From Shimia isoporae (GTDB lineage Bacteria > Pseudomonadota > Alphaproteobacteria > Rhodobacterales > Rhodobacteraceae), in contig NZ_SMGR01000001.1 in the NCBI RefSeq assembly GCF_004346865.1, positions 992,001-1,056,000 of the forward strand: 64,000 bases of DNA, read 5' to 3'. The notes below the pieces were generated by a model, which was not told the DNA's origin, did not search any database, and worked only from the letters and a program-made list of their open reading frames with translations. Below are positions 1 to 64,000 of this stretch, in pieces. Every line of letters begins with the position of its first letter. Position 1 is the stretch's first letter. The position numbers were made by a program, and so were the translations under genes.

Positions 1-655
1 CAAGGCCAGCGCCGCCGAAGATCAACGCGCCGTAGCCGCCCATGGAATAGCCGATTACGCCAGTGGTAGAGGCGTCGGTGATGGCGCCGATAGGGCCATC
101 AAGTGCTTCCATGCTGTTGATCACGAACTTCTGGTCGATGGGGCGGTTCAGGAGGGTTGAGCCAAACGCAGCCTGATCGGAATAGGTGCTGTCGGTGTGG
201 TCGATAGAGGCCACAACATAGCCTTTGGAAGCAAGGTTTTCACCTAGATGGCTGAGCAGGAAACGATTGCCCGGATAGCCGTGGGAAATCACGATCAGCG
301 GGAAGGTTTCACCGGTGGCCGGTTCTGCGTCACGCGCAGCCATGCCGTGCAATGTCACTTCGACGGACGGATCACGCAGGGGCGCGGTATAAGTGCCGCC
401 AGGCGCAGTGCCCTCTGCGGCCGGATACCAGATCTCGACAGTCAGATCACGGGTGTAGTTCACCAACGCGTCGGCTGTGGAATTCAGCACATCCAACTGA
501 TCTGGGTTTGAAAATGTGCGTGTGGTGACGCCCACCACGTGATCGCCATGTGCGGCCAGTTCCGGCGCATCGGGGCGAATCTGGTCTATGCGGTTTTCGG
601 CCAGAACGGGCGTGGCCAGAGTCAGCGACACCAAAGCAGCTCTCATTGTTATCAT
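1..655 (-). CDS. Secreted alpha/beta hydrolase (dienelactone hydrolase-like), C-terminus outside window
   Basis: A minus-strand gene runs off the left edge, so only about 218 N-terminal residues are present. It starts with a signal peptide (MITMRAALVSL..., cleavage probably after PVLA near residue 19), so the product should be periplasmic or secreted. The hydrolase fold shows as a PLIVISHGYPGN oxyanion-hole region and a GYSMGGYG nucleophile elbow near residues 203-210; the catalytic Asp and His lie beyond the edge. An AGGAGG site sits seven bases before the chosen ATG at 655, with a second in-frame ATG at 646. The family covers dienelactone hydrolases and PAF acetylhydrolase-like esterases; the substrate is unknown. 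It is divergent from ppk2. Confidence 0.8.
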   Translation of the reverse strand, partial: MITMRAALVSLTLATPVLAENRIDQIRPDAPELAAHGDHVVGVTTRTFSNPDQLDVLNSTADALVNYTRDLTVEIWYPAAEGTAPGGTYTAPLRDPSVEVTLHGMAARDAEPATGETFPLIVISHGYPGNRFLLSHLGENLASKGYVVASIDHTDSTYSDQAAFGSTLLNRPIDQKFVINSMEALDGPIGAITDASTTGVIGYSMGGYGALIFGGAGL

Positions 656-762
656 CAGAAGTCCTCCTGTTGCATGGCGGAAATTAGAAGCGAAAAAAAC
701 CGAAAAAGCATCTTTGCTATGCGAAAGTGACGCGGGGTTCAAAAGGCACGTTGCCGAATGCG

Positions 763-781
763 GGTAACAATTTGGTAACAA
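763..781. promoter_or_regulatory. Phased direct repeat upstream of ppk2
   Basis: The octamer GGTAACAA occurs at 763-770 and again at 774-781, exactly 11 bases apart, in the 210-base intergenic region between the divergent hydrolase and ppk2 genes. One-turn spacing on the same DNA face is typical of a tandem regulator site, but no regulator is identified. Confidence 0.3.
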
Positions 782-865
782 GGTTTGCGCTGCATCAAAG
801 CAGAAGTTTGGTAGATGAAGTAGTCTTTTGGGCGAGTTCAGGATGTCAGTAGAAAGGAGACGCAC

Positions 866-1813
866 ATGGCCGAAACCACTCAGGAAGCGCAGAAGGTGAA
901 TGGTGGACTGCAATCGGGGCCGAATGCACCTCCGCTGACCCCGCCCGCCAAAGCCAAAAATCCCTCCAAAGAAGCCATCCGCAAGGCATTCGAGCGCGGC
1001 GAATATCCTTATGATATCAAACTGTCGCGCCGCGTATACGAGCGGCAAAAAGCCGAGATTCAGGCCGAGTTGCTCAAGGTGCAGCTCTGGGCGCAGGAAA
1101 CCGGTCAGAAGTTTGTGATGCTTTTTGAGGGGCGTGATGCGGCCGGCAAGGGTGGGACGATCAAGCGCTTTACCGAACACCTTAACCCTCGGGCGGCCCG
1201 TGTCGTGGCTTTGAACAAGCCAACTGAGGAAGAGCAGGGGCAGTGGTATTTCCAGCGTTATGTGAACCACCTGCCTACCGCTGGCGAAATCGTTTTGTAT
1301 GACCGCAGCTGGTACAATCGTGCAGGTGTCGAGCGCGTCATGGGCTTCTGTGAACCGGCGGAATACCTTGAGTTCATGCGACAGACGCCAGAGTTTGAAC
1401 GCATGCTCGTGCGTTCCGGCATCCGCATGTACAAATATTGGTTCTCTGTCACTCAGGATGAGCAGAAACGTCGTTTTGAAAGCCGCGAGACAGATCCGCT
1501 CAAACAGTGGAAGTTGAGCCCGATCGACAAGGCGTCGCTCGGCAAGTGGGATGACTACACTGAAGCCAAAGAAGCGATGTTCTTTTATACCGATACGGCG
1601 GATGCACCCTGGACGGTGATAAAGTCAGACGACAAGAAGCGTGCGCGCCTGAACTGTATGCTGCACTTCCTGAATTCTCTCGATTATCCGGGCAAGGACG
1701 AAAAGATCGTCAAGGCGCCCGACCCGTTGATCGTGAACGAGGCCAGCCACGTGATCCACAAGGCGGATCATATCCTCGGGACAGCGCTGCACCCTGACAC
1801 GCGAAAGGCATAA
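866..1813 (+). CDS. ppk2: Polyphosphate kinase 2 family protein
   Basis: The product is a 315-residue PPK2-family nucleotide phosphotransferase that moves phosphate between polyphosphate and nucleoside di- or monophosphates in the cytoplasm. The P-loop is GRDAAGKGG (residues 89-97) and the second conserved motif is DRSWYNR (146-152), followed by AGVERVMGF. About 35 Pro/Ala-rich residues precede the kinase core and look disordered. Length and motifs fit a single-domain PPK2; whether it favours GTP/ATP synthesis or AMP phosphorylation cannot be read from the sequence. AAAGGAG lies before the ATG. It appears monocistronic and ends at a hairpin terminator. Confidence 0.93.
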   Translation: MAETTQEAQKVNGGLQSGPNAPPLTPPAKAKNPSKEAIRKAFERGEYPYDIKLSRRVYERQKAEIQAELLKVQLWAQETGQKFVMLFEGRDAAGKGGTIKRFTEHLNPRAARVVALNKPTEEEQGQWYFQRYVNHLPTAGEIVLYDRSWYNRAGVERVMGFCEPAEYLEFMRQTPEFERMLVRSGIRMYKYWFSVTQDEQKRRFESRETDPLKQWKLSPIDKASLGKWDDYTEAKEAMFFYTDTADAPWTVIKSDDKKRARLNCMLHFLNSLDYPGKDEKIVKAPDPLIVNEASHVIHKADHILGTALHPDTRKA

Positions 1814-1846
1814 CGAGGGCCACAAGGCCTGTGGACGGTGAAGACG

Positions 1847-1877
1847 CCCGTCGCCTCGTTTGGGGCGGCGGGTTTTT
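1847..1877 (+). terminator. Rho-independent terminator after ppk2
   Basis: CCCGTCGCC (1847-1855) pairs with GGCGGCGGG (1864-1872) with one G-T wobble, followed by five T. The surrounding 52 bases (1829-1880) closely resemble 3101-3153, which holds the terminator after the next gene. Confidence 0.8.
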
Positions 1878-2022
1878 GCTCGCACTTTTGTTTGGATATG
1901 AACCGTTCAGGGTTCATTAAAATTTTCAGTTTAAGCGAACCTTTGGCGCGGTTGGTCCACAGTTGTGGATCTCGACCTCGTCGAAATCCCAAGCTTTGTT
2001 CCCAAACAAGAAAGGAAATCCC

Positions 2023-3090
2023 TTGAAACTCATTGTTCTATTGTTTGCGGCAATTTGGGCTCCGAGCGTTTTGGTTGCGGAGCTGAAGTCCATCCAACTG
2101 CATTCCTACAAACATTGGTCTGTTGACTATGTTTTCAGCGACGAAGGGGAAGGATGGAACGCCTGCGTTATGGAAGTTCGAGGCGATGGTATTGCGTTGA
2201 GCTTAAATATCGACGGTAATATGAATGCTGATCTGCAGGTTTTTGATGCTGCTGCAGATTATAGTGGGTGGAAGTCGGGACGAAAATTTCAATTGCAAAT
2301 CGACCGTCATCCTCGTTGGGACATGCCCGCAAATGGCCGCGGCAACTCTCTGTTCGTAGATTTGAGCGGTCCCAACGATTGGAAAAGAGTAGACCGCCTG
2401 CTTTATGAAATTAGACAGGGTTTGAAACTTTATGTGTACCAATACGGTGAGCGCGAAGAATATTACTGGTTTTCTCTGAGGGGGTCCATGGCTGCCGCCA
2501 ATGCGATCGTCGAAAAGTGCTTCGCATACTTGGAAGAATACCCAACAACAAAGTCGGAGCCCACGCCCAAAACGCCCCCTAAGCGCGATGAACCGGTTCC
2601 GGGACTGTTTTCAAGCTTGTATGAACTAAAAAAAGAAGAAACATCTGCTGGCTCGGTTGTGTATTTCAACGGCACGATATCTCGTGGATTTTCGAATGCA
2701 CTCAAGCAACTGGGTGACTTTGACTATCTGGTAATCGAGCAGTCAAACGGAGGCCTTCTTGGAGAGGCTTTGGCGGCAGGACAATTTTTGAGGCAGCGCG
2801 AGATTGCCACCTCAATTGATGGAGCCTGTGCTTCTGCATGTGTTGAACTTTATGCGGGTGGTGTAAAAAGATACTACTCCGACAAGGCAAAATTTGGCGT
2901 TCATGCCATGGCTGTAGATGGTGACGAAACAAGCCTATCGACAACCCAGAAAATGCTCTCGGAGCGGGTCAAATATTTTGAAGCGGGAGGTGTAGATTCG
3001 AGAATTGTTTTGGACTCTCTGGACACGCCTTCACACGAACTGCGCTGGCTTTCGCATGATCAAGCTGTTGAGTATGGACTAATAGAATAG
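2023..3090 (+). CDS. Secreted ClpP/crotonase-like protein (COG3904-like), hypothetical
   Basis: I choose TTG 2023 as start: AAAGGAA precedes it and it places a signal peptide (KLIVLLFAAIWAPSVLVA) at the N-terminus; an in-frame ATG at 1963 would bury that peptide. The mature protein, about 335 residues, has an unrecognised N-terminal half, a Pro/Lys linker near residues 175-195, then a ClpP-like domain: VVYFNGTIS, SNGG near 241-244, CASAC with candidate nucleophile Ser271, and FGVHA with His294. This matches periplasmic COG3904-type proteins of unknown role. Sampled GC is about 47 %, roughly ten points below its neighbours, and it sits between two near-identical terminator segments, suggesting acquisition. 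Confidence 0.65.
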   Translation: MKLIVLLFAAIWAPSVLVAELKSIQLHSYKHWSVDYVFSDEGEGWNACVMEVRGDGIALSLNIDGNMNADLQVFDAAADYSGWKSGRKFQLQIDRHPRWDMPANGRGNSLFVDLSGPNDWKRVDRLLYEIRQGLKLYVYQYGEREEYYWFSLRGSMAAANAIVEKCFAYLEEYPTTKSEPTPKTPPKRDEPVPGLFSSLYELKKEETSAGSVVYFNGTISRGFSNALKQLGDFDYLVIEQSNGGLLGEALAAGQFLRQREIATSIDGACASACVELYAGGVKRYYSDKAKFGVHAMAVDGDETSLSTTQKMLSERVKYFEAGGVDSRIVLDSLDTPSHELRWLSHDQAVEYGLIE

Positions 3091-3118
3091 CTTTGCGGTT
3101 CTGTAGACAGTGAGAAAA

Positions 3119-3150
3119 CCCGCCGCCCCGTTTGGGGCGGCGGGTTTTTT
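3119..3150 (+). terminator. Terminator, partly bidirectional
   Basis: A perfect 11-bp stem (3119-3129 with 3134-3144) and a 4-base loop are followed by six T; four A precede it, so it may also stop transcription from the minus-strand DUF2461 gene. Its setting at 3101-3153 repeats that of the terminator at 1829-1880. Confidence 0.88.
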
Positions 3151-3308
3151 GCTGGTCCGGTTGATGGCCGATGAATTCCCGGGATCCAAGGGGGAGGCAT
3201 GAGCGTGCTTGATGCCATAGAGGTCCGAAGGAAGTATTTTGGTGACTTGAAGATCGGGGCAGCGCAGCTCGCAAGAGTTGTCGACTTCGACGGGGGGCAA
3301 AGACGTAC

Positions 3309-3953
3309 CTAGAAAATGTCGCGCAAAGCCAGCTGCAGCGCCACCAATTTCTCGAACGCATCCAGCGTCGCGCGCTCGAGTCCTTTGCTTGAGACGTCCT
3401 GATCTGAGAGGTCAAACCACATCGTGATCGATTTGCGTTTCAGCAATTCGCCACGGGGGTGGTCTTTGTCGAAGGGCGCGGGCACGCGTTTCAGTTCAGG
3501 AGCGTCGAGGCGTCCCCCGTTTGACTGAAGGTCGGCGATGATCTCGGATAGTTCCTCGCCCTTGGGACTGTCGATCGCTTCACGCCAGTCCGTGAGACCG
3601 TTTTTGTCAAACCCCATGACACCGCCGCCAGCAGACAGGTAGTCGCGGCCGATACCAAGGAACCAACCAACAGGGGGCGTGGACCAGAGCATGTGAAGAT
3701 GCAGGTGATAAGGGGTCTTGTCCTTGGAGAAGCGGACATCCCGCTGGGGGCGGAAGAGTTTCGGTGTTGGCGGCGCGCCAATTGCGCGTTCAAGGTCAGC
3801 CCCGATGGTATCCAGCAATGCCATAGCCGGAAGGCGCAGTTCTGCATCGTACCTCGGCTTGTTGGCTGTGAACCAGTCGCGCGTGTTGTTGTCTGCCAAC
3901 TCGTTGAGGAAAGCGCGGGTTTCAAGGAGCAGGCGGGAAAATTCCGATGACAT
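3309..3953 (-). CDS. DUF2461 (TIGR02453) family protein
   Basis: The 214-residue product matches the DUF2461 family: an N-terminal LADNNTRDWF motif near residues 17-26, FRPQRDVRFSKDKTPYHLHL in the middle, and a GGGVMGFD segment near 115. The family is widespread in bacteria and some eukaryotes, cytoplasmic, and of unknown biochemical role, so no function is assigned. Length is typical. It lies between the acquired-looking ClpP-like gene and the divergent MATE gene, with 121 bases to the latter. Confidence 0.85.
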   Translation of the reverse strand: MSSEFSRLLLETRAFLNELADNNTRDWFTANKPRYDAELRLPAMALLDTIGADLERAIGAPPTPKLFRPQRDVRFSKDKTPYHLHLHMLWSTPPVGWFLGIGRDYLSAGGGVMGFDKNGLTDWREAIDSPKGEELSEIIADLQSNGGRLDAPELKRVPAPFDKDHPRGELLKRKSITMWFDLSDQDVSSKGLERATLDAFEKLVALQLALRDIF

Positions 3954-4074
3954 GAGGCAACCTTAAATAAAGCTTTGAAAGGACAGTCGTTTGGATATGG
4001 TGGCAAAACCAAGAAGATCATTCAACTTCGAGGGGCCTATTGCGGCCTCACTCCATCGGACATAAGGCTGAGTA

Positions 4075-5442
4075 ATGAACACAGTCATGAGCACATCGGG
4101 ACACGTGCGTGCATTGTTGCGCATTGGCCTGCCGTTGATCGGCGGGCACATTGCGCAGTTCGGTATCGGTCTGACCGATACTGTGATGTTGGGCTGGTAT
4201 TCGGTTGAAGCACTGGCCTCGGTGGTGATCGGCAGCAGTTTCTTTTTTGTGCTGTTTATTCTCGGGTCGGGCTTTGCCATAGCCGTGATGCCTCTGGTGG
4301 CTGAGGCGGACGCGCAGGACGACCAGATTCTTCTGCGGCGTGTGACCCGTATGGGGCTGTGGTTGTCCGTGATTTTTGGTGTTCTGTTGCTGCCGCTGTT
4401 TTTTGCGTCGGCACCGATACTGCTCGCTCTCAAGCAAGAGCCCGAAGTCGCCGAATTGGCGCAAATTTATTTGCGTGTTGCAGGTTTTGGGCTGACACCC
4501 GCGCTTCTGGTGATGGTGCTCAAAAGCTACCTCGCGGCGCTTGAGCGGACGCGGGTCGTTTTCTGGGTTACGGTTGCGGCAGTTCCCGTCAACGCAGTCG
4601 TCAACTACGCTCTGATATTTGGCAACTGGGGTTTCCCTGAGATGGGCGTTCAGGGCGCGGCTGTGGCTTCGATCATCGTTCAGTTTGTATCGCTAGGCGG
4701 TGTCGTCATCTATGCGGTACAAGCACTGCCCGAGCATGCGTTGTTCCAACGTATTTGGCGCCCGGACTGGGAAGTGTTTGCACGCGTGTTCCGGCTTGGG
4801 CTACCGATTGGCCTGACCAATCTGGCTGAGGTGAGCCTGTTTACCGCTTCGTCGGTGATGATGGGATGGTTGGGTACGATCCAACTTGCGGCGCACGGGA
4901 TCGCGCTGCAACTGGCGAGCCTTGCGTTCATGCTGCATCTCGGTCTTTCGAATGCTGCCACCGTGCGGGTGGGCAATGCGATGGGGCGTCGGGATGCGAA
5001 CCATATGGCCCGCGGTGCCAAAGTGGCGATTGCCATGTCGATGGTTTTCGCCTGTGTCGCGGTCGCAGTCTTTGTGATTTTCCCCGAGCCGCTGTTGGGC
5101 GCCTTTATCAAGCCGGACGAACCGGAGCGTGATGCCATTCTGGCAGCAGGCGTTTCACTTTTATATATGGCGGCGCTGTTTCAGTTTATGGACGGGGCGC
5201 AGGTTCTGGCGCTGGGCCTGTTGCGCGGCGTGCAGGACACGCGAGGGCCAATGGTTATGGCAGCAATCAGTTACTGGATGATTGGTGTTCCGAGCGCCTA
5301 TGTGCTTGGCTTTGTTGTTGGCCTTGGCGGCGAAGGTGTCTGGCTTGGGCTGGTGCTTGGCCTGACGGCAGCTGCAATTCTTCTGCTGTACCGGTTCTGG
5401 GTGACCGACCTTGCGCGACTTCGGGTTAAGTTCGCAGGCTAA
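4075..5442 (+). CDS. MATE family multidrug/Na+ antiporter
   Basis: The 455-residue product has about 12 predicted membrane helices and MATE signatures: an IGLPLIGGHIAQFG start, LTDTVMLGW in helix 1, and repeat-half similarity around RLGLPIGLTNLAEVSLF near residue 240. Family members expel cationic drugs or metabolites in exchange for Na+ or H+ across the inner membrane. The gene could also start at ATG 4087 (MSTSGH). No regulator is adjacent. Its end lies eight bases from the end of the convergent small gene at 5451-5855. Substrate is not predictable. Confidence 0.92.
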   Translation: MNTVMSTSGHVRALLRIGLPLIGGHIAQFGIGLTDTVMLGWYSVEALASVVIGSSFFFVLFILGSGFAIAVMPLVAEADAQDDQILLRRVTRMGLWLSVIFGVLLLPLFFASAPILLALKQEPEVAELAQIYLRVAGFGLTPALLVMVLKSYLAALERTRVVFWVTVAAVPVNAVVNYALIFGNWGFPEMGVQGAAVASIIVQFVSLGGVVIYAVQALPEHALFQRIWRPDWEVFARVFRLGLPIGLTNLAEVSLFTASSVMMGWLGTIQLAAHGIALQLASLAFMLHLGLSNAATVRVGNAMGRRDANHMARGAKVAIAMSMVFACVAVAVFVIFPEPLLGAFIKPDEPERDAILAAGVSLLYMAALFQFMDGAQVLALGLLRGVQDTRGPMVMAAISYWMIGVPSAYVLGFVVGLGGEGVWLGLVLGLTAAAILLLYRFWVTDLARLRVKFAG

Positions 5443-5450
5443 GTGCAGGC

Positions 5451-5855
5451 TTACTTTCCCTTTAACAACCGGTCCGCTTTTTTGCGTACGAGCACCGAGC
5501 GCAGGTCATGCATGGCCAGAAGCAAGGCGTCTGTGACTTCTTCCAGTTGTTCCGGGGCGGCCTTTGACTGTGCCCATTGGGCCGTCTGGTTGAGGTGATC
5601 CACAGTCCGCAGGATGTCATCGATGTCGCGTTCGGCCAGAAGCTCTCGGCGCTCTTCCATCCAGGCGCTGATTTCTTCGATGTCAGTGTCGGACAATTTG
5701 CGGTCGCCGTTGGCTTTGATTTCGCCATTTTTGACGTTCACCACGGCGATCTGATCCATTTCGATACGACGCTGCTGGTTTTGCGTGTCGACGCGAAACA
5801 CCATCGCGCCGTTGTCACGCACGCGAAAGAAATATTCTGGAAGATCGCCGCCCAT
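5451..5855 (-). CDS. Conserved hypothetical protein
   Basis: The 134-residue, charged, soluble product has no signal peptide or membrane segment. Its N-terminal half (YFFRVRDNGAMVFRVDT) looks beta-rich, and its C-terminal half looks helical (EEISAWMEERRELLAERD and onward). I recognise it only as similar to small conserved proteins of Rhodobacteraceae. It follows the aspartate aminotransferase gene by 18 bases on the same strand and is probably co-transcribed with it. No function is proposed. Confidence 0.7.
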   Translation of the reverse strand: MGGDLPEYFFRVRDNGAMVFRVDTQNQQRRIEMDQIAVVNVKNGEIKANGDRKLSDTDIEEISAWMEERRELLAERDIDDILRTVDHLNQTAQWAQSKAAPEQLEEVTDALLLAMHDLRSVLVRKKADRLLKGK

Positions 5856-5873
5856 TGCCCTGGCCCCTTTGTC

Positions 5874-7097
<1,224 letters not shown>

Positions 7098-7163
7098 TCA
7101 CTGGTTCCATGTCTTAGGGTGCGCGCAACAGCCGATCAAGAACCATTACCGGGAGAGCAGAAA

Positions 7164-7565
7164 TTGACACAGGAAACAGATCTGACGCCGGAAGAAGATT
7201 GGTACACCGAGGATGTCGCGACATTTGGCGACCGGTTGGCAGCCGCGCGTGAAGCGGCGGGTTTGAAACAAGGCGAACTTGCCAAGCGGATCGGGGTAAA
7301 GAAGTCCACAATTGCAGCTTGGGAAGAGGATCTTTCGGAGCCGCGAGCGAACCGATTGGCGATGATGGCCGGGGTGCTGAACGTTTCGATCCGCTGGTTG
7401 CTGGTGGGGGAAGGCGACGGCGTAGACGCCCCTCAGGAGGGCGAAAGCACGACGGACGCCGACCTGCTTGCGATCCTGCAGCAAATCCGCGATATCCGCA
7501 CGCGGATGAAAAACGATCTGGAACAGTTGGCGAAGCTGGAAAAGGCGTTGCGCAAGAAACTCTGA
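7164..7565 (+). CDS. XRE-family helix-turn-helix regulator
   Basis: The 133-residue product has an N-terminal XRE HTH at about residues 20-75 (FGDRLAAAREAAGLKQGELA, then KRIGVKKSTIAAWE) and a C-terminal helix ending in a Lys-rich coiled coil. I choose TTG 7164, just after GGGAGAG, giving MTQETDLTPEEDWY; the in-frame ATG at 7092 would add 24 residues unlike the family. Such proteins sit next to sdhE in many Rhodobacteraceae. The target is unknown, though a link to succinate dehydrogenase assembly or the neighbouring aminotransferase is possible. The stop is 13 bases before sdhE. Confidence 0.8.
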   Translation: MTQETDLTPEEDWYTEDVATFGDRLAAAREAAGLKQGELAKRIGVKKSTIAAWEEDLSEPRANRLAMMAGVLNVSIRWLLVGEGDGVDAPQEGESTTDADLLAILQQIRDIRTRMKNDLEQLAKLEKALRKKL

Positions 7566-7578
7566 GAAGGTCAGGCAG

Positions 7579-7842
7579 ATGAGCGAGACCCGCGAAAACC
7601 GGTTGAAGCGGATGATGATGCGGTCGATGCGCCGTGGCATCAAAGAGATGGACATCATCCTGCAGCGTTATGCCGAGGACAATCTGGCAACGATGAGTGA
7701 TTCCGAGTTGGATCTCTATGACTCGCTGCTGTTGGAGAACGATCAGGACCTCTATCAATGGGTCACAGGCCAAAAATCGGCCCCAGAAAGGTTCGATCGG
7801 CTGATTTCCGCCATATCTATCGCAATTAGTGGGCAAAACTAA
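7579..7842 (+). CDS. sdhE: Succinate dehydrogenase assembly factor 2 (SdhE)
   Basis: This 87-residue small helical protein carries the family signature RSMRRGIKEMD (residues 15-25), containing the RGxxE flavinylation motif. SdhE promotes covalent attachment of FAD to the flavoprotein subunit of succinate dehydrogenase and related enzymes in the cytoplasm. Length is typical (80-100 residues). It follows the XRE gene by 13 bases and is likely co-transcribed. The sdh genes themselves are not in the window. Confidence 0.92.
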   Translation: MSETRENRLKRMMMRSMRRGIKEMDIILQRYAEDNLATMSDSELDLYDSLLLENDQDLYQWVTGQKSAPERFDRLISAISIAISGQN

Positions 7843-7931
7843 ACCGAATTTGACCCGCTTTTTGCACGACTTAACGACTTGTTCGCTAATTTCCGTCAAT
7901 TTGCCTCCAATGCAAGATGACGGAGATAAGG

Positions 7932-8429
7932 ATGAGCTTTCATTCGAATATGGAGAGCGGCTCTAACGAGGCGTTCATGACCGAGTACCTGGATTCGCTC
8001 GCACTGGTGGAACGACTGCACCGCCTGCTGTTGGACGTGATCAAGGATGAATTTGAGCGCGTAGGCGTTCTGGAAATCAACGCGGTTCAGGCGCTGTTGC
8101 TGTTCAATATCGGCGACAACGAGGTGACTGCCGGCGAACTGAAGTCGCGCGGTTACTATCAGGGCTCCAATGTGAGCTACAACCTGAAGAAACTGGTCGA
8201 GACCGGCTATATGCACCACCAGCGCTGCGAAATCGACCGCCGCTCTGTTCGCGTGCGTTTGACTGAAAAGGGCCGCGAGATTCGCGACATCGTTGCAGCC
8301 CTGTTCCTGCGCCACGCCGAAGGACTGCAGTCCAAAGGTGTACTGGGCGAAAACGGCTTTACCGAAATCACCCATTCGCTTCGCCGGATGGAGCGGTATT
8401 GGACGGATCAGATCCGTTACATTTACTGA
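7932..8429 (+). CDS. MarR-family regulator, LdtR-like
   Basis: The 165-residue winged-helix regulator shows HTH region VTAGELKSRGYYQGSNVSYN and wing CEIDRRSVRVRLTEKGRE, and resembles LdtR, a MarR protein of alphaproteobacteria linked to L,D-transpeptidase and stress genes. ATG 7932 is chosen because GGAG lies seven bases upstream; ATG 7917 lacks a site. The 89-base upstream region separates it from sdhE, so it probably has its own promoter. No L,D-transpeptidase gene is nearby, and the ligand is unknown. Confidence 0.82.
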   Translation: MSFHSNMESGSNEAFMTEYLDSLALVERLHRLLLDVIKDEFERVGVLEINAVQALLLFNIGDNEVTAGELKSRGYYQGSNVSYNLKKLVETGYMHHQRCEIDRRSVRVRLTEKGREIRDIVAALFLRHAEGLQSKGVLGENGFTEITHSLRRMERYWTDQIRYIY

Positions 8430-8537
8430 GGTGCATCAGGACACAGTGCGCGCGCTTTTGGTATTGCGCAGGCACTGTTGTCAGATCGTTGCCGCAAAAA
8501 CAGGGCTCGTCGCGATGCGGCGGGCCTTGTTTGCATT

Positions 8538-9302
8538 TCAAGGCCGGCGTTTGGCAGCGGGGCTTAATCTTCCTAGAATGGCGACCCCCAATTCGCGTTC
8601 AAGCTTGCGGCGCATGGCGCGTTCAAAATCATCAAAGCCATCCGCGACTTCGACAAAGGCGTCGGGGCCGCGGATCAGGCGCTCGCGATAATACCGTTCC
8701 ATGTCTCCCGGGACGGCGGTCAACGACGCGCCTTTCGTTCCTGTGGTTTCGATGGCCAGTGCATTCACCGTGACGCCTTCGAAAGGGAACCGACCATAGG
8801 CAACGCCGGTGTGATAGCCGTCGTTGTTCGGGCCGTCGCCGCTGACGTCGAGGGTGAAATCCTGACAGTCTGGCGCCCGCCGGAACATATCATGGGCGAA
8901 GCCGAGTGCGTGGCCGATTGCTGTGGAAAACTGGTTGGCGCTGCGCGGTGTGCTTGTGACGGTTTCGGCAACGGCGAGCAAGGCTGCCGGTCGGTCGATC
9001 ACAGTCCAGTCGACGATGACAGTCTGATGGGACGTACCGCTCCATTCAAAAATAGCCAGTGCAACCGGCGAGGGGGCGGCAAAGAACGCGCTGCGGACTT
9101 GCGGCGACAGCAAGGCGTTGGCGAGGCCATTGCGTTGGAGCGCGTCTTCGTAGGGGTCGACCGATGAGGAAACGTCCATCGCGAGTAAGAGCGCAAGGCG
9201 ACAGTCGGAGGCCCGCGCCGCTGTTGCGGCGAGAGCCATTGTCAGTGTGGCAACAAGAGCTGCGCGGATCACCAGTGACCGGTGCTCTCCATGCTGGCCC
9301 AT
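8538..9302 (-). CDS. DUF1194 von Willebrand A-like secreted protein
   Basis: The 254-residue product has a signal peptide (hydrophobic about 11-30, ARASDC boundary) followed by a DUF1194 domain with a VWA-like fold. The metal-ion-dependent adhesion motif DVSSS is at about residues 43-47, and a matching SGDGPNNDG lies near 150. The role of the family is unknown; export and the MIDAS motif suggest protein or metal binding in the periplasm. Its start overlaps the end of the glyoxalase gene by 34 bases on the same strand, implying translational coupling; ATG 9239 is an alternative start without overlap. Confidence 0.83.
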   Translation of the reverse strand: MGQHGEHRSLVIRAALVATLTMALAATAARASDCRLALLLAMDVSSSVDPYEDALQRNGLANALLSPQVRSAFFAAPSPVALAIFEWSGTSHQTVIVDWTVIDRPAALLAVAETVTSTPRSANQFSTAIGHALGFAHDMFRRAPDCQDFTLDVSGDGPNNDGYHTGVAYGRFPFEGVTVNALAIETTGTKGASLTAVPGDMERYYRERLIRGPDAFVEVADGFDDFERAMRRKLERELGVAILGRLSPAAKRRP

Positions 9303-9697
9303 GGCTCAGCCGGAGGCAGGGCGTCGCCCTGCTGGAGAAGCTCGACAGAGATGTTGTCAGGGGAGCGAACAAACGCCATGCGCCCGTCGCGCGGCGGGCG
9401 GTTGATGGTGACGCCGTTGTCCATAAGGTGCTGGCACATTTCATAGATGTTGCCGACCTCATAGGCGAGGTGACCGAAATGGCGGCTGTCAGAAGGCAGG
9501 CCCTCGTCGCCATCCCAGTTGTAAGTCAGTTCCAGAGGTGCGTCGTGGTCACCGTCCGCCGCCAGATAAACCAATGTGAAGCGAGCTTCTTCTACGGTGT
9601 AGCGCTTGATTTCCTTGAGGCCGAGCAAAGCATAGAAGGCCATCGACGCCTCGAGGTCCGCGACACGCACCATGGTGTGCAGGTATTTTACGTGCAT
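9269..9697 (-). CDS. gloA: Lactoylglutathione lyase (glyoxalase I), VOC family
   Basis: The 142-residue metalloenzyme isomerises the methylglyoxal-glutathione hemithioacetal to S-lactoylglutathione in the cytoplasm. Start ATG 9697 (MHVKYLHTMVRV) follows GGGAAAC; an upstream in-frame start at 9769 adds unrelated residues. Expected features are an N-terminal His metal ligand in YLHTMVRV, the LELTYNWD segment (near 55-62), GHLAYEV, and a final metal-binding Glu in ISVELLQ. Length is as usual for bacterial GloA. The downstream DUF1194 gene starts inside its last codons. Confidence 0.88.
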   Translation of the reverse strand: MHVKYLHTMVRVADLEASMAFYALLGLKEIKRYTVEEARFTLVYLAADGDHDAPLELTYNWDGDEGLPSDSRHFGHLAYEVGNIYEMCQHLMDNGVTINRPPRDGRMAFVRSPDNISVELLQQGDALPPAEPWASMESTGHW

Positions 9698-9937
9698 ATT
9701 TGTTTCCCTTTTTGAGCTGGCGTCAGGAAACACCAGCGGCGCAGGCTTTGCTAGAGGCGAGCCGATCAATTTCCGGAAAATTTGCCTCTCGGATTAAATG
9801 ACCCTGCACATTTTGCGGCAAACCTGCGGTTTGCACCGATGAGACCACAATATATAGTCTGCCTATTCACAGAAGCAGGTCGCGGCAGAATCGCTAGGAA
9901 TGGCAAGGTACGCGGCACAAATCGGGCAGGGCAGACG

Positions 9938-10771
9938 GTGCAGCAGTATCACGACGGACTAAAAACCATTCTGGAACATGGCGAAGTTTCGGGTGACCGG
10001 ACGGGCACTGGCACAACCTCCTATTTCGGTATGCAGATGCGCTATCGCCTTGCGGACGGGTTTCCTTTGGTCACTACCAAAAAGCTGCATCTGAAGTCGA
10101 TCATCCATGAGTTATTGTGGTTTCTTGCTGGTGACACCAACATAAAATACCTCAAGGAAAACGGGGTGCGCATCTGGGACGAATGGGCGGATGAAAACGG
10201 CGACTTGGGTCCGGTATACGGACATCAGTGGCGCGCATTCCCCGCTTTGGTACCGGCTGGACAAGATGCCCGCGGTACGCCGATCTATACCGAGCGCGGA
10301 GTGGATCAGGTGGCCGATCTGGTCGAGATGATCAAAACAACGCCCGACAGTCGTCGCTTGATTGTCAGTGCATGGAACCCGGGTGACGTACCTGACATGG
10401 CTTTGCCGCCGTGCCACACGATGTGGCAAGTGCGGGTTTTGAACGGAAAACTGCACCTTCAGCTTTACCAGCGGTCTGCCGACATGTTCCTTGGGGTGCC
10501 GTTCAATATTGCGTCCTATGCATTACTCCAGGTGATGCTGGCGCATGTGACGGGCTATGAGCCGGGTGACTTCGTGCACTCGATAGGGGATGCGCACATC
10601 TACTCCAACCATATGGACCAGGTGCAGCTACAGCTCAGCCGTAGCCCGAGGGCCCTGCCAACCCTGAAAATCAACCGTAAGGTCAACTCGATCTTTGATT
10701 TCAAATTCGAAGACTTCGTGTTTGAGGGATACGATCCTCATCCAACGATCAAAGGCGTAGTGGCGGTATAA
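9938..10771 (+). CDS. thyA: Thymidylate synthase
   Basis: ThyA methylates dUMP to dTMP with methylenetetrahydrofolate, which becomes dihydrofolate. GTG 9938 is chosen because the product then begins (M)[11 protein letters not shown], as in homologues; the longer open frame from 9782 carries unrelated residues. Signatures are GDRTGTGT near the start, the catalytic cysteine in [23 protein letters not shown], and [10 protein letters not shown]. The 277-residue length is slightly above the 264 of E. coli because of an insert around [17 protein letters not shown]. folA follows after two bases, coupling dTMP synthesis with dihydrofolate recycling. Confidence 0.95.
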
Positions 10772-10773
10772 AT

Positions 10774-11259
10774 ATGATCTCTTTGGTTGTTGGACGGGCG
10801 GCAAACGGAGCTATCGGGAGAGATGGTGATATTCCGTGGCATATCCCCGAGGATTTGATGACATTCCAGCGCGAGACGTTGGGCGGCGCAATTATCATGG
10901 GTCGGAACACGTGGGACAGCCTGCCGAAGAAACCCTTGCCGCGGCGGTTTAATATTGTGGTGAGTTCACAACGCGATGCGGCGGAAGTCGTGGTGGGGTC
11001 TGTCGATGAGGCCGTCGCGCTGGCGCGGTCGGAAGGGTACCACCGCGTTTACGGAATAGGCGGAGCGGGAATCTATCGCGAGATGATGAAAATCGCGGAC
11101 CGGATGCTGATCACGGATGTTGATACGGTTATCGAGGACGCAGACACTTTTTTTCCTGAATTTGACTCCAACCATTGGCGTCTTGAATACGAACAGTTGC
11201 TAGCAGGCGCAGAGCCGCGTTCGGTGGTGCGGGAATACATGCGCAGAGAGACGACTTGA
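10774..11259 (+). CDS. folA: Dihydrofolate reductase
   Basis: The 161-residue enzyme reduces dihydrofolate to tetrahydrofolate with NADPH and is the trimethoprim target. Motifs include LVVGRAANGAIGRDGDIPWHIPEDL with the catalytic acid, IIMGRNTW for NADPH binding, and a GIGGAGIYRE segment near residue 95. Start ATG is two bases after the thyA stop, a common operon order. Nothing is unusual in length or motif. Confidence 0.95.
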   Translation: MISLVVGRAANGAIGRDGDIPWHIPEDLMTFQRETLGGAIIMGRNTWDSLPKKPLPRRFNIVVSSQRDAAEVVVGSVDEAVALARSEGYHRVYGIGGAGIYREMMKIADRMLITDVDTVIEDADTFFPEFDSNHWRLEYEQLLAGAEPRSVVREYMRRETT

Positions 11260-11369
11260 AGCGTGGGGCGAAACACATTGTTTCCCAAAGGGAAATTGAC
11301 AGTTTCTAGACGAAAGATTTAGTCTTATTTTTGACAAATTGTTGTTGCAGCAGCCGGAGCGAGTGCCCG

Positions 11370-11669
11370 ATGAAACGTTTTATTGTCTTGGCAGTGGCCA
11401 CCACATTGGTCACCGCAGCGCCTGCAGTGGCGCAAACATGGAGCAGCAATGCTCCGGTTATTGGCCCAGTTAACAAACCGGAAGGCCTGTTGATCCATCC
11501 GTATCCTGCGAGCGCAAACCACTGTCCGCAGGGCTTGCAGCCTGTGACTATGGGCGGGGTCATCTGCTGTGGCGAACCGACCACGAGCGAAACCTATTAC
11601 AACCGCGCAGGCGGCAGCAGCCACGGCAAATCAATGAGCTGCCCGGCAGGTCAAAAAGGTTGTAGCTGA
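11370..11669 (+). CDS. Small secreted cysteine-containing hypothetical protein
   Basis: The 99-residue product starts at ATG 11370 after GGAGCGAG. It has a signal peptide (MKRFIVLAVATTLVTAAPAVAQ), giving a mature protein of about 77 residues with five cysteines (NHC, VICC, MSC, KGC), proline and glycine rich. The cysteines could form disulfides or bind metal in the periplasm. I do not recognise the family. It stands alone between folA and the convergent cold-shock gene; a weak hairpin follows. Confidence 0.72.
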   Translation: MKRFIVLAVATTLVTAAPAVAQTWSSNAPVIGPVNKPEGLLIHPYPASANHCPQGLQPVTMGGVICCGEPTTSETYYNRAGGSSHGKSMSCPAGQKGCS

Positions 11670-11680
11670 GAAGGCAGGGC

Positions 11681-11699
11681 GGGGCGCTAAATGCGCCCC
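11681..11699. terminator. Hairpin between convergent genes
   Basis: GGGGCGC (11681-11687) and GCGCCCC (11693-11699) enclose a five-base loop. T-runs are weak on both sides, so termination is plausible but not strong. Confidence 0.45.
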
Positions 11700-11711
11700 A
11701 ATCCTTAGATA

Positions 11712-11918
11712 TTACAATAACTTAAGTTCGCCGGCCATGTCGCGGCCGTCCCGGCCCTGCGTCATTTCGTACTCGACTTTCTGATTGTCCGCGAGCCCCT
11801 TGAGGCCCGATCTTTCGACGACAGAAATGTGGACAAATACGTCCTTGCCGCCTTCTTCCGGTTCAATAAATCCAAATCCCTTTGTGGTATTGAACCACTT
11901 TACGGTACCGCGTGGCAT
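11712..11918 (-). CDS. Cold-shock domain protein (CspA family)
   Basis: The 68-residue single cold-shock domain protein has RNP1-like KGFGFI and RNP2-like VFVHI motifs and starts MPRGTVKWFN after AGAGGAG. It binds single-stranded nucleic acid and acts as an RNA chaperone in the cytoplasm. Upstream in-frame residues to 12002 are not family-like. The 215 bases before the start may form a structured leader, as in other csp genes, but no defined element was identified. Whether it is cold induced cannot be told. Confidence 0.92.
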   Translation of the reverse strand: MPRGTVKWFNTTKGFGFIEPEEGGKDVFVHISVVERSGLKGLADNQKVEYEMTQGRDGRDMAGELKLL

Positions 11919-12133
11919 ACCGTTCTCCTCTATTTTCCAGTACAACCCGGACCGTTGTTTCCGGGGGCGCACCTCGATCCAATCACCGATATAAATTTGC
12001 ACGGATGCAGAAAATGAGTTGCACCTGCTAAGAGGATTGCATGGCCGATGTAAAAATCAAGCAAAACCAACTCGAAACCATCGGTTCAGTGCGGTAAGCC
12101 TTTGGAGAAATTGTCGGCTAGGGAGGCCAAATC

Positions 12134-12445
12134 GTGCGACTTTACGGTCTGAAAAACTGTGATACCTGCCGCAAGGCTTTGAAAGCTCTAAATAATGCTG
12201 AGTTCATCGATGTGCGGACAGATGGTGTTCCTGCAGATATAATGACCCGCGCGTTTGATGAATTTGGCGACAGATTGTTAAACACCCGTTCGACCACGTG
12301 GCGCCAGCTTGACGCCGAAGAGCGTCAAAAGCCGGTCTTGGAATTGCTTTCTGCTTATCCGACTTTGATGAAGCGACCGCTTATCGAAAGCGGCGACGTG
12401 CTCTATCTCGGATGGACCAAGGAAGTGCAGGCTGCGCTTGGATAA
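12134..12445 (+). CDS. ArsC/Spx-family thioredoxin-fold protein
   Basis: The 103-residue ArsC-family protein has an N-terminal CDTC pair in LKNCDTCRKAL (residues 9-12), thioredoxin-like fold and a conserved LMKRPLIE segment (near residues 79-86). The start is GTG 12134 after GGGAGG. YffB/ArsC-like proteins include arsenate reductases and uncharacterised redox proteins; with no arsenic genes nearby an arsenate role is not supported. A membrane-protein gene follows after 46 bases on the same strand. Confidence 0.85.
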   Translation: MRLYGLKNCDTCRKALKALNNAEFIDVRTDGVPADIMTRAFDEFGDRLLNTRSTTWRQLDAEERQKPVLELLSAYPTLMKRPLIESGDVLYLGWTKEVQAALG

Positions 12446-12491
12446 CACCTTCGGCGCCCCTATGTGAGGCAGCAGGTTACAGGAGAATGCA

Positions 12492-12860
12492 ATGCGCAAC
12501 GCGGCACTAACGCTTGGAATTATTGCGGGCGTGATCGGTATGATCATCGGTTTTTTCGGTTGGGGCTATACTGAGGCCATCGAGCGCTGGGGGGAGATCC
12601 CAGACGTCGCCGAGCAGGTAGACAATATACAGCTGGTGCGCGCGGGCGCTTTGTTGGCGCCAATGCTTGCGATTGCCGGTGGCGCAATGGCAAAAGCACG
12701 CGCGCTTTGGGGCGGTGTGCTTTTGATCCTATCTGCCCTGGGCATGTATGCCGCTTTCGGGTTCAATGTTTTCACGATGTTCCCGATCAGCTTTGCGGGT
12801 TTGGGCGGTATTCTGGCCTTGGCTGCAGGAAAACCGGATGAGCCGAAAGCTCATTTCTGA
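12492..12860 (+). CDS. Small integral membrane protein, hypothetical
   Basis: The 122-residue product has about four hydrophobic segments (near residues 5-25, 50-66, 70-85, 92-112) separated by a charged loop TEAIERWGEIPDVAEQVDN. ACAGGAG precedes the ATG. The family is not recognised. Its stop codon directly abuts the stop of the convergent DoxX gene, leaving no intergenic bases. Confidence 0.7.
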   Translation: MRNAALTLGIIAGVIGMIIGFFGWGYTEAIERWGEIPDVAEQVDNIQLVRAGALLAPMLAIAGGAMAKARALWGGVLLILSALGMYAAFGFNVFTMFPISFAGLGGILALAAGKPDEPKAHF

Positions 12861-13379
12861 TCAGGCTCTTGCTTTGAAAAGCCGGTCGAGCGACAGCGGA
12901 CCGGCCCCCCTGATCACCAGGACAGCGAAAAGAAATACCCACATTGTGCGCTGATCCAAAAGCTCTTGCGGACTGTCGAACAGCGACCCGAGTTTGGCTC
13001 CATGCCCAGTTACATCAACGAGAGTCTGCACAGCAACGAAGCCAATCATGCCCAAAGCAGCCAGACGCGTGAGCAGTCCAATCACAATCAGGACCGGCAA
13101 AACGAATTCGGCTAATGTCCCCGCAAAAATGACAAGACGCTGAAAGAGCGACATCTGGCTTACGTCCCAGAGGACGGCTTCGGCGGCTTTGGGGAAAATC
13201 TGGCCAAAGGCGCCAGAAGAGGGGGAGAAGATGCTGCCATCTATCTTGAGCAGCGCAGAATTCCAAAAGTAGAAGAACAGTACAGCGAGAAACGTAAGCC
13301 GAGCCAACGTCGGCACATGTTGTTCAAGCTGGTCCAACCTTTCGGTGAGGCTGCTATACAGTGCGATAAGATTTCTCAT
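12861..13379 (-). CDS. DoxX family membrane protein of the bufferin operon (BufD-like)
   Basis: The 172-residue product, starting at ATG 13379 (MRNLIALYSSL) after GGGAAGG, has four predicted membrane helices and DoxX-like features: ALLKIDGSIF, AEFVLPVLIVIGLLTR and a terminal WVFLFAVLVIRGAG. It is the last gene of the operon bufA-bufB-bufC-doxX, 28 bases after bufC. DoxX proteins commonly accompany DUF692/DUF2063 pairs and are thought to act at the membrane in redox or export steps; the exact job is unknown. Confidence 0.82.
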   Translation of the reverse strand: MRNLIALYSSLTERLDQLEQHVPTLARLTFLAVLFFYFWNSALLKIDGSIFSPSSGAFGQIFPKAAEAVLWDVSQMSLFQRLVIFAGTLAEFVLPVLIVIGLLTRLAALGMIGFVAVQTLVDVTGHGAKLGSLFDSPQELLDQRTMWVFLFAVLVIRGAGPLSLDRLFKARA

Positions 13380-13407
13380 GGTCCTTCCCTTCAATAATCC
13401 CCTGTTT

Positions 13408-14160
13408 TCAGGGTGTAATTTTCAGCGATGTGATCGCGTTTCCTCCGAGCAGAAGCGCGAGCAACGCGCCAAGGTCAAAGTTCGCAGCAACTTCGGAGCC
13501 AGCGGAGACGCCTTCGCCCAGTGTTTTGCCTTCCATCAACGCCGCCATGCAGGCGTAAGCGCCGGCAGGAAGAGCGTGCGGTGTCGGATCGAACTCGGCT
13601 CGGGTGATCAAAACATCTTGTGCGGTGGCCTCGGGTTTCGGTCCGTTGGCCATATTGAAAGCCCAGATGGCGTGCTGCGGCCACGGCGATTGCAGGATTT
13701 CGAGAGCCGGGGCAAAGGTCATAACCACGTTGCCAAGTTGCAATGGATCGATTTCTGCCAGCGCATCCGGCGCAATCGGGCTGGCATCTTCGGCGTGGTA
13801 CGCACGACGCAAAGCAAGCTCCAGCTTAGCAACATCCCCAAGATAGCCCAGATGTTGCAGCGGCTCAAAAGCTGAGAGGAATTCAGGAAACCCCGCTCCA
13901 TAGTGCATCATGAGTGGTGAAGCAGGAGGCGATTGTCGAAGAAAGACGCCTGCGATCGCGTTGAAGTTTTCCTCGCCAAGTAGCTTTGCGATGGTCGGGA
14001 AACCTTGCGCGAGAGCCTCGGTCAGGGAGACGGCGACGTTGTTGCGATAGACGTCGAACCTGCGGCCTGCGGCACGGCCTTTGTCGTCTACCAATCCCAG
14101 AGGGCGGTCCCGCGCTCCGTCAAGCAATGCGCCGCGGAATTCGGTTTGAGAGACGATCAT
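13408..14160 (-). CDS. bufC: DUF2063 partner protein of the MNIO enzyme (BufC)
   Basis: The 250-residue product has an N-terminal DUF2063/HvfC-type domain (about residues 8-95, with GRRFDVYRNNVAVSLTEAL and the GFPTIAKLLGEENF region) and a less conserved C-terminal half. Proteins of this family bind the precursor leader and hand the core peptide to the multinuclear iron enzyme encoded next to them. The start overlaps the bufB stop by four bases, indicating coupled translation and a likely complex. Assignment rests on domain type plus complete operon context. Confidence 0.88.
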   Translation of the reverse strand: MIVSQTEFRGALLDGARDRPLGLVDDKGRAAGRRFDVYRNNVAVSLTEALAQGFPTIAKLLGEENFNAIAGVFLRQSPPASPLMMHYGAGFPEFLSAFEPLQHLGYLGDVAKLELALRRAYHAEDASPIAPDALAEIDPLQLGNVVMTFAPALEILQSPWPQHAIWAFNMANGPKPEATAQDVLITRAEFDPTPHALPAGAYACMAALMEGKTLGEGVSAGSEVAANFDLGALLALLLGGNAITSLKITP

Positions 14161-15011
14161 GCCGGCACCTTTGACAATGCCGCTGTTGCGCGTGTGGCTT
14201 CGTCATGCAGCACGGTCCATTCCGGCACATCATTGTCCCACTCAATGAGGATGGGACGTGGACCGGAGAGTGCCAGTGTGTGATCCAGAAGCGCCCAGAC
14301 GGGGTCAACCACTGGTTTTCCGTGACTGTCGATCAACAAAGGGCGACCGTGATCGTCTTCATCTTCGTCGTGACCGCCAAGGTGGATTTCGCCAACTTTA
14401 TCAAGCGGGTAATCCGCGATGTAGTCCTTTGGGTCGTAGTGCAGATTGGTGGCCGAGACGAAGACGTTGTTCACGTCAAGCAGCAGTCCGCAGCCTGTCC
14501 GCTCAGACACTTCGCGCAAAAAGTCCGGTTCGGACCACGTGGACTCGGAAAAGGCGAGGTAGCTTGACGGGTTTTCCAGCATCATTTGCCGCCCGATGGT
14601 ATTTTGCAGTTGATCTATATGATCTGCGACGCGGGTCAGGGTCGCTTGTGTGTATGGCAGCGGCAGCAAGTCATTCAGAAATGCGCCATCATGCGTAGAC
14701 CAAGCAAGATGCTCTGAGAAAACCGTTGGATTTAGCCAACCGACCAAGTGTTTCAGCCGCGCCAGATGTTCGGGGTCAAGTGCGCCTTCACCGCCAATGG
14801 ACAAGCCAACACCGTGAACGGAAATCGGAAAACGTTCGGCAAGATGTCGGAGTTGTGCGAGTGGCCGTCCACCTGAACCCATATAGTTTTCAGCATGAAC
14901 CTCGAGCCATGCGACGTCGCCGGCGTCAGAGATCAGATCGCTGTAGTGTTGGGGTTTGTATCCGACGCCGGGTCTATTGGGCAGGGCAGTAATACGGGTT
15001 TCATCCAGCAT
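14157..15011 (-). CDS. bufB: DUF692 multinuclear non-heme iron oxidative enzyme (BufB)
   Basis: The 284-residue TIM-barrel enzyme of the DUF692/MNIO family shows PGVGYKPQHYSDL, EVHAENYMGSGG, FPISVHGVGLSIGG (metal-binding His), SEHLAWS, LLDVNNVFVSATN and IHLGGHDE, which together supply the His, Asp, Asn and Glu ligands for two or three iron ions. MNIO enzymes oxidise cysteine residues of ribosomal peptides; bufferin-type members convert them to thioamide-bearing heterocycles that bind copper. It overlaps bufC by four bases and follows bufA after 102 bases containing a strong hairpin. Confidence 0.92.
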   Translation of the reverse strand: MLDETRITALPNRPGVGYKPQHYSDLISDAGDVAWLEVHAENYMGSGGRPLAQLRHLAERFPISVHGVGLSIGGEGALDPEHLARLKHLVGWLNPTVFSEHLAWSTHDGAFLNDLLPLPYTQATLTRVADHIDQLQNTIGRQMMLENPSSYLAFSESTWSEPDFLREVSERTGCGLLLDVNNVFVSATNLHYDPKDYIADYPLDKVGEIHLGGHDEDEDDHGRPLLIDSHGKPVVDPVWALLDHTLALSGPRPILIEWDNDVPEWTVLHDEATRATAALSKVPA

Positions 15012-15072
15012 GGCATGTCTCCAGAGTTGGCGTCGATATTGGGGGAGAATAACCCATCCCTGCTTGAAGTGT

Positions 15073-15102
15073 GAGGCCCCGGGGGGATGAACCCGGGGCC
15101 TC
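15073..15102 (-). promoter_or_regulatory. Hairpin between bufA and bufB
   Basis: A perfect 11-bp inverted repeat (15073-15083 with 15092-15102) with an eight-base loop lies just after the bufA stop. No T-run follows on the minus strand, so it more likely stabilises the bufA message or partly attenuates read-through, raising precursor over enzyme levels, than acts as a full terminator. Confidence 0.65.
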
Positions 15103-15113
15103 GCGTGTCGGGA

Positions 15114-15416
15114 TCAACCCGGGATATCACGCTCCAGAGCTTCCAGGGCACCCATGCGGGCGGAGCCATCTGCCATTGCAGGCAGTTCCATGTCCGCGCA
15201 TGTGCCGGCGTCAACCAGTTTCCATGCGTTGCCCTGATAATCTACGGTGGAGGTACCTGCGCAGGTTGTGCCGGGGCCGGCGGCGCAGTCGTTTTCGCCT
15301 GCCAGAGCAACGCCGTAGCACTTCTCTTTTTCAGCGGCAGAAGCGGTTGTTGCGTGTGCGCTCAGAGCAGCTGCGACGGCGCCTGCAACGGCGAGAGTTT
15401 TGACGGTGTTCGACAT
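15114..15416 (-). CDS. bufA: Bufferin precursor peptide (DUF2282), BufA
   Basis: The 100-residue product has an N-terminal signal peptide ([20 protein letters not shown] to about residue 29) and a mature part with four cysteines in the DUF2282 pattern: [40 protein letters not shown]. In characterised bufferins these cysteines are modified by the MNIO enzyme and the secreted product chelates copper. ATG 15416 is preferred over ATG 15422 because AAAGGGAA then has normal spacing. It is first of the four-gene operon and has its own upstream region with a candidate ECF-type promoter. Confidence 0.9.
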
Positions 15417-15460
15417 CTTCATTTCCCTTTCGGTGTTGAACTCGGCCGGGCATTTCCGCC

Positions 15461-15486
15461 TCGGCATGTCTCAACACTAAGGTTCC
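15461..15486 (-). promoter_or_regulatory. Candidate ECF-sigma-type promoter for the bufferin operon
   Basis: On the minus strand GGAACC (15481-15486) is followed after 17 bases by CGA (15461-15463), the general form of extracytoplasmic-function sigma promoters. It would place the transcript start roughly 35-40 bases before the bufA ATG. Bufferin operons elsewhere are often ECF-controlled. No sigma gene is in the window, so this is inference from spacing. Confidence 0.35.
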
Positions 15487-15563
15487 AGCACTGTAACGTG
15501 CCAATCACACGCCTGTGTGCCACAGGTATGTTATCGGCTGTAACAAAGGGAAATGTTGTCGAG

Positions 15564-16420
15564 TTAGACGCAAAAAATGCCGGCTTGCACCGGGCATTGA
15601 AGCAGGTGTGCCTGCGTGAAGCGCGGTACAGATCCCTCCAAGAATTCTGGGCGCAAATTGTCTATCTTTGCGATTTGTGCTGCGGTCAGAGCGGGGGCGG
15701 TTTCCGCGTCAGAAAAAAGGCTTTCGGCCCATTTTCCTTGGGCTTTGAGAAAACCTTGCCTTCCAGTACAAAGTGAAAATAGATCACAGTTTGCGATTTC
15801 CGGTCAGTTAGGATTGCCCGCTCGTCGGCCAAGGATTTGATCGGGCCACGCACTTCGCTCTGGCCGAAAAGACGATCAGTCCGTCACACTGAATGCGGAA
15901 CGCGAAGTTGCGAGAACAGGTGGAAATCCGCATTTGGTTTGCCGGCGCCGAGACCGGTTTTGTCACACAACCGGGGCGAAAACGGCGATTGTTACAAAGA
16001 TCAAGCGCGGTAAATCGACGGCTGTCGAACCCGAGAGCACGGTCGATGCCCGCTTCTGTAACAATTCATGGGCCTCGGAAAGGTCTGAGGTTGTGGAATC
16101 GCCCTTTGGTGTGGCCATCAACGGGCACTCGGCGAAGCAGATCGTGTATTAGGGGGCATTGGACCGTCGCTGACGCCGGAAATATTGAAAGTTTGACCTG
16201 CCAAAAACTGTCGATGCTGCGAACATAAAGAGGTTGTTGCCGGGATTAGAGGTGCCCGTGCCGATCCTAACAACGACAAAGGTGACCGTGGGATGTAGTA
16301 GGATAAGAGTCGATCGCCGCTTGCGATGATGGGTCCCGCAGGGTAGGGCGCGCCGTCTATGGTCAAGTCATTGGTCGCCAGCGATTACCTGTCAGGGTCA
16401 TTGATCTGCGGTGCATATAC
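15564..16420 (-). pseudogene. Degraded Hint-domain (Hint_2) protein gene
   Basis: This kilobase has no intact gene, but reading the minus strand across frames yields a collinear Hint-domain protein. In order: TIDGAPYPAGPII, then in another frame TVTFVVVRIGTGTSNPGNN, then back to GQTFNISGVSDGPMPPNT, then CFAECPLMATPKGD, the Hint start (usually CFxxGTLIxTPxGx). After stops come RLFGQSEVRGPIKSLADE and VIYFHFVLEGK, with a final frame change to GKWAESLFSDAETAPALTAA, ending at TAA 15564. The spans match the Cys start, the LFGxDEVLxPxKxL block and the ESFxP tail of Rhodobacteraceae Hint_2 proteins. At least four frameshifts and internal stops, plus N-terminal truncation near the thrS terminator, mark it as dead. 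Confidence 0.65.
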
Positions 16421-16430
16421 AAAAGGAAAT

Positions 16431-16450
16431 GGGGCGCGAATTCGCACCCC
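16431..16450 (-). terminator. Terminator after thrS
   Basis: GGGGCGCG (16431-16438) and CGCACCCC (16443-16450) form an eight-pair stem (one G-T) around AATT. On the minus strand it is followed by a T-rich tract (ATTTCCTTTTG), 28 bases after the thrS stop. Confidence 0.75.
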
Positions 16451-16478
16451 ATAAGTTTGTTTCAGGTTAGTATCGGTG

Positions 16479-18434
16479 TCAGTCGGCGAGCAAGTCTGGC
16501 GGGGTTGCCTCGACAGAAAGCTGGGACACCATCTCGTCCAAAGACTTAACTTGTGTTTGTTTTTCACCGAGGCGACGGGCCGAAACCGTGCGGTCCTCTA
16601 CCTCTTTCTTGCCGATGGCAAGAATTACCGGAACTTTGCCAACCGAGTGCTCGCGCACCTTGTAATTGATCTTTTCGTTGCGCAGGTCCGCTTCTGCGCG
16701 GACACCGGCGGCCTTGAGTGCTTCGACCACTTCGAGACAGTAATCGTCTGCATCCGAAACAATAGAGGCCACCACGACCTGACGCGGGGCAATCCAGAAA
16801 GGCAGTTTCCCTGCATGTTCCTCGATGAGAATGCCAATGAACCGCTCAAAGGAGCCAAGGCACGCGCGGTGCAGCATAACCGGCCTGTGTTTCTCGCCGT
16901 CCGCTCCGATGTAATGCGCATCCAGACGCTCGGGCAGAACGAAATCGACCTGGAAGGTGCCGCATTGCCAGACCCGACCAATAGCGTCGGTCAGGGAGAA
17001 CTCGAGTTTTGGTCCGTAGAATGCCCCTTCACCCGGGTTCATTTCGGGCTCAACACCTGCGGCGCGCGTTGCATCGAGCAAAGCTTTCTCAGCCTTGTCC
17101 CACACTTCGTCGCTTCCCGAACGCGTTTCAGGGCGGTCGGAGAACAGAATGCGGAATTCCTCGAACCCAAGGTCCTTGTAAACCGCGGAAAGGAAGCGGA
17201 TGAACTCGGCACACTCCGCACCGATCTGTTCCTCGGTTGAGAAGATGTGTGCGTCGTCTTGAGTGAACCCGCGCACGCGCATGATGCCGTGCAGGGCGCC
17301 TGATGGCTCGTATCGCGCGCAGGAACCGAACTCGGCCATACGCAGTGGCAGATCACGGTAGGATTTCAGGCCCTGTTTGAAGATTTCAACATGGCAGGGA
17401 CAGTTCATTGGTTTGAGCGCGTTGATCGCTTTCTCGCGAGCGTGTTCTTCGTCCACTTCGACTATGAACATGTTCTCCTGGTATTTGTCCCAGTGTCCGG
17501 ACTGCTCCCAAAGTTTGCGATCTACAACCTGAGGCGTATTCACCTCGACATATCCACCGCGTTTCTGGGCGCGGCGCATGTAGTCCTGCAGCATGGTGTA
17601 AATGGTCCAGCCGTTCGGGTGCCAGAAGATCTGGCCTGGCGCTTCCGGCTGTAGGTGGAACAGGTTCATTTCGCGCCCAAGACGACGATGGTCGCGCTTT
17701 TCGGCCTCTTCCAGCATATGAAGGTGTTTCTTGAGGTCTTCTTTGTTCTTGAAGGCGACCCCGTAGATGCGTTGCAGCATCGCGCGGTCGCTGTCGCCGC
17801 GCCAGTAGGCGCCAGCAACTGACATGAGTTTGAACGCGTCTGCAGGTACCTGACCGGTGTGGGCGAGGTGAGGACCACGGCAGAGATCCTGCCAGTCGCC
17901 GTGCCAATACATGCGCAGCGGCTCGTCGCCAGGGATCGCTTCGATCAGTTCTACTTTGTAGGGCTCGTTGTTGTCTTCGTAGTGTTTGATCGCGCGCGGG
18001 CGGTCCCAGACCTCGGTGGTCACGGGCTCACGCTTGTTGATGATCTCTTTCATCTTCTTTTCGATGAGACCTAGATCTTCAGGGGTAAAGGGTTCTTCCC
18101 GATCGAAGTCGTAATACCAACCGTGCTCGATTACTGGGCCGATGGTCACTTTGACATCAGGCCAGATCTCCTGAACCGCGCGCGCCATGATGTGCGCGCA
18201 GTCGTGACGGATCAGTTCGAGCGCTTCGGCGTCGTTGTCCTTGATGGTGTTGATTGCAATGCTTGCATCTGAATCAATTGGCCACTGGAGATCCCAGTGT
18301 TTGCCGTCGACCGTCGCGGAGATTGCTTTCTTGCCCAGCGAGGTGGAAATCGAGGATGCGACCTCGGCAGGAGTAATGCCGCTCTCATAGGAACGTGCGT
18401 TACCATCAGGAAAAGTAAGGGAAATATCGGCCAT
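16479..18434 (-). CDS. thrS: Threonyl-tRNA synthetase
   Basis: The 651-residue class II synthetase charges tRNA-Thr. ATG 18434 ([11 protein letters not shown]) is used, with GAGGAG upstream; an in-frame extension to 18530 is not family-like. The domains follow the usual order: TGS (1-60), editing domain with [10 protein letters not shown] (HxxxH near 72-76), catalytic core with the zinc cysteine in [11 protein letters not shown] and [20 protein letters not shown] (motif 3 region), then the anticodon-binding domain from about 540. All key residues are visible. It is expressed apart from the downstream pseudogene, and the MAPEG gene lies upstream on the same strand. Confidence 0.97.
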
Positions 18435-18541
18435 TAGCCTCAAGCTCCTCGTCAGTTTGGCGCCCACGGAACGCCCGGTTGCGGGTATATGGTTCGATGC
18501 GTGTTTTACGCGGGTTTTTAGGCAAGTCAAGAAACAGATCG

Positions 18542-18563
18542 GGGCGCTCCTGTCAGAGCGCCC
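18542..18563 (-). terminator. Hairpin between the MAPEG gene and thrS
   Basis: GGGCGCTC (18542-18549) and GAGCGCCC (18556-18563) form a perfect eight-pair stem nine bases after the MAPEG stop. The minus-strand downstream tract (GATCTGTTTCTTG) is only moderately T-rich. Confidence 0.55.
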
Positions 18564-18571
18564 GCGAATTG

Positions 18572-18979
18572 TCAGTTAAATCCGATGCGGAAAACGGAAT
18601 AGGCCATCAAGAGAACGCAGACCCATCCACCCAGATATATCATAGGACGCACCGGCAAGCGCGCGATGCCGGAAATCATTCCGATCGCATGAGCGACCCG
18701 CAACGCAAAAAACACAACGGCTGCCCATAAAGTAAGTGATGTGAAGCCATCCTGCTGGTTCAGGATAAGTACCAGTCCGGCGAACGGGAGGAGTTGTTCC
18801 AGCAGGTTGAGATGTGCGCGATGTGCGCGGTGCACCCACTCAGGGTATTCGCGCAGGTCGGCTGGCCGGGCAAAGCTATCGCCTGAAACCTCATATTTGT
18901 TCACACCCACGATAAAGGGAATCCACATCGAGGCGGCAAAGATCATAAGACATGTGAGAATACCGATTTCCGTTGGCAT
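18572..18979 (-). CDS. MAPEG family membrane protein
   Basis: The 135-residue product has four predicted membrane helices and the MAPEG pattern: a polar loop with [29 protein letters not shown] (Arg/His-rich then NxxEQ-like) and a final pair of helices. MAPEG proteins include glutathione-dependent transferases and peroxidases of the membrane; bacterial members like this are mostly uncharacterised. It starts five bases from the end of the ArsR-SRPBCC gene, so the two are probably co-transcribed. Confidence 0.87.
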
Positions 18980-18984
18980 GACAT

Positions 18985-19746
18985 TTATCCCAGTGGGTAG
19001 CCGAAGCGGCGGGCAGGGCCGACCTCAAGGAAGGACTTTAGGGCCGATGCAAGGCGCGCCCAACCTTCTCCGACCCCATCTTGGCCCTGCGGGATATTGT
19101 AATGTTCGATGGTGAGTTTCATGGCATCGCCAGAAGCTTCGACCAGATACACGCATTTGGACGCGGGGGCGTCAGGTCCGAAGAAATGCGGCTCGAATGT
19201 CAATTCGATCCGGCTCTTGGGGTCGATCGCTGTGAGTTCAAAATCGAGCATGCGGGACCCGTCTGGCAGTAAAAACGATTGCCGGTCGCCTGAGGCTGAC
19301 AGATCACCGCGTACGGTGTCGCACGCAAAGTGATACTGGGCGGCGAGGTCGCCCTTTGTCAGGGCATCCCAAAGGCGGTCATGGGTGGTTTCTATGAAGG
19401 TTTGCATAACAAAGTCAGGGGCAGGCACAGTCATTTCAGGGCTCTCCAATTGAGATTTTAGGTTCAATACTGCTCTGGCGCTGGGTTTCTCGATCAAAGG
19501 ATCGATCCAGTGATCTATGGCCTGTTGAAGTGGTAAAACGTTCAGGTAGTGATGTTTGAAACGGCCTCTTTTGTGGGCCACGACCAATCCGGCTTCTTCC
19601 AACACAGAGAGATGCTTCATGACGCCGAAACGGGTCATTTCGAGCTGTGTTTGAAGCTCTTGCAAGGTTTGCCCATTCTTCCGGCGCAAGCTGTCCAGAA
19701 GGGTGCGGCGGGCTGGGTCGCCCATAGCTTTAAAGATCGCGTCCAT
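18985..19746 (-). CDS. ArsR-type HTH fused to SRPBCC (AHSA1-like) domain
   Basis: Start ATG 19746 gives MDAIFKAMGDPARRTLL, the usual ArsR opening, and a 253-residue protein; an in-frame TTG at 19782 would extend over the operator. Residues 1-95 are a winged-helix ArsR domain (TLQELQTQLEMTRFGVMKHLSVLEEAGLV). From about 105 an SRPBCC/Bet v1-like domain follows (FIETTHDRLWDALTKGDLAAQY and GEGWARLASALKSFLE). Such fusions let a hydrophobic-ligand pocket control DNA binding, although the ligand is unknown. An inverted repeat 11 bases upstream suggests autoregulation and control of the divergent hydrolase. Confidence 0.87.
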   Translation of the reverse strand: MDAIFKAMGDPARRTLLDSLRRKNGQTLQELQTQLEMTRFGVMKHLSVLEEAGLVVAHKRGRFKHHYLNVLPLQQAIDHWIDPLIEKPSARAVLNLKSQLESPEMTVPAPDFVMQTFIETTHDRLWDALTKGDLAAQYHFACDTVRGDLSASGDRQSFLLPDGSRMLDFELTAIDPKSRIELTFEPHFFGPDAPASKCVYLVEASGDAMKLTIEHYNIPQGQDGVGEGWARLASALKSFLEVGPARRFGYPLG

Positions 19747-19756
19747 AGAAGTCTTA

Positions 19757-19794
19757 TAGGTTACCAATAGATCACGTGACAATATGGTAACCTA
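19757..19794. promoter_or_regulatory. Inverted-repeat operator of the ArsR-SRPBCC regulator
   Basis: TAGGTTACC (19757-19765) and GGTAACCTA (19786-19794) form a perfect nine-base inverted repeat with a 20-base spacer holding CACGTG. It begins 11 bases before the regulator start codon and lies between the two divergent genes, a position suited to autorepression. Confidence 0.6.
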
Positions 19795-19880
19795 TTGGCG
19801 ACGTGCGGTCAGCGGCGAATTTTCTTCCAAAGGTCTGTGTTTGCAGGCTAAATCAGCCAGAAGTTTTTTGGGGAGTTGGC

Positions 19881-20633
19881 ATGGTGTCGATGCTGAAAAC
19901 GCCGCAAGGGCGGCGAATCGCGTACCACAAGACCGACGGGGTTGGGCCTACCGTGGTCTTTCTCGGAGGTTTGAAGTCTGACATGGAGGGCACGAAGGCA
20001 ATCCATTTGGAGGAGTGGGCAAGGACCCGAGGCCAGGCGTTTTTGCGATTTGACTACTCAGGCCATGGAGAAAGCAGCGGCACTTTCGAGGACGGTTGCA
20101 TCGGCGATTGGCACGAAGACACGGTGGCTGCAGTCAGCGCGCTAACTGAAGGACCTTTGGTTGTCGTTGGATCTTCGATGGGCGGTTGGCAGGCGCTTTT
20201 GCTGGCAAAGGCGATGCCTGAGCGGATCGTCGGCTTGGTTACAATCGCCGCAGCGCCGGATTTTACCGAGGACAGCTATTGGGCGGGCTTTGACGACGCG
20301 CAGAAGGCGGCCCTGGAAGCCGTTGGATACGTCGATTTGCCGTCCGACTATATGGAGCCTTACCGCATTACGCGGCGGATGATCGAGGATGGGCGCAAAC
20401 GTCTTGTTTTGCGCACACCCCTTTCCCTGCCGTTCCCTGTCTGGTTCCTGCAGGGCACCGAGGACACAGCGGTTACCAGCGAAACGGCGATCAAATTGAT
20501 TGAGCACGCGGACGGCACAGACATGCAGCTGTTGATGGTAAAAGGGAAGGACCATAGGTTTTCGGATCAATTTTGTCTAAAATTGATTGAAACAAAGGTG
20601 GAGGCGGTGCTGAAAGCGTCGGAAGTTGCATAA
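19881..20633 (+). CDS. Alpha/beta hydrolase
   Basis: The 250-residue cytoplasmic hydrolase starts at ATG 19881 after GGGGAG; the in-frame extension to 19803 is unlikely. It has FLGGLKSDMEGTKA, FDYSGHGESSG near residues 57-67, nucleophile elbow GSSMGGW near 97-103, and a late Asp/His pair (GTEDTAV, KGKDHRFS). The pattern resembles ABHD10-like thioesterases/carboxylesterases, but the substrate is open. Its stop overlaps the next gene's start by one base (TAATG), so they are translated together. Upstream is the operator of the divergent ArsR fusion. Confidence 0.85.
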   Translation: MVSMLKTPQGRRIAYHKTDGVGPTVVFLGGLKSDMEGTKAIHLEEWARTRGQAFLRFDYSGHGESSGTFEDGCIGDWHEDTVAAVSALTEGPLVVVGSSMGGWQALLLAKAMPERIVGLVTIAAAPDFTEDSYWAGFDDAQKAALEAVGYVDLPSDYMEPYRITRRMIEDGRKRLVLRTPLSLPFPVWFLQGTEDTAVTSETAIKLIEHADGTDMQLLMVKGKDHRFSDQFCLKLIETKVEAVLKASEVA

Positions 20634-21613
20634 TGCGGACATTTGGAAAATTTCTCGGACGCTTGATCGTTTTGTTGATCCTGGTTGCGGGCGCGATGTG
20701 GATTTTCGGTCCATATGAAAGCATTTCTGTCGAACCGACGATTTCTGAGGCCGATGTGGATGCTGACGTCGAAGCATATTTTGCGGCTCAGGAAGCGCGC
20801 TTTACCGACATCACCGAAGGTGTGGAAAAGCGGGTTATCTGGGCAGGTGAGAAGGGCGCGCGCACAGATTTGGCCATCGTTTATGTGCATGGCTTTTCCG
20901 CGACAAGTGAGGAGATCCGGCCGGTTCCAGACCTTGTTGCAGAAGAACTGGGTGCGAACCTCGTATTCACACGTCTTGCAGGTCACGGACGGGACGGTGA
21001 AGCGCTGGCCGCGGCTACCGCCCAACAATGGGCCGATGATTTTGCGGAAGCGATGATTGTCGCACGGCGCATTGCCGATGATGTCGTTGTCATAGGGACA
21101 TCAACAGGCGGCACAGTTATCGCGGCAATGGCTGATCAACCCGAGGTTATGGCAAACGTCAAAGGATTGGTCTTTGTATCGCCGAACTTTGAAATCTACG
21201 ACCCGGCAGCGGCATTGCTGACGTGGCCAGGTGCGCGCCACTGGATTCCATTGATCGTTGGCTCGGAGCGGGCGTTTGAGGCGTCAAATGACGCACACGC
21301 GAAATATTGGACAACTGCATACCCAACGGTCGCGGTGATGCAGATGGCGGCGCTCGTAAAACACACGGACGGTCAAGATTTTGAAGGCCTGACTCAACCG
21401 GCAATGTTCGTTTTTTCTGACGGAGACAGAGTGGTTCAACCTGCAAAGACACGCGCGGTGGCGGAACGGTGGGGCGGACCTGTAACGCTTGCGCCCCAAA
21501 CCCTTTCAGAAGGATCGGACCCTTTTGAACACGTGATTTCCGGCGCGATCATTTCTCCGGCCGAGATCGAAGGTGATGTATCGGAAATATTGAATTTTAT
21601 TAACAGCTTGTAG
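20633..21613 (+). CDS. Membrane-anchored alpha/beta hydrolase
   Basis: The 326-residue product begins with a hydrophobic segment (FLGRLIVLLILVAGAMWIFG, residues 7-26) that is either a signal anchor or an uncleaved signal peptide, placing the hydrolase outside the cytoplasm. The fold is shown by YVHGFSATSEEIRPVPD (residues 84-100), FTRLAGHGRDGEA, nucleophile elbow GTSTGGT, and SDGDRVV with a late Glu/His region. The substrate is unknown. It overlaps the preceding hydrolase by one base, and a VOC gene follows after ten bases. Confidence 0.84.
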   Translation: MRTFGKFLGRLIVLLILVAGAMWIFGPYESISVEPTISEADVDADVEAYFAAQEARFTDITEGVEKRVIWAGEKGARTDLAIVYVHGFSATSEEIRPVPDLVAEELGANLVFTRLAGHGRDGEALAAATAQQWADDFAEAMIVARRIADDVVVIGTSTGGTVIAAMADQPEVMANVKGLVFVSPNFEIYDPAAALLTWPGARHWIPLIVGSERAFEASNDAHAKYWTTAYPTVAVMQMAALVKHTDGQDFEGLTQPAMFVFSDGDRVVQPAKTRAVAERWGGPVTLAPQTLSEGSDPFEHVISGAIISPAEIEGDVSEILNFINSL

Positions 21614-21623
21614 GTGGTTTCTC

Positions 21624-22067
21624 ATGTCTCATGTGAAGTTCGAGCAACGGATTAGTCTGATCACATTGGCAGCCAGTGATCTGGAAAGAGCTGCAGGCTT
21701 CTATGAAGCTCTGGGATGGCAGCGCGTGCCGAGTCCGGATGGTGTGATCGCCTTTGATCTCATTGGACAGACTCTCGGCCTATATGACCGCGCAGCATTG
21801 GCTGACGATCTGGGGGTGCCGGCGGAAAGTGTTGGTGGGTTCTCGGGCATCACTCTAAGCCATAATGTGCGTAGCGAGGCCGATGTTGCGCCCCTTCTGA
21901 CGCGAGCGGAAGAAGCAGGTGGGCGGATTTTGCGCCCGGCTGGCGAAGTATTCTGGGGAGGGTTTATCGGCTATTTTGCGGATCTTGACGGACACATTTG
22001 GGAAGTTGCGCACAACCCCTTTTCCAAGCTGTCGCCAAAGGGTGAATTTCGCTGGGAAGGGTACTGA
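21624..22067 (+). CDS. VOC (glyoxalase/bleomycin resistance) family protein
   Basis: The 147-residue single VOC protein shows an initial ISLITLAASDLERAAGFYEAL beta-alpha unit, a GITLSHNV segment near 74, and a final DLDGHIWEVAHNPF with the usual C-terminal acid. VOC proteins bind a metal and catalyse lyase, isomerase or dioxygenase chemistry or bind drugs; the specific role is not predictable. It follows the membrane-anchored hydrolase by ten bases, suggesting the same transcript. Confidence 0.83.
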   Translation: MSHVKFEQRISLITLAASDLERAAGFYEALGWQRVPSPDGVIAFDLIGQTLGLYDRAALADDLGVPAESVGGFSGITLSHNVRSEADVAPLLTRAEEAGGRILRPAGEVFWGGFIGYFADLDGHIWEVAHNPFSKLSPKGEFRWEGY

Positions 22068-22130
22068 CAGCATTGACCTTTTGCCGATTTCGGGCAGATT
22101 GGCGAAAAAGAACAAGACTGGGGAACGGGC

Positions 22131-22841
22131 ATGAGCGAACCATTGGTTTTGCTTCCGGGCATGATGTGTGATGCGCGTGTGTTTACGCACCAGATGGCGG
22201 CGCTTTCACGTGATCGCGCCGTGACAATTGCGCCAATCACACAAGGCGAACGCATTGGCGACATTGCCGCGTTTTTGCTGTCCCAGTTGCCGGAAAAGTT
22301 TGCTTTGGCAGGGCTGAGCATGGGCGGCATCGTGGCCATGGAAATTTTGCGTCGCGCACCGGAGAGAGTGACCCGAATAGCCTTGTTGGACACCAATCCA
22401 TTGTCGGAGTCTCCGACTTCGGCGGCGGCTTACGAACCATGGATTGTCAAAGCGATGGCTGGTCAGCTGGATGATGTTATGGCCGATTTCATGCGCCCGG
22501 AGTACCTTGCGCCGGGGGCTGGGCGGGCAAAAGTTTTGGCACAGGTGCAAGCTATGGCGCGAAGCATGGGCCCTGAGGTTTTTGTCCAACAGGCGCGCGC
22601 GCTGCAACGTCGCATGGACCAGCAGAAAACGCTGCGACGGCTTAAGTGTCCGGCGCTTGTTTTATGCGGCGAGCACGATGGCTTAACTCCCGTGAAACGT
22701 CACCAGTTCATGGCGGAGCTGATCCCATATGCAGAGTTGCGGGTTATTGCCGACGCAGGGCATCTGCCGGTACTGGAGCAGCCTGAAGCGACTACCAAGG
22801 CCTTGCAAGACTGGATGGGACAACCATTTGTCTTGCAATGA
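22131..22841 (+). CDS. Alpha/beta hydrolase
   Basis: The 236-residue cytoplasmic hydrolase opens with LVLLPGMMCDARVF (oxyanion hole), has nucleophile elbow GLSMGGIVAME (near residues 61-71), DTNPLSESP after it, LCGEHDGLTPV as the acid loop and DAGHLPVLEQPE with the catalytic His. The layout fits the pimeloyl-ester or lactonase-like hydrolases; no substrate is assigned. It is third of a run of three hydrolase genes and overlaps the next small gene by four bases. Confidence 0.86.
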   Translation: MSEPLVLLPGMMCDARVFTHQMAALSRDRAVTIAPITQGERIGDIAAFLLSQLPEKFALAGLSMGGIVAMEILRRAPERVTRIALLDTNPLSESPTSAAAYEPWIVKAMAGQLDDVMADFMRPEYLAPGAGRAKVLAQVQAMARSMGPEVFVQQARALQRRMDQQKTLRRLKCPALVLCGEHDGLTPVKRHQFMAELIPYAELRVIADAGHLPVLEQPEATTKALQDWMGQPFVLQ

Positions 22842-23068
22842 ATGCAAATGACAAAACCGATCTGAAACGCCGCATCCGCCGCTTCAAGGCCTGGGTGCGC
22901 TTGAAAGTGCCAAACGGGTTTCGATTTGGGCTTGGTGTTCTGTTGATCTTATGCGGGCTCGTCGGGTTTTTGCCTGTGGTAGGTTTCTGGATGCTACCAT
23001 TGGGTGTCACGATAGTCGCAATGGATTGGCGTTGGCTGAAGCGCAAGTTGGGGTGCAGAGAGCCCTAG
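22838..23068 (+). CDS. Small PGPGW-like transmembrane protein
   Basis: The 76-residue product has a basic N-terminal helix ([16 protein letters not shown]) and one or two hydrophobic segments ([33 protein letters not shown]), then a short basic tail. It resembles the small putative transmembrane PGPGW group, of unknown role. ATG overlaps the hydrolase stop (ATGA), so it is translationally coupled; its own stop overlaps the convergent LLM gene by four bases. Confidence 0.75.
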
Positions 23069-24051
23069 TCCAGATCACGCATCACGTCGGCCGCAATTTC
23101 GAAGCTCTTCAGGCGTGCCTGATGATTGTGAATCATACTCGTCAGAATGAGTTCATCGGGTTGGTAACGCGCAATCAATGTTTCAAGATCTTTGCGGACG
23201 TGGTCCCGATCTCCCTGTGCCGTGACACGAAGAGCGTGGTTGACGGCGCGGGCCTCACCCTCGGTGGCAACCTCTAGAAAATCATCAACAGGAGCGGGTA
23301 ATGGGCCGGGGCTGCCTTTGCGAAGGTTTAGGAAGCCTTGTTGCATAGACGTGCGTATGCGGGTTGCCTCGGAGTTGGTTTCCGCGGCAAAGACGTTCAC
23401 CGCGAGCATGAAGCGAGGCTCTTGTGTGATGCCCGGCTGAAACCGGTGACGGTAGAGCGTGACGGCTTCTTCCAGCGCGTCCGGTGCGAAATGGCTGGCG
23501 AAGGCGTAAGGCAGGCCGAGTTGGCCGGCAAGCTGCGCGCCAAAGAGGCTGGAGCCAAGAATCCATACAGGCACACCTGTGCCTTCGCCCGGAACGGCCC
23601 GCACTGGTTGGGCTTCGTTCGGCTCTTGCAAAAAACCCATGAGTTCAATCACTTCCTCGGGGAAACGATCTGCTCCTGACATACCGCGACGGAGTGCCCG
23701 CATCGTATTCATGTCGGTTCCGGGCGCCCGTCCGAGGCCAAGATCAACGCGGTCGGGGTACAGTGTAGCCAACGTGCCGAACTGTTCGGCAACCACCAGA
23801 GGCGCGTGATTAGGCAACATAATCCCGCCAGAACCAACGCGGATCGATCGCGTGGCCGCCAAAACCTGGCCGATCAGGACAGCGGTGGCCGAAGACGCGA
23901 TTCCACGTGAATTGTGATGCTCGGCCAGCCAGTAGCGCGCGTAGCCCCAGCGTTCAGCATGTTGTGCAAGATCCAGTGTGTGACGGAGAGCGTCACCTGC
24001 GGTTTGGCCAGAAGGGATCGGGGCGAGGTCGAGCAAGGAGTAGGGGATCAT
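23065..24051 (-). CDS. LLM-class flavin-dependent oxidoreductase
   Basis: The 328-residue product belongs to the bacterial luciferase-like TIM-barrel family: [12 protein letters not shown] start, [14 protein letters not shown] (residues 43-56), [22 protein letters not shown] with flavin-binding residues, and [10 protein letters not shown]. The group includes FMN-dependent monooxygenases (MsnO8-like), but the substrate is not known. ATG 24051 with AGGACA upstream is preferred to the in-frame 24078. It follows the phaZ terminator on the same strand. Confidence 0.88.
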
Positions 24052-24127
24052 CGGATTGTCCTGATTGCGTGGACCCAAGATAGGGACAATCGCTCGAACT
24101 CCAAGGGCGGGAACGGTGCGTCAAAAG

Positions 24128-24158
24128 AAATTCGGGGTCCGCTGGACCCCGAATTTTT
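24128..24158 (-). terminator. Terminator after phaZ
   Basis: AAATTCGGGGTCC (24128-24140) and GGACCCCGAATTT (24144-24156) form a perfect 13-pair stem, 14 bases past the phaZ stop. T-rich tracts lie on both sides. Confidence 0.85.
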
Positions 24159-24171
24159 ATGTCTCTTAAAT

Positions 24172-25440
24172 TCAAGCGGCGTTCTTGTTAGCCGCTTTGC
24201 GTTTGGGTTTGGGACTGTTTGCGTCGATAAATTCGAGCACCAATGGGCGGATGTTGTTGCGCCAGCTTTTGCCCGCGAAAATCCCGTAGTGTCCTGCGCC
24301 AGGTTCAACATGGCTCGCCTTCTTATTGTCGGGCAAGCCTGTGCAGAGGTCGAGGGCGGCGATGCACTGTCCGGGCGCGGTGATGTCGTCTTTGGCGCCC
24401 TCAACGGTTTTAACAGCGACAGTGGTGATTTTTCCGATGTCCACCTTGCGGCCCGCGACAACAAATTCGTTCTTGGCGATTTCGCCCTTTTTGAAGATGC
24501 GTTCAACGGTTGTTAGATAAAATTCCGCAGTCATGTCCATGACAGCAAGGTATTCATCGTAAAATCTATTGTGGGCGTCATGCTCGGAGGCTTCGCCCTG
24601 AGCGACGCGCATGATTTGATCGGAGAACGCCTTGGAATGGCGGTCGGCGTTCATGGACATAAAGGAATAGAGCTGTAGCAGCCCTGGATAAACCATTCTT
24701 CCAACGCCGGGATATTTGAAGCCAACACGTTGGATCATGGTCTCTTCGAGTTGGCCCATGGTAACGCGATGACCAAAGTCGGTAACGTCAGTAGCGGCGG
24801 CATTCGGATCAATTGGTCCGCCTATCAGCGTGAGCGAAAGAGGCTGAGCCTTGGGGTCTTCCTCTGCGAGGTAGGCTGTTGCTGCCAAGGTCAACGGGGC
24901 AGGCTGACAAACTGCAATAACGTGTGTGTCGGCACCGAGTTCTTTCATAAAATCGACAAGATAGAGCGTGTAATCCTCAATATCGAATTTGCCTTCGCTT
25001 ACGGGGATGTCGCGCGCATTATGCCAATCTGTGATGTAGACTTCGCAGTCAGGGATCAGGCTTTTAACAGTGGAGCGAAGCAGGGTCGCGTAGTGGCCGG
25101 ACATCGGCGCCACGAGCAGGACCTTGCGGTCCATCGGCTTGCGGCCGGAAACGTCAAAGTGGATCAAGTCGCCGAACGGACGCTCAACAACTGTGTTGAC
25201 GTTGACGATGTGATCCTTGCCGTCTTCGCAGGTAAAGCTGTCAATGTGCCAGTCAGGTTTGACAATCATCCGCTGGAAACTGCGTTCGGTGACTTCGCCC
25301 CAAGCCGCCATCCACTGAATGGCTGGGTTCGGGAACAACGCCATTGCGGGAGAAGACGCCATAGCGGTGGCGGTGGCCCCCAACCATTGGTTGGTGTTGC
25401 GCATGGTTTCCATAAAATCATACGTGGCCATGTAACGCAT
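24172..25440 (-). CDS. phaZ: Intracellular polyhydroxyalkanoate depolymerase
   Basis: The 422-residue enzyme degrades stored PHB granules in the cytoplasm. The lipase-box nucleophile is a cysteine, VCQPA at Cys178, as in PhaZ1-type intracellular depolymerases, with supporting ITDWHNAR (136-143), a late ALDLCTGLPD Asp and EPGAGHYGIFAG His. A Lys/Ala tail ends the protein. ATG 25440 follows AAAGGAGA. It is divergent from phaC, sharing a 111-base region with a PhaR-type palindrome, and ends at a strong hairpin. Confidence 0.94.
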   Translation of the reverse strand: MRYMATYDFMETMRNTNQWLGATATAMASSPAMALFPNPAIQWMAAWGEVTERSFQRMIVKPDWHIDSFTCEDGKDHIVNVNTVVERPFGDLIHFDVSGRKPMDRKVLLVAPMSGHYATLLRSTVKSLIPDCEVYITDWHNARDIPVSEGKFDIEDYTLYLVDFMKELGADTHVIAVCQPAPLTLAATAYLAEEDPKAQPLSLTLIGGPIDPNAAATDVTDFGHRVTMGQLEETMIQRVGFKYPGVGRMVYPGLLQLYSFMSMNADRHSKAFSDQIMRVAQGEASEHDAHNRFYDEYLAVMDMTAEFYLTTVERIFKKGEIAKNEFVVAGRKVDIGKITTVAVKTVEGAKDDITAPGQCIAALDLCTGLPDNKKASHVEPGAGHYGIFAGKSWRNNIRPLVLEFIDANSPKPKRKAANKNAA

Positions 25441-25515
25441 GGGGTTCTCCTTTACGTTGGGGTATCCCCAACTCTGAAAGCTCCCTATGATATTTTAAGG
25501 GGGAGCCATGTGAAT

Positions 25516-25528
25516 GCTGCGTAGCAGC
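25516..25528. promoter_or_regulatory. PhaR-type box between phaZ and phaC
   Basis: GCTGC-GTA-GCAGC at 25516-25528 matches the CTGC-N3-GCAG palindrome bound by PhaR regulators of related alphaproteobacteria. It lies 24 bases before the phaC start and could control phaC, phaZ or both. Confidence 0.65.
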
Positions 25529-25551
25529 GAGACTAGGGCGATTAGGTTAAG

Positions 25552-27345
25552 ATGACAACAAAAGACACAGTTCCGGGCCAGAATTTGGACCTCTTGAACG
25601 CCAATCTGGCCAAAGTCGAAGAATTATCGCGCCGCCTTTTGGACATTATGGGGCAGCATAAGCCATTGAGATCAGAGCTAAATGCGCCGGAAGCCGGAAT
25701 GTTTGTCAATGCGGCTGCTGTCTATTGGCAGGCAATGGCAGACAACCCCGGAAAAGTCCTCGAAAGTCAGATGGATCTCTGGGCAAAGTCGGTTAAGCAC
25801 TACGTTGATGCGCAGCACATGTTGATGCAAGGCAAGTTTGCTGCACCGCAGGATGACACGCCAAGGGACCGGCGATTCTCCCACGAAATGTGGCAAACCA
25901 ACCCCTACTTCAACTTCATCAAGCAGCAGTACATGCTCAATAAAGAGGCAGTCGAGACAGCTGTAAAAAATCTTGAAGGACTGTCCATCAAGGAGCGCCA
26001 GCGGGTTGAATATTTCAGCCAGCAGATCATCGATATGATGGCCCCCACCAATTTTTTGGGTACCAACCCAGAGGCGCTTGAAAAGGCTTTGGAGACGGAC
26101 GGACAGTCACTGGTCGACGGTCTTGAAAACCTGATTGATGATCTCGAGGCCAACAACGGTGAGCTTTTGGTAAAGCTTGCGGATGACACTGCGTTCGAAA
26201 TCGGACGCAACATTGCGACAGCCCCCGGCAAAGTGGTTTTCCGCAATCGTATGTTCGAGTTGTTGCAGTTTTCACCCACGACCGAGAATGTCTATGAGGT
26301 GCCTTTGCTGATCTTTCCGCCGTGGATCAACAAGTACTACATCCTCGACCTTAAAGAGCAGAACAGCCTGATCCGCTGGCTCACCGACCAAGGGTACTCC
26401 GTCTTTGTGGTCAGTTGGGTTAACCCTGACCCGAGTTATTCCGATGTGGGTATGGACACCTATATCGAAGAGGGTTTCTTGACCGCGATCGACCAAGTCA
26501 AACAGATCAGCGGGCAGGAGCAGATCAATACCGTCGGCTATTGTATCGCGGGGACGACTCTCAACCTCACTCTGGCGCTTATGAAGCACCGTGGGGACAA
26601 GTCTATCAAGTCGGCGACCTTCTTTACGACGCTTACCGATTTCAACGATCAGGGAGAGTTTACGCCATTCCTTCAGAATGATTTCATCGATGGAATTGAT
26701 CGGGAGATCGAGGAGACGGGGTTCTTGCGTTCGTTCATCATGCAACGCACCTTCAGTTTTCTGCGGTCCAACGACCTAGTGTATGGGCCAGCGATCAAGT
26801 CGTACATGATGGGAGAGGCGCCACCTGCTTTTGACCTACTATATTGGAACGGAGACGGATCGGGACTTCCGGGCAAGATGGCGCATGAATATTTGCGGCG
26901 CCTTTGTCAGGACAACCAGTTTGTAAATGAGGGTGTCGAGTTTTGCGGCGAGCGTTTGCATATTTCCGATGTGGATGTGCCGATGTGCGCGGTCACTTGC
27001 GAGACAGACCACATCGCACGTTGGAAAGACTGCTACTCCGGCTTTCAGAAAGCCAAAAGCCGATCGAAGACCTTTATTGTCTCGCAGTCGGGCCACATCG
27101 CGGGCATCGTTAACCCACCGAGTAAGAAAAAGTATGGTCACTATACGAACAAGGACCTGAAAGGCTCCGCCGACGAATGGATGGCGGGGGCTACTTTTCA
27201 TGAAGGATCCTGGTGGCCACGTTGGGATACATGGCTGTCTTCGAGGTCTGGAAAGAAAATTGCAGCACGTGTCCCCGGCGATTCGACACATAAAGCCATG
27301 GCCGACGCGCCTGGTTCATATGTTTTGAAGCGGGCAATTATCTGA
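25552..27345 (+). CDS. phaC: Class I poly(3-hydroxyalkanoate) synthase
   Basis: The 597-residue product polymerises (R)-3-hydroxyacyl-CoA into PHA on granule surfaces. The nucleophile elbow is GYCIAGT with Cys331; the partner residues are the Asp in CETDHIARWKD and the His in SQSGHIAGIVNPPS. The N-terminal domain (about 1-220) is variable as usual, and the catalytic domain includes PPWINKYYILDL and SWVNPDPSYSDVG. Length fits the single-subunit class I type. It is followed by phaP and phaR on the same strand. Confidence 0.96.
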   Translation: MTTKDTVPGQNLDLLNANLAKVEELSRRLLDIMGQHKPLRSELNAPEAGMFVNAAAVYWQAMADNPGKVLESQMDLWAKSVKHYVDAQHMLMQGKFAAPQDDTPRDRRFSHEMWQTNPYFNFIKQQYMLNKEAVETAVKNLEGLSIKERQRVEYFSQQIIDMMAPTNFLGTNPEALEKALETDGQSLVDGLENLIDDLEANNGELLVKLADDTAFEIGRNIATAPGKVVFRNRMFELLQFSPTTENVYEVPLLIFPPWINKYYILDLKEQNSLIRWLTDQGYSVFVVSWVNPDPSYSDVGMDTYIEEGFLTAIDQVKQISGQEQINTVGYCIAGTTLNLTLALMKHRGDKSIKSATFFTTLTDFNDQGEFTPFLQNDFIDGIDREIEETGFLRSFIMQRTFSFLRSNDLVYGPAIKSYMMGEAPPAFDLLYWNGDGSGLPGKMAHEYLRRLCQDNQFVNEGVEFCGERLHISDVDVPMCAVTCETDHIARWKDCYSGFQKAKSRSKTFIVSQSGHIAGIVNPPSKKKYGHYTNKDLKGSADEWMAGATFHEGSWWPRWDTWLSSRSGKKIAARVPGDSTHKAMADAPGSYVLKRAII

Positions 27346-27367
27346 TTTAAAAGACATTTCAATATTT

Positions 27368-27411
27368 TTGCTGCAGCGCAGCAAGAAAAAACTTGAAATG
27401 CTGCGGCGCAG
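27368..27411 (+). promoter_or_regulatory. Two tandem PhaR-type boxes upstream of phaP
   Basis: TTGCTGC-AGC-GCAGCAA (27368-27384) and CTGC-GGC-GCAG (27401-27411) are centred 30 bases apart, about three helical turns. The first has perfect seven-base arms. Phasin genes are the main PhaR target in related bacteria, so these are probably the repressor sites. Confidence 0.78.
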
Positions 27412-27491
27412 AATAGATATTGGTCTCGAGACTAGAAACGCGGGCCCTCCCCAGAATTTACTGCCCGCACCCGATTTGAGGACTAGAGACT

Positions 27492-27941
27492 ATGGCTAAA
27501 GCAGCAGCTACCGATGCAACCGCATTCCTGAAAGACATGATGGGTGCATTCCCGGTCGACACTTCTGCATTTGAAGGCGCGTTCAAAAACACCGCGTCTC
27601 TGAACGAAAAACTGGCAGGCGTTGCTCTGTCTGCAGCAGAGAAATCTTCTGAGATCTCTTCCAAGTGGACCAAAGACACCATCGCCAAACTGGCTGATAT
27701 GTCCAAGGCGAAAGCCGAGCCCGCCGACTATGCCAAAGCAATGACCGACTTCGCTTCCGCTCAGGCTGAAGTTGCAGCTGAGAACATGGCCGCTTTCGCT
27801 GAAGTTGCGAAAAAGGTTCAGATGGACACCGTCGAGTTGCTCATGGCGGCTGGCAAAGAAGCCACCGAAGAGGCAACCGCCGCTGTAAAAAAGGCTACCG
27901 ATGAGGTGACTACCGCAGCGAAAAAAGCGACTGCCAAGTAA
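27492..27941 (+). CDS. phaP: Phasin (PHA granule-associated protein)
   Basis: The 149-residue helical, Ala/Lys/Glu-rich protein coats PHA granules and limits their size. It has the phasin-like amphipathic helical core (FEGAFKNTASLNEKLAGVAL to FAEVAKKVQMDTVELL) and an Ala-Lys-rich tail of about 25 residues (TAAVKKATDEVTTAAKKATAK-type repeats) that resembles a PhaF-like nucleoid-binding tail. TTGAGGA precedes the ATG. It is flanked by PhaR boxes and a terminator, so it is probably its own abundant transcript. Confidence 0.9.
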   Translation: MAKAAATDATAFLKDMMGAFPVDTSAFEGAFKNTASLNEKLAGVALSAAEKSSEISSKWTKDTIAKLADMSKAKAEPADYAKAMTDFASAQAEVAAENMAAFAEVAKKVQMDTVELLMAAGKEATEEATAAVKKATDEVTTAAKKATAK

Positions 27942-27990
27942 TCGGCGACGGTCGGCTACTCACTTCCTCCCCAGCAGTAGCGGATCGCGC

Positions 27991-28023
27991 GGGCAGGCCA
28001 TTGGCCTGCCCTTTCTTTTTTCT
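27991..28023 (+). terminator. Terminator after phaP
   Basis: GGGCAGGCC (27991-27999) and GGCCTGCCC (28003-28011) form a nine-pair stem with a three-base loop, followed by a T-rich tract. Confidence 0.88.
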
Positions 28024-28035
28024 TTGCTCATTTTT

Positions 28036-28066
28036 CTGCACTCGCATAAGCTTTTCCGCAGCGCAC
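28036..28066 (+). promoter_or_regulatory. Degenerate PhaR-type boxes upstream of phaR
   Basis: CTGC-ACTC-GCAT (28036-28047) and CCGC-AGC-GCAC (28056-28066) match the PhaR palindrome at seven of eight and six of eight arm positions. They lie 21 or more bases before the phaR start, which would fit weak autoregulation. Confidence 0.45.
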
Positions 28067-28086
28067 AAAAATCTGGGGAGACTGAA

Positions 28087-28629
28087 GTGGCGGACGACAA
28101 CAAACCACTCTTGATCAAACGCTACGCCAGCCGGCGCCTGTACAACACTGAGACCAGCGACTACGTCACGCTGGACGACATAGCCGGCTTCATCCGGTCG
28201 GGCCGCGAAGTTCAGATCGTTGATCTGAAAAGTGGTGACGACCTGACCCGACAGTACCTTTTGCAAATCATTGCCGAACACGAAAGCCGGGGCGAGAATG
28301 TCCTGCCGGTGAATGTGTTGAACGATCTCGTTCGGGCCTACACGACGCAAGCAACATCCATGGTGCCCCAGTTTTTGCAGACCTCTTTCGACATGCTGCG
28401 CGAGAGCCAGGAAAAAGTCATGGAGAGTATGGGCGGCGGGATGAAGATGCCGGGATTTGAGGCCATGCAGGCCCAGCAAGAAGCCTTTATGAAGGCAATG
28501 ACTGGCGGGATGAACTGGGGCTCGACGCAACCGGGTGAAGCAAGCGAAAAGCCAAGCGAGGGCGAGGAGCTTGACGACATCAAGAAGCAGCTTGCGGAGT
28601 TGCAAGACAAGCTTTCCAAGTTGAAATAG
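28087..28629 (+). CDS. phaR: PHB synthesis repressor PhaR
   Basis: The 180-residue product starts with GTG 28087 after GGGGAGA. The N-terminal PHB_acc_N DNA-binding domain is LIKRYASRRLYNTETSDYVTLDDIA (residues about 9-33), followed by the PHB accumulation regulatory domain (NVLNDLVRAYTTQATSMVPQFLQ) and a Met/Gln/Glu-rich linker with a C-terminal Leu/Lys coiled coil. PhaR binds PHB and DNA in competition, releasing phaP when polymer forms. It lies after phaP and its boxes. Confidence 0.93.
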   Translation: MADDNKPLLIKRYASRRLYNTETSDYVTLDDIAGFIRSGREVQIVDLKSGDDLTRQYLLQIIAEHESRGENVLPVNVLNDLVRAYTTQATSMVPQFLQTSFDMLRESQEKVMESMGGGMKMPGFEAMQAQQEAFMKAMTGGMNWGSTQPGEASEKPSEGEELDDIKKQLAELQDKLSKLK

Positions 28630-28630
28630 A

Positions 28631-28658
28631 AAGGCAGGGCCGAGGCCCTGCCTTTTTT
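28631..28658 (+). terminator. Terminator after phaR
   Basis: AAGGCAGGGCC (28631-28641) and GGCCCTGCCTT (28644-28654) form the stem, followed by T-run to 28658. The convergent DegT gene ends 22 bases on and may share it. Confidence 0.85.
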
Positions 28659-28679
28659 AGTCGCTGGGTTGACGTGCCT

Positions 28680-29897
28680 TTAGGCTGCGGCACGTCCCAT
28701 GACATCTTCTGCTGCACCGGTTAGGGCGCTGGCAATGATGTCCAGTTCTTCTGTTTTGAGGCGCGCAGGCAAGCGCACGTCGCATGCTTTCATCAACATA
28801 GCTCGGGTTTTTGGCAGCTCGGGTAGGTTGGGCACAAATTGCCAGTTCCAGAAGGCACGTGCGTTGTCGGTTGACTGGCCAAAGACCTGAACTTTCACAC
28901 CGCGGGCATTGGCTGCCTCCTGGAATGCAAGGATCTGCTTGGTGTCCAAGCCAACCAAATTGAACTGGATGCTGTCGGGAGCACGTTCCTCGGGGTCAAG
29001 TTTCTCGGGAACCTGGAGCCAGTCGGAGCCATTGAGAATCGCTGCGACGTAATCGTGATTGGCGCGTCCATCGCGCACCCGACGCGGTACTTCGCCCAAC
29101 TGCGGGCGGATAATGGCGGCTGCCATGTTGGACAGGCGCAGGTTGTAGAGTGGCAACTGATTTTGCCAGCGACCAAATGCTTCTTCAAGCTCCCCTGTGT
29201 TGTCGCCTTCGGGGGCTTTGTGCTTTTTCCAGTTGTGTTCATATGCACCGGACATGATGACAGCGCGGGCAATCAGGTCAGCGTCGTCGGTGACCATAAT
29301 TCCGCCTTCGCCCGAGTTGACCAGCTTGTAGGACTGGAAAGAAAAGCATCCAACGTTGGCAATCGTACCGATGTTGTGTCCGTTCCACGTGGTGCCGAGA
29401 CTATGCGCCGCGTCTTCGATGACAGGGATGTTTCGCGCGCCACACAAGTCCATGATCGCGTCCATATCGGAGGTGTGTCCGCGCATGTGGCTGATGATGA
29501 CGGCGTCGATGTCGTCGTCGAGTCGCTGTTCGAAGTCTTCAATGTCGATGCGGTAGTTTTCCCCGACTTCGCAAAGTACGGGAACGCAATCCGCGTGAAC
29601 GACCGAAGACGGCACTGCGGCAAACGTGAATCCGGGAAGGAGAACACGCGCGTCACGCGGTAGATTCAAGGCCTTCAAGGACAGGAAAAGCGCGGCAGAA
29701 CAGGAGGATACGGCAAGAGCATACTTGGTTCCAAGCATTGCCGCGAACTCGGATTCCAGCAGGGACACCGGCGCGTTCTCAGGTGCCGTGTAGCGGAACA
29801 GATCGCCAGTTTGTAGTAAGCGCTCGACTTCGGCTCGGGCTGCTTCTGGGATCGGTTCGGCGTCGTAAACGTTCGGCGGAAGAGTCATAGATTTCAT
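28680..29897 (-). CDS. DegT/DnrJ/EryC1/StrS aminotransferase
   Basis: The 405-residue PLP enzyme shows the family's fold: ALAVSSCSAALFLSLKAL near residue 58, VIEDAAHSLG with the PLP-contacting Asp near 154-163, and the internal aldimine lysine in FSFQSYKLVNSGEGG (about Lys191). Members transaminate keto-sugars or related substrates, or act in cofactor and amine metabolism. No sugar-nucleotide genes are near; it is separated by 107 bases from the FAD-oxidase cluster on the same strand and may be an extra step of that pathway. It starts MKSMTLPPNVYD, with AAAGATGA upstream. Confidence 0.85.
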   Translation of the reverse strand: MKSMTLPPNVYDAEPIPEAARAEVERLLQTGDLFRYTAPENAPVSLLESEFAAMLGTKYALAVSSCSAALFLSLKALNLPRDARVLLPGFTFAAVPSSVVHADCVPVLCEVGENYRIDIEDFEQRLDDDIDAVIISHMRGHTSDMDAIMDLCGARNIPVIEDAAHSLGTTWNGHNIGTIANVGCFSFQSYKLVNSGEGGIMVTDDADLIARAVIMSGAYEHNWKKHKAPEGDNTGELEEAFGRWQNQLPLYNLRLSNMAAAIIRPQLGEVPRRVRDGRANHDYVAAILNGSDWLQVPEKLDPEERAPDSIQFNLVGLDTKQILAFQEAANARGVKVQVFGQSTDNARAFWNWQFVPNLPELPKTRAMLMKACDVRLPARLKTEELDIIASALTGAAEDVMGRAAA

Positions 29898-30004
29898 CTT
29901 TCTTAAGCTCGACTTTCAAAAATCTAAATCAATCGGGCGGGCATGGCTAGGCATTTCCGCACTTTTTACGTGAAGATTGTATGAAATCGCCGTTCTGTGT
30001 TGCG

Positions 30005-31309
30005 CTAGACGCCGAGACGGTCCCGTAAGCTAAACCACGTCATTGCGAGCGCGAGAAGCGGGCTGCGCAGGCGAGCGCCGCCAGGGAACGGTGTGGCAGG
30101 CACCCGAGCCATCGTGTCAAACCCATCTGCCTGACCAGCGATGGCTGCCGCGATGAGTTGGCCTGCGTGCGTCGCTGTGCCAACCCCGTGGCCGGAGTAG
30201 CCGGATGCGGTAATGACCTTGTTGGATAGTCGTCGCAAATAAGGCATGCGCTTCATGGTGATCGCAAGAGTGCCGCCCCAAGCGTAGTCTATCTTTACAT
30301 TCTTAAGATGTGGGAAGATTTCGACCATGGGCTTGCGAACCGTGGCCGCGATGTCGGCTGGGAAGCGATAGCCATAGCTTTCTCCTCCACCAAAAAGCAG
30401 GCGTTTGTCATTGCTAAGGCGGAAGTAGTTGATGACAAATTTTGTGTCTGCGATCGCCACATCTTTCGTCAGCACCTTGGCCGCCTCTTCTCCGAGAGGT
30501 TCGGTTGCGGCAATAAAATTGTTTATGGGCATCACTCGCCCGGCAACCTTTGGTTCAAGGTCTCCGAGATAACCATTGCAGGCAAGAACAAGGTGATCCG
30601 CGGTGACCTTGCCAGCGCGAGTGCGGATGGTGATTTTGCTGCCTTCCGAGATGCCAGTGACTTCGCTGGTTTCGAAAATCTCAGCGCCGGCAGAATGTGC
30701 CGCTCGGGCCAGGCCGAGTGCGTATCTGAGCGGATGCAAATGGCCTGCGCCCAAGTCGAGGCTCCCGCCAACGTATTTGGGAGACGGGCACACGGCCTGC
30801 ATCGCATCCCGGTCAAGCTTTTCGATTTGGTCATAGCCATACCGCTCGCGCAGATGGTCGGTGTAGGCGTGTTCTTCGCGCGTTTCCCGTTCGGAGAAGC
30901 ACGCATGGGCGATGCCGGGTTTGTAGTGACAGGGGATGTCGTGGGTGTCGATCAGATTTCGGACAAGTGATTTGGCCTCTTCGGCGAGTTTCCAGAGTTT
31001 CGTGGCATCATCTTGTCCGACCAGCTTTTCGAGCCCGTCTTGTTCCATACGCTGGCCGGTGCCGAGTTGACCGCCATTGCGCCCCGAGGCGCCGAAGCCT
31101 ACGCGTTGCGCCTCAAGCAGGATCACGGAAATCCCGCGCTGCGCCAGATGGAGCGCAGTGGACAGGCCGGTATAACCCCCACCGACGATGCAAACGTCGG
31201 TCTGCCGGTCTCCTTGCAAAGCGGCGAAAGGGGGCAAGGGTTCTGCAGTGGCGGCATACCAACTGTCGGGATACTCTCCCTTGCGATCATTGCTGTAGAG
31301 CAGGTTCAT
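30005..31309 (-). CDS. FAD-dependent amine oxidase (gamma-glutamylputrescine oxidase-like)
   Basis: The 434-residue DAO-family flavoprotein has VCIVGGGYTGLSTALHL (Rossmann GxGxxG near 39-55), GFGASGRNGGQLGTGQ (about 72-87), and ASGYSGHGVGTATHAGQ near the C-terminus. PuuB and related enzymes oxidise gamma-glutamylated amines to aldehydes. Position after two glutamine-synthetase-like genes and an amidotransferase gene on the same strand fits such a pathway. The nearby DegT and the ABC importer support amine or amino acid use; the actual amine is unknown. The product is cytoplasmic or membrane-associated. Confidence 0.83.
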   Translation of the reverse strand: MNLLYSNDRKGEYPDSWYAATAEPLPPFAALQGDRQTDVCIVGGGYTGLSTALHLAQRGISVILLEAQRVGFGASGRNGGQLGTGQRMEQDGLEKLVGQDDATKLWKLAEEAKSLVRNLIDTHDIPCHYKPGIAHACFSERETREEHAYTDHLRERYGYDQIEKLDRDAMQAVCPSPKYVGGSLDLGAGHLHPLRYALGLARAAHSAGAEIFETSEVTGISEGSKITIRTRAGKVTADHLVLACNGYLGDLEPKVAGRVMPINNFIAATEPLGEEAAKVLTKDVAIADTKFVINYFRLSNDKRLLFGGGESYGYRFPADIAATVRKPMVEIFPHLKNVKIDYAWGGTLAITMKRMPYLRRLSNKVITASGYSGHGVGTATHAGQLIAAAIAGQADGFDTMARVPATPFPGGARLRSPLLALAMTWFSLRDRLGV

Positions 31310-31349
31310 GCGCTCGCCTCGGCTTCCCGTTCGTTGTGCTGTGTGATTC

Positions 31350-32708
31350 TTAGACGTTCAGCAACAGGTGCTCGCGTTCCCAAGGAGAGATTACGGCAAG
31401 AAACTCTTCATATTCAGCGCGTTTCACGATGGAGTACACGCGAGCGAATTCTTCTCCTAGCACAGAATGAAGGGCTGTTGCCTCGTCGAACAAATCCAGT
31501 GCGCCGCCCAAAATACGCGGGATGGCTTCCTCGCCATCGTATGCGTCCCCCTTGTACTGTTTGTCAGGCCGTTCCTGTTCGATCAGCCCCAAGTAGCCAC
31601 ATGCCAAGGACGCGGCGATGCCGAGATAAGGATTGCAGTCCATACCGGCGATGCGGTTCTCAACGCGGCGGGCTTCGGGACTGGACAGTGGAATTCGGAT
31701 ACCTGTTGTGCGATTGTCGCGTGCCCATTCGAGGTTGATCGGAGCAGCATGATCGCGCACGTACCGGCGGTAGCTATTCACATAGGGGGCCAATACCGCG
31801 ATGGCGGAGGGCAAGTGGTTCTGAAGGCCCGCAATAAAGTGGAAGAAGGCGTCGGTGTCGCCGCCTTGCGGGCCGCTAAAGATGTTTTGGCCGGTTTCGA
31901 TATCAATCACCGAGTGGTGGATATGCATTGCGGAACCGGGTTCGTTTTCGATCGGCTTTGCCATGAAGGTTGCATAACAATCGTGCCGCAAGGCTGCTTC
32001 TCGGATCAGGCGTTTGAAATAAAAGACTTGGTCGGCCAGTTCCACGGGATCTCCGTGGATCAGGTTAATCTCCAACTGGCCCGCTCCGCCTTCTTGGGTG
32101 ATGCCGTCAATTTCAAAACCCTGCGCTTCGGCAAAGTCATAGATGTCGTCGATCACCGGCCCGAATTCGTCGACCGCCGTCATGGAATAGGCCTGACGTG
32201 CTGCGGCAGGGCGGCCTGAGCGGCCCATCATGGGTTCGATTTCCTTGGCCGGGTCGGTGTTCCGAGCCACGAGGAAAAATTCCATTTCCGGCGCAACGAC
32301 TGGCTCCCACCCCTTTTTGCGGTAGAGGTCGACAACGCGTTTCAGGACGTTGCGTGGGCTGAAAGGAACTGGGTCACCTTCGGTGTCATAGGCATCGTGG
32401 ATCACCTGCAGCGTCCAATCACCCGTCCATGGTGCGGCAGTGGTCGTCGTCCAGTCCGGCCTCAGGATCATGTCTTTTTCAATGAAGCCACCTTCGCCCG
32501 CGGCTTCTCCCCAGCCGCCCGTAAGCGTCTGGTAGAAAATGGAATCCGGCAAATGGAAGTGCTTCTGACGCGCGAACTTGGTGGCCGGAACAGCCTTGCC
32601 ACGGGCAATTCCGGGCAAATCGGAAATGATGCATTCCACCTCATCCAGCCGGCGGTCTTTTAGGTACTCACGTGCGGCGTCGGGGGCTTTGGAAATCCAG
32701 TCGCTCAT
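31350..32708 (-). CDS. Glutamine synthetase family protein (gamma-glutamylpolyamine synthetase-like)
   Basis: The 452-residue glutamine-synthetase-fold ligase joins glutamate with an amine using ATP. It contains GGAGQLEINLIHGD, MAKPIENEPGSAMHIHHS (metal-binding), SYRRYVRDHAAPINLEWA and NRTTGIRIPLSSPEARRVENRIAG, all matching PuuA/GlnA3-type proteins rather than the canonical GlnA adenylylated type. Its start overlaps the amidotransferase stop by four bases. Being part of a four-gene run with an oxidase, it likely glutamylates a polyamine or monoamine. The residues deciding the substrate cannot be judged here. Confidence 0.86.
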   Translation of the reverse strand: MSDWISKAPDAAREYLKDRRLDEVECIISDLPGIARGKAVPATKFARQKHFHLPDSIFYQTLTGGWGEAAGEGGFIEKDMILRPDWTTTTAAPWTGDWTLQVIHDAYDTEGDPVPFSPRNVLKRVVDLYRKKGWEPVVAPEMEFFLVARNTDPAKEIEPMMGRSGRPAAARQAYSMTAVDEFGPVIDDIYDFAEAQGFEIDGITQEGGAGQLEINLIHGDPVELADQVFYFKRLIREAALRHDCYATFMAKPIENEPGSAMHIHHSVIDIETGQNIFSGPQGGDTDAFFHFIAGLQNHLPSAIAVLAPYVNSYRRYVRDHAAPINLEWARDNRTTGIRIPLSSPEARRVENRIAGMDCNPYLGIAASLACGYLGLIEQERPDKQYKGDAYDGEEAIPRILGGALDLFDEATALHSVLGEEFARVYSIVKRAEYEEFLAVISPWEREHLLLNV

Positions 32709-33388
32709 TTGCTGCGCTCCTGTCGGAAAAAGTCTGCGAATTGGTCTGCCAAAGTCTGATTGGCCACGGGAGCGGCGAGGGTCTCCTCTGCCGCGTCCAA
32801 CAGGTCGTCGGGAACGACACCCCGGCCGCGTGTGTTGATCAGGCCGTCGATAAACAGCCCGTCGAATTCAGGGTGCGCCTGTACGGTCAATGCACGGTCG
32901 CCGTAGATGATGGCTGCATTCTTGCAGAAGTCGTTCGAGGCAATAGTCACAGCCCCGGGTGGCAGTTCCGTAACCTGATCCTGATGCCAGGCATTCAAAG
33001 CGATTTCTGTTCCCGCGAAGTCGTACGTCTGACGTCCGACAGCCCAGCCCCCATCGAATTTTTCCACTTTGCCGCCAAGCGCTTGGGCAATGATCTGGTG
33101 GCCAAAGCAAATCCCGATCATGGGTGCATTTTCCGTCACGCAGGCGCGGATGAAATCCTCAAGTGGCGGGATCCATTCATGGTCTTCGTAGGCCCCGTGT
33201 TTCGATCCTGTAACCAGCCAGCCTTCCGCAGCGTGGATGCCATCGGGAAAGACATTATCGACCACGTTGTAGGTTTCGAACTCGAAATCATGGCCAGCGA
33301 AAAGGGACTGGAAGAGGTCGGAGTATTCGCCGAATTCCTCTTGAAGCTCCTCTGGTGTGTGGCCAGTTTGCAGGATTCCGATTTTCAT
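32705..33388 (-). CDS. Class I glutamine amidotransferase
   Basis: The 227-residue product carries nucleophile Cys94 in MIGICFGHQII, and later VQAHPEFDG with the catalytic His and Glu, i.e. a complete triad. It is closer in motif style to GMP-synthase-type GATase domains than to PuuD (gamma-glutamyl-GABA hydrolase), but it occupies the PuuD position between two glutamine-synthetase-like genes, so hydrolysis of a gamma-glutamyl product is the likeliest role. It overlaps the downstream gene by four bases and lies 49 bases after the second ligase gene. Confidence 0.83.
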   Translation of the reverse strand: MKIGILQTGHTPEELQEEFGEYSDLFQSLFAGHDFEFETYNVVDNVFPDGIHAAEGWLVTGSKHGAYEDHEWIPPLEDFIRACVTENAPMIGICFGHQIIAQALGGKVEKFDGGWAVGRQTYDFAGTEIALNAWHQDQVTELPPGAVTIASNDFCKNAAIIYGDRALTVQAHPEFDGLFIDGLINTRGRGVVPDDLLDAAEETLAAPVANQTLADQFADFFRQERSK

Positions 33389-33437
33389 AGTGCACCGTGT
33401 GTTTGATCAAATTATTTCGTTGTTGGTTTGCGCTGAC

Positions 33438-34754
33438 TCAGACCCGCTCGAGGTAGGTCTTCCAGTGGTCTTCCTTGGGAATTTCTGCCAGTTCGCGCAG
33501 CTCCTGACGTTTTGTCATAACCATATTGTCTATCAACTGTCGGGGCAAACAACGGGTAATGAACGGGTCCGACGCGAACAGTTCTATCGCGGCCTCCCAG
33601 CCTTCGGCCAGATGAGGTAAGTCGAGATCGTAGGCGTTGCCCTCGATGGGGGCAGGCGGTGTGAGACCTTCTTCGATGCCTTCTATCGCTGCGCCGAGGA
33701 CAGCGGCCAACATCAAGTAGGGATTTATGTCGCCACCGGCCACACGGTGTTCGATCCGCCGCGCGCCGTACGCGCCTCCTGGAATGCGAAGTGCAGAGGT
33801 GCGGTTTTCGTAGGCCCAGCAAACGGATGTCGGCGCGTGGTTGCCTGGTGCGAAGCGATCATAGCTGGGACCATGGGGCGCAAAAATCAGAGTACAGGCC
33901 CGCATGGCCTGAAGGCATCCGGCGACGGCCTGCTTGAGGATGTCAGTCCCTTCGGGGCCACCATTGTCAAAGACGTTCTTCCCGTCCTTGTCCACGACCG
34001 AGAAATGCACGTGCATCCCGTTGCCCGCATCCTCGAGATAGGGCTTGGCCATAAAAGTGGCTGCGAGGCCATGTTTTCTTGCGGTTCCGCGCAGAAGTAG
34101 TTTGAACATCAGCGCGTCGTCGGCCGCCTTCATGGCGTCCTGATGGTTCAGTGTCACTTCGAATTGGCCGATACCGCACTCGGAAATCATGGACTGAATT
34201 GGAATGCCCATGGCTTCGGCGCCTTGATAGACGTCGGTGAAAAACGGATCAAAGGCGTCCAGTTCGTCGACGCCCATAACTTCGCCAGACATGAGTTGGC
34301 GGCCACTGCGCGGATCAAGCGGCGGTTGGAGCACCTCGCCTCTGTCGTCCACCAAAGTGAATTCCATTTCGGTTGCGGCCATAACCGACCAGCCACGCGC
34401 TTCGAAGCGATCGAGTACCGACTGTAACGCCTGTCGTGCATCGCCCAAGAACGGTGAGCCATCCTCGTTGTACATGGCCATCGGTACGATCTCAGACGGG
34501 GTATCCAGCCAGGGTTGGGCGACAGGTCCGCGGTTTGTCGGTCGCAGAATACCGTCGGGGTCGCCGGTTTCGAAAACCAGCGGGCTGCCTTCAATGTCGT
34601 GTCCCCAGATGTCCACGTTCAGAACCGAAAGGGGCATGCGAACACCATCGCTTTCCAGTTTGGTCGCCTGTGAGGTCGGCAGCCGTTTGCCGCGAATCTG
34701 GCCGTTCAGATCGGCAACCCCGATGCGGAATGTCTGGTAGTGAAGCGGAACCAT
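33438..34754 (-). CDS. Glutamine synthetase family protein, second copy
   Basis: A second 438-residue ligase of the glutamine synthetase fold is predicted, starting at ATG 34754 (MVPLHYQTFRIG); upstream in-frame residues to 34931 are not family-like. Motifs are ATEMEFTLVDD, SECGIGQFEVTLNHQD, MAKPYLEDAGNGMHVHFS, GNHAPTSVCWAYENRTSALRIPGG and ARRIEHRVAGGDINPY. It is clearly distinct from the other copy, so two acceptor amines are possible. It is first in the cluster and divergent from the SDR gene across 177 bases. Confidence 0.86.
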   Translation of the reverse strand: MVPLHYQTFRIGVADLNGQIRGKRLPTSQATKLESDGVRMPLSVLNVDIWGHDIEGSPLVFETGDPDGILRPTNRGPVAQPWLDTPSEIVPMAMYNEDGSPFLGDARQALQSVLDRFEARGWSVMAATEMEFTLVDDRGEVLQPPLDPRSGRQLMSGEVMGVDELDAFDPFFTDVYQGAEAMGIPIQSMISECGIGQFEVTLNHQDAMKAADDALMFKLLLRGTARKHGLAATFMAKPYLEDAGNGMHVHFSVVDKDGKNVFDNGGPEGTDILKQAVAGCLQAMRACTLIFAPHGPSYDRFAPGNHAPTSVCWAYENRTSALRIPGGAYGARRIEHRVAGGDINPYLMLAAVLGAAIEGIEEGLTPPAPIEGNAYDLDLPHLAEGWEAAIELFASDPFITRCLPRQLIDNMVMTKRQELRELAEIPKEDHWKTYLERV

Positions 34755-34839
34755 GTAGCACCTGTCTTGTCGGAATTTGATCAAAATATCTCCGGCGCGG
34801 TTATCAATGTCCAGAGGAATTTGTTCCGGTCTGCAAAGC

Positions 34840-34866
34840 GTCGGCAAAGTGTCGGTATTTCGTCGG
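34840..34866. repeat. Phased GTCGG repeats in the ligase-SDR intergenic region
   Basis: GTCGG occurs at 34840, 34851 and 34862, each 11 bases apart, in the 177-base gap between the divergent glutamine-synthetase-like gene and the SDR gene. Helically phased repeats suit a cooperative regulator; none is identified. Confidence 0.4.
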
Positions 34867-34931
34867 TGCCACATTCGGTCGAATTTTTGTGGTTTAATGG
34901 GAGTGTTGGGTCCGTTTCGGAGGAAAGACAA

Positions 34932-35774
34932 ATGTATGATGCAGCGATTTCAGCAGGTGGCGTTGCCGTGGTGACCGGGGCAGCCAGCGGCGTGGGCAAG
35001 GTTGCGGCTATGCGATTTGCACAGGAAGGGTTGAGCGTGGTTCTCGCCGATTTGCCCGGCGATGCCCTTGACCAGGCTGTTGCCGAGGTGGCCTCGGTCG
35101 CGCAAGGCGGCCGTGAGGTCGTTGGCATTGCGACTGATGTGACCAGCGACGCTGATGTTTTCGCGCTTGCTGACAAGGCTTTTGAGCTTGGTGATGTCGC
35201 GGTTTTGATGAACAACGCAGGCGTCGGTGGTCTGAGGACGACGCCTTGGGGCGAGATGGACAACTGGCAAAAGCTGCTCGATGTGAACTTCATGGGGGTG
35301 TTGCGCGGCATTCAGGCTTTTGTCCCGCGTATGATTGAGGCCGCGCGGCCTGCTGTGGTGATCAACACGGGTTCCAAGCAAGGCATCACGACACCGCCCG
35401 GAAACCCTGCCTACAATGTTAGCAAGGCTGCTGTGAAGGTGTTGAGCGAGCAGTTGGCACATGAGCTACGTGAAGTGCAGGCACCTATGTCTGCCCACCT
35501 GTTTGTGCCTGGTTTTACCTATACCGGTATGATTGCGGCTTTCATGCCGGAGAAACCACCGGCGGCGTGGACCAGCGAAGAGGCGGTGGACTACATGCTC
35601 GCGCGAGTGAAGCTTGGGGATTTCTATATTCTGTGCCCCGACAACGATGTGGATGAGGCGAAAGACCGCCGGCGGGTCAGTTGGGCGATCGGGGACATTG
35701 TGGAAAACCGGCCGGCTTTGTCCCGTTGGCATCCGGATTTTGCAGAGGCTTTTGCGGCCTACGATAAGGGGTAG
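34932..35774 (+). CDS. Short-chain dehydrogenase/reductase
   Basis: The 280-residue classical SDR shows TGAASGVGK (about residues 15-23, NAD(P) binding), LMNNAGVGG, and YNVSK (active Tyr and Lys near 163-167). ATG 34932 has GGAGGAAAG upstream; the longer frame from 34740 lacks family similarity. The tail is longer than in the basic 250-residue members. It is divergent from the ligase/oxidase cluster, so it may reduce or oxidise a related aldehyde or alcohol, but the substrate is unknown. Confidence 0.88.
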   Translation: MYDAAISAGGVAVVTGAASGVGKVAAMRFAQEGLSVVLADLPGDALDQAVAEVASVAQGGREVVGIATDVTSDADVFALADKAFELGDVAVLMNNAGVGGLRTTPWGEMDNWQKLLDVNFMGVLRGIQAFVPRMIEAARPAVVINTGSKQGITTPPGNPAYNVSKAAVKVLSEQLAHELREVQAPMSAHLFVPGFTYTGMIAAFMPEKPPAAWTSEEAVDYMLARVKLGDFYILCPDNDVDEAKDRRRVSWAIGDIVENRPALSRWHPDFAEAFAAYDKG

Positions 35775-35842
35775 CGCATGCCCATTCGGGCAAGGCAATC
35801 GACTCCGTCTGTGCGCCCGAGAAGCGGTGCCCTCATAAAGGG

Positions 35843-36652
35843 TCACCGGATCAGGTTTGGACGCACCCGCAGTTTAGGTGTTGCAGATTGCGGCAAGTGC
35901 CTATTCAGGCGGCGGTTCATGATCCCAAAGAGCCAGATGATCACCAGCGTCAGCAGGATGAAGTAGAAAGCCAGAATGGGATACGGAACAAACGGGTTGA
36001 ACGTCTTGTCGGCAAAATAGCTGGCGTAATAAAGCGCATCACCTTTTTGCCCCCGCGCCGGAAACGCAGAGAAGAACACCAGCGCAGTGGCGTGGAACAG
36101 GAAGATCGCCTCATTGGTATATGCCGGCCAGGCAAGGCGCATCATCGTCGGGAAGACGATGCGGCGGAATCGGGGCCAACCCGTCATGCCATAGGCGTCT
36201 GCGGCTTCGATGTCGCCTTTTGGGATCGAACGCAGGGCACCGAAGAAGATCTCCGCTGAATATGCCGCAGTATTGCAGAACAGCACGATCACAGCACCAA
36301 GCCACGCTGCTGTCAGCGGGTCAAAGAGCGCGTAACTTTTCTTCATCGAAAGGAAGAAAAAGTAGGCAAAGAAAAACTGGATGAAGAGCGGGCTGCCCCT
36401 GAAGATAAAGATGAACACTTCTGAAGGGCGACGGTAGAGCCACTTGTCAGAGTTCTTGCCCATCGCCAATGCCACGGCAAAGAAGAAGCCGGTACAAAGT
36501 GCGATCACGCCGAAATAGATGTTCCAGATCATGCCGGAACCGATCAGGGTGAACTGCTCGCACAGTGTGAAGTCCGAGCGCGGGAGCAGGCGTTCGCCGT
36601 AGCCGAGAGAGCGGAAGGCATAATCGGAGATGGTCTGGGCGCAGGTCTTCAT
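35843..36652 (-). CDS. Polar amino acid ABC permease (HisM-type)
   Basis: The 269-residue inner membrane permease of the HisMQ class has about five helices, the conserved AEIFFGALRSIPKGDIEAADAYGMTGWPRFRRIVFP loop (EAA motif), and an N-terminal extension of about 30 residues seen in Rhodobacteraceae members. It overlaps the upstream permease by four bases and is last of the importer operon. The substrate set (basic or polar amino acids) is only generic. Confidence 0.86.
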   Translation of the reverse strand: MKTCAQTISDYAFRSLGYGERLLPRSDFTLCEQFTLIGSGMIWNIYFGVIALCTGFFFAVALAMGKNSDKWLYRRPSEVFIFIFRGSPLFIQFFFAYFFFLSMKKSYALFDPLTAAWLGAVIVLFCNTAAYSAEIFFGALRSIPKGDIEAADAYGMTGWPRFRRIVFPTMMRLAWPAYTNEAIFLFHATALVFFSAFPARGQKGDALYYASYFADKTFNPFVPYPILAFYFILLTLVIIWLFGIMNRRLNRHLPQSATPKLRVRPNLIR

Positions 36653-37536
36653 GCCGCAGCCTCCTTACGCAATGCTTCGCCGCCGGCGGTGGCCTGTCCT
36701 TTGTTCAGGCGGCGCATCAGGCGCTCCAGCACGATCTCGGACACTTTTGTGAAACTGAGGTAGAACACCAGCAGGAACAGGAAGTACCACATGCGCCAGT
36801 CAGGGTGCGGGTATGCGGAAAACTTCGAGGTTTTGGTGCCGCCCAGTTCGCGCGCCCAATAGACGATGTCTTCGATGCCGAGGAGGAAAAGAAGCGGCGT
36901 TGCCTTGATCAGGACCATCCAGAGGTTGGACAGTCCGGGCAGCGCATAAACCCACATTTGCGGCACGAGGATGCGCCAGAAAGTTTGGCGGCGGGTCATT
37001 CCGTAGGCTTCCGCTGTTTCAAGCTGTGCATGAGGAACGGCGCGCATACCACCAAAGAGAACATTGGCAGCAAAGGCGCCAAAGACAATGGCAAAGGTAA
37101 TCACGGCAAGCATAAAGCCATAAAGCTGGTGCACATATTCCGGCGAAGTGCCGAGCGGCACCTTGGCTTGCGGGCAAACAAGGAAGTCGTTGCCCTTACG
37201 GATCGGGTCCGTCCAGTCCGGGCAGACGATGCTGTGCTTTACCAGTTCGAAGGACTGATCGAGTGCGATTACAAAGAAGAGGAAAAAGGCAATGTCGGGC
37301 ACACCGCGCACAATGGCGATGTAGCCTTTGCCAAGCCAACTTAGCGGGGCGATGTGACTGCGGGCGGACATGGCGCCGAAAAAGCCGAAAGCCAAAGCCA
37401 CGGGGGCTGTAACGGCCAATAGCGCGAGTACCAATAGGAAACTCTTGTAAAACGACATGTGCACGCCGTTCGTCAGGTAGCAGGAGAACCACCAGAACGT
37501 ATCAAGCGTGGAAGGATCGGCGCAGTAGGAGAACAT
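36649..37536 (-). CDS. Polar amino acid ABC permease (HisQ-type)
   Basis: The 295-residue permease partner of the previous gene carries the EAA motif around VPHAQLETAEAYGMTRRQTFWRILVP and four or five helices. The first ~25 residues (MFSYCADPSTLDTFWWFSC) precede the first helix. It follows the binding-protein gene with a strong hairpin in the 100-base gap. Confidence 0.87.
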   Translation of the reverse strand: MFSYCADPSTLDTFWWFSCYLTNGVHMSFYKSFLLVLALLAVTAPVALAFGFFGAMSARSHIAPLSWLGKGYIAIVRGVPDIAFFLFFVIALDQSFELVKHSIVCPDWTDPIRKGNDFLVCPQAKVPLGTSPEYVHQLYGFMLAVITFAIVFGAFAANVLFGGMRAVPHAQLETAEAYGMTRRQTFWRILVPQMWVYALPGLSNLWMVLIKATPLLFLLGIEDIVYWARELGGTKTSKFSAYPHPDWRMWYFLFLLVFYLSFTKVSEIVLERLMRRLNKGQATAGGEALRKEAAA

Positions 37537-37595
37537 CGCGGGTGTCTTCGGTTTGGCGGCTGCCCAGCGTTAGGGCAGGGGCCGGATGCAAAAAC

Positions 37596-37621
37596 AGGCC
37601 CGCGCAGCAAAGCGCGGACCT
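37596..37621 (-). promoter_or_regulatory. Hairpin between the binding protein and HisQ-type permease genes
   Basis: AGGCCCGCGC (37596-37605) and GCGCGGACCT (37612-37621) form a ten-pair stem (one G-T), with GTTTTT after it on the minus strand. It is likely a partial terminator that makes the binding protein more abundant than the permeases. Confidence 0.7.
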
Positions 37622-37636
37622 GCGGGATCAGTCAGA

Positions 37637-38359
37637 TCAGTAGGTGGCGGCGTCGGGGCCGAACCACTCAACGATCAGAGCGTTCAGTGTGCCGTCAGCC
37701 TTCATGGAGTCGATGGCTGCGTTGAACTTCTCTTTCAGCTCGGTGTCGGACTCGCGCAGGCCCATGCCAACGCCACCGCCCAGCGGAACATCTTCGCCAG
37801 CCCAGACCAGCTCGCCGCCGGACTCGTCAACCAGCGGTGCGAGGTAGTCTTTGTCTGCGAATACCGCGTCTGCTTCGCCGTTGCGGACTGCTGCCACGGT
37901 TTCTTCAGGCGTTGCGAATTCGATCAGGGCTGCACCGGACTCGGCAACGTAGCCTGCCTGGATGGTTGCGGTTTGAGCTGCAACCACACCACCCATAACG
38001 TCCGCGTCTGCGGAGGTGCCGACATAGGCGGAGGCCGCAGGCGGGATGTAGTTCTGAGTGAAGTCGATCACTTCGTCGCGCTCATCGGTGATGGACATGC
38101 CCGCAATGATGGTGTCGTAGTTGCCGGACACCAGGTTCGGGATGATGCTGTCCCAGTCGTTCTTGACCCACTCGCAGGTCAGGCCAGCGCGCTTGCAAAG
38201 CTCGTTACCCAGAACGATTTCGAAACCGTCGAGGTTACCCGCGTCGTTGATGAAGTTGTACGGAGGGTAGGCGCCCTCGGTGCCCATGCGCACGGTGTCA
38301 GCCATTGCGAGGCCGGCGGTCAACGCCAGCGCTGCTGTGGAAAGGATCAGTTTTTTCAT
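37637..38359 (-). CDS. Periplasmic polar amino acid-binding protein
   Basis: The 240-residue exported protein of the SBP_bac_3 family has a signal peptide (MKKLILSTAALALTAGLAMA) and the domain features MGTEGAYPPYNFINDAGNLDGFEIVLGNELC, DWDSIIPNLVSGNYDTIIAGMSITDERDEVIDFT, and a Glu/Asp-rich hinge with FADKDYLAPL. It captures an amino acid for the importer. The second operon gene, it is preceded by the ATPase gene by 97 bases; the ligand is not certain. Confidence 0.9.
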   Translation of the reverse strand: MKKLILSTAALALTAGLAMADTVRMGTEGAYPPYNFINDAGNLDGFEIVLGNELCKRAGLTCEWVKNDWDSIIPNLVSGNYDTIIAGMSITDERDEVIDFTQNYIPPAASAYVGTSADADVMGGVVAAQTATIQAGYVAESGAALIEFATPEETVAAVRNGEADAVFADKDYLAPLVDESGGELVWAGEDVPLGGGVGMGLRESDTELKEKFNAAIDSMKADGTLNALIVEWFGPDAATY

Positions 38360-38456
38360 TTTACACTCCCTAGCTTGTGTTTGTTTTCCGGCGTTTGTCG
38401 CCGGTGTGGTCTCAGGTTGCCAATTTGGACCCGCAGGTCAAGTTGGCGGTGGTGTC

Positions 38457-39233
38457 TCAGGCATGCACGGTGGAGGACAGAAAGCCCTTCAGGCGCTCGC
38501 TCTTGGGGTTGCCGAAAAGTTCATCGGGGCTGCCTTGCTCCTCGATAAGACCCTGATGCAGGAATACAACCTTGTCCGATACATCTGCGGCCATTTTCAT
38601 GTCGTGGGTCACGATCAGCATGGTGCGGCCTTCTTCGGCCAACGATTTGATGACGCGCACAACTTCCTGTTCCAGTTCCGGATCAAGCGCCGAAGTCGGT
38701 TCGTCAAACAGCAGCGCTTCGGGTTCCATAGCCAGCGCGCGGGCGATCGCCGCGCGCTGTTGTTGACCGCCGGACAGTTGGGCCGGGTAAACGTCGTGCT
38801 TGTCGCGGATGCCGACCTTGTCGAGGTAGGCGTGCGCGGCTTCTTCGGCCTCGGCCTTGTCGCGACCCAGAACCGTAACAGGAGCTTCCATAACGTTTTG
38901 CAGGATGGTCATGTGCGACCACAGGTTGAACTGCTGGAACACCATCGAGAGGTTCGTGCGAATACGCAGCACCTGTTTCTGGTCGGCAGGCACACGGTTG
39001 TGGCCCGCGCCGCTCCAGGAGACAGGTTCGCCCTTGAACAGGATTTCACCTTGCTGGCTGTTTTCCAGGAGGTTGGCGCATCTCAGGATGGTGGATTTGC
39101 CGGACCCGGACGAGCCGATCAGGGACACAACATCGCCCCGGTGTGCGGTGATGTCGACGCCCTTGATGACTTCGAGGTCGTGGTAAGCTTTGTGCAGGTC
39201 GCGGATTTCCAGAACGGGCGCGGTATCGGGCAC
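38457..39233 (-). CDS. Polar amino acid ABC ATPase (HisP-type)
   Basis: The 258-residue ATPase starts at GTG 39233 (GGGGA upstream), giving (M)PDTAPVLEIRDLHKAY; the frame continues further upstream to 39356, but without family-like sequence. Walker A GSSGSGKST, signature LSGGQQQR, Walker B LLFDEPTSALDPE and the switch His in VTHDM are complete. It powers import with the adjacent permeases and opens the operon, as in related Rhodobacteraceae loci. Confidence 0.92.
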   Translation of the reverse strand: MPDTAPVLEIRDLHKAYHDLEVIKGVDITAHRGDVVSLIGSSGSGKSTILRCANLLENSQQGEILFKGEPVSWSGAGHNRVPADQKQVLRIRTNLSMVFQQFNLWSHMTILQNVMEAPVTVLGRDKAEAEEAAHAYLDKVGIRDKHDVYPAQLSGGQQQRAAIARALAMEPEALLFDEPTSALDPELEQEVVRVIKSLAEEGRTMLIVTHDMKMAADVSDKVVFLHQGLIEEQGSPDELFGNPKSERLKGFLSSTVHA

Positions 39234-39373
39234 GTGATCCCCATCAATTCTTGTTATGACTTGGTGCCTCAATAGGGATGAAAAAATGCGCAAATGCAAC
39301 TTGCAAAACGGCGGAGACGCAGCGGATTCTGGCGAAAAGCCGCCAATTTTTGCCAATTGGTTAATCTCTGACC

Positions 39374-40108
39374 TCAGGGCATGGGCGGAATTGGGACCGC
39401 AAGATAGGCCGTGTGACGGATGTCGATGATGTCATGAAGGTGCAGCACGTCGCGGTCGGCTGGCGAAAGGTCGAAAATTGCTCGGGAAAGCGCGTTCGCG
39501 ATCGGCATCGGATCGCGTTTGTGGGCCGTTATGAAGGGCAGTGCAGGCGTTGGAGCGGTGCGGTCCACCTCAATGAGGTCCGCGGCATACTCTTCGTACC
39601 GGCGGATCATTTCCCAGCTGAGCGCGTCAATTGCGGCAAAGTCCGTAAACCCATCCGCTACCGAACGTCCCGATTCGACATGGGAGCCTGTCTCGCGCAG
39701 GTCTCCGATTCGCAGGCCGTTGTCTGCAAAGTGTTTGTGCGGAGCCGCCCAGCCGGATTGTGACAGGGGATCGTTGAAGGCCATTTTCGCATTGTCGAAC
39801 GTGTCCAAGGGGTCAGTCGCCCTCGAGCGATGGGCCACGATAACGGAGTTGTAATAGCCCGGCTGACACCCGTAGAGACGATAGTCGGGCGTGCCAACCA
39901 AAGTTACTCTGCCGTGCAGTTTTGAGCGATAAGGCAGACCGCAGGTCTGGGCCAGTACAAGATCCGGCGATTGCCAGATATCCCAAACATCGCGCCCACG
40001 CGTCAGGGTTGCAGGACCGAAACCGAGATGGTCGCGGACCGCTTCCCAGAAGCGGTCGTTTGCTTCGGCCGTTTCGGGCCGGTCATACATGGGCAGTGCT
40101 GCGATCAT
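39374..40108 (-). CDS. PhnD-like substrate-binding family protein without signal peptide
   Basis: The 244-residue product starts at ATG 40108 (MIAALPMYDRPE), overlapping the TerB gene stop by four bases. Its fold is that of PhnD-like periplasmic binding proteins (DLVLAQTCGLPYRSKLHGRV, GYYNSVIVAHRS, and VADGFTDFAAIDALSWEM), but no signal peptide or lipobox is present, so it should stay in the cytoplasm. It may bind a phosphonate-like or other anionic ligand. No ABC permease or ATPase for it is adjacent. Confidence 0.8.
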   Translation of the reverse strand: MIAALPMYDRPETAEANDRFWEAVRDHLGFGPATLTRGRDVWDIWQSPDLVLAQTCGLPYRSKLHGRVTLVGTPDYRLYGCQPGYYNSVIVAHRSRATDPLDTFDNAKMAFNDPLSQSGWAAPHKHFADNGLRIGDLRETGSHVESGRSVADGFTDFAAIDALSWEMIRRYEEYAADLIEVDRTAPTPALPFITAHKRDPMPIANALSRAIFDLSPADRDVLHLHDIIDIRHTAYLAVPIPPMP

Positions 40109-40545
40109 TGCTTGGTGGAGACGCGTTGACGCGCCAGAGCACTGTCCTTGTCGTTTATGCCGAGCAGATTTGCGGACAGGCGCAGGAGTGCGTCTTCTTC
40201 GGCGTCGCGTTCGCCGTCTGCGAGAACGACCGACCACATGGCCTCTATCACTGCGATACGCTCCTCATGCGGCACTGCATCTTTTATGGCGCGGGTGAAG
40301 CGAACGGTGTCCGGAGCTTCGGCTTCTAGCGTTTCAGCATCCCGCATCAAGTTTTGAGCATCGGCCGTTGCCAGCGCGTAGCGCTCGGTCACAATGCGTT
40401 CGATCTTGAGCGCTTCTGCGGAGGAGTAATGGTCGTCTGCACGCGCAATTCGCACTAGGAGCGCTGTCAATGCGAGTCGTGCATCGGTTTGATCCAACGG
40501 GGACGGGGCGGGGGCGGTCAGCCGTTTCAGAAAATCTGCGAACAT
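40105..40545 (-). CDS. TerB-family protein, copy 1
   Basis: The 146-residue product starts at ATG 40545 (MFADFLKRL). The TerB domain shows ARLALTALLVRIARADDHYSSAEALKIERI, then DAVPHEERIAVIEAMWSVVLADGERDAEEDALL, a helical acidic calcium-binding type fold first met in tellurite-resistance proteins. Here a link to tellurite is unproven. It overlaps the PhnD-like gene by four bases, follows the WYL regulator gene by 37 bases, and is a paralogue of 41897-42322. Confidence 0.8.
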   Translation of the reverse strand: MFADFLKRLTAPAPSPLDQTDARLALTALLVRIARADDHYSSAEALKIERIVTERYALATADAQNLMRDAETLEAEAPDTVRFTRAIKDAVPHEERIAVIEAMWSVVLADGERDAEEDALLRLSANLLGINDKDSALARQRVSTKQ

Positions 40546-40582
40546 GCTCAAAGATGTAGGCGGCGTTCCAGGCTGGGGCAAC

Positions 40583-41299
40583 TTATTCTTTTGTAACTGG
40601 CGCTCTTCCAGTTCGCCTTTGATTGGCCACAACCTCTTCCCAGTCTTTGAGTAGCTTTGCTCGGCGCCCGGGATATTTTTCAGGCAGCACAATTAAGTCG
40701 GCGACACGATCTGTGCGAAAATGGCGGAAGTCGTTGCGTGCTTCGCACCAGGCAACAATGTAACGGGTGGCGTCCAGATAGGCGATTAGCAATGGCCAGA
40801 TGATACGTTCCGTCGAGGTGTTGTCACGATCCCTGTAGGTTAGCCGCAAGCGATACCGTTCGCGAATTGCGTGGCGCAGGGCCGCGCTGTCGAAACTGTC
40901 TTCTGTTGGCTTGCCAGTGGCAATCGGACGTGTTGCTGAATCCAGTACTACGGGGCGAAGATCATCGGGAATGGCTTCGGACAGCTTTGCCACGAGGTCG
41001 CGAGCGGCGTTCGCCAGCGACGGATCAGCTTGCGCTGCAACCAGCCCAGCTCCGAGCGCGGCGGCTTCAAGTTCGTCTGCCGTCAGCATCAGGGGCGGCA
41101 TGTCGTACCCATCCTGAAGCACGTAGCCGGTTCCGGCCTCGCCCAAAATTGGTACGCGCTGAGCGGCAAGTTCGGCCATGTCGCGATAGAGCGTGCGCAA
41201 AGAGACTTCGAGTTCTTCGGCAAGACGGGCTCCCGTGACAGGCCCCCGCGACGAGCGCAGAATCTGGATGATCTGGAACAGGCGTTCGGTCCGACGCAT
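40583..41299 (-). CDS. YafY-type HTH/WYL-domain regulator
   Basis: The 238-residue product opens MRRTERLFQIIQILRSSRGPVTGARLAEELEVSLRTLYRDMAEL, the classic YafY winged helix at residues 1-60, and carries a WYL-type ligand-sensing domain (WPLLIAYLDATRYIVAWCEARNDFRHFRTDRV) at 165-200. It starts at ATG 41299 after AGGAGG. An inverted and direct repeat begins ten bases upstream and faces the divergent SRPBCC gene, so autorepression is likely; the effector is unknown. Confidence 0.9.
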   Translation of the reverse strand: MRRTERLFQIIQILRSSRGPVTGARLAEELEVSLRTLYRDMAELAAQRVPILGEAGTGYVLQDGYDMPPLMLTADELEAAALGAGLVAAQADPSLANAARDLVAKLSEAIPDDLRPVVLDSATRPIATGKPTEDSFDSAALRHAIRERYRLRLTYRDRDNTSTERIIWPLLIAYLDATRYIVAWCEARNDFRHFRTDRVADLIVLPEKYPGRRAKLLKDWEEVVANQRRTGRAPVTKE

Positions 41300-41308
41300 T
41301 TATGCCTC

Positions 41309-41343
41309 CTGCTGACACACTGCTGACACAACGCTGTCAGCAG
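41309..41343. promoter_or_regulatory. Operator of the YafY/WYL regulator
   Basis: CTGCTGACA occurs at 41309-41317 and 41320-41328, and its perfect reverse complement TGTCAGCAG at 41335-41343. The palindrome sits between the divergent YafY and SRPBCC genes and starts ten bases before the YafY start codon, overlapping its ribosome-binding region. Confidence 0.72.
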
Positions 41344-41410
41344 GGCAAGGATACTAAAGCCTCAGACACAGTTTGGAGACAGGCCTTAGGGGGCCGGAAA
41401 GGAGCACCGC

Positions 41411-41881
41411 ATGCTGAAAGTTGAGCGGGCGTTGGAGATTGATGCGACACCGGAACAGGTCTGGTCGGTGATGGGGCGGTTCATGCACATAAACGAGTTT
41501 GCCCCGGAAGTCGTACGGGTCGAAGCTCTCACCGCCGCCGAGAATCAGGTGGGAGCGCAGCGCAGATGTCATTTCAACAACGGTCAGTCGCTGGTGGAAA
41601 CCGTCACGGAATGGCAGGTCGGACGGGGCTACAGCGTCTCACTTTCGGAGATGGACTCAATGCCGATGGCTGCGGCCAATGCGACCCTGCTGATCGACCC
41701 TATGGGCAATAGGGCACGGGTGGTCTGGCGTTTTGAAGGCCGGATGAAATTTGGCCCCCTTGGCTGGCTGTTGGGGCAGGGTGTTTTTAAGCCCATGATG
41801 GGCAGAGTTATCGCCGCCAACCTCGAAGGTTTGGCAAAAACCGTAAAAAACCTGCCCAAGAGCGTTGATGAAGTGGCTTGA
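41411..41881 (+). CDS. SRPBCC family protein
   Basis: The 156-residue Bet v1-like protein shows IDATPEQVWSVMGRFMHINEFAPEV (start of the fold), WRFEGRMKFGPLGWLLGQ, and a C-terminal helix NLEGLAKTVKNLP. SRPBCC proteins bind hydrophobic ligands or act as cyclases/dehydratases; the function here is unknown. GGAAAGGAG precedes its ATG. It is divergent from the YafY regulator over the shared operator and is its probable target. Confidence 0.85.
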   Translation: MLKVERALEIDATPEQVWSVMGRFMHINEFAPEVVRVEALTAAENQVGAQRRCHFNNGQSLVETVTEWQVGRGYSVSLSEMDSMPMAAANATLLIDPMGNRARVVWRFEGRMKFGPLGWLLGQGVFKPMMGRVIAANLEGLAKTVKNLPKSVDEVA

Positions 41882-41896
41882 AAGCTGGTCCCGCGG

Positions 41897-42322
41897 TTAT
41901 TCGTCCGCGGGGCTGTCTTCCGGCTTGATGCCAAGCATCCCTTCGATTTCGTGCAAACTGGCAATTTCGGCGGTCACGCGGGTGCCGTCCGCGATGATGA
42001 CCTGCCAAAGTTGCTGCGCAACTTCGAGACGGTGCGGATAGTCGATATGCTCGCGTATCATCAGGGCAAAATCGGGCGTGCCGGGAGCGGCGGCTTCCAG
42101 TTTTTCACAGGTGGCGCGCATCTTTGCGGCCTCAACCGCGTTCAGACCGAATGTTGCACCCAGAATGCGGTCGATTTCGCCAATCTCCATGACGTGGTAA
42201 TTGTTGTCGGATTTGGCCACTCGCACCATGAGCGCGCCTAGGGCGAGTTTTTCGTCCAGCTCCGGCAGTTCCTGTTCGGCGGGTTTGTTGCGGAGACGGT
42301 CAAGTAGGCTGTCCCAGATCAT
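41897..42322 (-). CDS. TerB-family protein, copy 2
   Basis: The 141-residue product has the TerB domain (ALGALMVRVAKSDNNYHVMEIGEIDRI, then YPHRLEVAQQLWQVIIADGTR), aligning along its length with the copy at 40105-40545, including DEKLALGALMVRVAKSD versus DARLALTALLVRIARAD. It overlaps DUF1330 by four bases and is convergent with the SRPBCC gene. Role unknown. Confidence 0.8.
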   Translation of the reverse strand: MIWDSLLDRLRNKPAEQELPELDEKLALGALMVRVAKSDNNYHVMEIGEIDRILGATFGLNAVEAAKMRATCEKLEAAAPGTPDFALMIREHIDYPHRLEVAQQLWQVIIADGTRVTAEIASLHEIEGMLGIKPEDSPADE

Positions 42323-42612
42323 GGATCATATCCTTCGATGATGATCAGGTCGGAGGTCGCAACGTCGGCGCGGAGCTTGAAGGCAGCCTGATAGTCTTCG
42401 CTTTTGTAGCAGTCGAGTGCCGCCTGATAGGACGGAAATTCGATCAGCACATTGCGTGATCTCGAAGTGCCCTCGGGATTTTCGAACTGGCCTGCGCGCA
42501 CCAGAAAACGGGCACCGAAATCGGCAAAGGGTTTGGCGTTGGCGGCAATGTAATTTTTGTATTGTTCAAAGTCGTCGATATCGACGCGTGCAATCCAATA
42601 GCCCTTGGGCAT
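42319..42612 (-). CDS. DUF1330 domain protein
   Basis: The 97-residue dimeric alpha/beta-barrel-type protein fits the DUF1330 pattern: GYWIARVDI, KNYIAANAKPFADFGARFLVRAGQ, and RNVLIEFPSYQAALDCYKSEDYQAA. The family function is unknown. Its stop overlaps the start of the TerB gene, suggesting one transcript. Confidence 0.87.
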   Translation of the reverse strand: MPKGYWIARVDIDDFEQYKNYIAANAKPFADFGARFLVRAGQFENPEGTSRSRNVLIEFPSYQAALDCYKSEDYQAAFKLRADVATSDLIIIEGYDP

Positions 42613-42660
42613 GTGGTGTATTCCTTCCTGAAGGTCTTTTTTCTTTCAAGGTGCCGAAGC

Positions 42661-42927
42661 TTAGCCGCCTTGGCAACCTTTCTCCGACAGTTTGATCCCT
42701 GCGAAATCGTTCATTTCGATCAATCCGTCCTGCGCCCAGGCCCGAACGATGTCGCGGGTTTCATCCATCGTGAAATCGTGTTTGGGCAGAATGTCGTCAG
42801 CTTCAGCGGTGGTCATCTGACAGCCGTTGTCACGGATCAGCTTCAAAAGCGTATCAGCTCGGTCTGACTCCGTCGCCAATGCCGGAGTTGCGATGAGTGT
42901 TGTCGTGGCGAGAATTCGGAGAAGCAT
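42661..42927 (-). CDS. Small secreted hypothetical protein
   Basis: The 88-residue product starts at ATG 42927 (AGGGAT upstream) with a signal peptide (MLLRILATTTLIATPALATE). The mature chain is helical and acidic with two cysteines (NGCQMT, KGCQGG) that could form a disulfide. The family is not recognised. It lies 48 bases upstream of DUF1330 on the same strand and 172 bases from pyrG. Confidence 0.65.
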   Translation of the reverse strand: MLLRILATTTLIATPALATESDRADTLLKLIRDNGCQMTTAEADDILPKHDFTMDETRDIVRAWAQDGLIEMNDFAGIKLSEKGCQGG

Positions 42928-43051
42928 AAATAAATCCCTGATTTTGACCAATTGGTCGCAGAGTTGGCGACAAGGTGATTCTAGTCAATCGGGGATTGCG
43001 GGGAAGAAAATCGAAAACGCGTCAAAGTTGGGTCGAAGGACCAACAACACG

Positions 43052-43077
43052 AAAACGCCCGACCAAAGGGCCGGGCG
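43052..43077 (-). terminator. Terminator after pyrG
   Basis: CGCCCGACC (43056-43064) and GGCCGGGCG (43069-43077) form a nine-pair stem (one G-T) with TTTT after it on the minus strand. Confidence 0.8.
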
Positions 43078-43099
43078 CGGGTTGTCTTGTCGCTGCAGA

Positions 43100-44743
43100 T
43101 CAAACCAAACGGCTGTTGTCCTTGGCGGCGCGGACGAAGTCGCGGAACAGTGGATGCGGGTCAAAAGGCTTGGATTTCAGTTCCGGGTGGAATTGAACAC
43201 CGATGAACCACGGGTGGTCTTCCCATTCCACGATTTCGGGCAAGCGGCCGTCCGGGCTCATTCCGGTGAACTTCAGGCCGCAGGCTTCGAGTTTCTCGCG
43301 GTACTTGATGTCTACCTCATAGCGGTGACGGTGGCGTTCCTCGATCGCGGTGGAGCCGTAAACCTCAGCAACTTTGGAACCTTCGTTGAGCGCCGCGTCG
43401 TAAGCGCCAAGGCGCATCGTGCCACCTTTGTCGTCAGTGGTCTTGCGCTGAACCTTTGCGTTGCCCTGCACCCACTCTTTGAGGTGATAGACCACAGGTT
43501 CAAAACGGGTTTTGCCGGCTTCGTGGTCGAATTCCTCGGAGCCTGCATCGGTGATGCCAGCCTTGTTGCGTGCCGCTTCGATGACAGCCATTTGCATGCC
43601 AAGGCAAATGCCGAGATAGGGGATTTTGTGCTCACGGGCATATTGCGCGGCTTTGATCTTGCCTTCGGTGCCGCGTTCGCCAAAACCGCCCGGAACCAGG
43701 ATTGCATCATAGCCTTCCAGATGCGGTGCAGCGTCGCCTTTGTCAAAGACTTCGGCGTCTACCCAGCTGACGTTGACTTTCACCCGGTTTGCCATGCCGC
43801 CATGGGTCAGGGCTTCCTTGATGGATTTGTAGGCGTCTTCGAGCTGGGTGTATTTGCCCACAATGGCCACGTTGACGTTGCCATCAGTGTTGTGGATGCG
43901 GTCGTTGACGTCTTCCCAAACGGTCAGATCGGGGCGCGGGGCAGGCGCGATACCAAAGGCATCCAGCACCGCCTGATCCAGACCTTCCCGGTGATAGGCG
44001 AGCGGTGCTTCGTAGATCGACTTGAGATCATAGGCAGCCACGACGGCCTCTTTGCGCACGTTGCAGAACAGCGCGATCTTGTTGCGCTCTTTTTCCGGAA
44101 TCGGTTGTTCAGAACGACAGACCAGCACATCGGGCGCGATACCGATGGATTGCAATTCCTTCACGGAGTGCTGGGTTGGTTTGGTTTTCAGTTCGCCGGA
44201 GGCTGCAAGATAGGGCAACAGCGTCAGGTGCATGAAAATGCACTGGCCGCGCGGCTTGTCGTGGGAGAACTGGCGGATCGCTTCGAAGAAGGGGAGGCCT
44301 TCGATGTCTCCGACGGTGCCGCCGATTTCGCAAAGCATGAAATCGACTTCGTCATCACCGATGTTGATAAAATCTTTGATCTCGTTGGTGACGTGCGGAA
44401 CCACTTGAATGGTCTTGCCCAAATAGTCGCCACGCCGTTCGCGCTCCAGAACGTTGGAATAGATTCGGCCGGAGGATACAGAATCGGTCATTCGCGCAGG
44501 CACGCCCGTGAACCGTTCGTAATGCCCGAGGTCGAGGTCTGTTTCCGCACCATCGTCCGTTACGAAGACCTCACCGTGTTCAAACGGGCTCATCGTGCCC
44601 GGGTCGACGTTGAGGTACGGGTCGAGCTTGCGCAGACGCACGGTGTAGCCCCGTGCTTGAAGCAATGCGCCCAAAGCTGCCGACGCCAGACCTTTGCCTA
44701 ACGATGAAACAACCCCACCAGTAATGAAAATATAGCGTGCCAT
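43100..44743 (-). CDS. pyrG: CTP synthase
   Basis: The 547-residue enzyme aminates UTP to CTP with glutamine. ATG 44743 ([18 protein letters not shown]) is the standard start; the in-frame upstream codons to 44818 are not family-like. It has an N-terminal synthetase domain with [17 protein letters not shown], and a C-terminal glutamine amidotransferase domain with the nucleophile Cys in [12 protein letters not shown] and the HPE in [10 protein letters not shown]. Complete length. It lies upstream of the terminator and divergent to none; secG is 241 bases upstream on the same strand. Confidence 0.97.
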
Positions 44744-44930
44744 GCCTGTGGCATCCCCCGTGATTTCTTGACGTGCCTGTCGATTTTTGTAGCGCCCGGA
44801 ACAGCAGAATCTGTCCATGCATCACGGGACTTAAGTCATAAAGGATTCGCAGCAATTTGGCAACCGGACCGCAAGATGCTGTTGCGGACGGTTCTTATGC
44901 CTCAAGCTGTTGTGGATGCCCTCAGGGGGC

Positions 44931-44959
44931 AAAAAATCAAGCGCTCCAGAGGGAGCGCT
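44931..44959 (-). terminator. Terminator after secG
   Basis: AGCGCTCC (44940-44947) and GGAGCGCT (44952-44959) form an eight-pair stem. A tract of six T (44931-44936 as A on the plus strand) follows it on the minus strand. Confidence 0.83.
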
Positions 44960-44984
44960 GATTGTTTGTCAGATTCGCGCGACC

Positions 44985-45347
44985 TTAGTCGGCGCGGGGC
45001 ACCAGCGGTGCGTCGCCTTCCGCCGGCGGCAGAAGCGAGTCGCCGCCTGGCAGAGCCGGCGTGCTGTCTTCAGCCGCAGGAGCTTGGGTGCCGAGGCGAT
45101 CAAATACCGAGCTCGAAGAGCTGTTTTGCGCTGCAATCACCGTCAACGCAATCGAGGTGCAAATAAACGCACCAGCAAGCCACCAAGTGACTTTGCCAAG
45201 CGCCGTTGCAGCAGCGCGACCGGTCATGGCACCGCCACCACCGCCGCTGCCCATGCCAAGGCCACCGCCTTCGGAACGTTGCATCAGCACGACCCCGATC
45301 AGGGCCAAAGCAAGAAGAAGGTGGATGATGAGGACAACGTTTTCCAT
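44985..45347 (-). CDS. secG: Preprotein translocase subunit SecG
   Basis: The 120-residue product has two membrane helices (VVLIIHLLLALALIGVVLM and ALGKVTWWLAGAFICTSIALTVIAA) flanking the glycine-rich cytoplasmic loop EGGGLGMGSGGGGGAMTGRAAAT. SecG joins SecYE and assists protein export. The Pro/Ala-rich C-terminal tail of about 35 residues is typical of alphaproteobacteria. It is single, with its own terminator, and is divergent from the nitrile hydratase operon. Confidence 0.93.
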   Translation of the reverse strand: MENVVLIIHLLLALALIGVVLMQRSEGGGLGMGSGGGGGAMTGRAAATALGKVTWWLAGAFICTSIALTVIAAQNSSSSSVFDRLGTQAPAAEDSTPALPGGDSLLPPAEGDAPLVPRAD

Positions 45348-45496
45348 TGGGACCTGTTAGCGAGCATTCGGTTTGATAGCGGGCTATGTAGGCAAGTTTT
45401 GCGCGGGGGGCAAGGATGTTTCGCCGCACATCTTGGCGAACACAGGTGCGACGATCATGGCTGGACGGGCGTGAAGTGCTCTGGCAGGGTCGCGCC

Positions 45497-46111
45497 ATGC
45501 CACATGATCATGACCACCCGCATTCGCATCTGCCGTCCGAACCTGCCCTTCGGGTCAAAGCGCTGGAGACAATTTTGACCGACAAGGGGCTGGTTGACCC
45601 AGCTGCCCTGGACGAGATCATCGACACCTATCAGAACAAGATCGGGCCGAAGAATGGTGCTGCCGTGGTGGCGAAGATGTGGACGGACCCGGCGTTTCGC
45701 GAAGAGATGTTGAATGATCCGATGCCGCGGCTCAAGGATATGGGGCTTTATGGGCGGCAGGGCGAGCACATGGTGTTTGTCGAGAACACGCCGGAGGTGC
45801 ACAACCTCGTCGTTTGCACATTGTGCAGCTGTTATCCTTGGCCTTTGCTGGGAATCCCGCCGGGCTGGTACAAGTCCGACGCATATCGGGCACGGTCCGT
45901 GAGGGAGCCGCGCAAGGTCTTGGCGGAGTTTGGTGTGTCGCTGGTCGAAGGGCAGAAAGTGCGCGTATGGGACTCCACTGCGGAGGTGCGGTATCTGGTC
46001 GTACCGATGCGACCCACTGGCACTGAGGGGCTGTCCGAGGAGGAACTGGCCGCATTGGTGACGCGTGACAGCATGATCGGCGCAGGATTGGCGGAAGGTC
46101 TGAAAGCATGA
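45497..46111 (+). CDS. nthA: Nitrile hydratase alpha subunit, cobalt-type
   Basis: The 204-residue subunit starts at ATG 45497 ([11 protein letters not shown], His-rich) and has the metal site [11 protein letters not shown] with Cys107, Cys110 and Cys112. The Thr after the first Cys marks the cobalt type; the iron type has Ser. It converts nitriles to amides with the beta subunit, in the cytoplasm. Two of the cysteines are oxidised in active enzymes. nthB overlaps it by four bases. An in-frame start at 45416 adds unconvincing residues. Confidence 0.93.
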
Positions 46112-46776
46112 GCCGGATACATGACATGGGTGGTCGATTTGGCACGGGCGCGATCGACCCGGAAGACAATGCGACATTTGCCAAAGAGTGGCATGAACGT
46201 GCGCTGGCATTAAACCTTGCCTGCGGGGCTTTGGGTCAGTGGAACATCGACGCATCGCGCCACGCGCGCGAGTGCTTGTCGTCTGCGGATTATGCAGGGT
46301 TTTCCTACTACGAAAAGTGGTTGGGTGGATTGACGGACAGTTTGGTTGCAAAAGGTGTTGTGACGATTGCAGAGCTGGATGCGGGTCGCGGAAACGGCAC
46401 TTCTCCTTTGTCCGAGAAGGCTTTGCGGGCCGACAAGGTTGCCGCAACACTGGCTGCGGGGAGTCCCTACACGCGAGAAGCCGCCGCGCCGCGGTTTGCC
46501 GTAGGAGACAAGGTGCGCGCCCGACGCCCCGCCCGAAATGCGACGGTCGTGGGTGGTCACACGCGTTTGCCGGCCTATGCCGCCGGTGCGGTAGGAGAAG
46601 TGGTTCTTTCGCACGGAGCGCATGTCTTTCCAGACAGTAATGCACATGGGTTGGGCGAAGCGCCGGAGCCGCTCTATGCAGTGCGCTTTGAAGCTCGGGA
46701 GCTTTGGGGATCGGAAGCTGAAGCCGGTGACGAAATGGTTCTTGATATGTGGCAGAGCTATTTGGAGCCGGCATGA
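46108..46776 (+). CDS. nthB: Nitrile hydratase beta subunit
   Basis: The 222-residue beta subunit starts [14 protein letters not shown], has the family's Arg-bearing [24 protein letters not shown] (beta-barrel) and ends in the [18 protein letters not shown] segment. It forms the alpha-beta dimer around the cobalt centre. It overlaps nthA by four bases and the accessory gene by four bases, showing tight translational coupling. Confidence 0.92.
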
Positions 46777-47093
46777 GTGTGCGGCCTGAACCAGCGTTTG
46801 AAGCGCCATGGCATGCACAGGTCTTTGCGTTGACGGTCGCCATGAATGAGGCAGGACAGTTTGCCTGGACAGAATGGGCGGAGACTTTTGGCGCGACGCT
46901 GAAAACGCGCGGACTTGCGAAGGAACTGGATGGCGGTGATGACTATTTCAACGCCTGGCTTGAGGCGTTGGAAACGATTTTGCGCGACAAGGGACTAGCT
47001 GCGGCTGCTGACATCGAGCAGATGCGTGCGGAATGGGAGGGGGCCTATTTGTCCACACCCCACGGGCAGCCTGTGCGTTTGCCACGAGGGTAA
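46773..47093 (+). CDS. Nitrile hydratase accessory protein (activator-like)
   Basis: The 106-residue product starts at ATG 46773 ([13 protein letters not shown]), overlapping nthB. It resembles the N-terminal part of the beta subunit (FEAPWHAQVFALTVAMNEAGQFAWTEWAETF), as do P14K/NhlE-type activators, which help insert cobalt into the alpha subunit by subunit swapping. It completes a three-gene operon. No cobalt importer follows. Confidence 0.88.
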   Translation: MSVRPEPAFEAPWHAQVFALTVAMNEAGQFAWTEWAETFGATLKTRGLAKELDGGDDYFNAWLEALETILRDKGLAAAADIEQMRAEWEGAYLSTPHGQPVRLPRG

Positions 47094-47257
47094 GCCGAGC
47101 TTTTTGGGACGGATCGCTCTGCACGATTGGCTGGCTGTGACGATTTGGTGGGGCAGATTTCAACGTTCTTGTTCTGAAAAGCCCAACTTTGCGGTTTTCC
47201 ATGCCGTACAAGGTGGCTAAAAGGGCGCGGGTTTGAACTCTATTCAAAGGACCGGAT

Positions 47258-48571
47258 ATGGCCAATGTTGTCGTCGTAGGCGCCCAGTGGGGCGACGAGG
47301 GAAAAGGCAAAATCGTGGACTGGTTGAGCGAGCGCGCGGATGTGATTGCGCGCTTTCAGGGCGGTCACAACGCGGGCCACACGCTCGTCATCGACGGTAA
47401 GGTCTACAAGCTTCACGCGCTGCCCTCTGGCGTTGTGCGCGGCGGTAAGCTTTCGGTAATCGGCAACGGCGTCGTTCTGGACCCTTGGCACCTGATGAAT
47501 GAAATCGCGACGGTGCGCGGGCAAGGTGTGGAAATCACTCCGGACACGCTGATGATCGCGGAAAACACCCCGCTGATTATGCCGTTCCACGGTGAATTGG
47601 ACCGTGCACGCGAAGAAGCGGCCTCCAAGGGTACCAAGATTGGGACAACCGGTCGGGGCATTGGACCGGCATATGAGGACAAGGTGGGGCGCCGGGCGAT
47701 CCGCGTCGCGGACCTTGCTGACGAAGCCACTCTGGAAGCGCGCGTCGACCGTGCCTTGCAGCATCACGACCCGCTTCGCAAAGGTCTGGGTGTGGAGCCG
47801 ATTGACCGTGATGCACTGATCGCGCTTCTGAAAGAAATTGCCAAGGACATCCTGCCGTTCGCGGCACCGGTCTGGAAGGTGCTCAATGAAAAGCGCAAGG
47901 CAGGCAAGCGGATCCTGTTCGAAGGCGCACAGGGCGCGCTTCTGGATATCGACTTCGGCACCTATCCTTATGTGACCTCCTCGAACGTGATTGCAGGACA
48001 GGCTGCGACGGGCGTCGGCATCGGACCAGGTTCGATCGACTATGTTCTCGGGATCGTGAAGGCCTATACCACCCGTGTGGGCGAGGGACCGTTCCCGACC
48101 GAGCTGCTGGATGCCGATGGCAATCCGGATGCGGATGGGGCGCGGCTTGGTGAGCGTGGACACGAGTTCGGCACGACCACTGGCCGTCAGCGCCGTTGTG
48201 GCTGGTTTGATGCGGCGTTGGTGCGCCAGACTTGCGCGACTTCGGGCATCAAAGGCATTTGCCTGACCAAGCTGGACGTGCTGGACGGGTTTGACACTCT
48301 AAAGATTTGTGTGGGCTATGATCTGGACGGAGAGCGCCTTGACTACCTTCCGACAGCGGCTGATCAGCAGGCGCGCTGTAAGCCGATCTATGAAGAGATC
48401 GATGGTTGGTCCGAGACTACTGAAGGCGCGCGCAGCTGGAATGACCTTCCGGCCAATGCCGTAAAGTACGTGCGCCGCGTCGAAGAGTTGATCGAGTGCC
48501 CAGTTGCCCTGCTGTCCACCAGCCCAGAGCGGGAAGACACGATTCTTGTGACCGATCCGTTCGCGGACTGA
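47258..48571 (+). CDS. purA: Adenylosuccinate synthetase
   Basis: The 437-residue enzyme joins IMP and aspartate with GTP in AMP biosynthesis. P-loop-like [11 protein letters not shown] (near residues 8-18) and the substrate-binding [10 protein letters not shown] (35-44), then [14 protein letters not shown], and a C-terminal [21 protein letters not shown] precedes the ATG. It lies 165 bases after the nitrile hydratase operon and is followed by DUF2842. Confidence 0.97.
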
Positions 48572-48608
48572 TCGCGTAGTCGTCTGAGCAGGAAAAGGAG
48601 ACCGGATC

Positions 48609-48845
48609 ATGGCCATGAGTTACAAAGCACGCAAGCGCTGGGCGCTGGTGATCCTTGTGGTTGGTTTGCCGGTCTACATCATTCTGGCAAGCGTTCTGGC
48701 GACCTGGCTGAACACGGAAAACTTCCTTGTGACGCTCGCTTTGTACGTCGGTTTGGGGATTGTCTGGATTTTGCCATTCAAGTCGGTTTTCCTCGGGATC
48801 GGACAAGCCGATCCGGATGCTCCACCTGAAGACGACCAGTATTGA
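48609..48845 (+). CDS. DUF2842 small membrane protein
   Basis: The 78-residue product has two membrane helices (ALVILVVGLPVYIILASVLATWL; LYVGLGIVWILPFKSVFLG) and an acidic Pro/Asp tail (PDAPPEDDQY). The family is restricted to alphaproteobacteria and has unknown function. Start at ATG 48609 or 48615 after AAGGAGA. It lies 37 bases after purA and may be co-transcribed. Confidence 0.86.
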   Translation: MAMSYKARKRWALVILVVGLPVYIILASVLATWLNTENFLVTLALYVGLGIVWILPFKSVFLGIGQADPDAPPEDDQY

Positions 48846-48877
48846 GCTTGCGTTCTTTGGGCGCGAAGACCCAATGA

Positions 48878-48902
48878 AAAAGGGCCCTCAAGGGGCCCTT
48901 TT
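48878..48902. terminator. Bidirectional terminator between convergent genes
   Basis: AAAAGGGCCC (48878-48887) and GGGCCCTTTT (48893-48902) form a ten-pair stem with A and T tracts at its base, serving both DUF2842 on the plus strand and DUF1254 on the minus strand. Confidence 0.88.
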
Positions 48903-48903
48903 G

Positions 48904-50430
48904 TTATTTCTGGGAGATGTTCACTACGTCGTTGAGCATCCAGTCTTTGAACCAATCTTTGGTTTCGGGACGATAGAGGCGGAACAGGAAGAACCATTCA
49001 TTTGCGTCGGTTGCGCTTTCGGTGGTGACCCAGTTGGCTTCAAATCCCTCTGGAACTTCGTCCAGATTGGGAGCGTAATACAAGTCCACAGACCCGTCCG
49101 AGTTTTTCACCATATTGTCCAGGTCTTTGGTAGACGCTCCGACCCGATCAACGCCTCGGTTGAAGTTTTTGGTTTCCATATTGTAGACGATGGCGGACCA
49201 AAAATCTTTGGCAGGAACGTCCGCGGGAACATTCAGCTTGTAGGTGTCCTGTCCATTGAGAAGGTTTCCGTCTGAATCGCGAAGACCGGTCAGGTAGAAG
49301 GTGGCTCCCCCCAGCTTGTTTGGCAAGAAAGTCACGTAGAAGTATGTGGCTGCGCGCTTGTCGATCAGGATCTCTTCGCCATCCTCAAAAGGAAAGCCCA
49401 TTTGAGCCTGAGGGCCGAAGTTCCAGAAGGACCATTCGGACAGTTTTTCACCGTCTTTGACCCAAAGTGGTGCGACAGTTTCACCTTCGGTTATGAACTT
49501 CTGCTGCATGTAGGCGTAGGCCAGTTCCAGGCCTTCGAGCGCCGCTTTCTTCTGCATTGGCGTGGGATCGAACGCTTCGTCTTTCTGGATGCCAATGCTT
49601 TGCAACATTGAATAGACCCCACGATCCTTTTCGCGGATGGGGTTGTTCTGAACCACATCGTTGATGTCTTCGATGAAGGTCATGTTGTAGTAGGGCAAGC
49701 AATCATATGGCTGGTCGGTCATATCAAGGTGCACAGTTGGTTCGATTTCTGCGTTTACGGCTTCTTCGAGCGAGAAAACTTTGATGCCCTTGGCGTGTTC
49801 TCCGGCATCGGCATGCGTTGCACCATTCAGGAGTGTCGGACGGAAAGAATAGGAAACATCATGCGTATCCAGGTTGGGAACGATGATGTAGCCCTGTGCT
49901 TCCAGCTCATTGGCTGTACCGAATTCGTCTTCGTAATCTTGTGGCAGAAACAGGTATTTCCCGCCTTTGCCTTCGTCAGCGCCCTTGGAACCGACGTCAA
50001 TCAATGGAACGTGCCACGCGGAAATAAAGGAGCCGAAGTAGTCGACCTTGTCTGTCATTGGCGGGACTTCGACAACCATTGGGCCATCGGCCATCGAGAT
50101 CGACCCCCAGGCATAGGCGGTGGTGTCATTCGCAGTCAGGAAGCCTTTGTCCGATCCAAAAGGTTCTGTGACATAGTTGACCGTGTCGTAATCGCCTCCG
50201 GCGCGGCGTGTTGCCTTGATGAAGTCGACCTGAGCGACTGCGGGCATGTAGTAAATCGCAGCTTGAGTGGCCCGCTGAACCATAATGTCATACTCGATAT
50301 CGCTGTGCTTTTTTGAGCGTTCCAGGATGTCTCCTGTGTCGTCAAAATCGGATGCGGTGGGCGACACGGCTGTGGCTGTGCTGACCATTAGGGAAAAGGC
50401 GAGGGTGGATAGGCAAAGTAGTCGACTCAT
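48904..50430 (-). CDS. DUF1254/DUF1214 secreted protein
   Basis: The 508-residue product starts at ATG 50430 after AAAGGAAG with a signal peptide (MSRLLCLSTLAFSLMVSTATA). It carries a DUF1254 domain (from about residue 60: YMPAVAQVDFIKATRRAGGDYDTVNYVTEP) and a C-terminal DUF1214 domain (DFWSAIVYNMETKNFNRGVDRVGASTKD; GSVDLYYAP). Many such proteins are exported and uncharacterised. No partner gene is adjacent. It is bounded by terminators on both sides. Confidence 0.88.
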   Translation of the reverse strand: MSRLLCLSTLAFSLMVSTATAVSPTASDFDDTGDILERSKKHSDIEYDIMVQRATQAAIYYMPAVAQVDFIKATRRAGGDYDTVNYVTEPFGSDKGFLTANDTTAYAWGSISMADGPMVVEVPPMTDKVDYFGSFISAWHVPLIDVGSKGADEGKGGKYLFLPQDYEDEFGTANELEAQGYIIVPNLDTHDVSYSFRPTLLNGATHADAGEHAKGIKVFSLEEAVNAEIEPTVHLDMTDQPYDCLPYYNMTFIEDINDVVQNNPIREKDRGVYSMLQSIGIQKDEAFDPTPMQKKAALEGLELAYAYMQQKFITEGETVAPLWVKDGEKLSEWSFWNFGPQAQMGFPFEDGEEILIDKRAATYFYVTFLPNKLGGATFYLTGLRDSDGNLLNGQDTYKLNVPADVPAKDFWSAIVYNMETKNFNRGVDRVGASTKDLDNMVKNSDGSVDLYYAPNLDEVPEGFEANWVTTESATDANEWFFLFRLYRPETKDWFKDWMLNDVVNISQK

Positions 50431-50587
50431 GCTTCTTCCTTTTGAATTGCTTAAAAATCGCGGTTTCGGATCGTCGGGACAGAGAACTGAAGACGTTGTA
50501 CCGGCGACATGCCAAGACGCGGCAGAAGCCCCACCGCGGACATTGCTGATACGACAAGCATGCGACTTTGGGATAGTTCTGTAAAAC

Positions 50588-50619
50588 AAAAAAAGCCCGG
50601 CGCGATCGCCGGGCTTTTT
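50588..50619. terminator. Bidirectional terminator downstream of the acidic protein gene
   Basis: GCCCGGCG (50595-50602) and CGCCGGGC (50607-50614) form a perfect eight-pair stem with a CGAT loop, A-tract before it and T-tract after it. Placed 20 bases past the stop of the 825-residue gene on the minus strand. Confidence 0.88.
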
Positions 50620-50638
50620 GCGAGTGGTTTTGGGCGGT

Positions 50639-53116
50639 TCAACCTGCGGCGCGATCAGCCGGTTTGAAATTGATGCTTTCGTCGGCCGTGAAGCGACCGC
50701 CAGCGATTTTGCGGATCTTCTGATCGCGCAGGAGTTGGCCAAAGCTGCGTAGGCTTTCCTCGCGGGAGAATTCCTCTTCGTTTATGTCGCGCGCCATGCG
50801 GATCAGCATTGGACGCGAGAACCGCTCCTGACCTTTGACAAAGGTCACGTATGCCGCCGCTGCTTCGAGAATCTGCGGCATAGTGGCAGCGCCGACAGAT
50901 TTGGCGTAGTCGGCAAAGCCGCCCTGCACCGAGGCAACGGAGCCGACCGGAGCAGCAGACCGCGCGATTTCTTCGCGGTCTATCCGGTCGGATGACACCC
51001 GGCGCGGGCGAACAGGAACGCGCCGTGGGGCCTTGGTTTCTTCTTCTGCCGCAGCTGCAGGCGCCTTGGCGGGGGCATCCTGCGGCGCGTCGATGCGCTG
51101 CTCGGCCACCAGCTTAAGCGGAGCCGCGGAGCCGCGGGGCTTGGATTTTTCGGCAGTACTGCCGTCCTTGCCGCCGGGTACAGCGCGGACAACACTTGCT
51201 AGGTCGTCGCGATAGGCAACGGTGTCATCTTTGTCTGCTGTACCGTTTCCTGCGGCTTTTTCGGCGCGGGTGGCGGCGACAGCGGCACGCAGATGCGCGA
51301 TGGCACGGCGACGGCGTGAGCCTTCGGGTTCTTCCAATTCGCTGTTGGCTTTTGCCATCAGACGCGACAGGTCAGGTTCGGCATGTGTCGACTCGACCGG
51401 CTTGGACGACTGAGGTTCCTCCACAGGGGCTTCGGACGTTTCCTCGGTCTCCTCAAGCGCGGCGTCCTCGGCGTAGTCGTCTTCCTGCTCGATGGAAGCG
51501 GTCAGTTCTTCCGGCGCGGTGTCTGTCAGACCCGCTTCCGGTTGCGCCGTGACGTCGCCTTTGAGTTCCGCTTCGACCTGGGCCAATTCTGCCATCAGGT
51601 CGGCTTCATCCTCGGGCGTAAGGGCGCTGTCAGCTACGGCATGAGCCGGAGCGGCGTCCTCGGCAAAAATGTCCTCGTCGTCGTCGGCATAGTCGTCTTC
51701 TTCATCGTCCACGGCTTCGGCTTCGAGCAAACCGGAGGCAACAGCCTCTTCGAAGTCCGCTTTTTTCATGCGCACGACACGGGCGCGTAGCGCCGGTTTT
51801 GCAGTTTCTTCAGCCGAAGCTTCGACGACGTCATTTTCAGCGTCCGCTTCGTCTGCTTCCTCAGCGGCGTCGAGTATGTCGGACACTGGCTGGATTTTCG
51901 GAGCGAAGATATCGGAGATGTCGTCGTCTTCGGCATCGTACACAGTGGCGGCCGGCGCGTCCTCGGCGACCTCCAGGTCACGTGCGTGCTCGTCTTCGGA
52001 GAACCCGTCTTCGTCGGCGGTGCTGTTGCCGCGGGCAACTACTGCGCGGATGCGCTCGAGTTTGGCCGCGATGGAGTTTTGCTCATAGTCGGAGGCGGGC
52101 TCTTCCTCGTCCCAGTCGTCCGATACATCGTCAGCTTCTGCAACCGGGTCGAGGATTTCGACGTCCGGCACGTCAATATCTTGAACGTCGTCGGAGTTGT
52201 CCTCGGCAACCGAAGGTGTGTCTTCGGCAATGGCAGCTTGAATGCTGTCTTGCAGAACAAGTACGTCAGCCGCTGCCAGAGAGTCGAAAACGTCATCGGC
52301 TTCGGCCTCTTCGATTTCGGCGTCAAAGGATTCTTCTGCCGCAACATAGTCGACGGTTTCTTCTTCCTGTTCGTCTTCGGAAGCGGCCTCTGCGACTGCG
52401 CCAAGATCGACGCCGTCGGCATCATCCGCTTCGGAAGAGGGCGCTTCGTCGGTTTCCGCCATTTCGTGAACCGGAGCTTCTTCCCCATCGCCAGCCTTGT
52501 CAGACTCTACAATGTCTGTGACTTCCATTTCGGCAGGCGCTTCGACGGTCTCTTCTGCAGCATCTTCATCGCTTTCCGAAATGGCCTCTACGGTCGCAGC
52601 AGCAGCGCTTGCTACGGCGACATCCGCAACATCCGCGCCGGCTGCATCGTCTTGCGTAGATGCTTCTTCAGCGGCTTCATCATTTTCTGAAACGACAACC
52701 GCTTCAGCTGTTTCCTGATCCACCACAACAGGTGCTTCGGGAGCAATGTCTTGCGCTGCTTCATCGTGCGCCGTGTCATGAGCCTCAGCGAGGGAAACTT
52801 CTTCGACTTCGGGAGCAGTGTCTTCGGCTGTGTCGTTAGCCACAGGTTCGGGGGCAACACGATCGGCAGCGCTGAGCACGATGGCGCCTTGATCCATGCG
52901 CGCACTCACGCGGCGTTCGATTTCGCGCTCGGCAATGCGAGCGAGCATTTCGGCATCAGGGGTCGGAGGCTCGGCTCCGAAGTAGCGATCATCAGCGGCC
53001 AGATCGCGGAAGTACTCCGCAATCGCCTTCATCGTATCGAATGAATCCTCGAACCCCTCAAGGGTACACGAGAAAGTCCCGTAGGAAACCGTAAGCACTT
53101 TGTTATTCGTAACCAT
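50639..53116 (-). CDS. Large acidic low-complexity protein, conserved termini
   Basis: The 825-residue product starts at ATG 53116 (MVTNNKVLTVSYGTFSC). The N-terminal ~75 residues (GTFSCTLEGFEDSFDTMKAIAEYFRDLAADDRYFGAEPP) and C-terminal ~130 residues (ending FGQLLRDQKIRKIAGGRFTADES) look folded and conserved. Between them about 550 residues are dominated by Ala, Glu, Asp and Val (e.g. EEVDLAEAH-like stretches), predicted disordered and extremely acidic, with a few Arg-rich pieces (SRRRRAIAHLRAAVAATRAEKAA). Relatives in Rhodobacteraceae are sometimes labelled CheA, which the sequence does not support. No signal peptide or membrane span. Confidence 0.82.
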   Translation of the reverse strand: MVTNNKVLTVSYGTFSCTLEGFEDSFDTMKAIAEYFRDLAADDRYFGAEPPTPDAEMLARIAEREIERRVSARMDQGAIVLSAADRVAPEPVANDTAEDTAPEVEEVSLAEAHDTAHDEAAQDIAPEAPVVVDQETAEAVVVSENDEAAEEASTQDDAAGADVADVAVASAAAATVEAISESDEDAAEETVEAPAEMEVTDIVESDKAGDGEEAPVHEMAETDEAPSSEADDADGVDLGAVAEAASEDEQEEETVDYVAAEESFDAEIEEAEADDVFDSLAAADVLVLQDSIQAAIAEDTPSVAEDNSDDVQDIDVPDVEILDPVAEADDVSDDWDEEEPASDYEQNSIAAKLERIRAVVARGNSTADEDGFSEDEHARDLEVAEDAPAATVYDAEDDDISDIFAPKIQPVSDILDAAEEADEADAENDVVEASAEETAKPALRARVVRMKKADFEEAVASGLLEAEAVDDEEDDYADDDEDIFAEDAAPAHAVADSALTPEDEADLMAELAQVEAELKGDVTAQPEAGLTDTAPEELTASIEQEDDYAEDAALEETEETSEAPVEEPQSSKPVESTHAEPDLSRLMAKANSELEEPEGSRRRRAIAHLRAAVAATRAEKAAGNGTADKDDTVAYRDDLASVVRAVPGGKDGSTAEKSKPRGSAAPLKLVAEQRIDAPQDAPAKAPAAAAEEETKAPRRVPVRPRRVSSDRIDREEIARSAAPVGSVASVQGGFADYAKSVGAATMPQILEAAAAYVTFVKGQERFSRPMLIRMARDINEEEFSREESLRSFGQLLRDQKIRKIAGGRFTADESINFKPADRAAG

Positions 53117-53257
53117 TGAATTCGGGTCCTTTGCACTGCTCGACTTTCTCTTTACCACGGCAGGAAAGTCGAAACGTGACCGATTCTGTGCAACGCAGGG
53201 TATCATTTTGGGGCCAAATTGTGACTTGGCCAACAAGTTGAGGCGAAAAAGGCGTTC

Positions 53258-53938
53258 ATGACCGCGATTGTTGAAAGTCTGGAACTAATCACACTCGTAG
53301 GGGCGGGTTCGTTAACGAATGCAGACGTAATCGAGGCGACTCAGGTTGCACCCCGAGTCGTTGCGGCAGATGGGGGCGCAGCCCATTGCCTCGATTTCGA
53401 GCTGGCTGTGGAGGCTGTTATCGGAGATTTCGACTCGATTCCTGCGCGGGTTCTGTCGGAAATTCCTGCAAACAGGATGCACCGGATTGCGGAGCAAGAG
53501 ACCACCGATTTCGACAAGGCGCTGCGCTCAATCGAGGCTCCGCTGGTGGTGGGAATCGGGTTCGGTGGCGCTCGCGTTGACCATCACCTGGCGGCTTTCA
53601 ATACGCTCGTGCGATTGTCTCACCGGCAATGTGTCTTGTTGGGAGGCGAAGACGTCGTCTTTACCGCGCCTCCAAAGTTAACGCTCGATTTGGCTGCGGG
53701 AACGCGGGTGTCCTTGTTTCCCATGACACACCTTACGGGGCGTTCGGAGGGGCTTGAGTGGCCTTTGGAGGGGCTGAGCCTTGCGCCAAATGGGAGAGTG
53801 GGGACATCCAATGCGGCGAAAGGACCGGTGCATCTCGAGGTAGGCGCGCCAGGCATGCTTGTTATACTACCGCGGTCCTGTTTGCAGGAAGCGGTCAGGG
53901 CGCTGACTGACTCTGGCGCAAGCTGGCCCGTTCCCTGA
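53258..53938 (+). CDS. thiN: Thiamine pyrophosphokinase
   Basis: The 226-residue enzyme adds pyrophosphate to thiamine. Signatures are VVAADGGAAH (residues ~36-45), IGDFDSIP, TTDFDKALR and GGARVDHHLAAFN; the acidic residues bind Mg-ATP and the thiamine pyrimidine. The C-terminal beta domain is present. It ends 44 bases inside the convergent EamA gene. Thiamine uptake genes are not adjacent. Confidence 0.9.
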   Translation: MTAIVESLELITLVGAGSLTNADVIEATQVAPRVVAADGGAAHCLDFELAVEAVIGDFDSIPARVLSEIPANRMHRIAEQETTDFDKALRSIEAPLVVGIGFGGARVDHHLAAFNTLVRLSHRQCVLLGGEDVVFTAPPKLTLDLAAGTRVSLFPMTHLTGRSEGLEWPLEGLSLAPNGRVGTSNAAKGPVHLEVGAPGMLVILPRSCLQEAVRALTDSGASWPVP

Positions 53939-54818
53939 AAACAATATAAAGACCCGCCCCCATGGTGACGCAGATGCCAAGCGCGGCCAGTCCGTTGGGT
54001 AAGTCTGCAAACACAATCCAGCCGACCAGCGCTGCAATCGGTATCTCGATGTATTGCATAGGGGCCAGCGTAGCCGCAGGCGCATATCTCAGTGACCACG
54101 TCATAAAGAGATGTCCAACCGTACCTGCAATCCCCACTGCGACCAAAAGCCAGATGATGTCGCCCTGAGGCACAATAACTTCCAGGTCAGCGACCCCGCT
54201 CGATGCCCCGAAGTAAAGCACCGGCAAAAGCAAAACGGTCGCGATGACGCCGGACACAGCCTGCATTGAAATCGGATCCACATCCTTTGCGATTTTGCGA
54301 GTGATCAGCATGAAGAAGGCAAAAATGAACGCCACTGCGAGTGGAAGTAGGGCAGGAGCGCCGACTTTGGCGAAGCTGGGCTGGATCACCATCAGGGTGC
54401 CAACAAACCCGACCACACATGCAAGAAGGCGGCGGAGGCCGACTTCTTCGTGCAATACATATTTGCCCAGGAGCAGCATGATGAAAGGCATTACGAAGGC
54501 GATGGCGACTGCATCGGCCAGAGGTAGATAACGCAGGGAAGTGAACATGCACGCGATGCCGGCGATGTGCAGCAAGGTGCGCCAGATGACCAGTTGGAAT
54601 ACCCGCGTTGACATGCGCCAGTGGCGCCGCGTCAGGATGACGATCGGTATCAGGATGGCCGCCTGAACGGAGAACCGTACAAAAACCAGCTGTGCCATCG
54701 GCATTTGTGTGGACAGGAGTTTGGCGAGGGCGTCGCCGACTGGAGCCATAACGCAAAATCCCAGCATCAGCATGATGCCGAGCAATGGGTGGTCCCGGGT
54801 ATCTGAATGACCGTTCAT
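53895..54818 (-). CDS. EamA/DMT family transporter
   Basis: The 307-residue product has ten predicted helices in two EamA repeats (first half around FVRFSVQAAILIPIV, second around ISMQAVSGVIATVLLLP and TVGHLFMTWSLRYAPAA). DMT transporters export metabolites or amino acids. The last ~14 codons overlap the convergent thiN gene in opposite sense (53895-53938). No regulator adjacent. Confidence 0.88.
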   Translation of the reverse strand: MNGHSDTRDHPLLGIMLMLGFCVMAPVGDALAKLLSTQMPMAQLVFVRFSVQAAILIPIVILTRRHWRMSTRVFQLVIWRTLLHIAGIACMFTSLRYLPLADAVAIAFVMPFIMLLLGKYVLHEEVGLRRLLACVVGFVGTLMVIQPSFAKVGAPALLPLAVAFIFAFFMLITRKIAKDVDPISMQAVSGVIATVLLLPVLYFGASSGVADLEVIVPQGDIIWLLVAVGIAGTVGHLFMTWSLRYAPAATLAPMQYIEIPIAALVGWIVFADLPNGLAALGICVTMGAGLYIVFRERASLRQSQSAP

Positions 54819-54873
54819 TTTTGCACGCTAGGCGTGCCAGACGAAGAAGGCAATTGGCGAAATGCCCTTGGCG

Positions 54874-55344
54874 TCAGAATACCGAGATCCCAGCCTGGAC
54901 CGGACGTTCCAAATATGTGGACAGCGCGACATAGGTTTTTGTCGCCGTGACCTCCGGCAATTTGTAGATGCGCTCAAGAAGGGATTCCATGGCCTTGGGG
55001 TTTTCCATACGCACCTTGAGCAACATGCATGTGTCGCCTGTCACCGAGTGGATTTCTTCTACCTCGGGCAGGTTCGCCAGATTCATTATGCCATCACTTT
55101 TGCCCCAGCCTGATGTGTCCACATGAATGAAGGCAAGAAAGTCTTTGCCGGTCATTGCCGGATCCAGATGCGCGGAGACCCCCGAAATTCGACCGTTGGC
55201 CTTGTAACGTTTCACACGTTCATGAACCGCGGGAGGTGACAGGCCGACTTTGTCACCAAGGGTGGCGTAGCTTTGCTCCGCATCCTCAGTCAGAAGGCCT
55301 AATAATTTTCGGTCAATGCCGTCCAAACCTTGTTTGTCTTTCAT
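54874..55344 (-). CDS. Lrp/AsnC family transcriptional regulator
   Basis: The 156-residue product has an N-terminal HTH (GIDRKLLGLLTEDAEQSYATLGDKVGLSPPAVHERVKRYKANGRISG) and an AsnC-type RAM ligand domain (EVEEIHSVTGDTCMLLKVRMENPKAMESLLERIYKLPEV). It is divergent from the MFS exporter gene across 97 bases with palindromic half-sites, so it probably controls that exporter in response to an amino acid. Confidence 0.9.
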   Translation of the reverse strand: MKDKQGLDGIDRKLLGLLTEDAEQSYATLGDKVGLSPPAVHERVKRYKANGRISGVSAHLDPAMTGKDFLAFIHVDTSGWGKSDGIMNLANLPEVEEIHSVTGDTCMLLKVRMENPKAMESLLERIYKLPEVTATKTYVALSTYLERPVQAGISVF

Positions 55345-55351
55345 GCTGTCT

Positions 55352-55397
55352 GAATCTCATTCGATTTTTTCAAGAAACCTCAGAATTATGTACAATT
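55352..55397. promoter_or_regulatory. Candidate Lrp-family sites between the divergent regulator and MFS genes
   Basis: GAAT-CTC-ATTC (55352-55362) is a short inverted repeat next to the regulator start, and AATTATGTACAATT (55384-55397) is palindromic at ten of fourteen positions. Both are in the 97-base divergent promoter region. Weak evidence only. Confidence 0.35.
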
Positions 55398-55441
55398 AAA
55401 TCGCGAATGAAACTACTGATTTCTCAAGTTTGGAGGAATCA

Positions 55442-56590
55442 ATGAAAGCTGTTTGGATATTGATGTGCGCCATTGGTGTGGTCGGCGCGAACTCGTTGGT
55501 TCTGAGCCCTATTGCAACCGAGGTGGCGACCGCTTTTGCAGGGCGGGATGCCGCTGATGTGATGCTTGCTTCGGCTGTCTATGGTGCCGGAACCGCGCTA
55601 AGTGCGTTGTTTCTTGCACCACAGGCTGATCGCATCGGGTTGAAACGCGCATTGCTTTGGGCGCTAAGTATTCTCGCAGCTGCGCTTTTGCTCAGTGCTT
55701 CCGCGCCCTCGCTGACCATCTTGATTGTCGCACAGGGCATTACGGGCATCGGTGCAGGTTTGGCTTTGCCCGCGATTTATGGGTTGGCCGCGGATGTGTC
55801 GCCAAAAGGGCAGGAGAGCGCGACGCTTGGCAAAGTGCTCACAGGCTGGACTTTGAGCCTTGTCGCGGGCGTGTCACTGTCTGCTGTACTCGCAGATGTT
55901 TTGCATTGGCGGGCTGTCTTTGCGGTTATGGCTTTGGCAAGTGTCTTGCTTTGGTTGTTGGTCGCGCGGCTAGACGTCCCCCGGAAGGCCGTGGCGGACG
56001 TATCCACGTCTCCGCTCAGCGCGTTTCGTGTGGCCGGAGTGAAACCGGTCTTGGTGGCCGTCGCGGCATTCATGGCCGCTTTTTACGGCACCTATGCCTT
56101 TCTTGGTACACATATGACCGCCACCCTGGGCTACGGCACGGCGGTGGCGGGAGTAGCGTCTTTGGCCTACGGGATCGGGTTTGGCGTGGTCGCGCCGCTG
56201 GACAAACTGATAGACCGTTTTGGTGCTGTGCGGGCGGCGCCGGTGGTATTCGGTGCCTTGACGCTGGTTTATGTTCTGATGTCGGCGCTTGGGCAAAGTG
56301 GCACAGCCGTTCTGGTTGTTTGCCTTCTTTGGGGGGGCATCAATCATCTGGGTTTGAACATCATGGTCGGGCAGTTGAGTGCTTTGTCTGTCAGCCAGCG
56401 TAGCGCCATTCTGGGGCTCTATAGCACCACAACCTATGTTGCGATGTTTGCCGGCACAGCACTGTTCAAAGAGGCATACAGCGTCATCGGGTTTCAGGGC
56501 ATCGCGCTATTGTCTGCGGCCTGTGTCCTACCGGCTGTTGCAGGCGCGGTTTGGCGATTGCGGCGCCCGGTGTTGCGGCCTGCTGAATAA
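55442..56590 (+). CDS. MFS transporter
   Basis: The 382-residue product has about 12 helices and MFS features: an initial MKAVWILMCAIGVVGANSLVLSPIATEVA, the DRIGLKRAL loop (motif A-like) near 66, and LAYGIGFGVVAPLDKLIDRFGAVRAAP in the second half. It resembles sugar or drug exporters of the arabinose-efflux type (COG2814-like). GGAGGAA precedes the ATG. Regulation by the divergent Lrp protein is likely; substrate unknown. Confidence 0.88.
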   Translation: MKAVWILMCAIGVVGANSLVLSPIATEVATAFAGRDAADVMLASAVYGAGTALSALFLAPQADRIGLKRALLWALSILAAALLLSASAPSLTILIVAQGITGIGAGLALPAIYGLAADVSPKGQESATLGKVLTGWTLSLVAGVSLSAVLADVLHWRAVFAVMALASVLLWLLVARLDVPRKAVADVSTSPLSAFRVAGVKPVLVAVAAFMAAFYGTYAFLGTHMTATLGYGTAVAGVASLAYGIGFGVVAPLDKLIDRFGAVRAAPVVFGALTLVYVLMSALGQSGTAVLVVCLLWGGINHLGLNIMVGQLSALSVSQRSAILGLYSTTTYVAMFAGTALFKEAYSVIGFQGIALLSAACVLPAVAGAVWRLRRPVLRPAE

Positions 56591-56619
56591 AAAAACGGGC
56601 CAGCGAAGTCGCCGGCCCG
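56589..56619 (-). terminator. Terminator after acs
   Basis: An 11-pair stem (56596-56606 with 56609-56619, one G-T) is followed on the minus strand by seven T (A tract 56589-56595). It overlaps the stop codon of the convergent MFS gene and lies 48 bases past the acs stop. Confidence 0.8.
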
Positions 56620-56666
56620 ACAGGGAGTGGGTTCGGGCCAATTGGGAAGCCCGAACCGGGGGAAAT

Positions 56667-58613
56667 TCAGCGGTTCATCCGGTTTTCGATCAGATCGTCC
56701 ACAACCTGAGGCTCTGCCAGTGTGGAGGTATCCCCGAGTGCGCCGTAGTCGTTTTCGGCGATTTTTCTGAGGATGCGTCGCATGATTTTGCCGGAGCGTG
56801 TTTTCGGCAGGCCCGGGGCCCACTGGATGAGGTCGGGACTTGCGATCGGTCCGATCTCGGTGCGGACCCAGGTGCGGAGTTCTTTTTTGAGCTCGTCGCT
56901 GGGTTCCTGATCGTTCATCAGCGTCACGTAGCAGTAGATGCCCTGACCCTTGATGTCATGCGGGTAGCCCACCACGGCGGCCTCGGCCACGGCAGCATGC
57001 GCCACCAGCGCGCTTTCGACCTCGGCGGTGCCCATGCGGTGGCCCGACACGTTGATCACGTCGTCGACGCGACCGGTGATCCAGTAGTCGCCATCCGCGT
57101 CGCGGCGGCAGCCGTCGCCGGCGAAGTAGTAGTTCTTGTAGTCGGCGAAGTAGGTCTTCTCGAAGCGCTCGTGATCGCCCCAGACGGTGCGCATCTGGCT
57201 CGGCCAGCTGTCCTTGATCGCCAGCACGCCCTCGACATCATTGCCGGTGATCTCTTCGCCGGACTGCGGGTCCAGCACCACCGGATGCACGCCGAAGAAC
57301 GGTTTCATCGCCGCGCCGGGCTTGGTCGCATGGGCGCCGGGCAGGGGGGTCATCATGTGACCGCCGGTCTCGGTCTGCCACCAGGTGTCCACGATCGGGC
57401 AGCGGCCGCCGCCGACCACGTCATTGTACCAGGTCCAGGCCTCCGGGTTGATCGGTTCGCCCACGGTGCCAAGGATGCGCAGGCTGCTGAGGTCGCATTT
57501 CTCGACATATTCGTTGCCCTGACCCATCAGGGCCCGCAGCGCGGTGGGGGCGGTGTAGAACTGGTTGACCTTGTGCTTCTCGCAGACCTGCCAGAAGCGC
57601 GATGCGTCCGGATAGGTCGGCACACCCTCAAACATCAGCGTGGTCGCGCCATTGGCCAGGGGCCCATAGACAATGTAGCTGTGGCCGGTGACCCAGCCCA
57701 CATCCGCCGTGCACCAGAAGATGTCGCCGTCCTTGTAGTCGAAGGTGTACTCATGGGTCATCGAGGCATAGACGATGTAGCCGCCGGTGGTGTGCACCAC
57801 GCCCTTGGGCTGACCGGTGGAACCGGACGTGTAGAGAATGAAGAGCGGGTCTTCGGCGTTCATCTCTGCGGGTTTGCAGTAGTCGTCCGCCTCCAGCACC
57901 ATTTCGTTGTAGTCAAAGTCGCGGCCGTTGATCCAGGTGGTCTGGTCGCCGGTGCGCTTGACCACGAGGCATTTGACCGTGTCCTTGGTGTGCAGCAGCG
58001 CGGCATCGGCGTTGGACTTGAGCGCGGTCTTGCGCCCGCCACGGGGGGCGGTGTCGGCGGTGATCACCACCTTTGCATCGCAGCCGTTGATGCGGGCGGC
58101 CAGCGCGTCGGGGCTGAAGCCGGCAAAGACAATGGAATGGATGGCGCCGATGCGGGCGCAGGCGAGCATGGCATAGGCCGCCTCGGGGATCATCGGCAGA
58201 TAGATCACCACGCGGTCGCCCTTGCGTACGCCAAGCTCCTCGAGCACGTTGGCAAAGCGGCAGACGCGGCGGTGCAGTTCGGCATAGGTGATGTGCTGCG
58301 CGGGTTCGTCCGGGCTGTCGGGCTCCCAGATGATCGCGGTCTGCCCGCCGCGCTCGGCGAGGTGGCGGTCGATACAGTTGGCCGACACGTTCAGGGTGCC
58401 GTCTTCGAACCACTTGATGTCCACATTGCCCGGCGCAAACGACGTGTTCTTCACCGTCGTGAAAGGCTTGATCCAATCAACACGCTGACCATGCTCGCGC
58501 CAGAAACCATCTGGGTCACTAATAGACGACGCGTACATGGATGCGTAATTGTCGGGGTTAATGTGCGCGTTGGCGGTCATTTCCGCGGACGGGGCATAGG
58601 TTTTGTCAGACAT
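56667..58613 (-). CDS. acs: Acetyl-CoA synthetase
   Basis: The 648-residue AMP-forming ligase activates acetate to acetyl-CoA. It has the P-loop-like [11 protein letters not shown], the GVPTYPD and TWWQTETGG (A5-like) motifs, the [31 protein letters not shown] (A8 region) and the catalytic lysine in [10 protein letters not shown] near the C-terminus. The interior of the gene (about 56940-58370) is much richer in GC (70-77 % in sampled lines) than both ends (48-62 %), a sharp mosaic. Not operonic with the liv genes. Confidence 0.96.
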
Positions 58614-58706
58614 AGTCGTACCTCGTGTAGTCCTGTTTGAGGCGAGCGTAGGCGGCTGCGCCCAACTGTCAATCAGACCTTGGGCGCAGCCGGCAAGTTT
58701 CTGCGA

Positions 58707-59462
58707 TCAGATCGCGAGGTATTCGGCCCGCAGCTCTTCGTTCTGAAGAACTTCGTCCGCGGCGCCGTCAAAAACCACAGACCCGGTATCGAGGATCACC
58801 GACCGGTCGGCCAGTTCCAGTGCACGCACCGCGTTTTGTTCGACGATCACTGTGGTGATGCCTTGTTCCTTGATGATGCGGAGAGTTTTTTCGATCTCGT
58901 CCACGATCACAGGCGCCAGCCCTTCATAGGGTTCGTCGAGCAAGAGCACTTTGATGTCGCGGCTAAGGGCGCGTGCAATCGAAAGCATTTGTTGTTCGCC
59001 GCCGGAGAGAGTCACGCCTTCTTGTTTGCGACGCTCGCCGAGGCGGGGGAAGAGCTCATAGAGGCGCTCTTTGGACCAGCCGATGGGCGGGGCGATCTGG
59101 GCTAGGTCGAGGTTTTCCTCAACCGTCAGGCCGGGAATGATGCGGCGATCTTCCGGAACGAGGCCAATGCCGGCCTGTGCCGCCTCATGGCTTTTCATCA
59201 GGTGAAGGGGCTGGTGGTCGAGCCAGATCTCGCCGTGAGTCACCTGAGGATTGTCCATGCGGGCAATCGAGCGCAGGGTTGAGGTCTTGCCGGCGCCATT
59301 GCGGCCCAGAAGGGCGAGAATTTCACCTTCGTGCACATTGAAGCTGATGTTCTGAACGATGTAGCTTTCGCCGTAATAGCTCTCCATGTTCCAGACAGAG
59401 AGGAAAGCAGGGGCTGTTTCGGCCAGATTGTGGCCTTTTGAGAAGTCGGGTTTGACGTTCAT
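58707..59462 (-). CDS. livF: Branched-chain amino acid-type ABC ATPase LivF
   Basis: The 251-residue ATPase starts at ATG 59462 after AAGGGAAC; in-frame extension to 59717 overlaps livG and is a shadow. Walker A GRNGAGKTS, signature LSGGEQQ, Walker B VLLLDEPYEGLAP. It is last of the five-gene operon and pairs with livG. Confidence 0.92.
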   Translation of the reverse strand: MNVKPDFSKGHNLAETAPAFLSVWNMESYYGESYIVQNISFNVHEGEILALLGRNGAGKTSTLRSIARMDNPQVTHGEIWLDHQPLHLMKSHEAAQAGIGLVPEDRRIIPGLTVEENLDLAQIAPPIGWSKERLYELFPRLGERRKQEGVTLSGGEQQMLSIARALSRDIKVLLLDEPYEGLAPVIVDEIEKTLRIIKEQGITTVIVEQNAVRALELADRSVILDTGSVVFDGAADEVLQNEELRAEYLAI

Positions 59463-59475
59463 GTGTCCTGTTCCC

Positions 59476-60231
59476 TTACGCGGCTTCGCCGAGATACGCT
59501 TCACGTACCTTCGGGTGGCCCTTGATGTTTTCCGGATCATCTTCGACCAGCGGAGTGCCTTGCGCCAACACGGTGATGCGCTGCGCAAGAGAGAACACAA
59601 CGTGCATGTCATGTTCGATAATCGCGATTGTGATGTCGCGTTCATCGCTGATCTGCTTGAGCAGGTCGATGGTGTTGTTGGTGTCGGCCCGCGCCATGCC
59701 TGCTGTTGGTTCGTCAAGCAAAAGAAGGCGCGGTTCCTGTGCCAGGCACATGCCGATTTCGAGGCGGCGCTTGTCTCCGCGTGACATGGCGTCGGCGTGC
59801 ATATTGCGCTTGTCGGCCATGTTCATGTCCTCCAGCACCTTTTCGGCGTGCTCCACGACGTCGCGCTCGGACATCATGTTCTTGATGGCATGCATGCGAA
59901 AGGCGCCGTCTCGTTTGGCGAAGCAGGGGATCATCATGTTTTCCATGACGGTCAGCTCGCCAAAGATTTCCGGTGTCTGGAACACGCGGGAAATACCCAT
60001 CTGATTGATTTCGTGAGGGCTGCGGCCGAGCACAGACTGGCCGTCAAACATGACTGAGCCGGTGTCAGGGATCAACTTGCCCACAAGGCAGTTCAGGAGG
60101 GTGGATTTCCCGGCCCCGTTGGGGCCGATGATCGCGTGTACGCTGTTTTCCTTTACGGAGAGGTTCACGTCACCCAGCGCCTGAAGGCCGCCGAACCGCT
60201 TACCTACGTCTTTGACTTCGAGAATTCCCAT
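59476..60231 (-). CDS. livG: Branched-chain amino acid-type ABC ATPase LivG
   Basis: The 251-residue ATPase has Walker A GPNGAGKST, signature SRGDKRRLEIG in place of the canonical LSGGQ (as in many LivG-like ATPases of urea/amide-type systems), and Walker B LLLLDEPTAGMA. It is co-transcribed with livF, 13 bases apart, and with livM. Confidence 0.92.
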   Translation of the reverse strand: MGILEVKDVGKRFGGLQALGDVNLSVKENSVHAIIGPNGAGKSTLLNCLVGKLIPDTGSVMFDGQSVLGRSPHEINQMGISRVFQTPEIFGELTVMENMMIPCFAKRDGAFRMHAIKNMMSERDVVEHAEKVLEDMNMADKRNMHADAMSRGDKRRLEIGMCLAQEPRLLLLDEPTAGMARADTNNTIDLLKQISDERDITIAIIEHDMHVVFSLAQRITVLAQGTPLVEDDPENIKGHPKVREAYLGEAA

Positions 60232-60243
60232 CTGTCGGTCTCC

Positions 60244-61440
60244 TTATTCTGCGGGTTCGGTGGTTGCTGCGGCTTTGGATTTACCGCGGGACTTGATCCA
60301 TTTGCCAAGACGCTGTCCGCCTTCGACAAGACCACCGGGCAAGAAGATCACCACAAGCATGAACATAATGCCCAGAGTCAGGTGCCAGCCTTTGCCGATG
60401 AAGGGGTGGATGATGAAGACCACGAAATCCTCAAGGCCGTCGGGCAGGAACGCGAACCACTGGTGCAGGATGTTGTCATTGATCTTGGAGAAGATGTTCT
60501 CGAAGTACTTGATGAAGCCCGCGCCCAGAACCGGACCAATCAGGGTGCCGGTGCCGCCGAGGATGGTCATAAGAACAACTTCACCGGATGCGGTCCACTG
60601 CATGCGCTCGGCGCCAGCGAGGGGGTCCATTGCTGCCATCAGGCCGCCCGCGAGACCGGCATACATGCCGGAAATGACAAAAGCTGCCAGAGTGTGCGGA
60701 CGCGGGTTCAGGCCTGTATAGGACATACGGGTCTGGTTGGACTTGATAGCGCGCAGCATCATGCCAAACGGCGACCGGAAGATACGGACCGACAGGTAGA
60801 ACACCGCGATCATGATGATCGCACAGAGATAGTAGCCTGCGTTGAAGTCGAAGCTCCAGGCGCCGACGTTCATAGTGTGCGTGCTGTTCATGTAAATCCC
60901 AAAGAAATGGGGAAAGTCCTGCATGCCCTCGCCGTGGAAGATCTGTGGATCACTCGGATAGACCTGCAGGCCGGTTTCACCGTTGGTGAGGTTAAACTTC
61001 GGGTTCGAGAGAACCGAGTACGCCAAGGCGAAGGACATCTGCGCGAATGCAAGCGTCAGGATCGAGAAGTAGATCCCCGAGCGGCGCAATGACACATAGC
61101 CGATCAGCACCGAGAACAGTCCTGCCATAATGATTGCCAGACCGATGGCCGGCACCACATTGTAGCTGAGCAGTTTGAACATCCAGACCGCGGCGTAGGA
61201 ACCAACACCCAGGAAGGCCGCGTGGCCGAAGCTGAGATAACCTGTGAGGCCGAAGAGGATGTTGAACCCGATGGCAAAGATGCCAAAGATGATGAAGCGT
61301 TGCATCAGGTCCGGATAACCCGCGTTGAACTGCGCCATCGCGCTGTCCGTCGGGAAGGGGTTCAGGATGAAGGGTGCGAAGAGTGTCAGCACCGCGACAA
61401 CCACGAGAAGCGTGAGGTCGTTTTTATTGAGTCCAAGCAT
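60244..61440 (-). CDS. livM: Branched-chain amino acid-type ABC permease LivM
   Basis: The 398-residue permease has eight to ten helices, with the characteristic [22 protein letters not shown] start of the domain (residues 61-82) and the [22 protein letters not shown]-like loop. Length exceeds that of classic LivM because of a periplasmic insertion near residue 150 and an Arg/Ala tail ([16 protein letters not shown]). It follows livH by three bases. Confidence 0.92.
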
Positions 61441-61443
61441 GTT

Positions 61444-62466
61444 TTATTCCTCCATCACGCCTTTGCGGCCCATCAGACCACGCGGACGGGTCAAGAGCAC
61501 GATGATCGCGACAAGGTAGATGATGATCTGGTTGATGCCGGGGAGCGTGGTGGTCGCCCAGGTCGTAGACGCGAAGCTCTCCAGAATACCGAGCAAAAAG
61601 CCAGCCAGTACTGCGCCAGGAAGGCTGCCCATGCCGCCGACCACAACGACCACGAAGCTGAGAACAAGGAAGTCCATGCCCATGTGGTAGTTTGGTGGGT
61701 TGATCGGTGCGTACATTACGCCCGCAAGGCCCGCCACACAGGCGGCGATTGCGAACATGATGGTGAAACGCCGGTCGATGTCGATGCCCAGCAAGCCGAC
61801 GGTTTCCCGATCTGCCATACCGGCGCGAACAACCATGCCGAAGGTGGTGAATTGCAGGAAGGCAAAGACACCGAAGATCACGAGACCGGCAAAGCAGAAG
61901 TATACGATCCGCCAGTTCGGGTAAGGCAGCTCCAAGCCGAACCATGCGCCGAGGTTGGACACACCCAGAAGGGCATCCGGCGGCGGGGTCTGGATCGGGT
62001 TGGCGCCGAAGTAGTATTTCACGATTTCCTGCAGCACGATGGCGAGGCCGAAGGTCACGAGGATCTGGTCGGCGTGCTCACGCTTGTAGAAGTGCTTGAT
62101 GAGGCCGCGCTCCATGATGAGGCCTACGAGGATCATCACCGGAATCGCCAGAAGGATCGCCAGCGGCACTGACCAGTCGATGATGGCGGCGCCCATTTCG
62201 GGGCCGAACCAGCTTTCGACATAGGGTGTTTCCACCTTCAGAGGATTGCCGAGGAAGTCCTTTTGGGTTTCGTCGATGGTTATGTAGCTCAGTTGCATTA
62301 GTTTGGAGAGCGACACGGCACAGAAGGCGCCGATCATGAACAGCGCACCATGTGCAAAGTTCACGACGCCCAAAGTGCCGAAAATGAGTGTAAGTCCCAG
62401 CGCGATCAGCGCATAGGCGGAGCCCTTATCGAGCCCGTTCAGGATCTGCAGGATGAATGCGTCCAT
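61444..62466 (-). CDS. livH: Branched-chain amino acid-type ABC permease LivH
   Basis: The 340-residue permease has about eight helices. GLDKGSAYALIALGLTLIFGTLGVVNFAHGALFM at residues 11-44 is the domain signature; a periplasmic insert follows (DETQKDFLGNPLKVETPYVESWFGP), making it longer than typical LivH. AGVMYAPINPPNYHMG... precedes VGGMGSLPGAVLAGF, the EAA-like loop. Confidence 0.92.
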   Translation of the reverse strand: MDAFILQILNGLDKGSAYALIALGLTLIFGTLGVVNFAHGALFMIGAFCAVSLSKLMQLSYITIDETQKDFLGNPLKVETPYVESWFGPEMGAAIIDWSVPLAILLAIPVMILVGLIMERGLIKHFYKREHADQILVTFGLAIVLQEIVKYYFGANPIQTPPPDALLGVSNLGAWFGLELPYPNWRIVYFCFAGLVIFGVFAFLQFTTFGMVVRAGMADRETVGLLGIDIDRRFTIMFAIAACVAGLAGVMYAPINPPNYHMGMDFLVLSFVVVVVGGMGSLPGAVLAGFLLGILESFASTTWATTTLPGINQIIIYLVAIIVLLTRPRGLMGRKGVMEE

Positions 62467-62543
62467 TGTCTTCGACCTGTTGGTTATGATGGCTGCCAGC
62501 GCGATGCGCAGCTCTTAGGAGGCGGCGTCAAAAGCGGGCAGAA

Positions 62544-62568
62544 CCGGCCGCGCAAAATGCGCGACCGG
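62544..62568 (-). promoter_or_regulatory. Hairpin between the binding protein gene and livH
   Basis: CCGGCCGCGCA (62544-62554) and TGCGCGACCGG (62558-62568) form an 11-pair stem (one G-T) without a strong T-run. As in many ABC operons it probably protects or partly terminates the highly expressed binding protein message. Confidence 0.65.
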
Positions 62569-62586
62569 CTGGCTTTTGGCCTTGTA

Positions 62587-63939
62587 TCAGGCGCCTGCGT
62601 TGCAGGTGCCGAGCGTGGCTTCGTCGCCACCGAACATCGGGTGGTTCGGTGCGTAGGTTACCTGCTCTGCAGGGGTAACCTCGACGATTTCCAGCGTGTC
62701 GTAGGCGTTCGTCGGGTTCTCCGCGCCGCGTACAACCAGAACGTCCTTGAAGCACTGGTGGTCTTCGGCGCGATACAGCGTCTTGCCGTTGCCAAGACCG
62801 TCGAACTCGAAGCCTTCGAGCGCTTCGACAACACCGCACGGGTTGAAGGTGCCCGCGCGCTCACATGCGTCAGCATAAAGCAGAACCTGAGCGTAGCATG
62901 TCTGTGCGGAGTTGGACGGCGGCTTGCCGTACTTCTCACCGAAGGACTTCACGAACTGCTTGGAACCTTCGTTCTGAAGCTGCCAGTTGTAGTTCATGGA
63001 ACCCAGCACGCCTTTGATGTTCTCGCCAGCACCGGCGGCCATCAGCTCGGAGTAGAGTGGCACAACGATCTTGAAGTCCTTGCCGTTCACGACCTTGTCG
63101 AGAAGGCCGAACTGAACCGCGTTGGTCAGCGAGTTGATCATGTTGCCGCCGTAGTGGTTCAGAACCAGTGTGTCGGCACCGGAGTTCAGAACCGGCGCGA
63201 TGTAGGACGAGAAGTCCGTGGACGCCAGCGGGGTTTTCACAGTGTTCACTGTGTTCCAGCCCAGAGCTTCGGTAGAGGCCACAATCGACTCTTCCTGGGT
63301 CCAGCCCCAGTTATAGTCGGCAGTCAGGTGGTAGGCGTTGCGGTCGTTGCCCATCTCTTTGGCCAGCACGGGTGCGAGTGCAGCACCGGACATGTAAGCG
63401 TTGAAGAAGTGACGGAAACCATTTGCCTTGCGGTCTTTGCCGGTGGTGTCATTGGCGTGCGTCAGACCCGCCATAAAGATCACGCCAGCTTCTTGACAGA
63501 GACCCTGAACAGCCACCGCCACGCCCGAAGACGAACCGCCATTGATCATGACCGCGCCGTCTTTCTCGATCATCGACTTTGCCGATGCACGGGCGGCGTC
63601 AGACTTGGTCTGGGTGTCGCCGGTCACGAACTCGACTTTCTTGCCGAGAATGCCGTTCCCCTTGAGCGCTTTCGAGGTGAAGGTGTTCAGGCAGCCGCCA
63701 TCGCCTTCGCCGTTCAGGTGCTCTACGGCCAGCTGCTGAGCGAGCAGCTCGTCGTTGCCTTCGTCTGCGTAAGGACCGGTCTGGGGCACGTTGAAGCCCA
63801 GAGTGACCGACGAACCGGTAGGTTCATTGGTGTAGGCCGCTGCAGATTGCGCCGTAAAGATAGTGGGCAGCGCAACACCGGCACCTGCGACGGCACCGGT
63901 CTTTAGCACACGACGACGTGTGTAATTGGTTTTGGACAT
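62587..63939 (-). CDS. Tat-exported ABC substrate-binding protein, LivJ/K-type (Peripla_BP_6)
   Basis: The 450-residue product starts at ATG 63939 (CGGGAGGA upstream) with a twin-arginine signal (RRRVLKTGAVAGAGVALPTIF), so it is folded before export. The mature domain is a two-lobed Peripla_BP_6-type (VTLGFNVPQTGPYADEGNDELLAQQLAVEHLN; GGSSSGVAVAVQGLCQEAGVIFMAGLTHANDTTG). Cysteines in CLNTF, LCQEAG, TCYAQV, CERAG, NPCGV, QCFKD and TCNAGA may form disulfides. It is first of the liv operon; the ligand may be an amino acid, urea or amide. Confidence 0.92.
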   Translation of the reverse strand: MSKTNYTRRRVLKTGAVAGAGVALPTIFTAQSAAAYTNEPTGSSVTLGFNVPQTGPYADEGNDELLAQQLAVEHLNGEGDGGCLNTFTSKALKGNGILGKKVEFVTGDTQTKSDAARASAKSMIEKDGAVMINGGSSSGVAVAVQGLCQEAGVIFMAGLTHANDTTGKDRKANGFRHFFNAYMSGAALAPVLAKEMGNDRNAYHLTADYNWGWTQEESIVASTEALGWNTVNTVKTPLASTDFSSYIAPVLNSGADTLVLNHYGGNMINSLTNAVQFGLLDKVVNGKDFKIVVPLYSELMAAGAGENIKGVLGSMNYNWQLQNEGSKQFVKSFGEKYGKPPSNSAQTCYAQVLLYADACERAGTFNPCGVVEALEGFEFDGLGNGKTLYRAEDHQCFKDVLVVRGAENPTNAYDTLEIVEVTPAEQVTYAPNHPMFGGDEATLGTCNAGA

Positions 63940-64000
63940 TTAATCCTCCCGTTTGGTCTGTCGCCGCCTTTGAGGCTCCTCTTCCCCGACGGGCGGCGCG

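Follow-up and report, generated by a model that had tools for sequence, protein, structure and literature searches.

Bufferins are a recently described and widespread class of metal-binding peptides, and in the literature covered, which was available in part, their control has been elucidated for the sigma-F system of Caulobacter and has received some attention in Legionella. The window analysed here (64,000 nucleotides of the Shimia isoporae genome, which comprises 4.2 Mb in nine contigs) carries four genes that a preliminary description had taken for a complete bufferin operon. The locus raises two questions: whether its product is a modified, copper-binding peptide, and what switches its genes on. 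The best explanation of the whole, which we hold to be very probable, is a bufferin-1 operon that makes a copper-binding modified peptide and is switched by an unlinked activator at a double palindrome. The features are listed in Table 1.

Table 1. Features of the buf locus, in positions of the window.
Feature	Coordinates	Strand	Basis
bufA: DUF2282 bufferin-1 precursor, 100 aa	15114..15416	minus	Pfam, alignment
bufB: MNIO enzyme, 284 aa	14157..15011	minus	PF05114, NF050167, ligands, AlphaFold
bufC: DUF2063 and RRE-like partner, 250 aa	13408..14160	minus	PF09836, AlphaFold, PDB matches
doxX: DoxX membrane protein, 172 aa	12861..13379	minus	PF07681
putative buf operator, double palindrome	15501..15533	minus	79/81 bufA promoters, matrix scan
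putative -10 hexamer TAGTGT	15474..15479	minus	offset count in 79 promoters

The gene coordinates (12861-15416) confirm four adjacent minus-strand genes in the order that had been described, and the four-base overlap of bufB and bufC is also present, the ATGA at the end of bufB being the start of bufC. The span first given, 12861-15486, holds for the genes, but its end at 15486 takes in promoter DNA. All four proteins score above the Pfam gathering score; for Pfam and NCBIfam sequence matches of such strength chance can be excluded, and with families above cut-off and a gene order as in known bufferin operons, the claimed operon composition stands. The four genes form one apparent transcription unit. 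Genome-wide, MNIO and DUF2282 each gave a single match. The window gave no Rfam match at the gathering threshold, and no tandem repeats were detected within 10000-20000. Judged by its sequence, the locus is an ordinary bufferin-1 operon of a Shimia-like roseobacter, and its peptide system is a plain addition to a known family with thousands of sequences.

The relatives compared were the best 80 loci among the matches listed in a scan of a species-genome collection; by title they belong to Rhodobacteraceae and to unplaced alphaproteobacterial MAGs. The closest among the matches listed are from Shimia, with 89% BufB identity. In these best 80 loci bufA, bufB and bufC are always present and doxX is found in 78; the two loci without doxX stop inside bufC, and the four-gene order is seen in 78/80. 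More widely, DUF2282 was detected in all 25 genomes of the genus (14 of them with at least two matches) and in 64 of 190 genomes of the class.

The region upstream of bufA contains a conserved 33-bp element with the consensus TNACR-N4-YGTGA-NN-CACR-N4-YGTGA-NTNG. It consists of two TNACR-N4-YGTNA palindromes whose centres lie 15 bp apart, and both strands match it because its 29-bp core is nearly symmetric overall. The element was present in 79 of the 81 bufA upstream regions of the window and its relatives; locus L031, in which bufA is cut by a contig end, was left out of this promoter set, and the two promoters without the element are those of the second tandem bufA of L015 and of bufA of L052. 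In 45 non-redundant promoters the information content was 1.10 bits per column in the element versus 0.15 in the 100 bases to its left. The 79 sites scored 22.9 to 46.2 and 1620 shuffled promoters scored 6.4 or less, with mononucleotide shuffles and a scoring matrix trained on those same 79 sites. With a matrix free of Shimia sequences, the window site ranked first of 127,936 positions (24.7 versus 2.5 for the next independent site). The preliminary description had made no mention of this conserved operator.

A hexamer of the form [TC]TANNNT occurs 18-21 bases past the element in 64 of the 79 promoters, versus 0-3 in nine other offset bins. If this hexamer is the -10 region, the element would span about -65 to -33, which is an activator position. 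A promoter of the ECF type (GGAACC followed by CG after 14-19 bases) was also considered. Among the 81 promoters it was seen only in the window, in L004 and, further upstream, in L038, and it was rejected because it is absent from the remaining promoters over the last 200 bases compared.

In the genomes examined, hardly any copies of the element lie outside the buf promoter. When ten genomes were searched with model R1 (at most 150 candidates being scored per genome), seven had a bufA site, which was always the top match, and three had none. In one genus (L178) there is a second, stronger copy between bufA and bufB. No copy was found in 28 bufA promoters from outside the Rhodobacteraceae; these derive from 29 loci read from 63 other genomes of the class with DUF2282, after the mis-framed L146 was left out. 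Being nearly restricted to buf, the element provides no link between the operon and known copper genes. A weaker, partial site is located at a promoter between a redoxin and a reductase gene in two Shimia genomes (2 of the 10), and in G262 a good match of 21.3 bits falls inside a 275-aa coding frame upstream of a gene that, read by eye, is hisD-like.

We take the CC3252 protein of Caulobacter to be of the NrsF type. The Caulobacter operon CC3254-CC3257, likewise alphaproteobacterial and with the same order of DUF2282, DUF692, DUF2063 and DoxX, is driven by sigma F and restrained by the negative regulator CC3252, and sigF (CC3253) and an anti-sigma gene adjoin it (PMC3511200, available in part). 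The window differs from this arrangement: its genome has no NrsF match, and the double palindrome is found instead. The pattern GTAACC-N16-CGAA, with up to two mismatches, was absent from the minus strand of the 600 bases upstream of bufA; the whole window holds 48 matches to it versus 44.7 expected. Of the 81 family promoters only that of L052 shows a sigma-F-like pattern, which also occurs in 6 of the 10 promoters accompanied by NrsF. L052 is the single-copy relative that lacks the element, and an ECF sigma gene and an NrsF gene (E 6.9e-60) lie beside its bufA, both pointing away from it.

To see how the two arrangements are spread, 80 Rhodobacteraceae genera were surveyed through a single genome each. 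DUF2282 was found in 55 of these genera and NrsF in 13. In a first count of the 55, with the element sought within 400 bases upstream and NrsF within 5 kb, 30 genera had the element, 10 had NrsF, none had both and 15 had neither; the 30 were accepted, down to E 0.2, from 43 R1 matches among those listed. A direct scan of the 15 genera with neither (threshold 15) added five with the element, four of them upstream of bufA (G276, 21.6; G277, 21.4; G226, 18.7; G249, 17.5) and one between bufA and bufB (G275, 33.8). G270, with a score of 10.4, and nine others remained without it. The same direct scan detected no element in the ten NrsF-bearing genomes (best score 2.3). The final split of the 55 genera is therefore 35 with the element, a figure not fully independent because the training promoters of the matrix and of R1 came from the same family, 10 with a nearby NrsF, none with both and 10 with neither. 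The mutual exclusion of element and NrsF gives a Fisher p of 6.3e-6 when genera are counted as unrelated, that is, uncorrected for kinship. In one of the ten genera with neither (G031), a variant with a 16-bp spacing was noticed by eye.

From this distribution we infer that control changed from an ECF sigma factor to a trans-acting activator. It seems rather likely that in the Rhodobacteraceae a dedicated operator took over from sigma F and NrsF in controlling the operon, and that the unlinked regulator reading it has buf as its principal or sole target. Such control of bufA, comprising the operator and its either-or relation with NrsF, was not found in the literature searched, which was available in part, and these are the sole parts of the present account not found in print. 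The operator offers a concrete handle on bufferin control in marine roseobacters.

What could bind the element? In Cupriavidus the response regulator AgrR, a class II activator, recognises ATKACANNNNTGTMAT, which is a 6-4-6 inverted repeat accompanied by extra half-sites; the inverted repeat bound by CopR and PcoR fits within 16 bp (PMC7380067, available in part). The roseobacter element resembles these boxes in having an inverted repeat of ~6 bp with a 4-bp spacer, extra half-sites and a predicted class II position. It differs in comprising two palindromes 15 bp apart, with half-sites richer in G/C, and the buf operon is without a recognised linked regulator gene. Compared with ATKACANNNNTGTMAT, the core ACR-N4-YGT occurs twice in the element, and the outer positions are degenerate.

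The search for a matching regulator covered both the genome of S. isoporae and the neighbourhood of buf. The best match to the heavy-metal response regulator model TIGR01387 in this genome reached 165 bits, against a cut-off of 279.2. Of the ten near full-length OmpR-family matches, eight were scanned and no element was found near any of them; one of the eight is a PhoB and one a CtrA at the NCBIfam cut-off, and the other six reached no cut-off among the 25 families listed for each. Reading of the gene clusters kept in at least 12 of the 80 loci revealed no regulator other than an ArsR-type one. This ArsR-type gene, ~4 kb upstream of the operon in 14 loci, was regarded as unrelated. We infer the regulator class from the form of the site, since no heavy-metal regulator exceeded the cut-off and no element lay near the eight regulators. 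On balance, an OmpR-family metal response regulator probably binds the element. Binding by a protein of another family, for example a repressor of the TetR or ArsR type, is a serious possibility that we do not favour: it would agree with the lack of a recognised linked response regulator and with the lack of an element copy at the eight OmpR-family genes scanned, but the 6-4-6 layout, the extra upstream half-site and the predicted location adjoining the -35 region match the sites of AgrR, CopR and PcoR.

BufA matches DUF2282 (Pfam, E 1.9e-24), as had been proposed, and has four cysteines, at positions 33, 44, 52 and 73. In 82 BufA rows (the window and 81 copies from the best 80 loci among the matches listed) the four cysteine columns are filled in 81, 82, 82 and 82 rows; the single missing residue is due to a copy truncated by the end of its contig. 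The likeliest start of bufA is the ATG at 15416 (MSNT...), and its stop is at 15114; the M-S start is invariant across 26 aligned BufA sequences. An alternative in-frame ATG at 15422 is possible. Read by eye, the N-terminus shows a short basic (Lys) start, a hydrophobic stretch and a putative cut at ASA|AE, and BufA thus carries an apparent Sec-type signal peptide. The peptide had been called secreted; "exported" is the better word, because the bufferins described in print are periplasmic in action (PMC12452194, available in part). In the published Buf1 the two central cysteines are modified and the outer two are linked by a disulphide (PMC12452194). Roseobacter BufA has in addition a conserved C-terminal tail of the LxxLxRDLP type past the DUF2282 domain. 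This tail, borne by the window protein too, sets it apart from many BufA of other alphaproteobacterial families, a few of which end similarly.

BufB matches PF05114 (MbnB_TglH_ChrH) with an E of 1e-103 and, at 369.9 bits (cut-off 310), the NCBIfam equivalog NF050167 (MNIO_BufB, bufferin maturase). In TglH the iron ligands are His71, His107, Glu151, Asp184, Asn187, His216, Asp229, His231 and Glu258 (PMC10880893, available in part). Through the alignment with TglH these correspond to H66, H101, E146, D179, N182, H210, D228, H230 and E257 of BufB, with the same amino acid at each position, and the nine are invariant across 27 aligned BufB proteins. The full MNIO ligand set claimed for this DUF692 enzyme is thereby borne out, and neither of the two sequence-based grounds for refutation named in the preliminary description (a BufA unlike DUF2282, a BufB short of iron ligands) applies. 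The AlphaFold model of BufB (pLDDT 87) has 3bww as its best PDB match (TMq 0.76), and its best matches comprise 3bww and the TglH and MbnB structures.

By homology, BufA of the window would be expected to acquire thiooxazoles and to bind copper. In Caulobacter, dichromate and cadmium induce the operon by way of sigma F (PMC3511200, available in part), which would fit a modified peptide serving mainly against some other stress, such as gold, chromium or cadmium. We consider this unlikely, given that the bufferins studied and the related thiooxazole peptides bind copper (PMC12452194 and PMC12668002, both available in part).

BufC, described as a DUF2063 partner, matches PF09836 with an E of 9.4e-25. 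Its AlphaFold model (pLDDT 93) matched TglI (8hci_A and 8hi7_A) and NGO1945 (3dee) with TMq values of 0.52-0.61 by query length, and no other PDB entry at E <= 0.001; 3DEE is named as an MNIO partner in PMC12668002 (available in part). An RRE domain is predicted in BufC by fold likeness only. Since the predicted BufC fold is like that of TglI and NGO1945, the Pfam name of DUF2063 is no sign of a regulator. If the Pfam names ("Putative DNA-binding domain", "Predicted integral membrane protein") were taken literally, BufC would regulate by binding DNA, BufA would be a membrane protein and no RiPP would be made. This is highly improbable, as the BufC model resembles the MNIO partners in fold, BufA looks like a signal peptide followed by a cysteine core and BufB retains its iron ligands. 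The fourth gene is a DoxX membrane gene as claimed (PF07681, E 6.4e-06, 27.1 bits, cut-off 23.6). The DoxX protein stays below the cut-off of the HvfX model NF050144, and within the buf operon the HvfB, HvfC and HvfX models all remain below theirs.

The working that we propose for the bufferin-1 operon is put in the conditional because its peptide steps are drawn from studied relatives and its control steps from comparative DNA. Excess metal would trigger the activator, most likely an unlinked OmpR-family metal response regulator, on the double 6-4-6 palindrome beside the -35 region; the buf operon would then be transcribed and BufA made. The activator would stand in for the sigma-F/NrsF pair used elsewhere. 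BufC would hold BufA through its signal peptide, and BufB would oxidise Cys44 and Cys52 to 5-thiooxazoles in the cytoplasm. After export of BufA by Sec, the Cys33-Cys73 disulphide would close, and the peptide would bind excess copper in the periplasm, with DoxX playing some membrane role.

Besides the Caulobacter operon, the GIG operon of Cupriavidus and Legionella has the same four families, and a response to gold and copper is reported for it in the available part of the literature. From the same partly available sources, the oxazolin (hvf), fontiphorin and captophorin systems likewise combine an MNIO enzyme with a DUF2063/RRE partner and a cysteine-rich precursor to give a thiooxazole product. 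Their precursors hold EGKCG repeats, whereas the window precursor has a DUF2282 core and no such repeat in its sequence. The hvf operons also have a DoxX-like gene and a precursor with a signal peptide, such as is apparent in BufA.

The putative operator element occurred a second time at one buf locus (L178, genome G275), where an additional copy between bufA and bufB scored 33.8, whereas the element 5′ of bufA was weak (14.3). Upstream of bufA at locus L160 (genome G031), a variant element was seen by eye, with a palindrome spacing of 16 bp rather than 15 bp; by matrix score this variant was absent. Outside the buf loci, a partial element was observed in two Shimia genomes, and its two copies were identical.

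Coordinates of the features described
Feature	Location	Positions	Context
Additional element copy	L178	1804	bufA-bufB intergenic
Partial element	L095 (G000:C2)	1501-1533	intergenic; redoxin gene on one side, pyridine-nucleotide reductase gene on the other, divergent
Partial element	L094	1501-1533	intergenic; redoxin gene on one side, pyridine-nucleotide reductase gene on the other, divergent
BufA tail	window	15117-15180	C-terminal to DUF2282 domain
98-aa frame	window	11373-11666	plus strand
Gene fragments	window	15560-16390	thrS-bufA gap, minus strand
Counterpart of the fragments	L003	3407-4444	stop-to-stop open frame, 346 aa

An LxxLxRDLP-type tail is conserved in roseobacter BufA, whereas many BufA from other alphaproteobacterial families lack it. 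The 98-aa frame has the look of a small protein that is exported and contains several Cys; Pfam and NCBIfam searches gave nothing at E 0.001. The thrS-bufA gap contains fragments of one gene, spread over several frames. Their counterpart in L003, a relative, carries a Hint domain (PF13403), and in the window this Hint-domain gene looks decayed.
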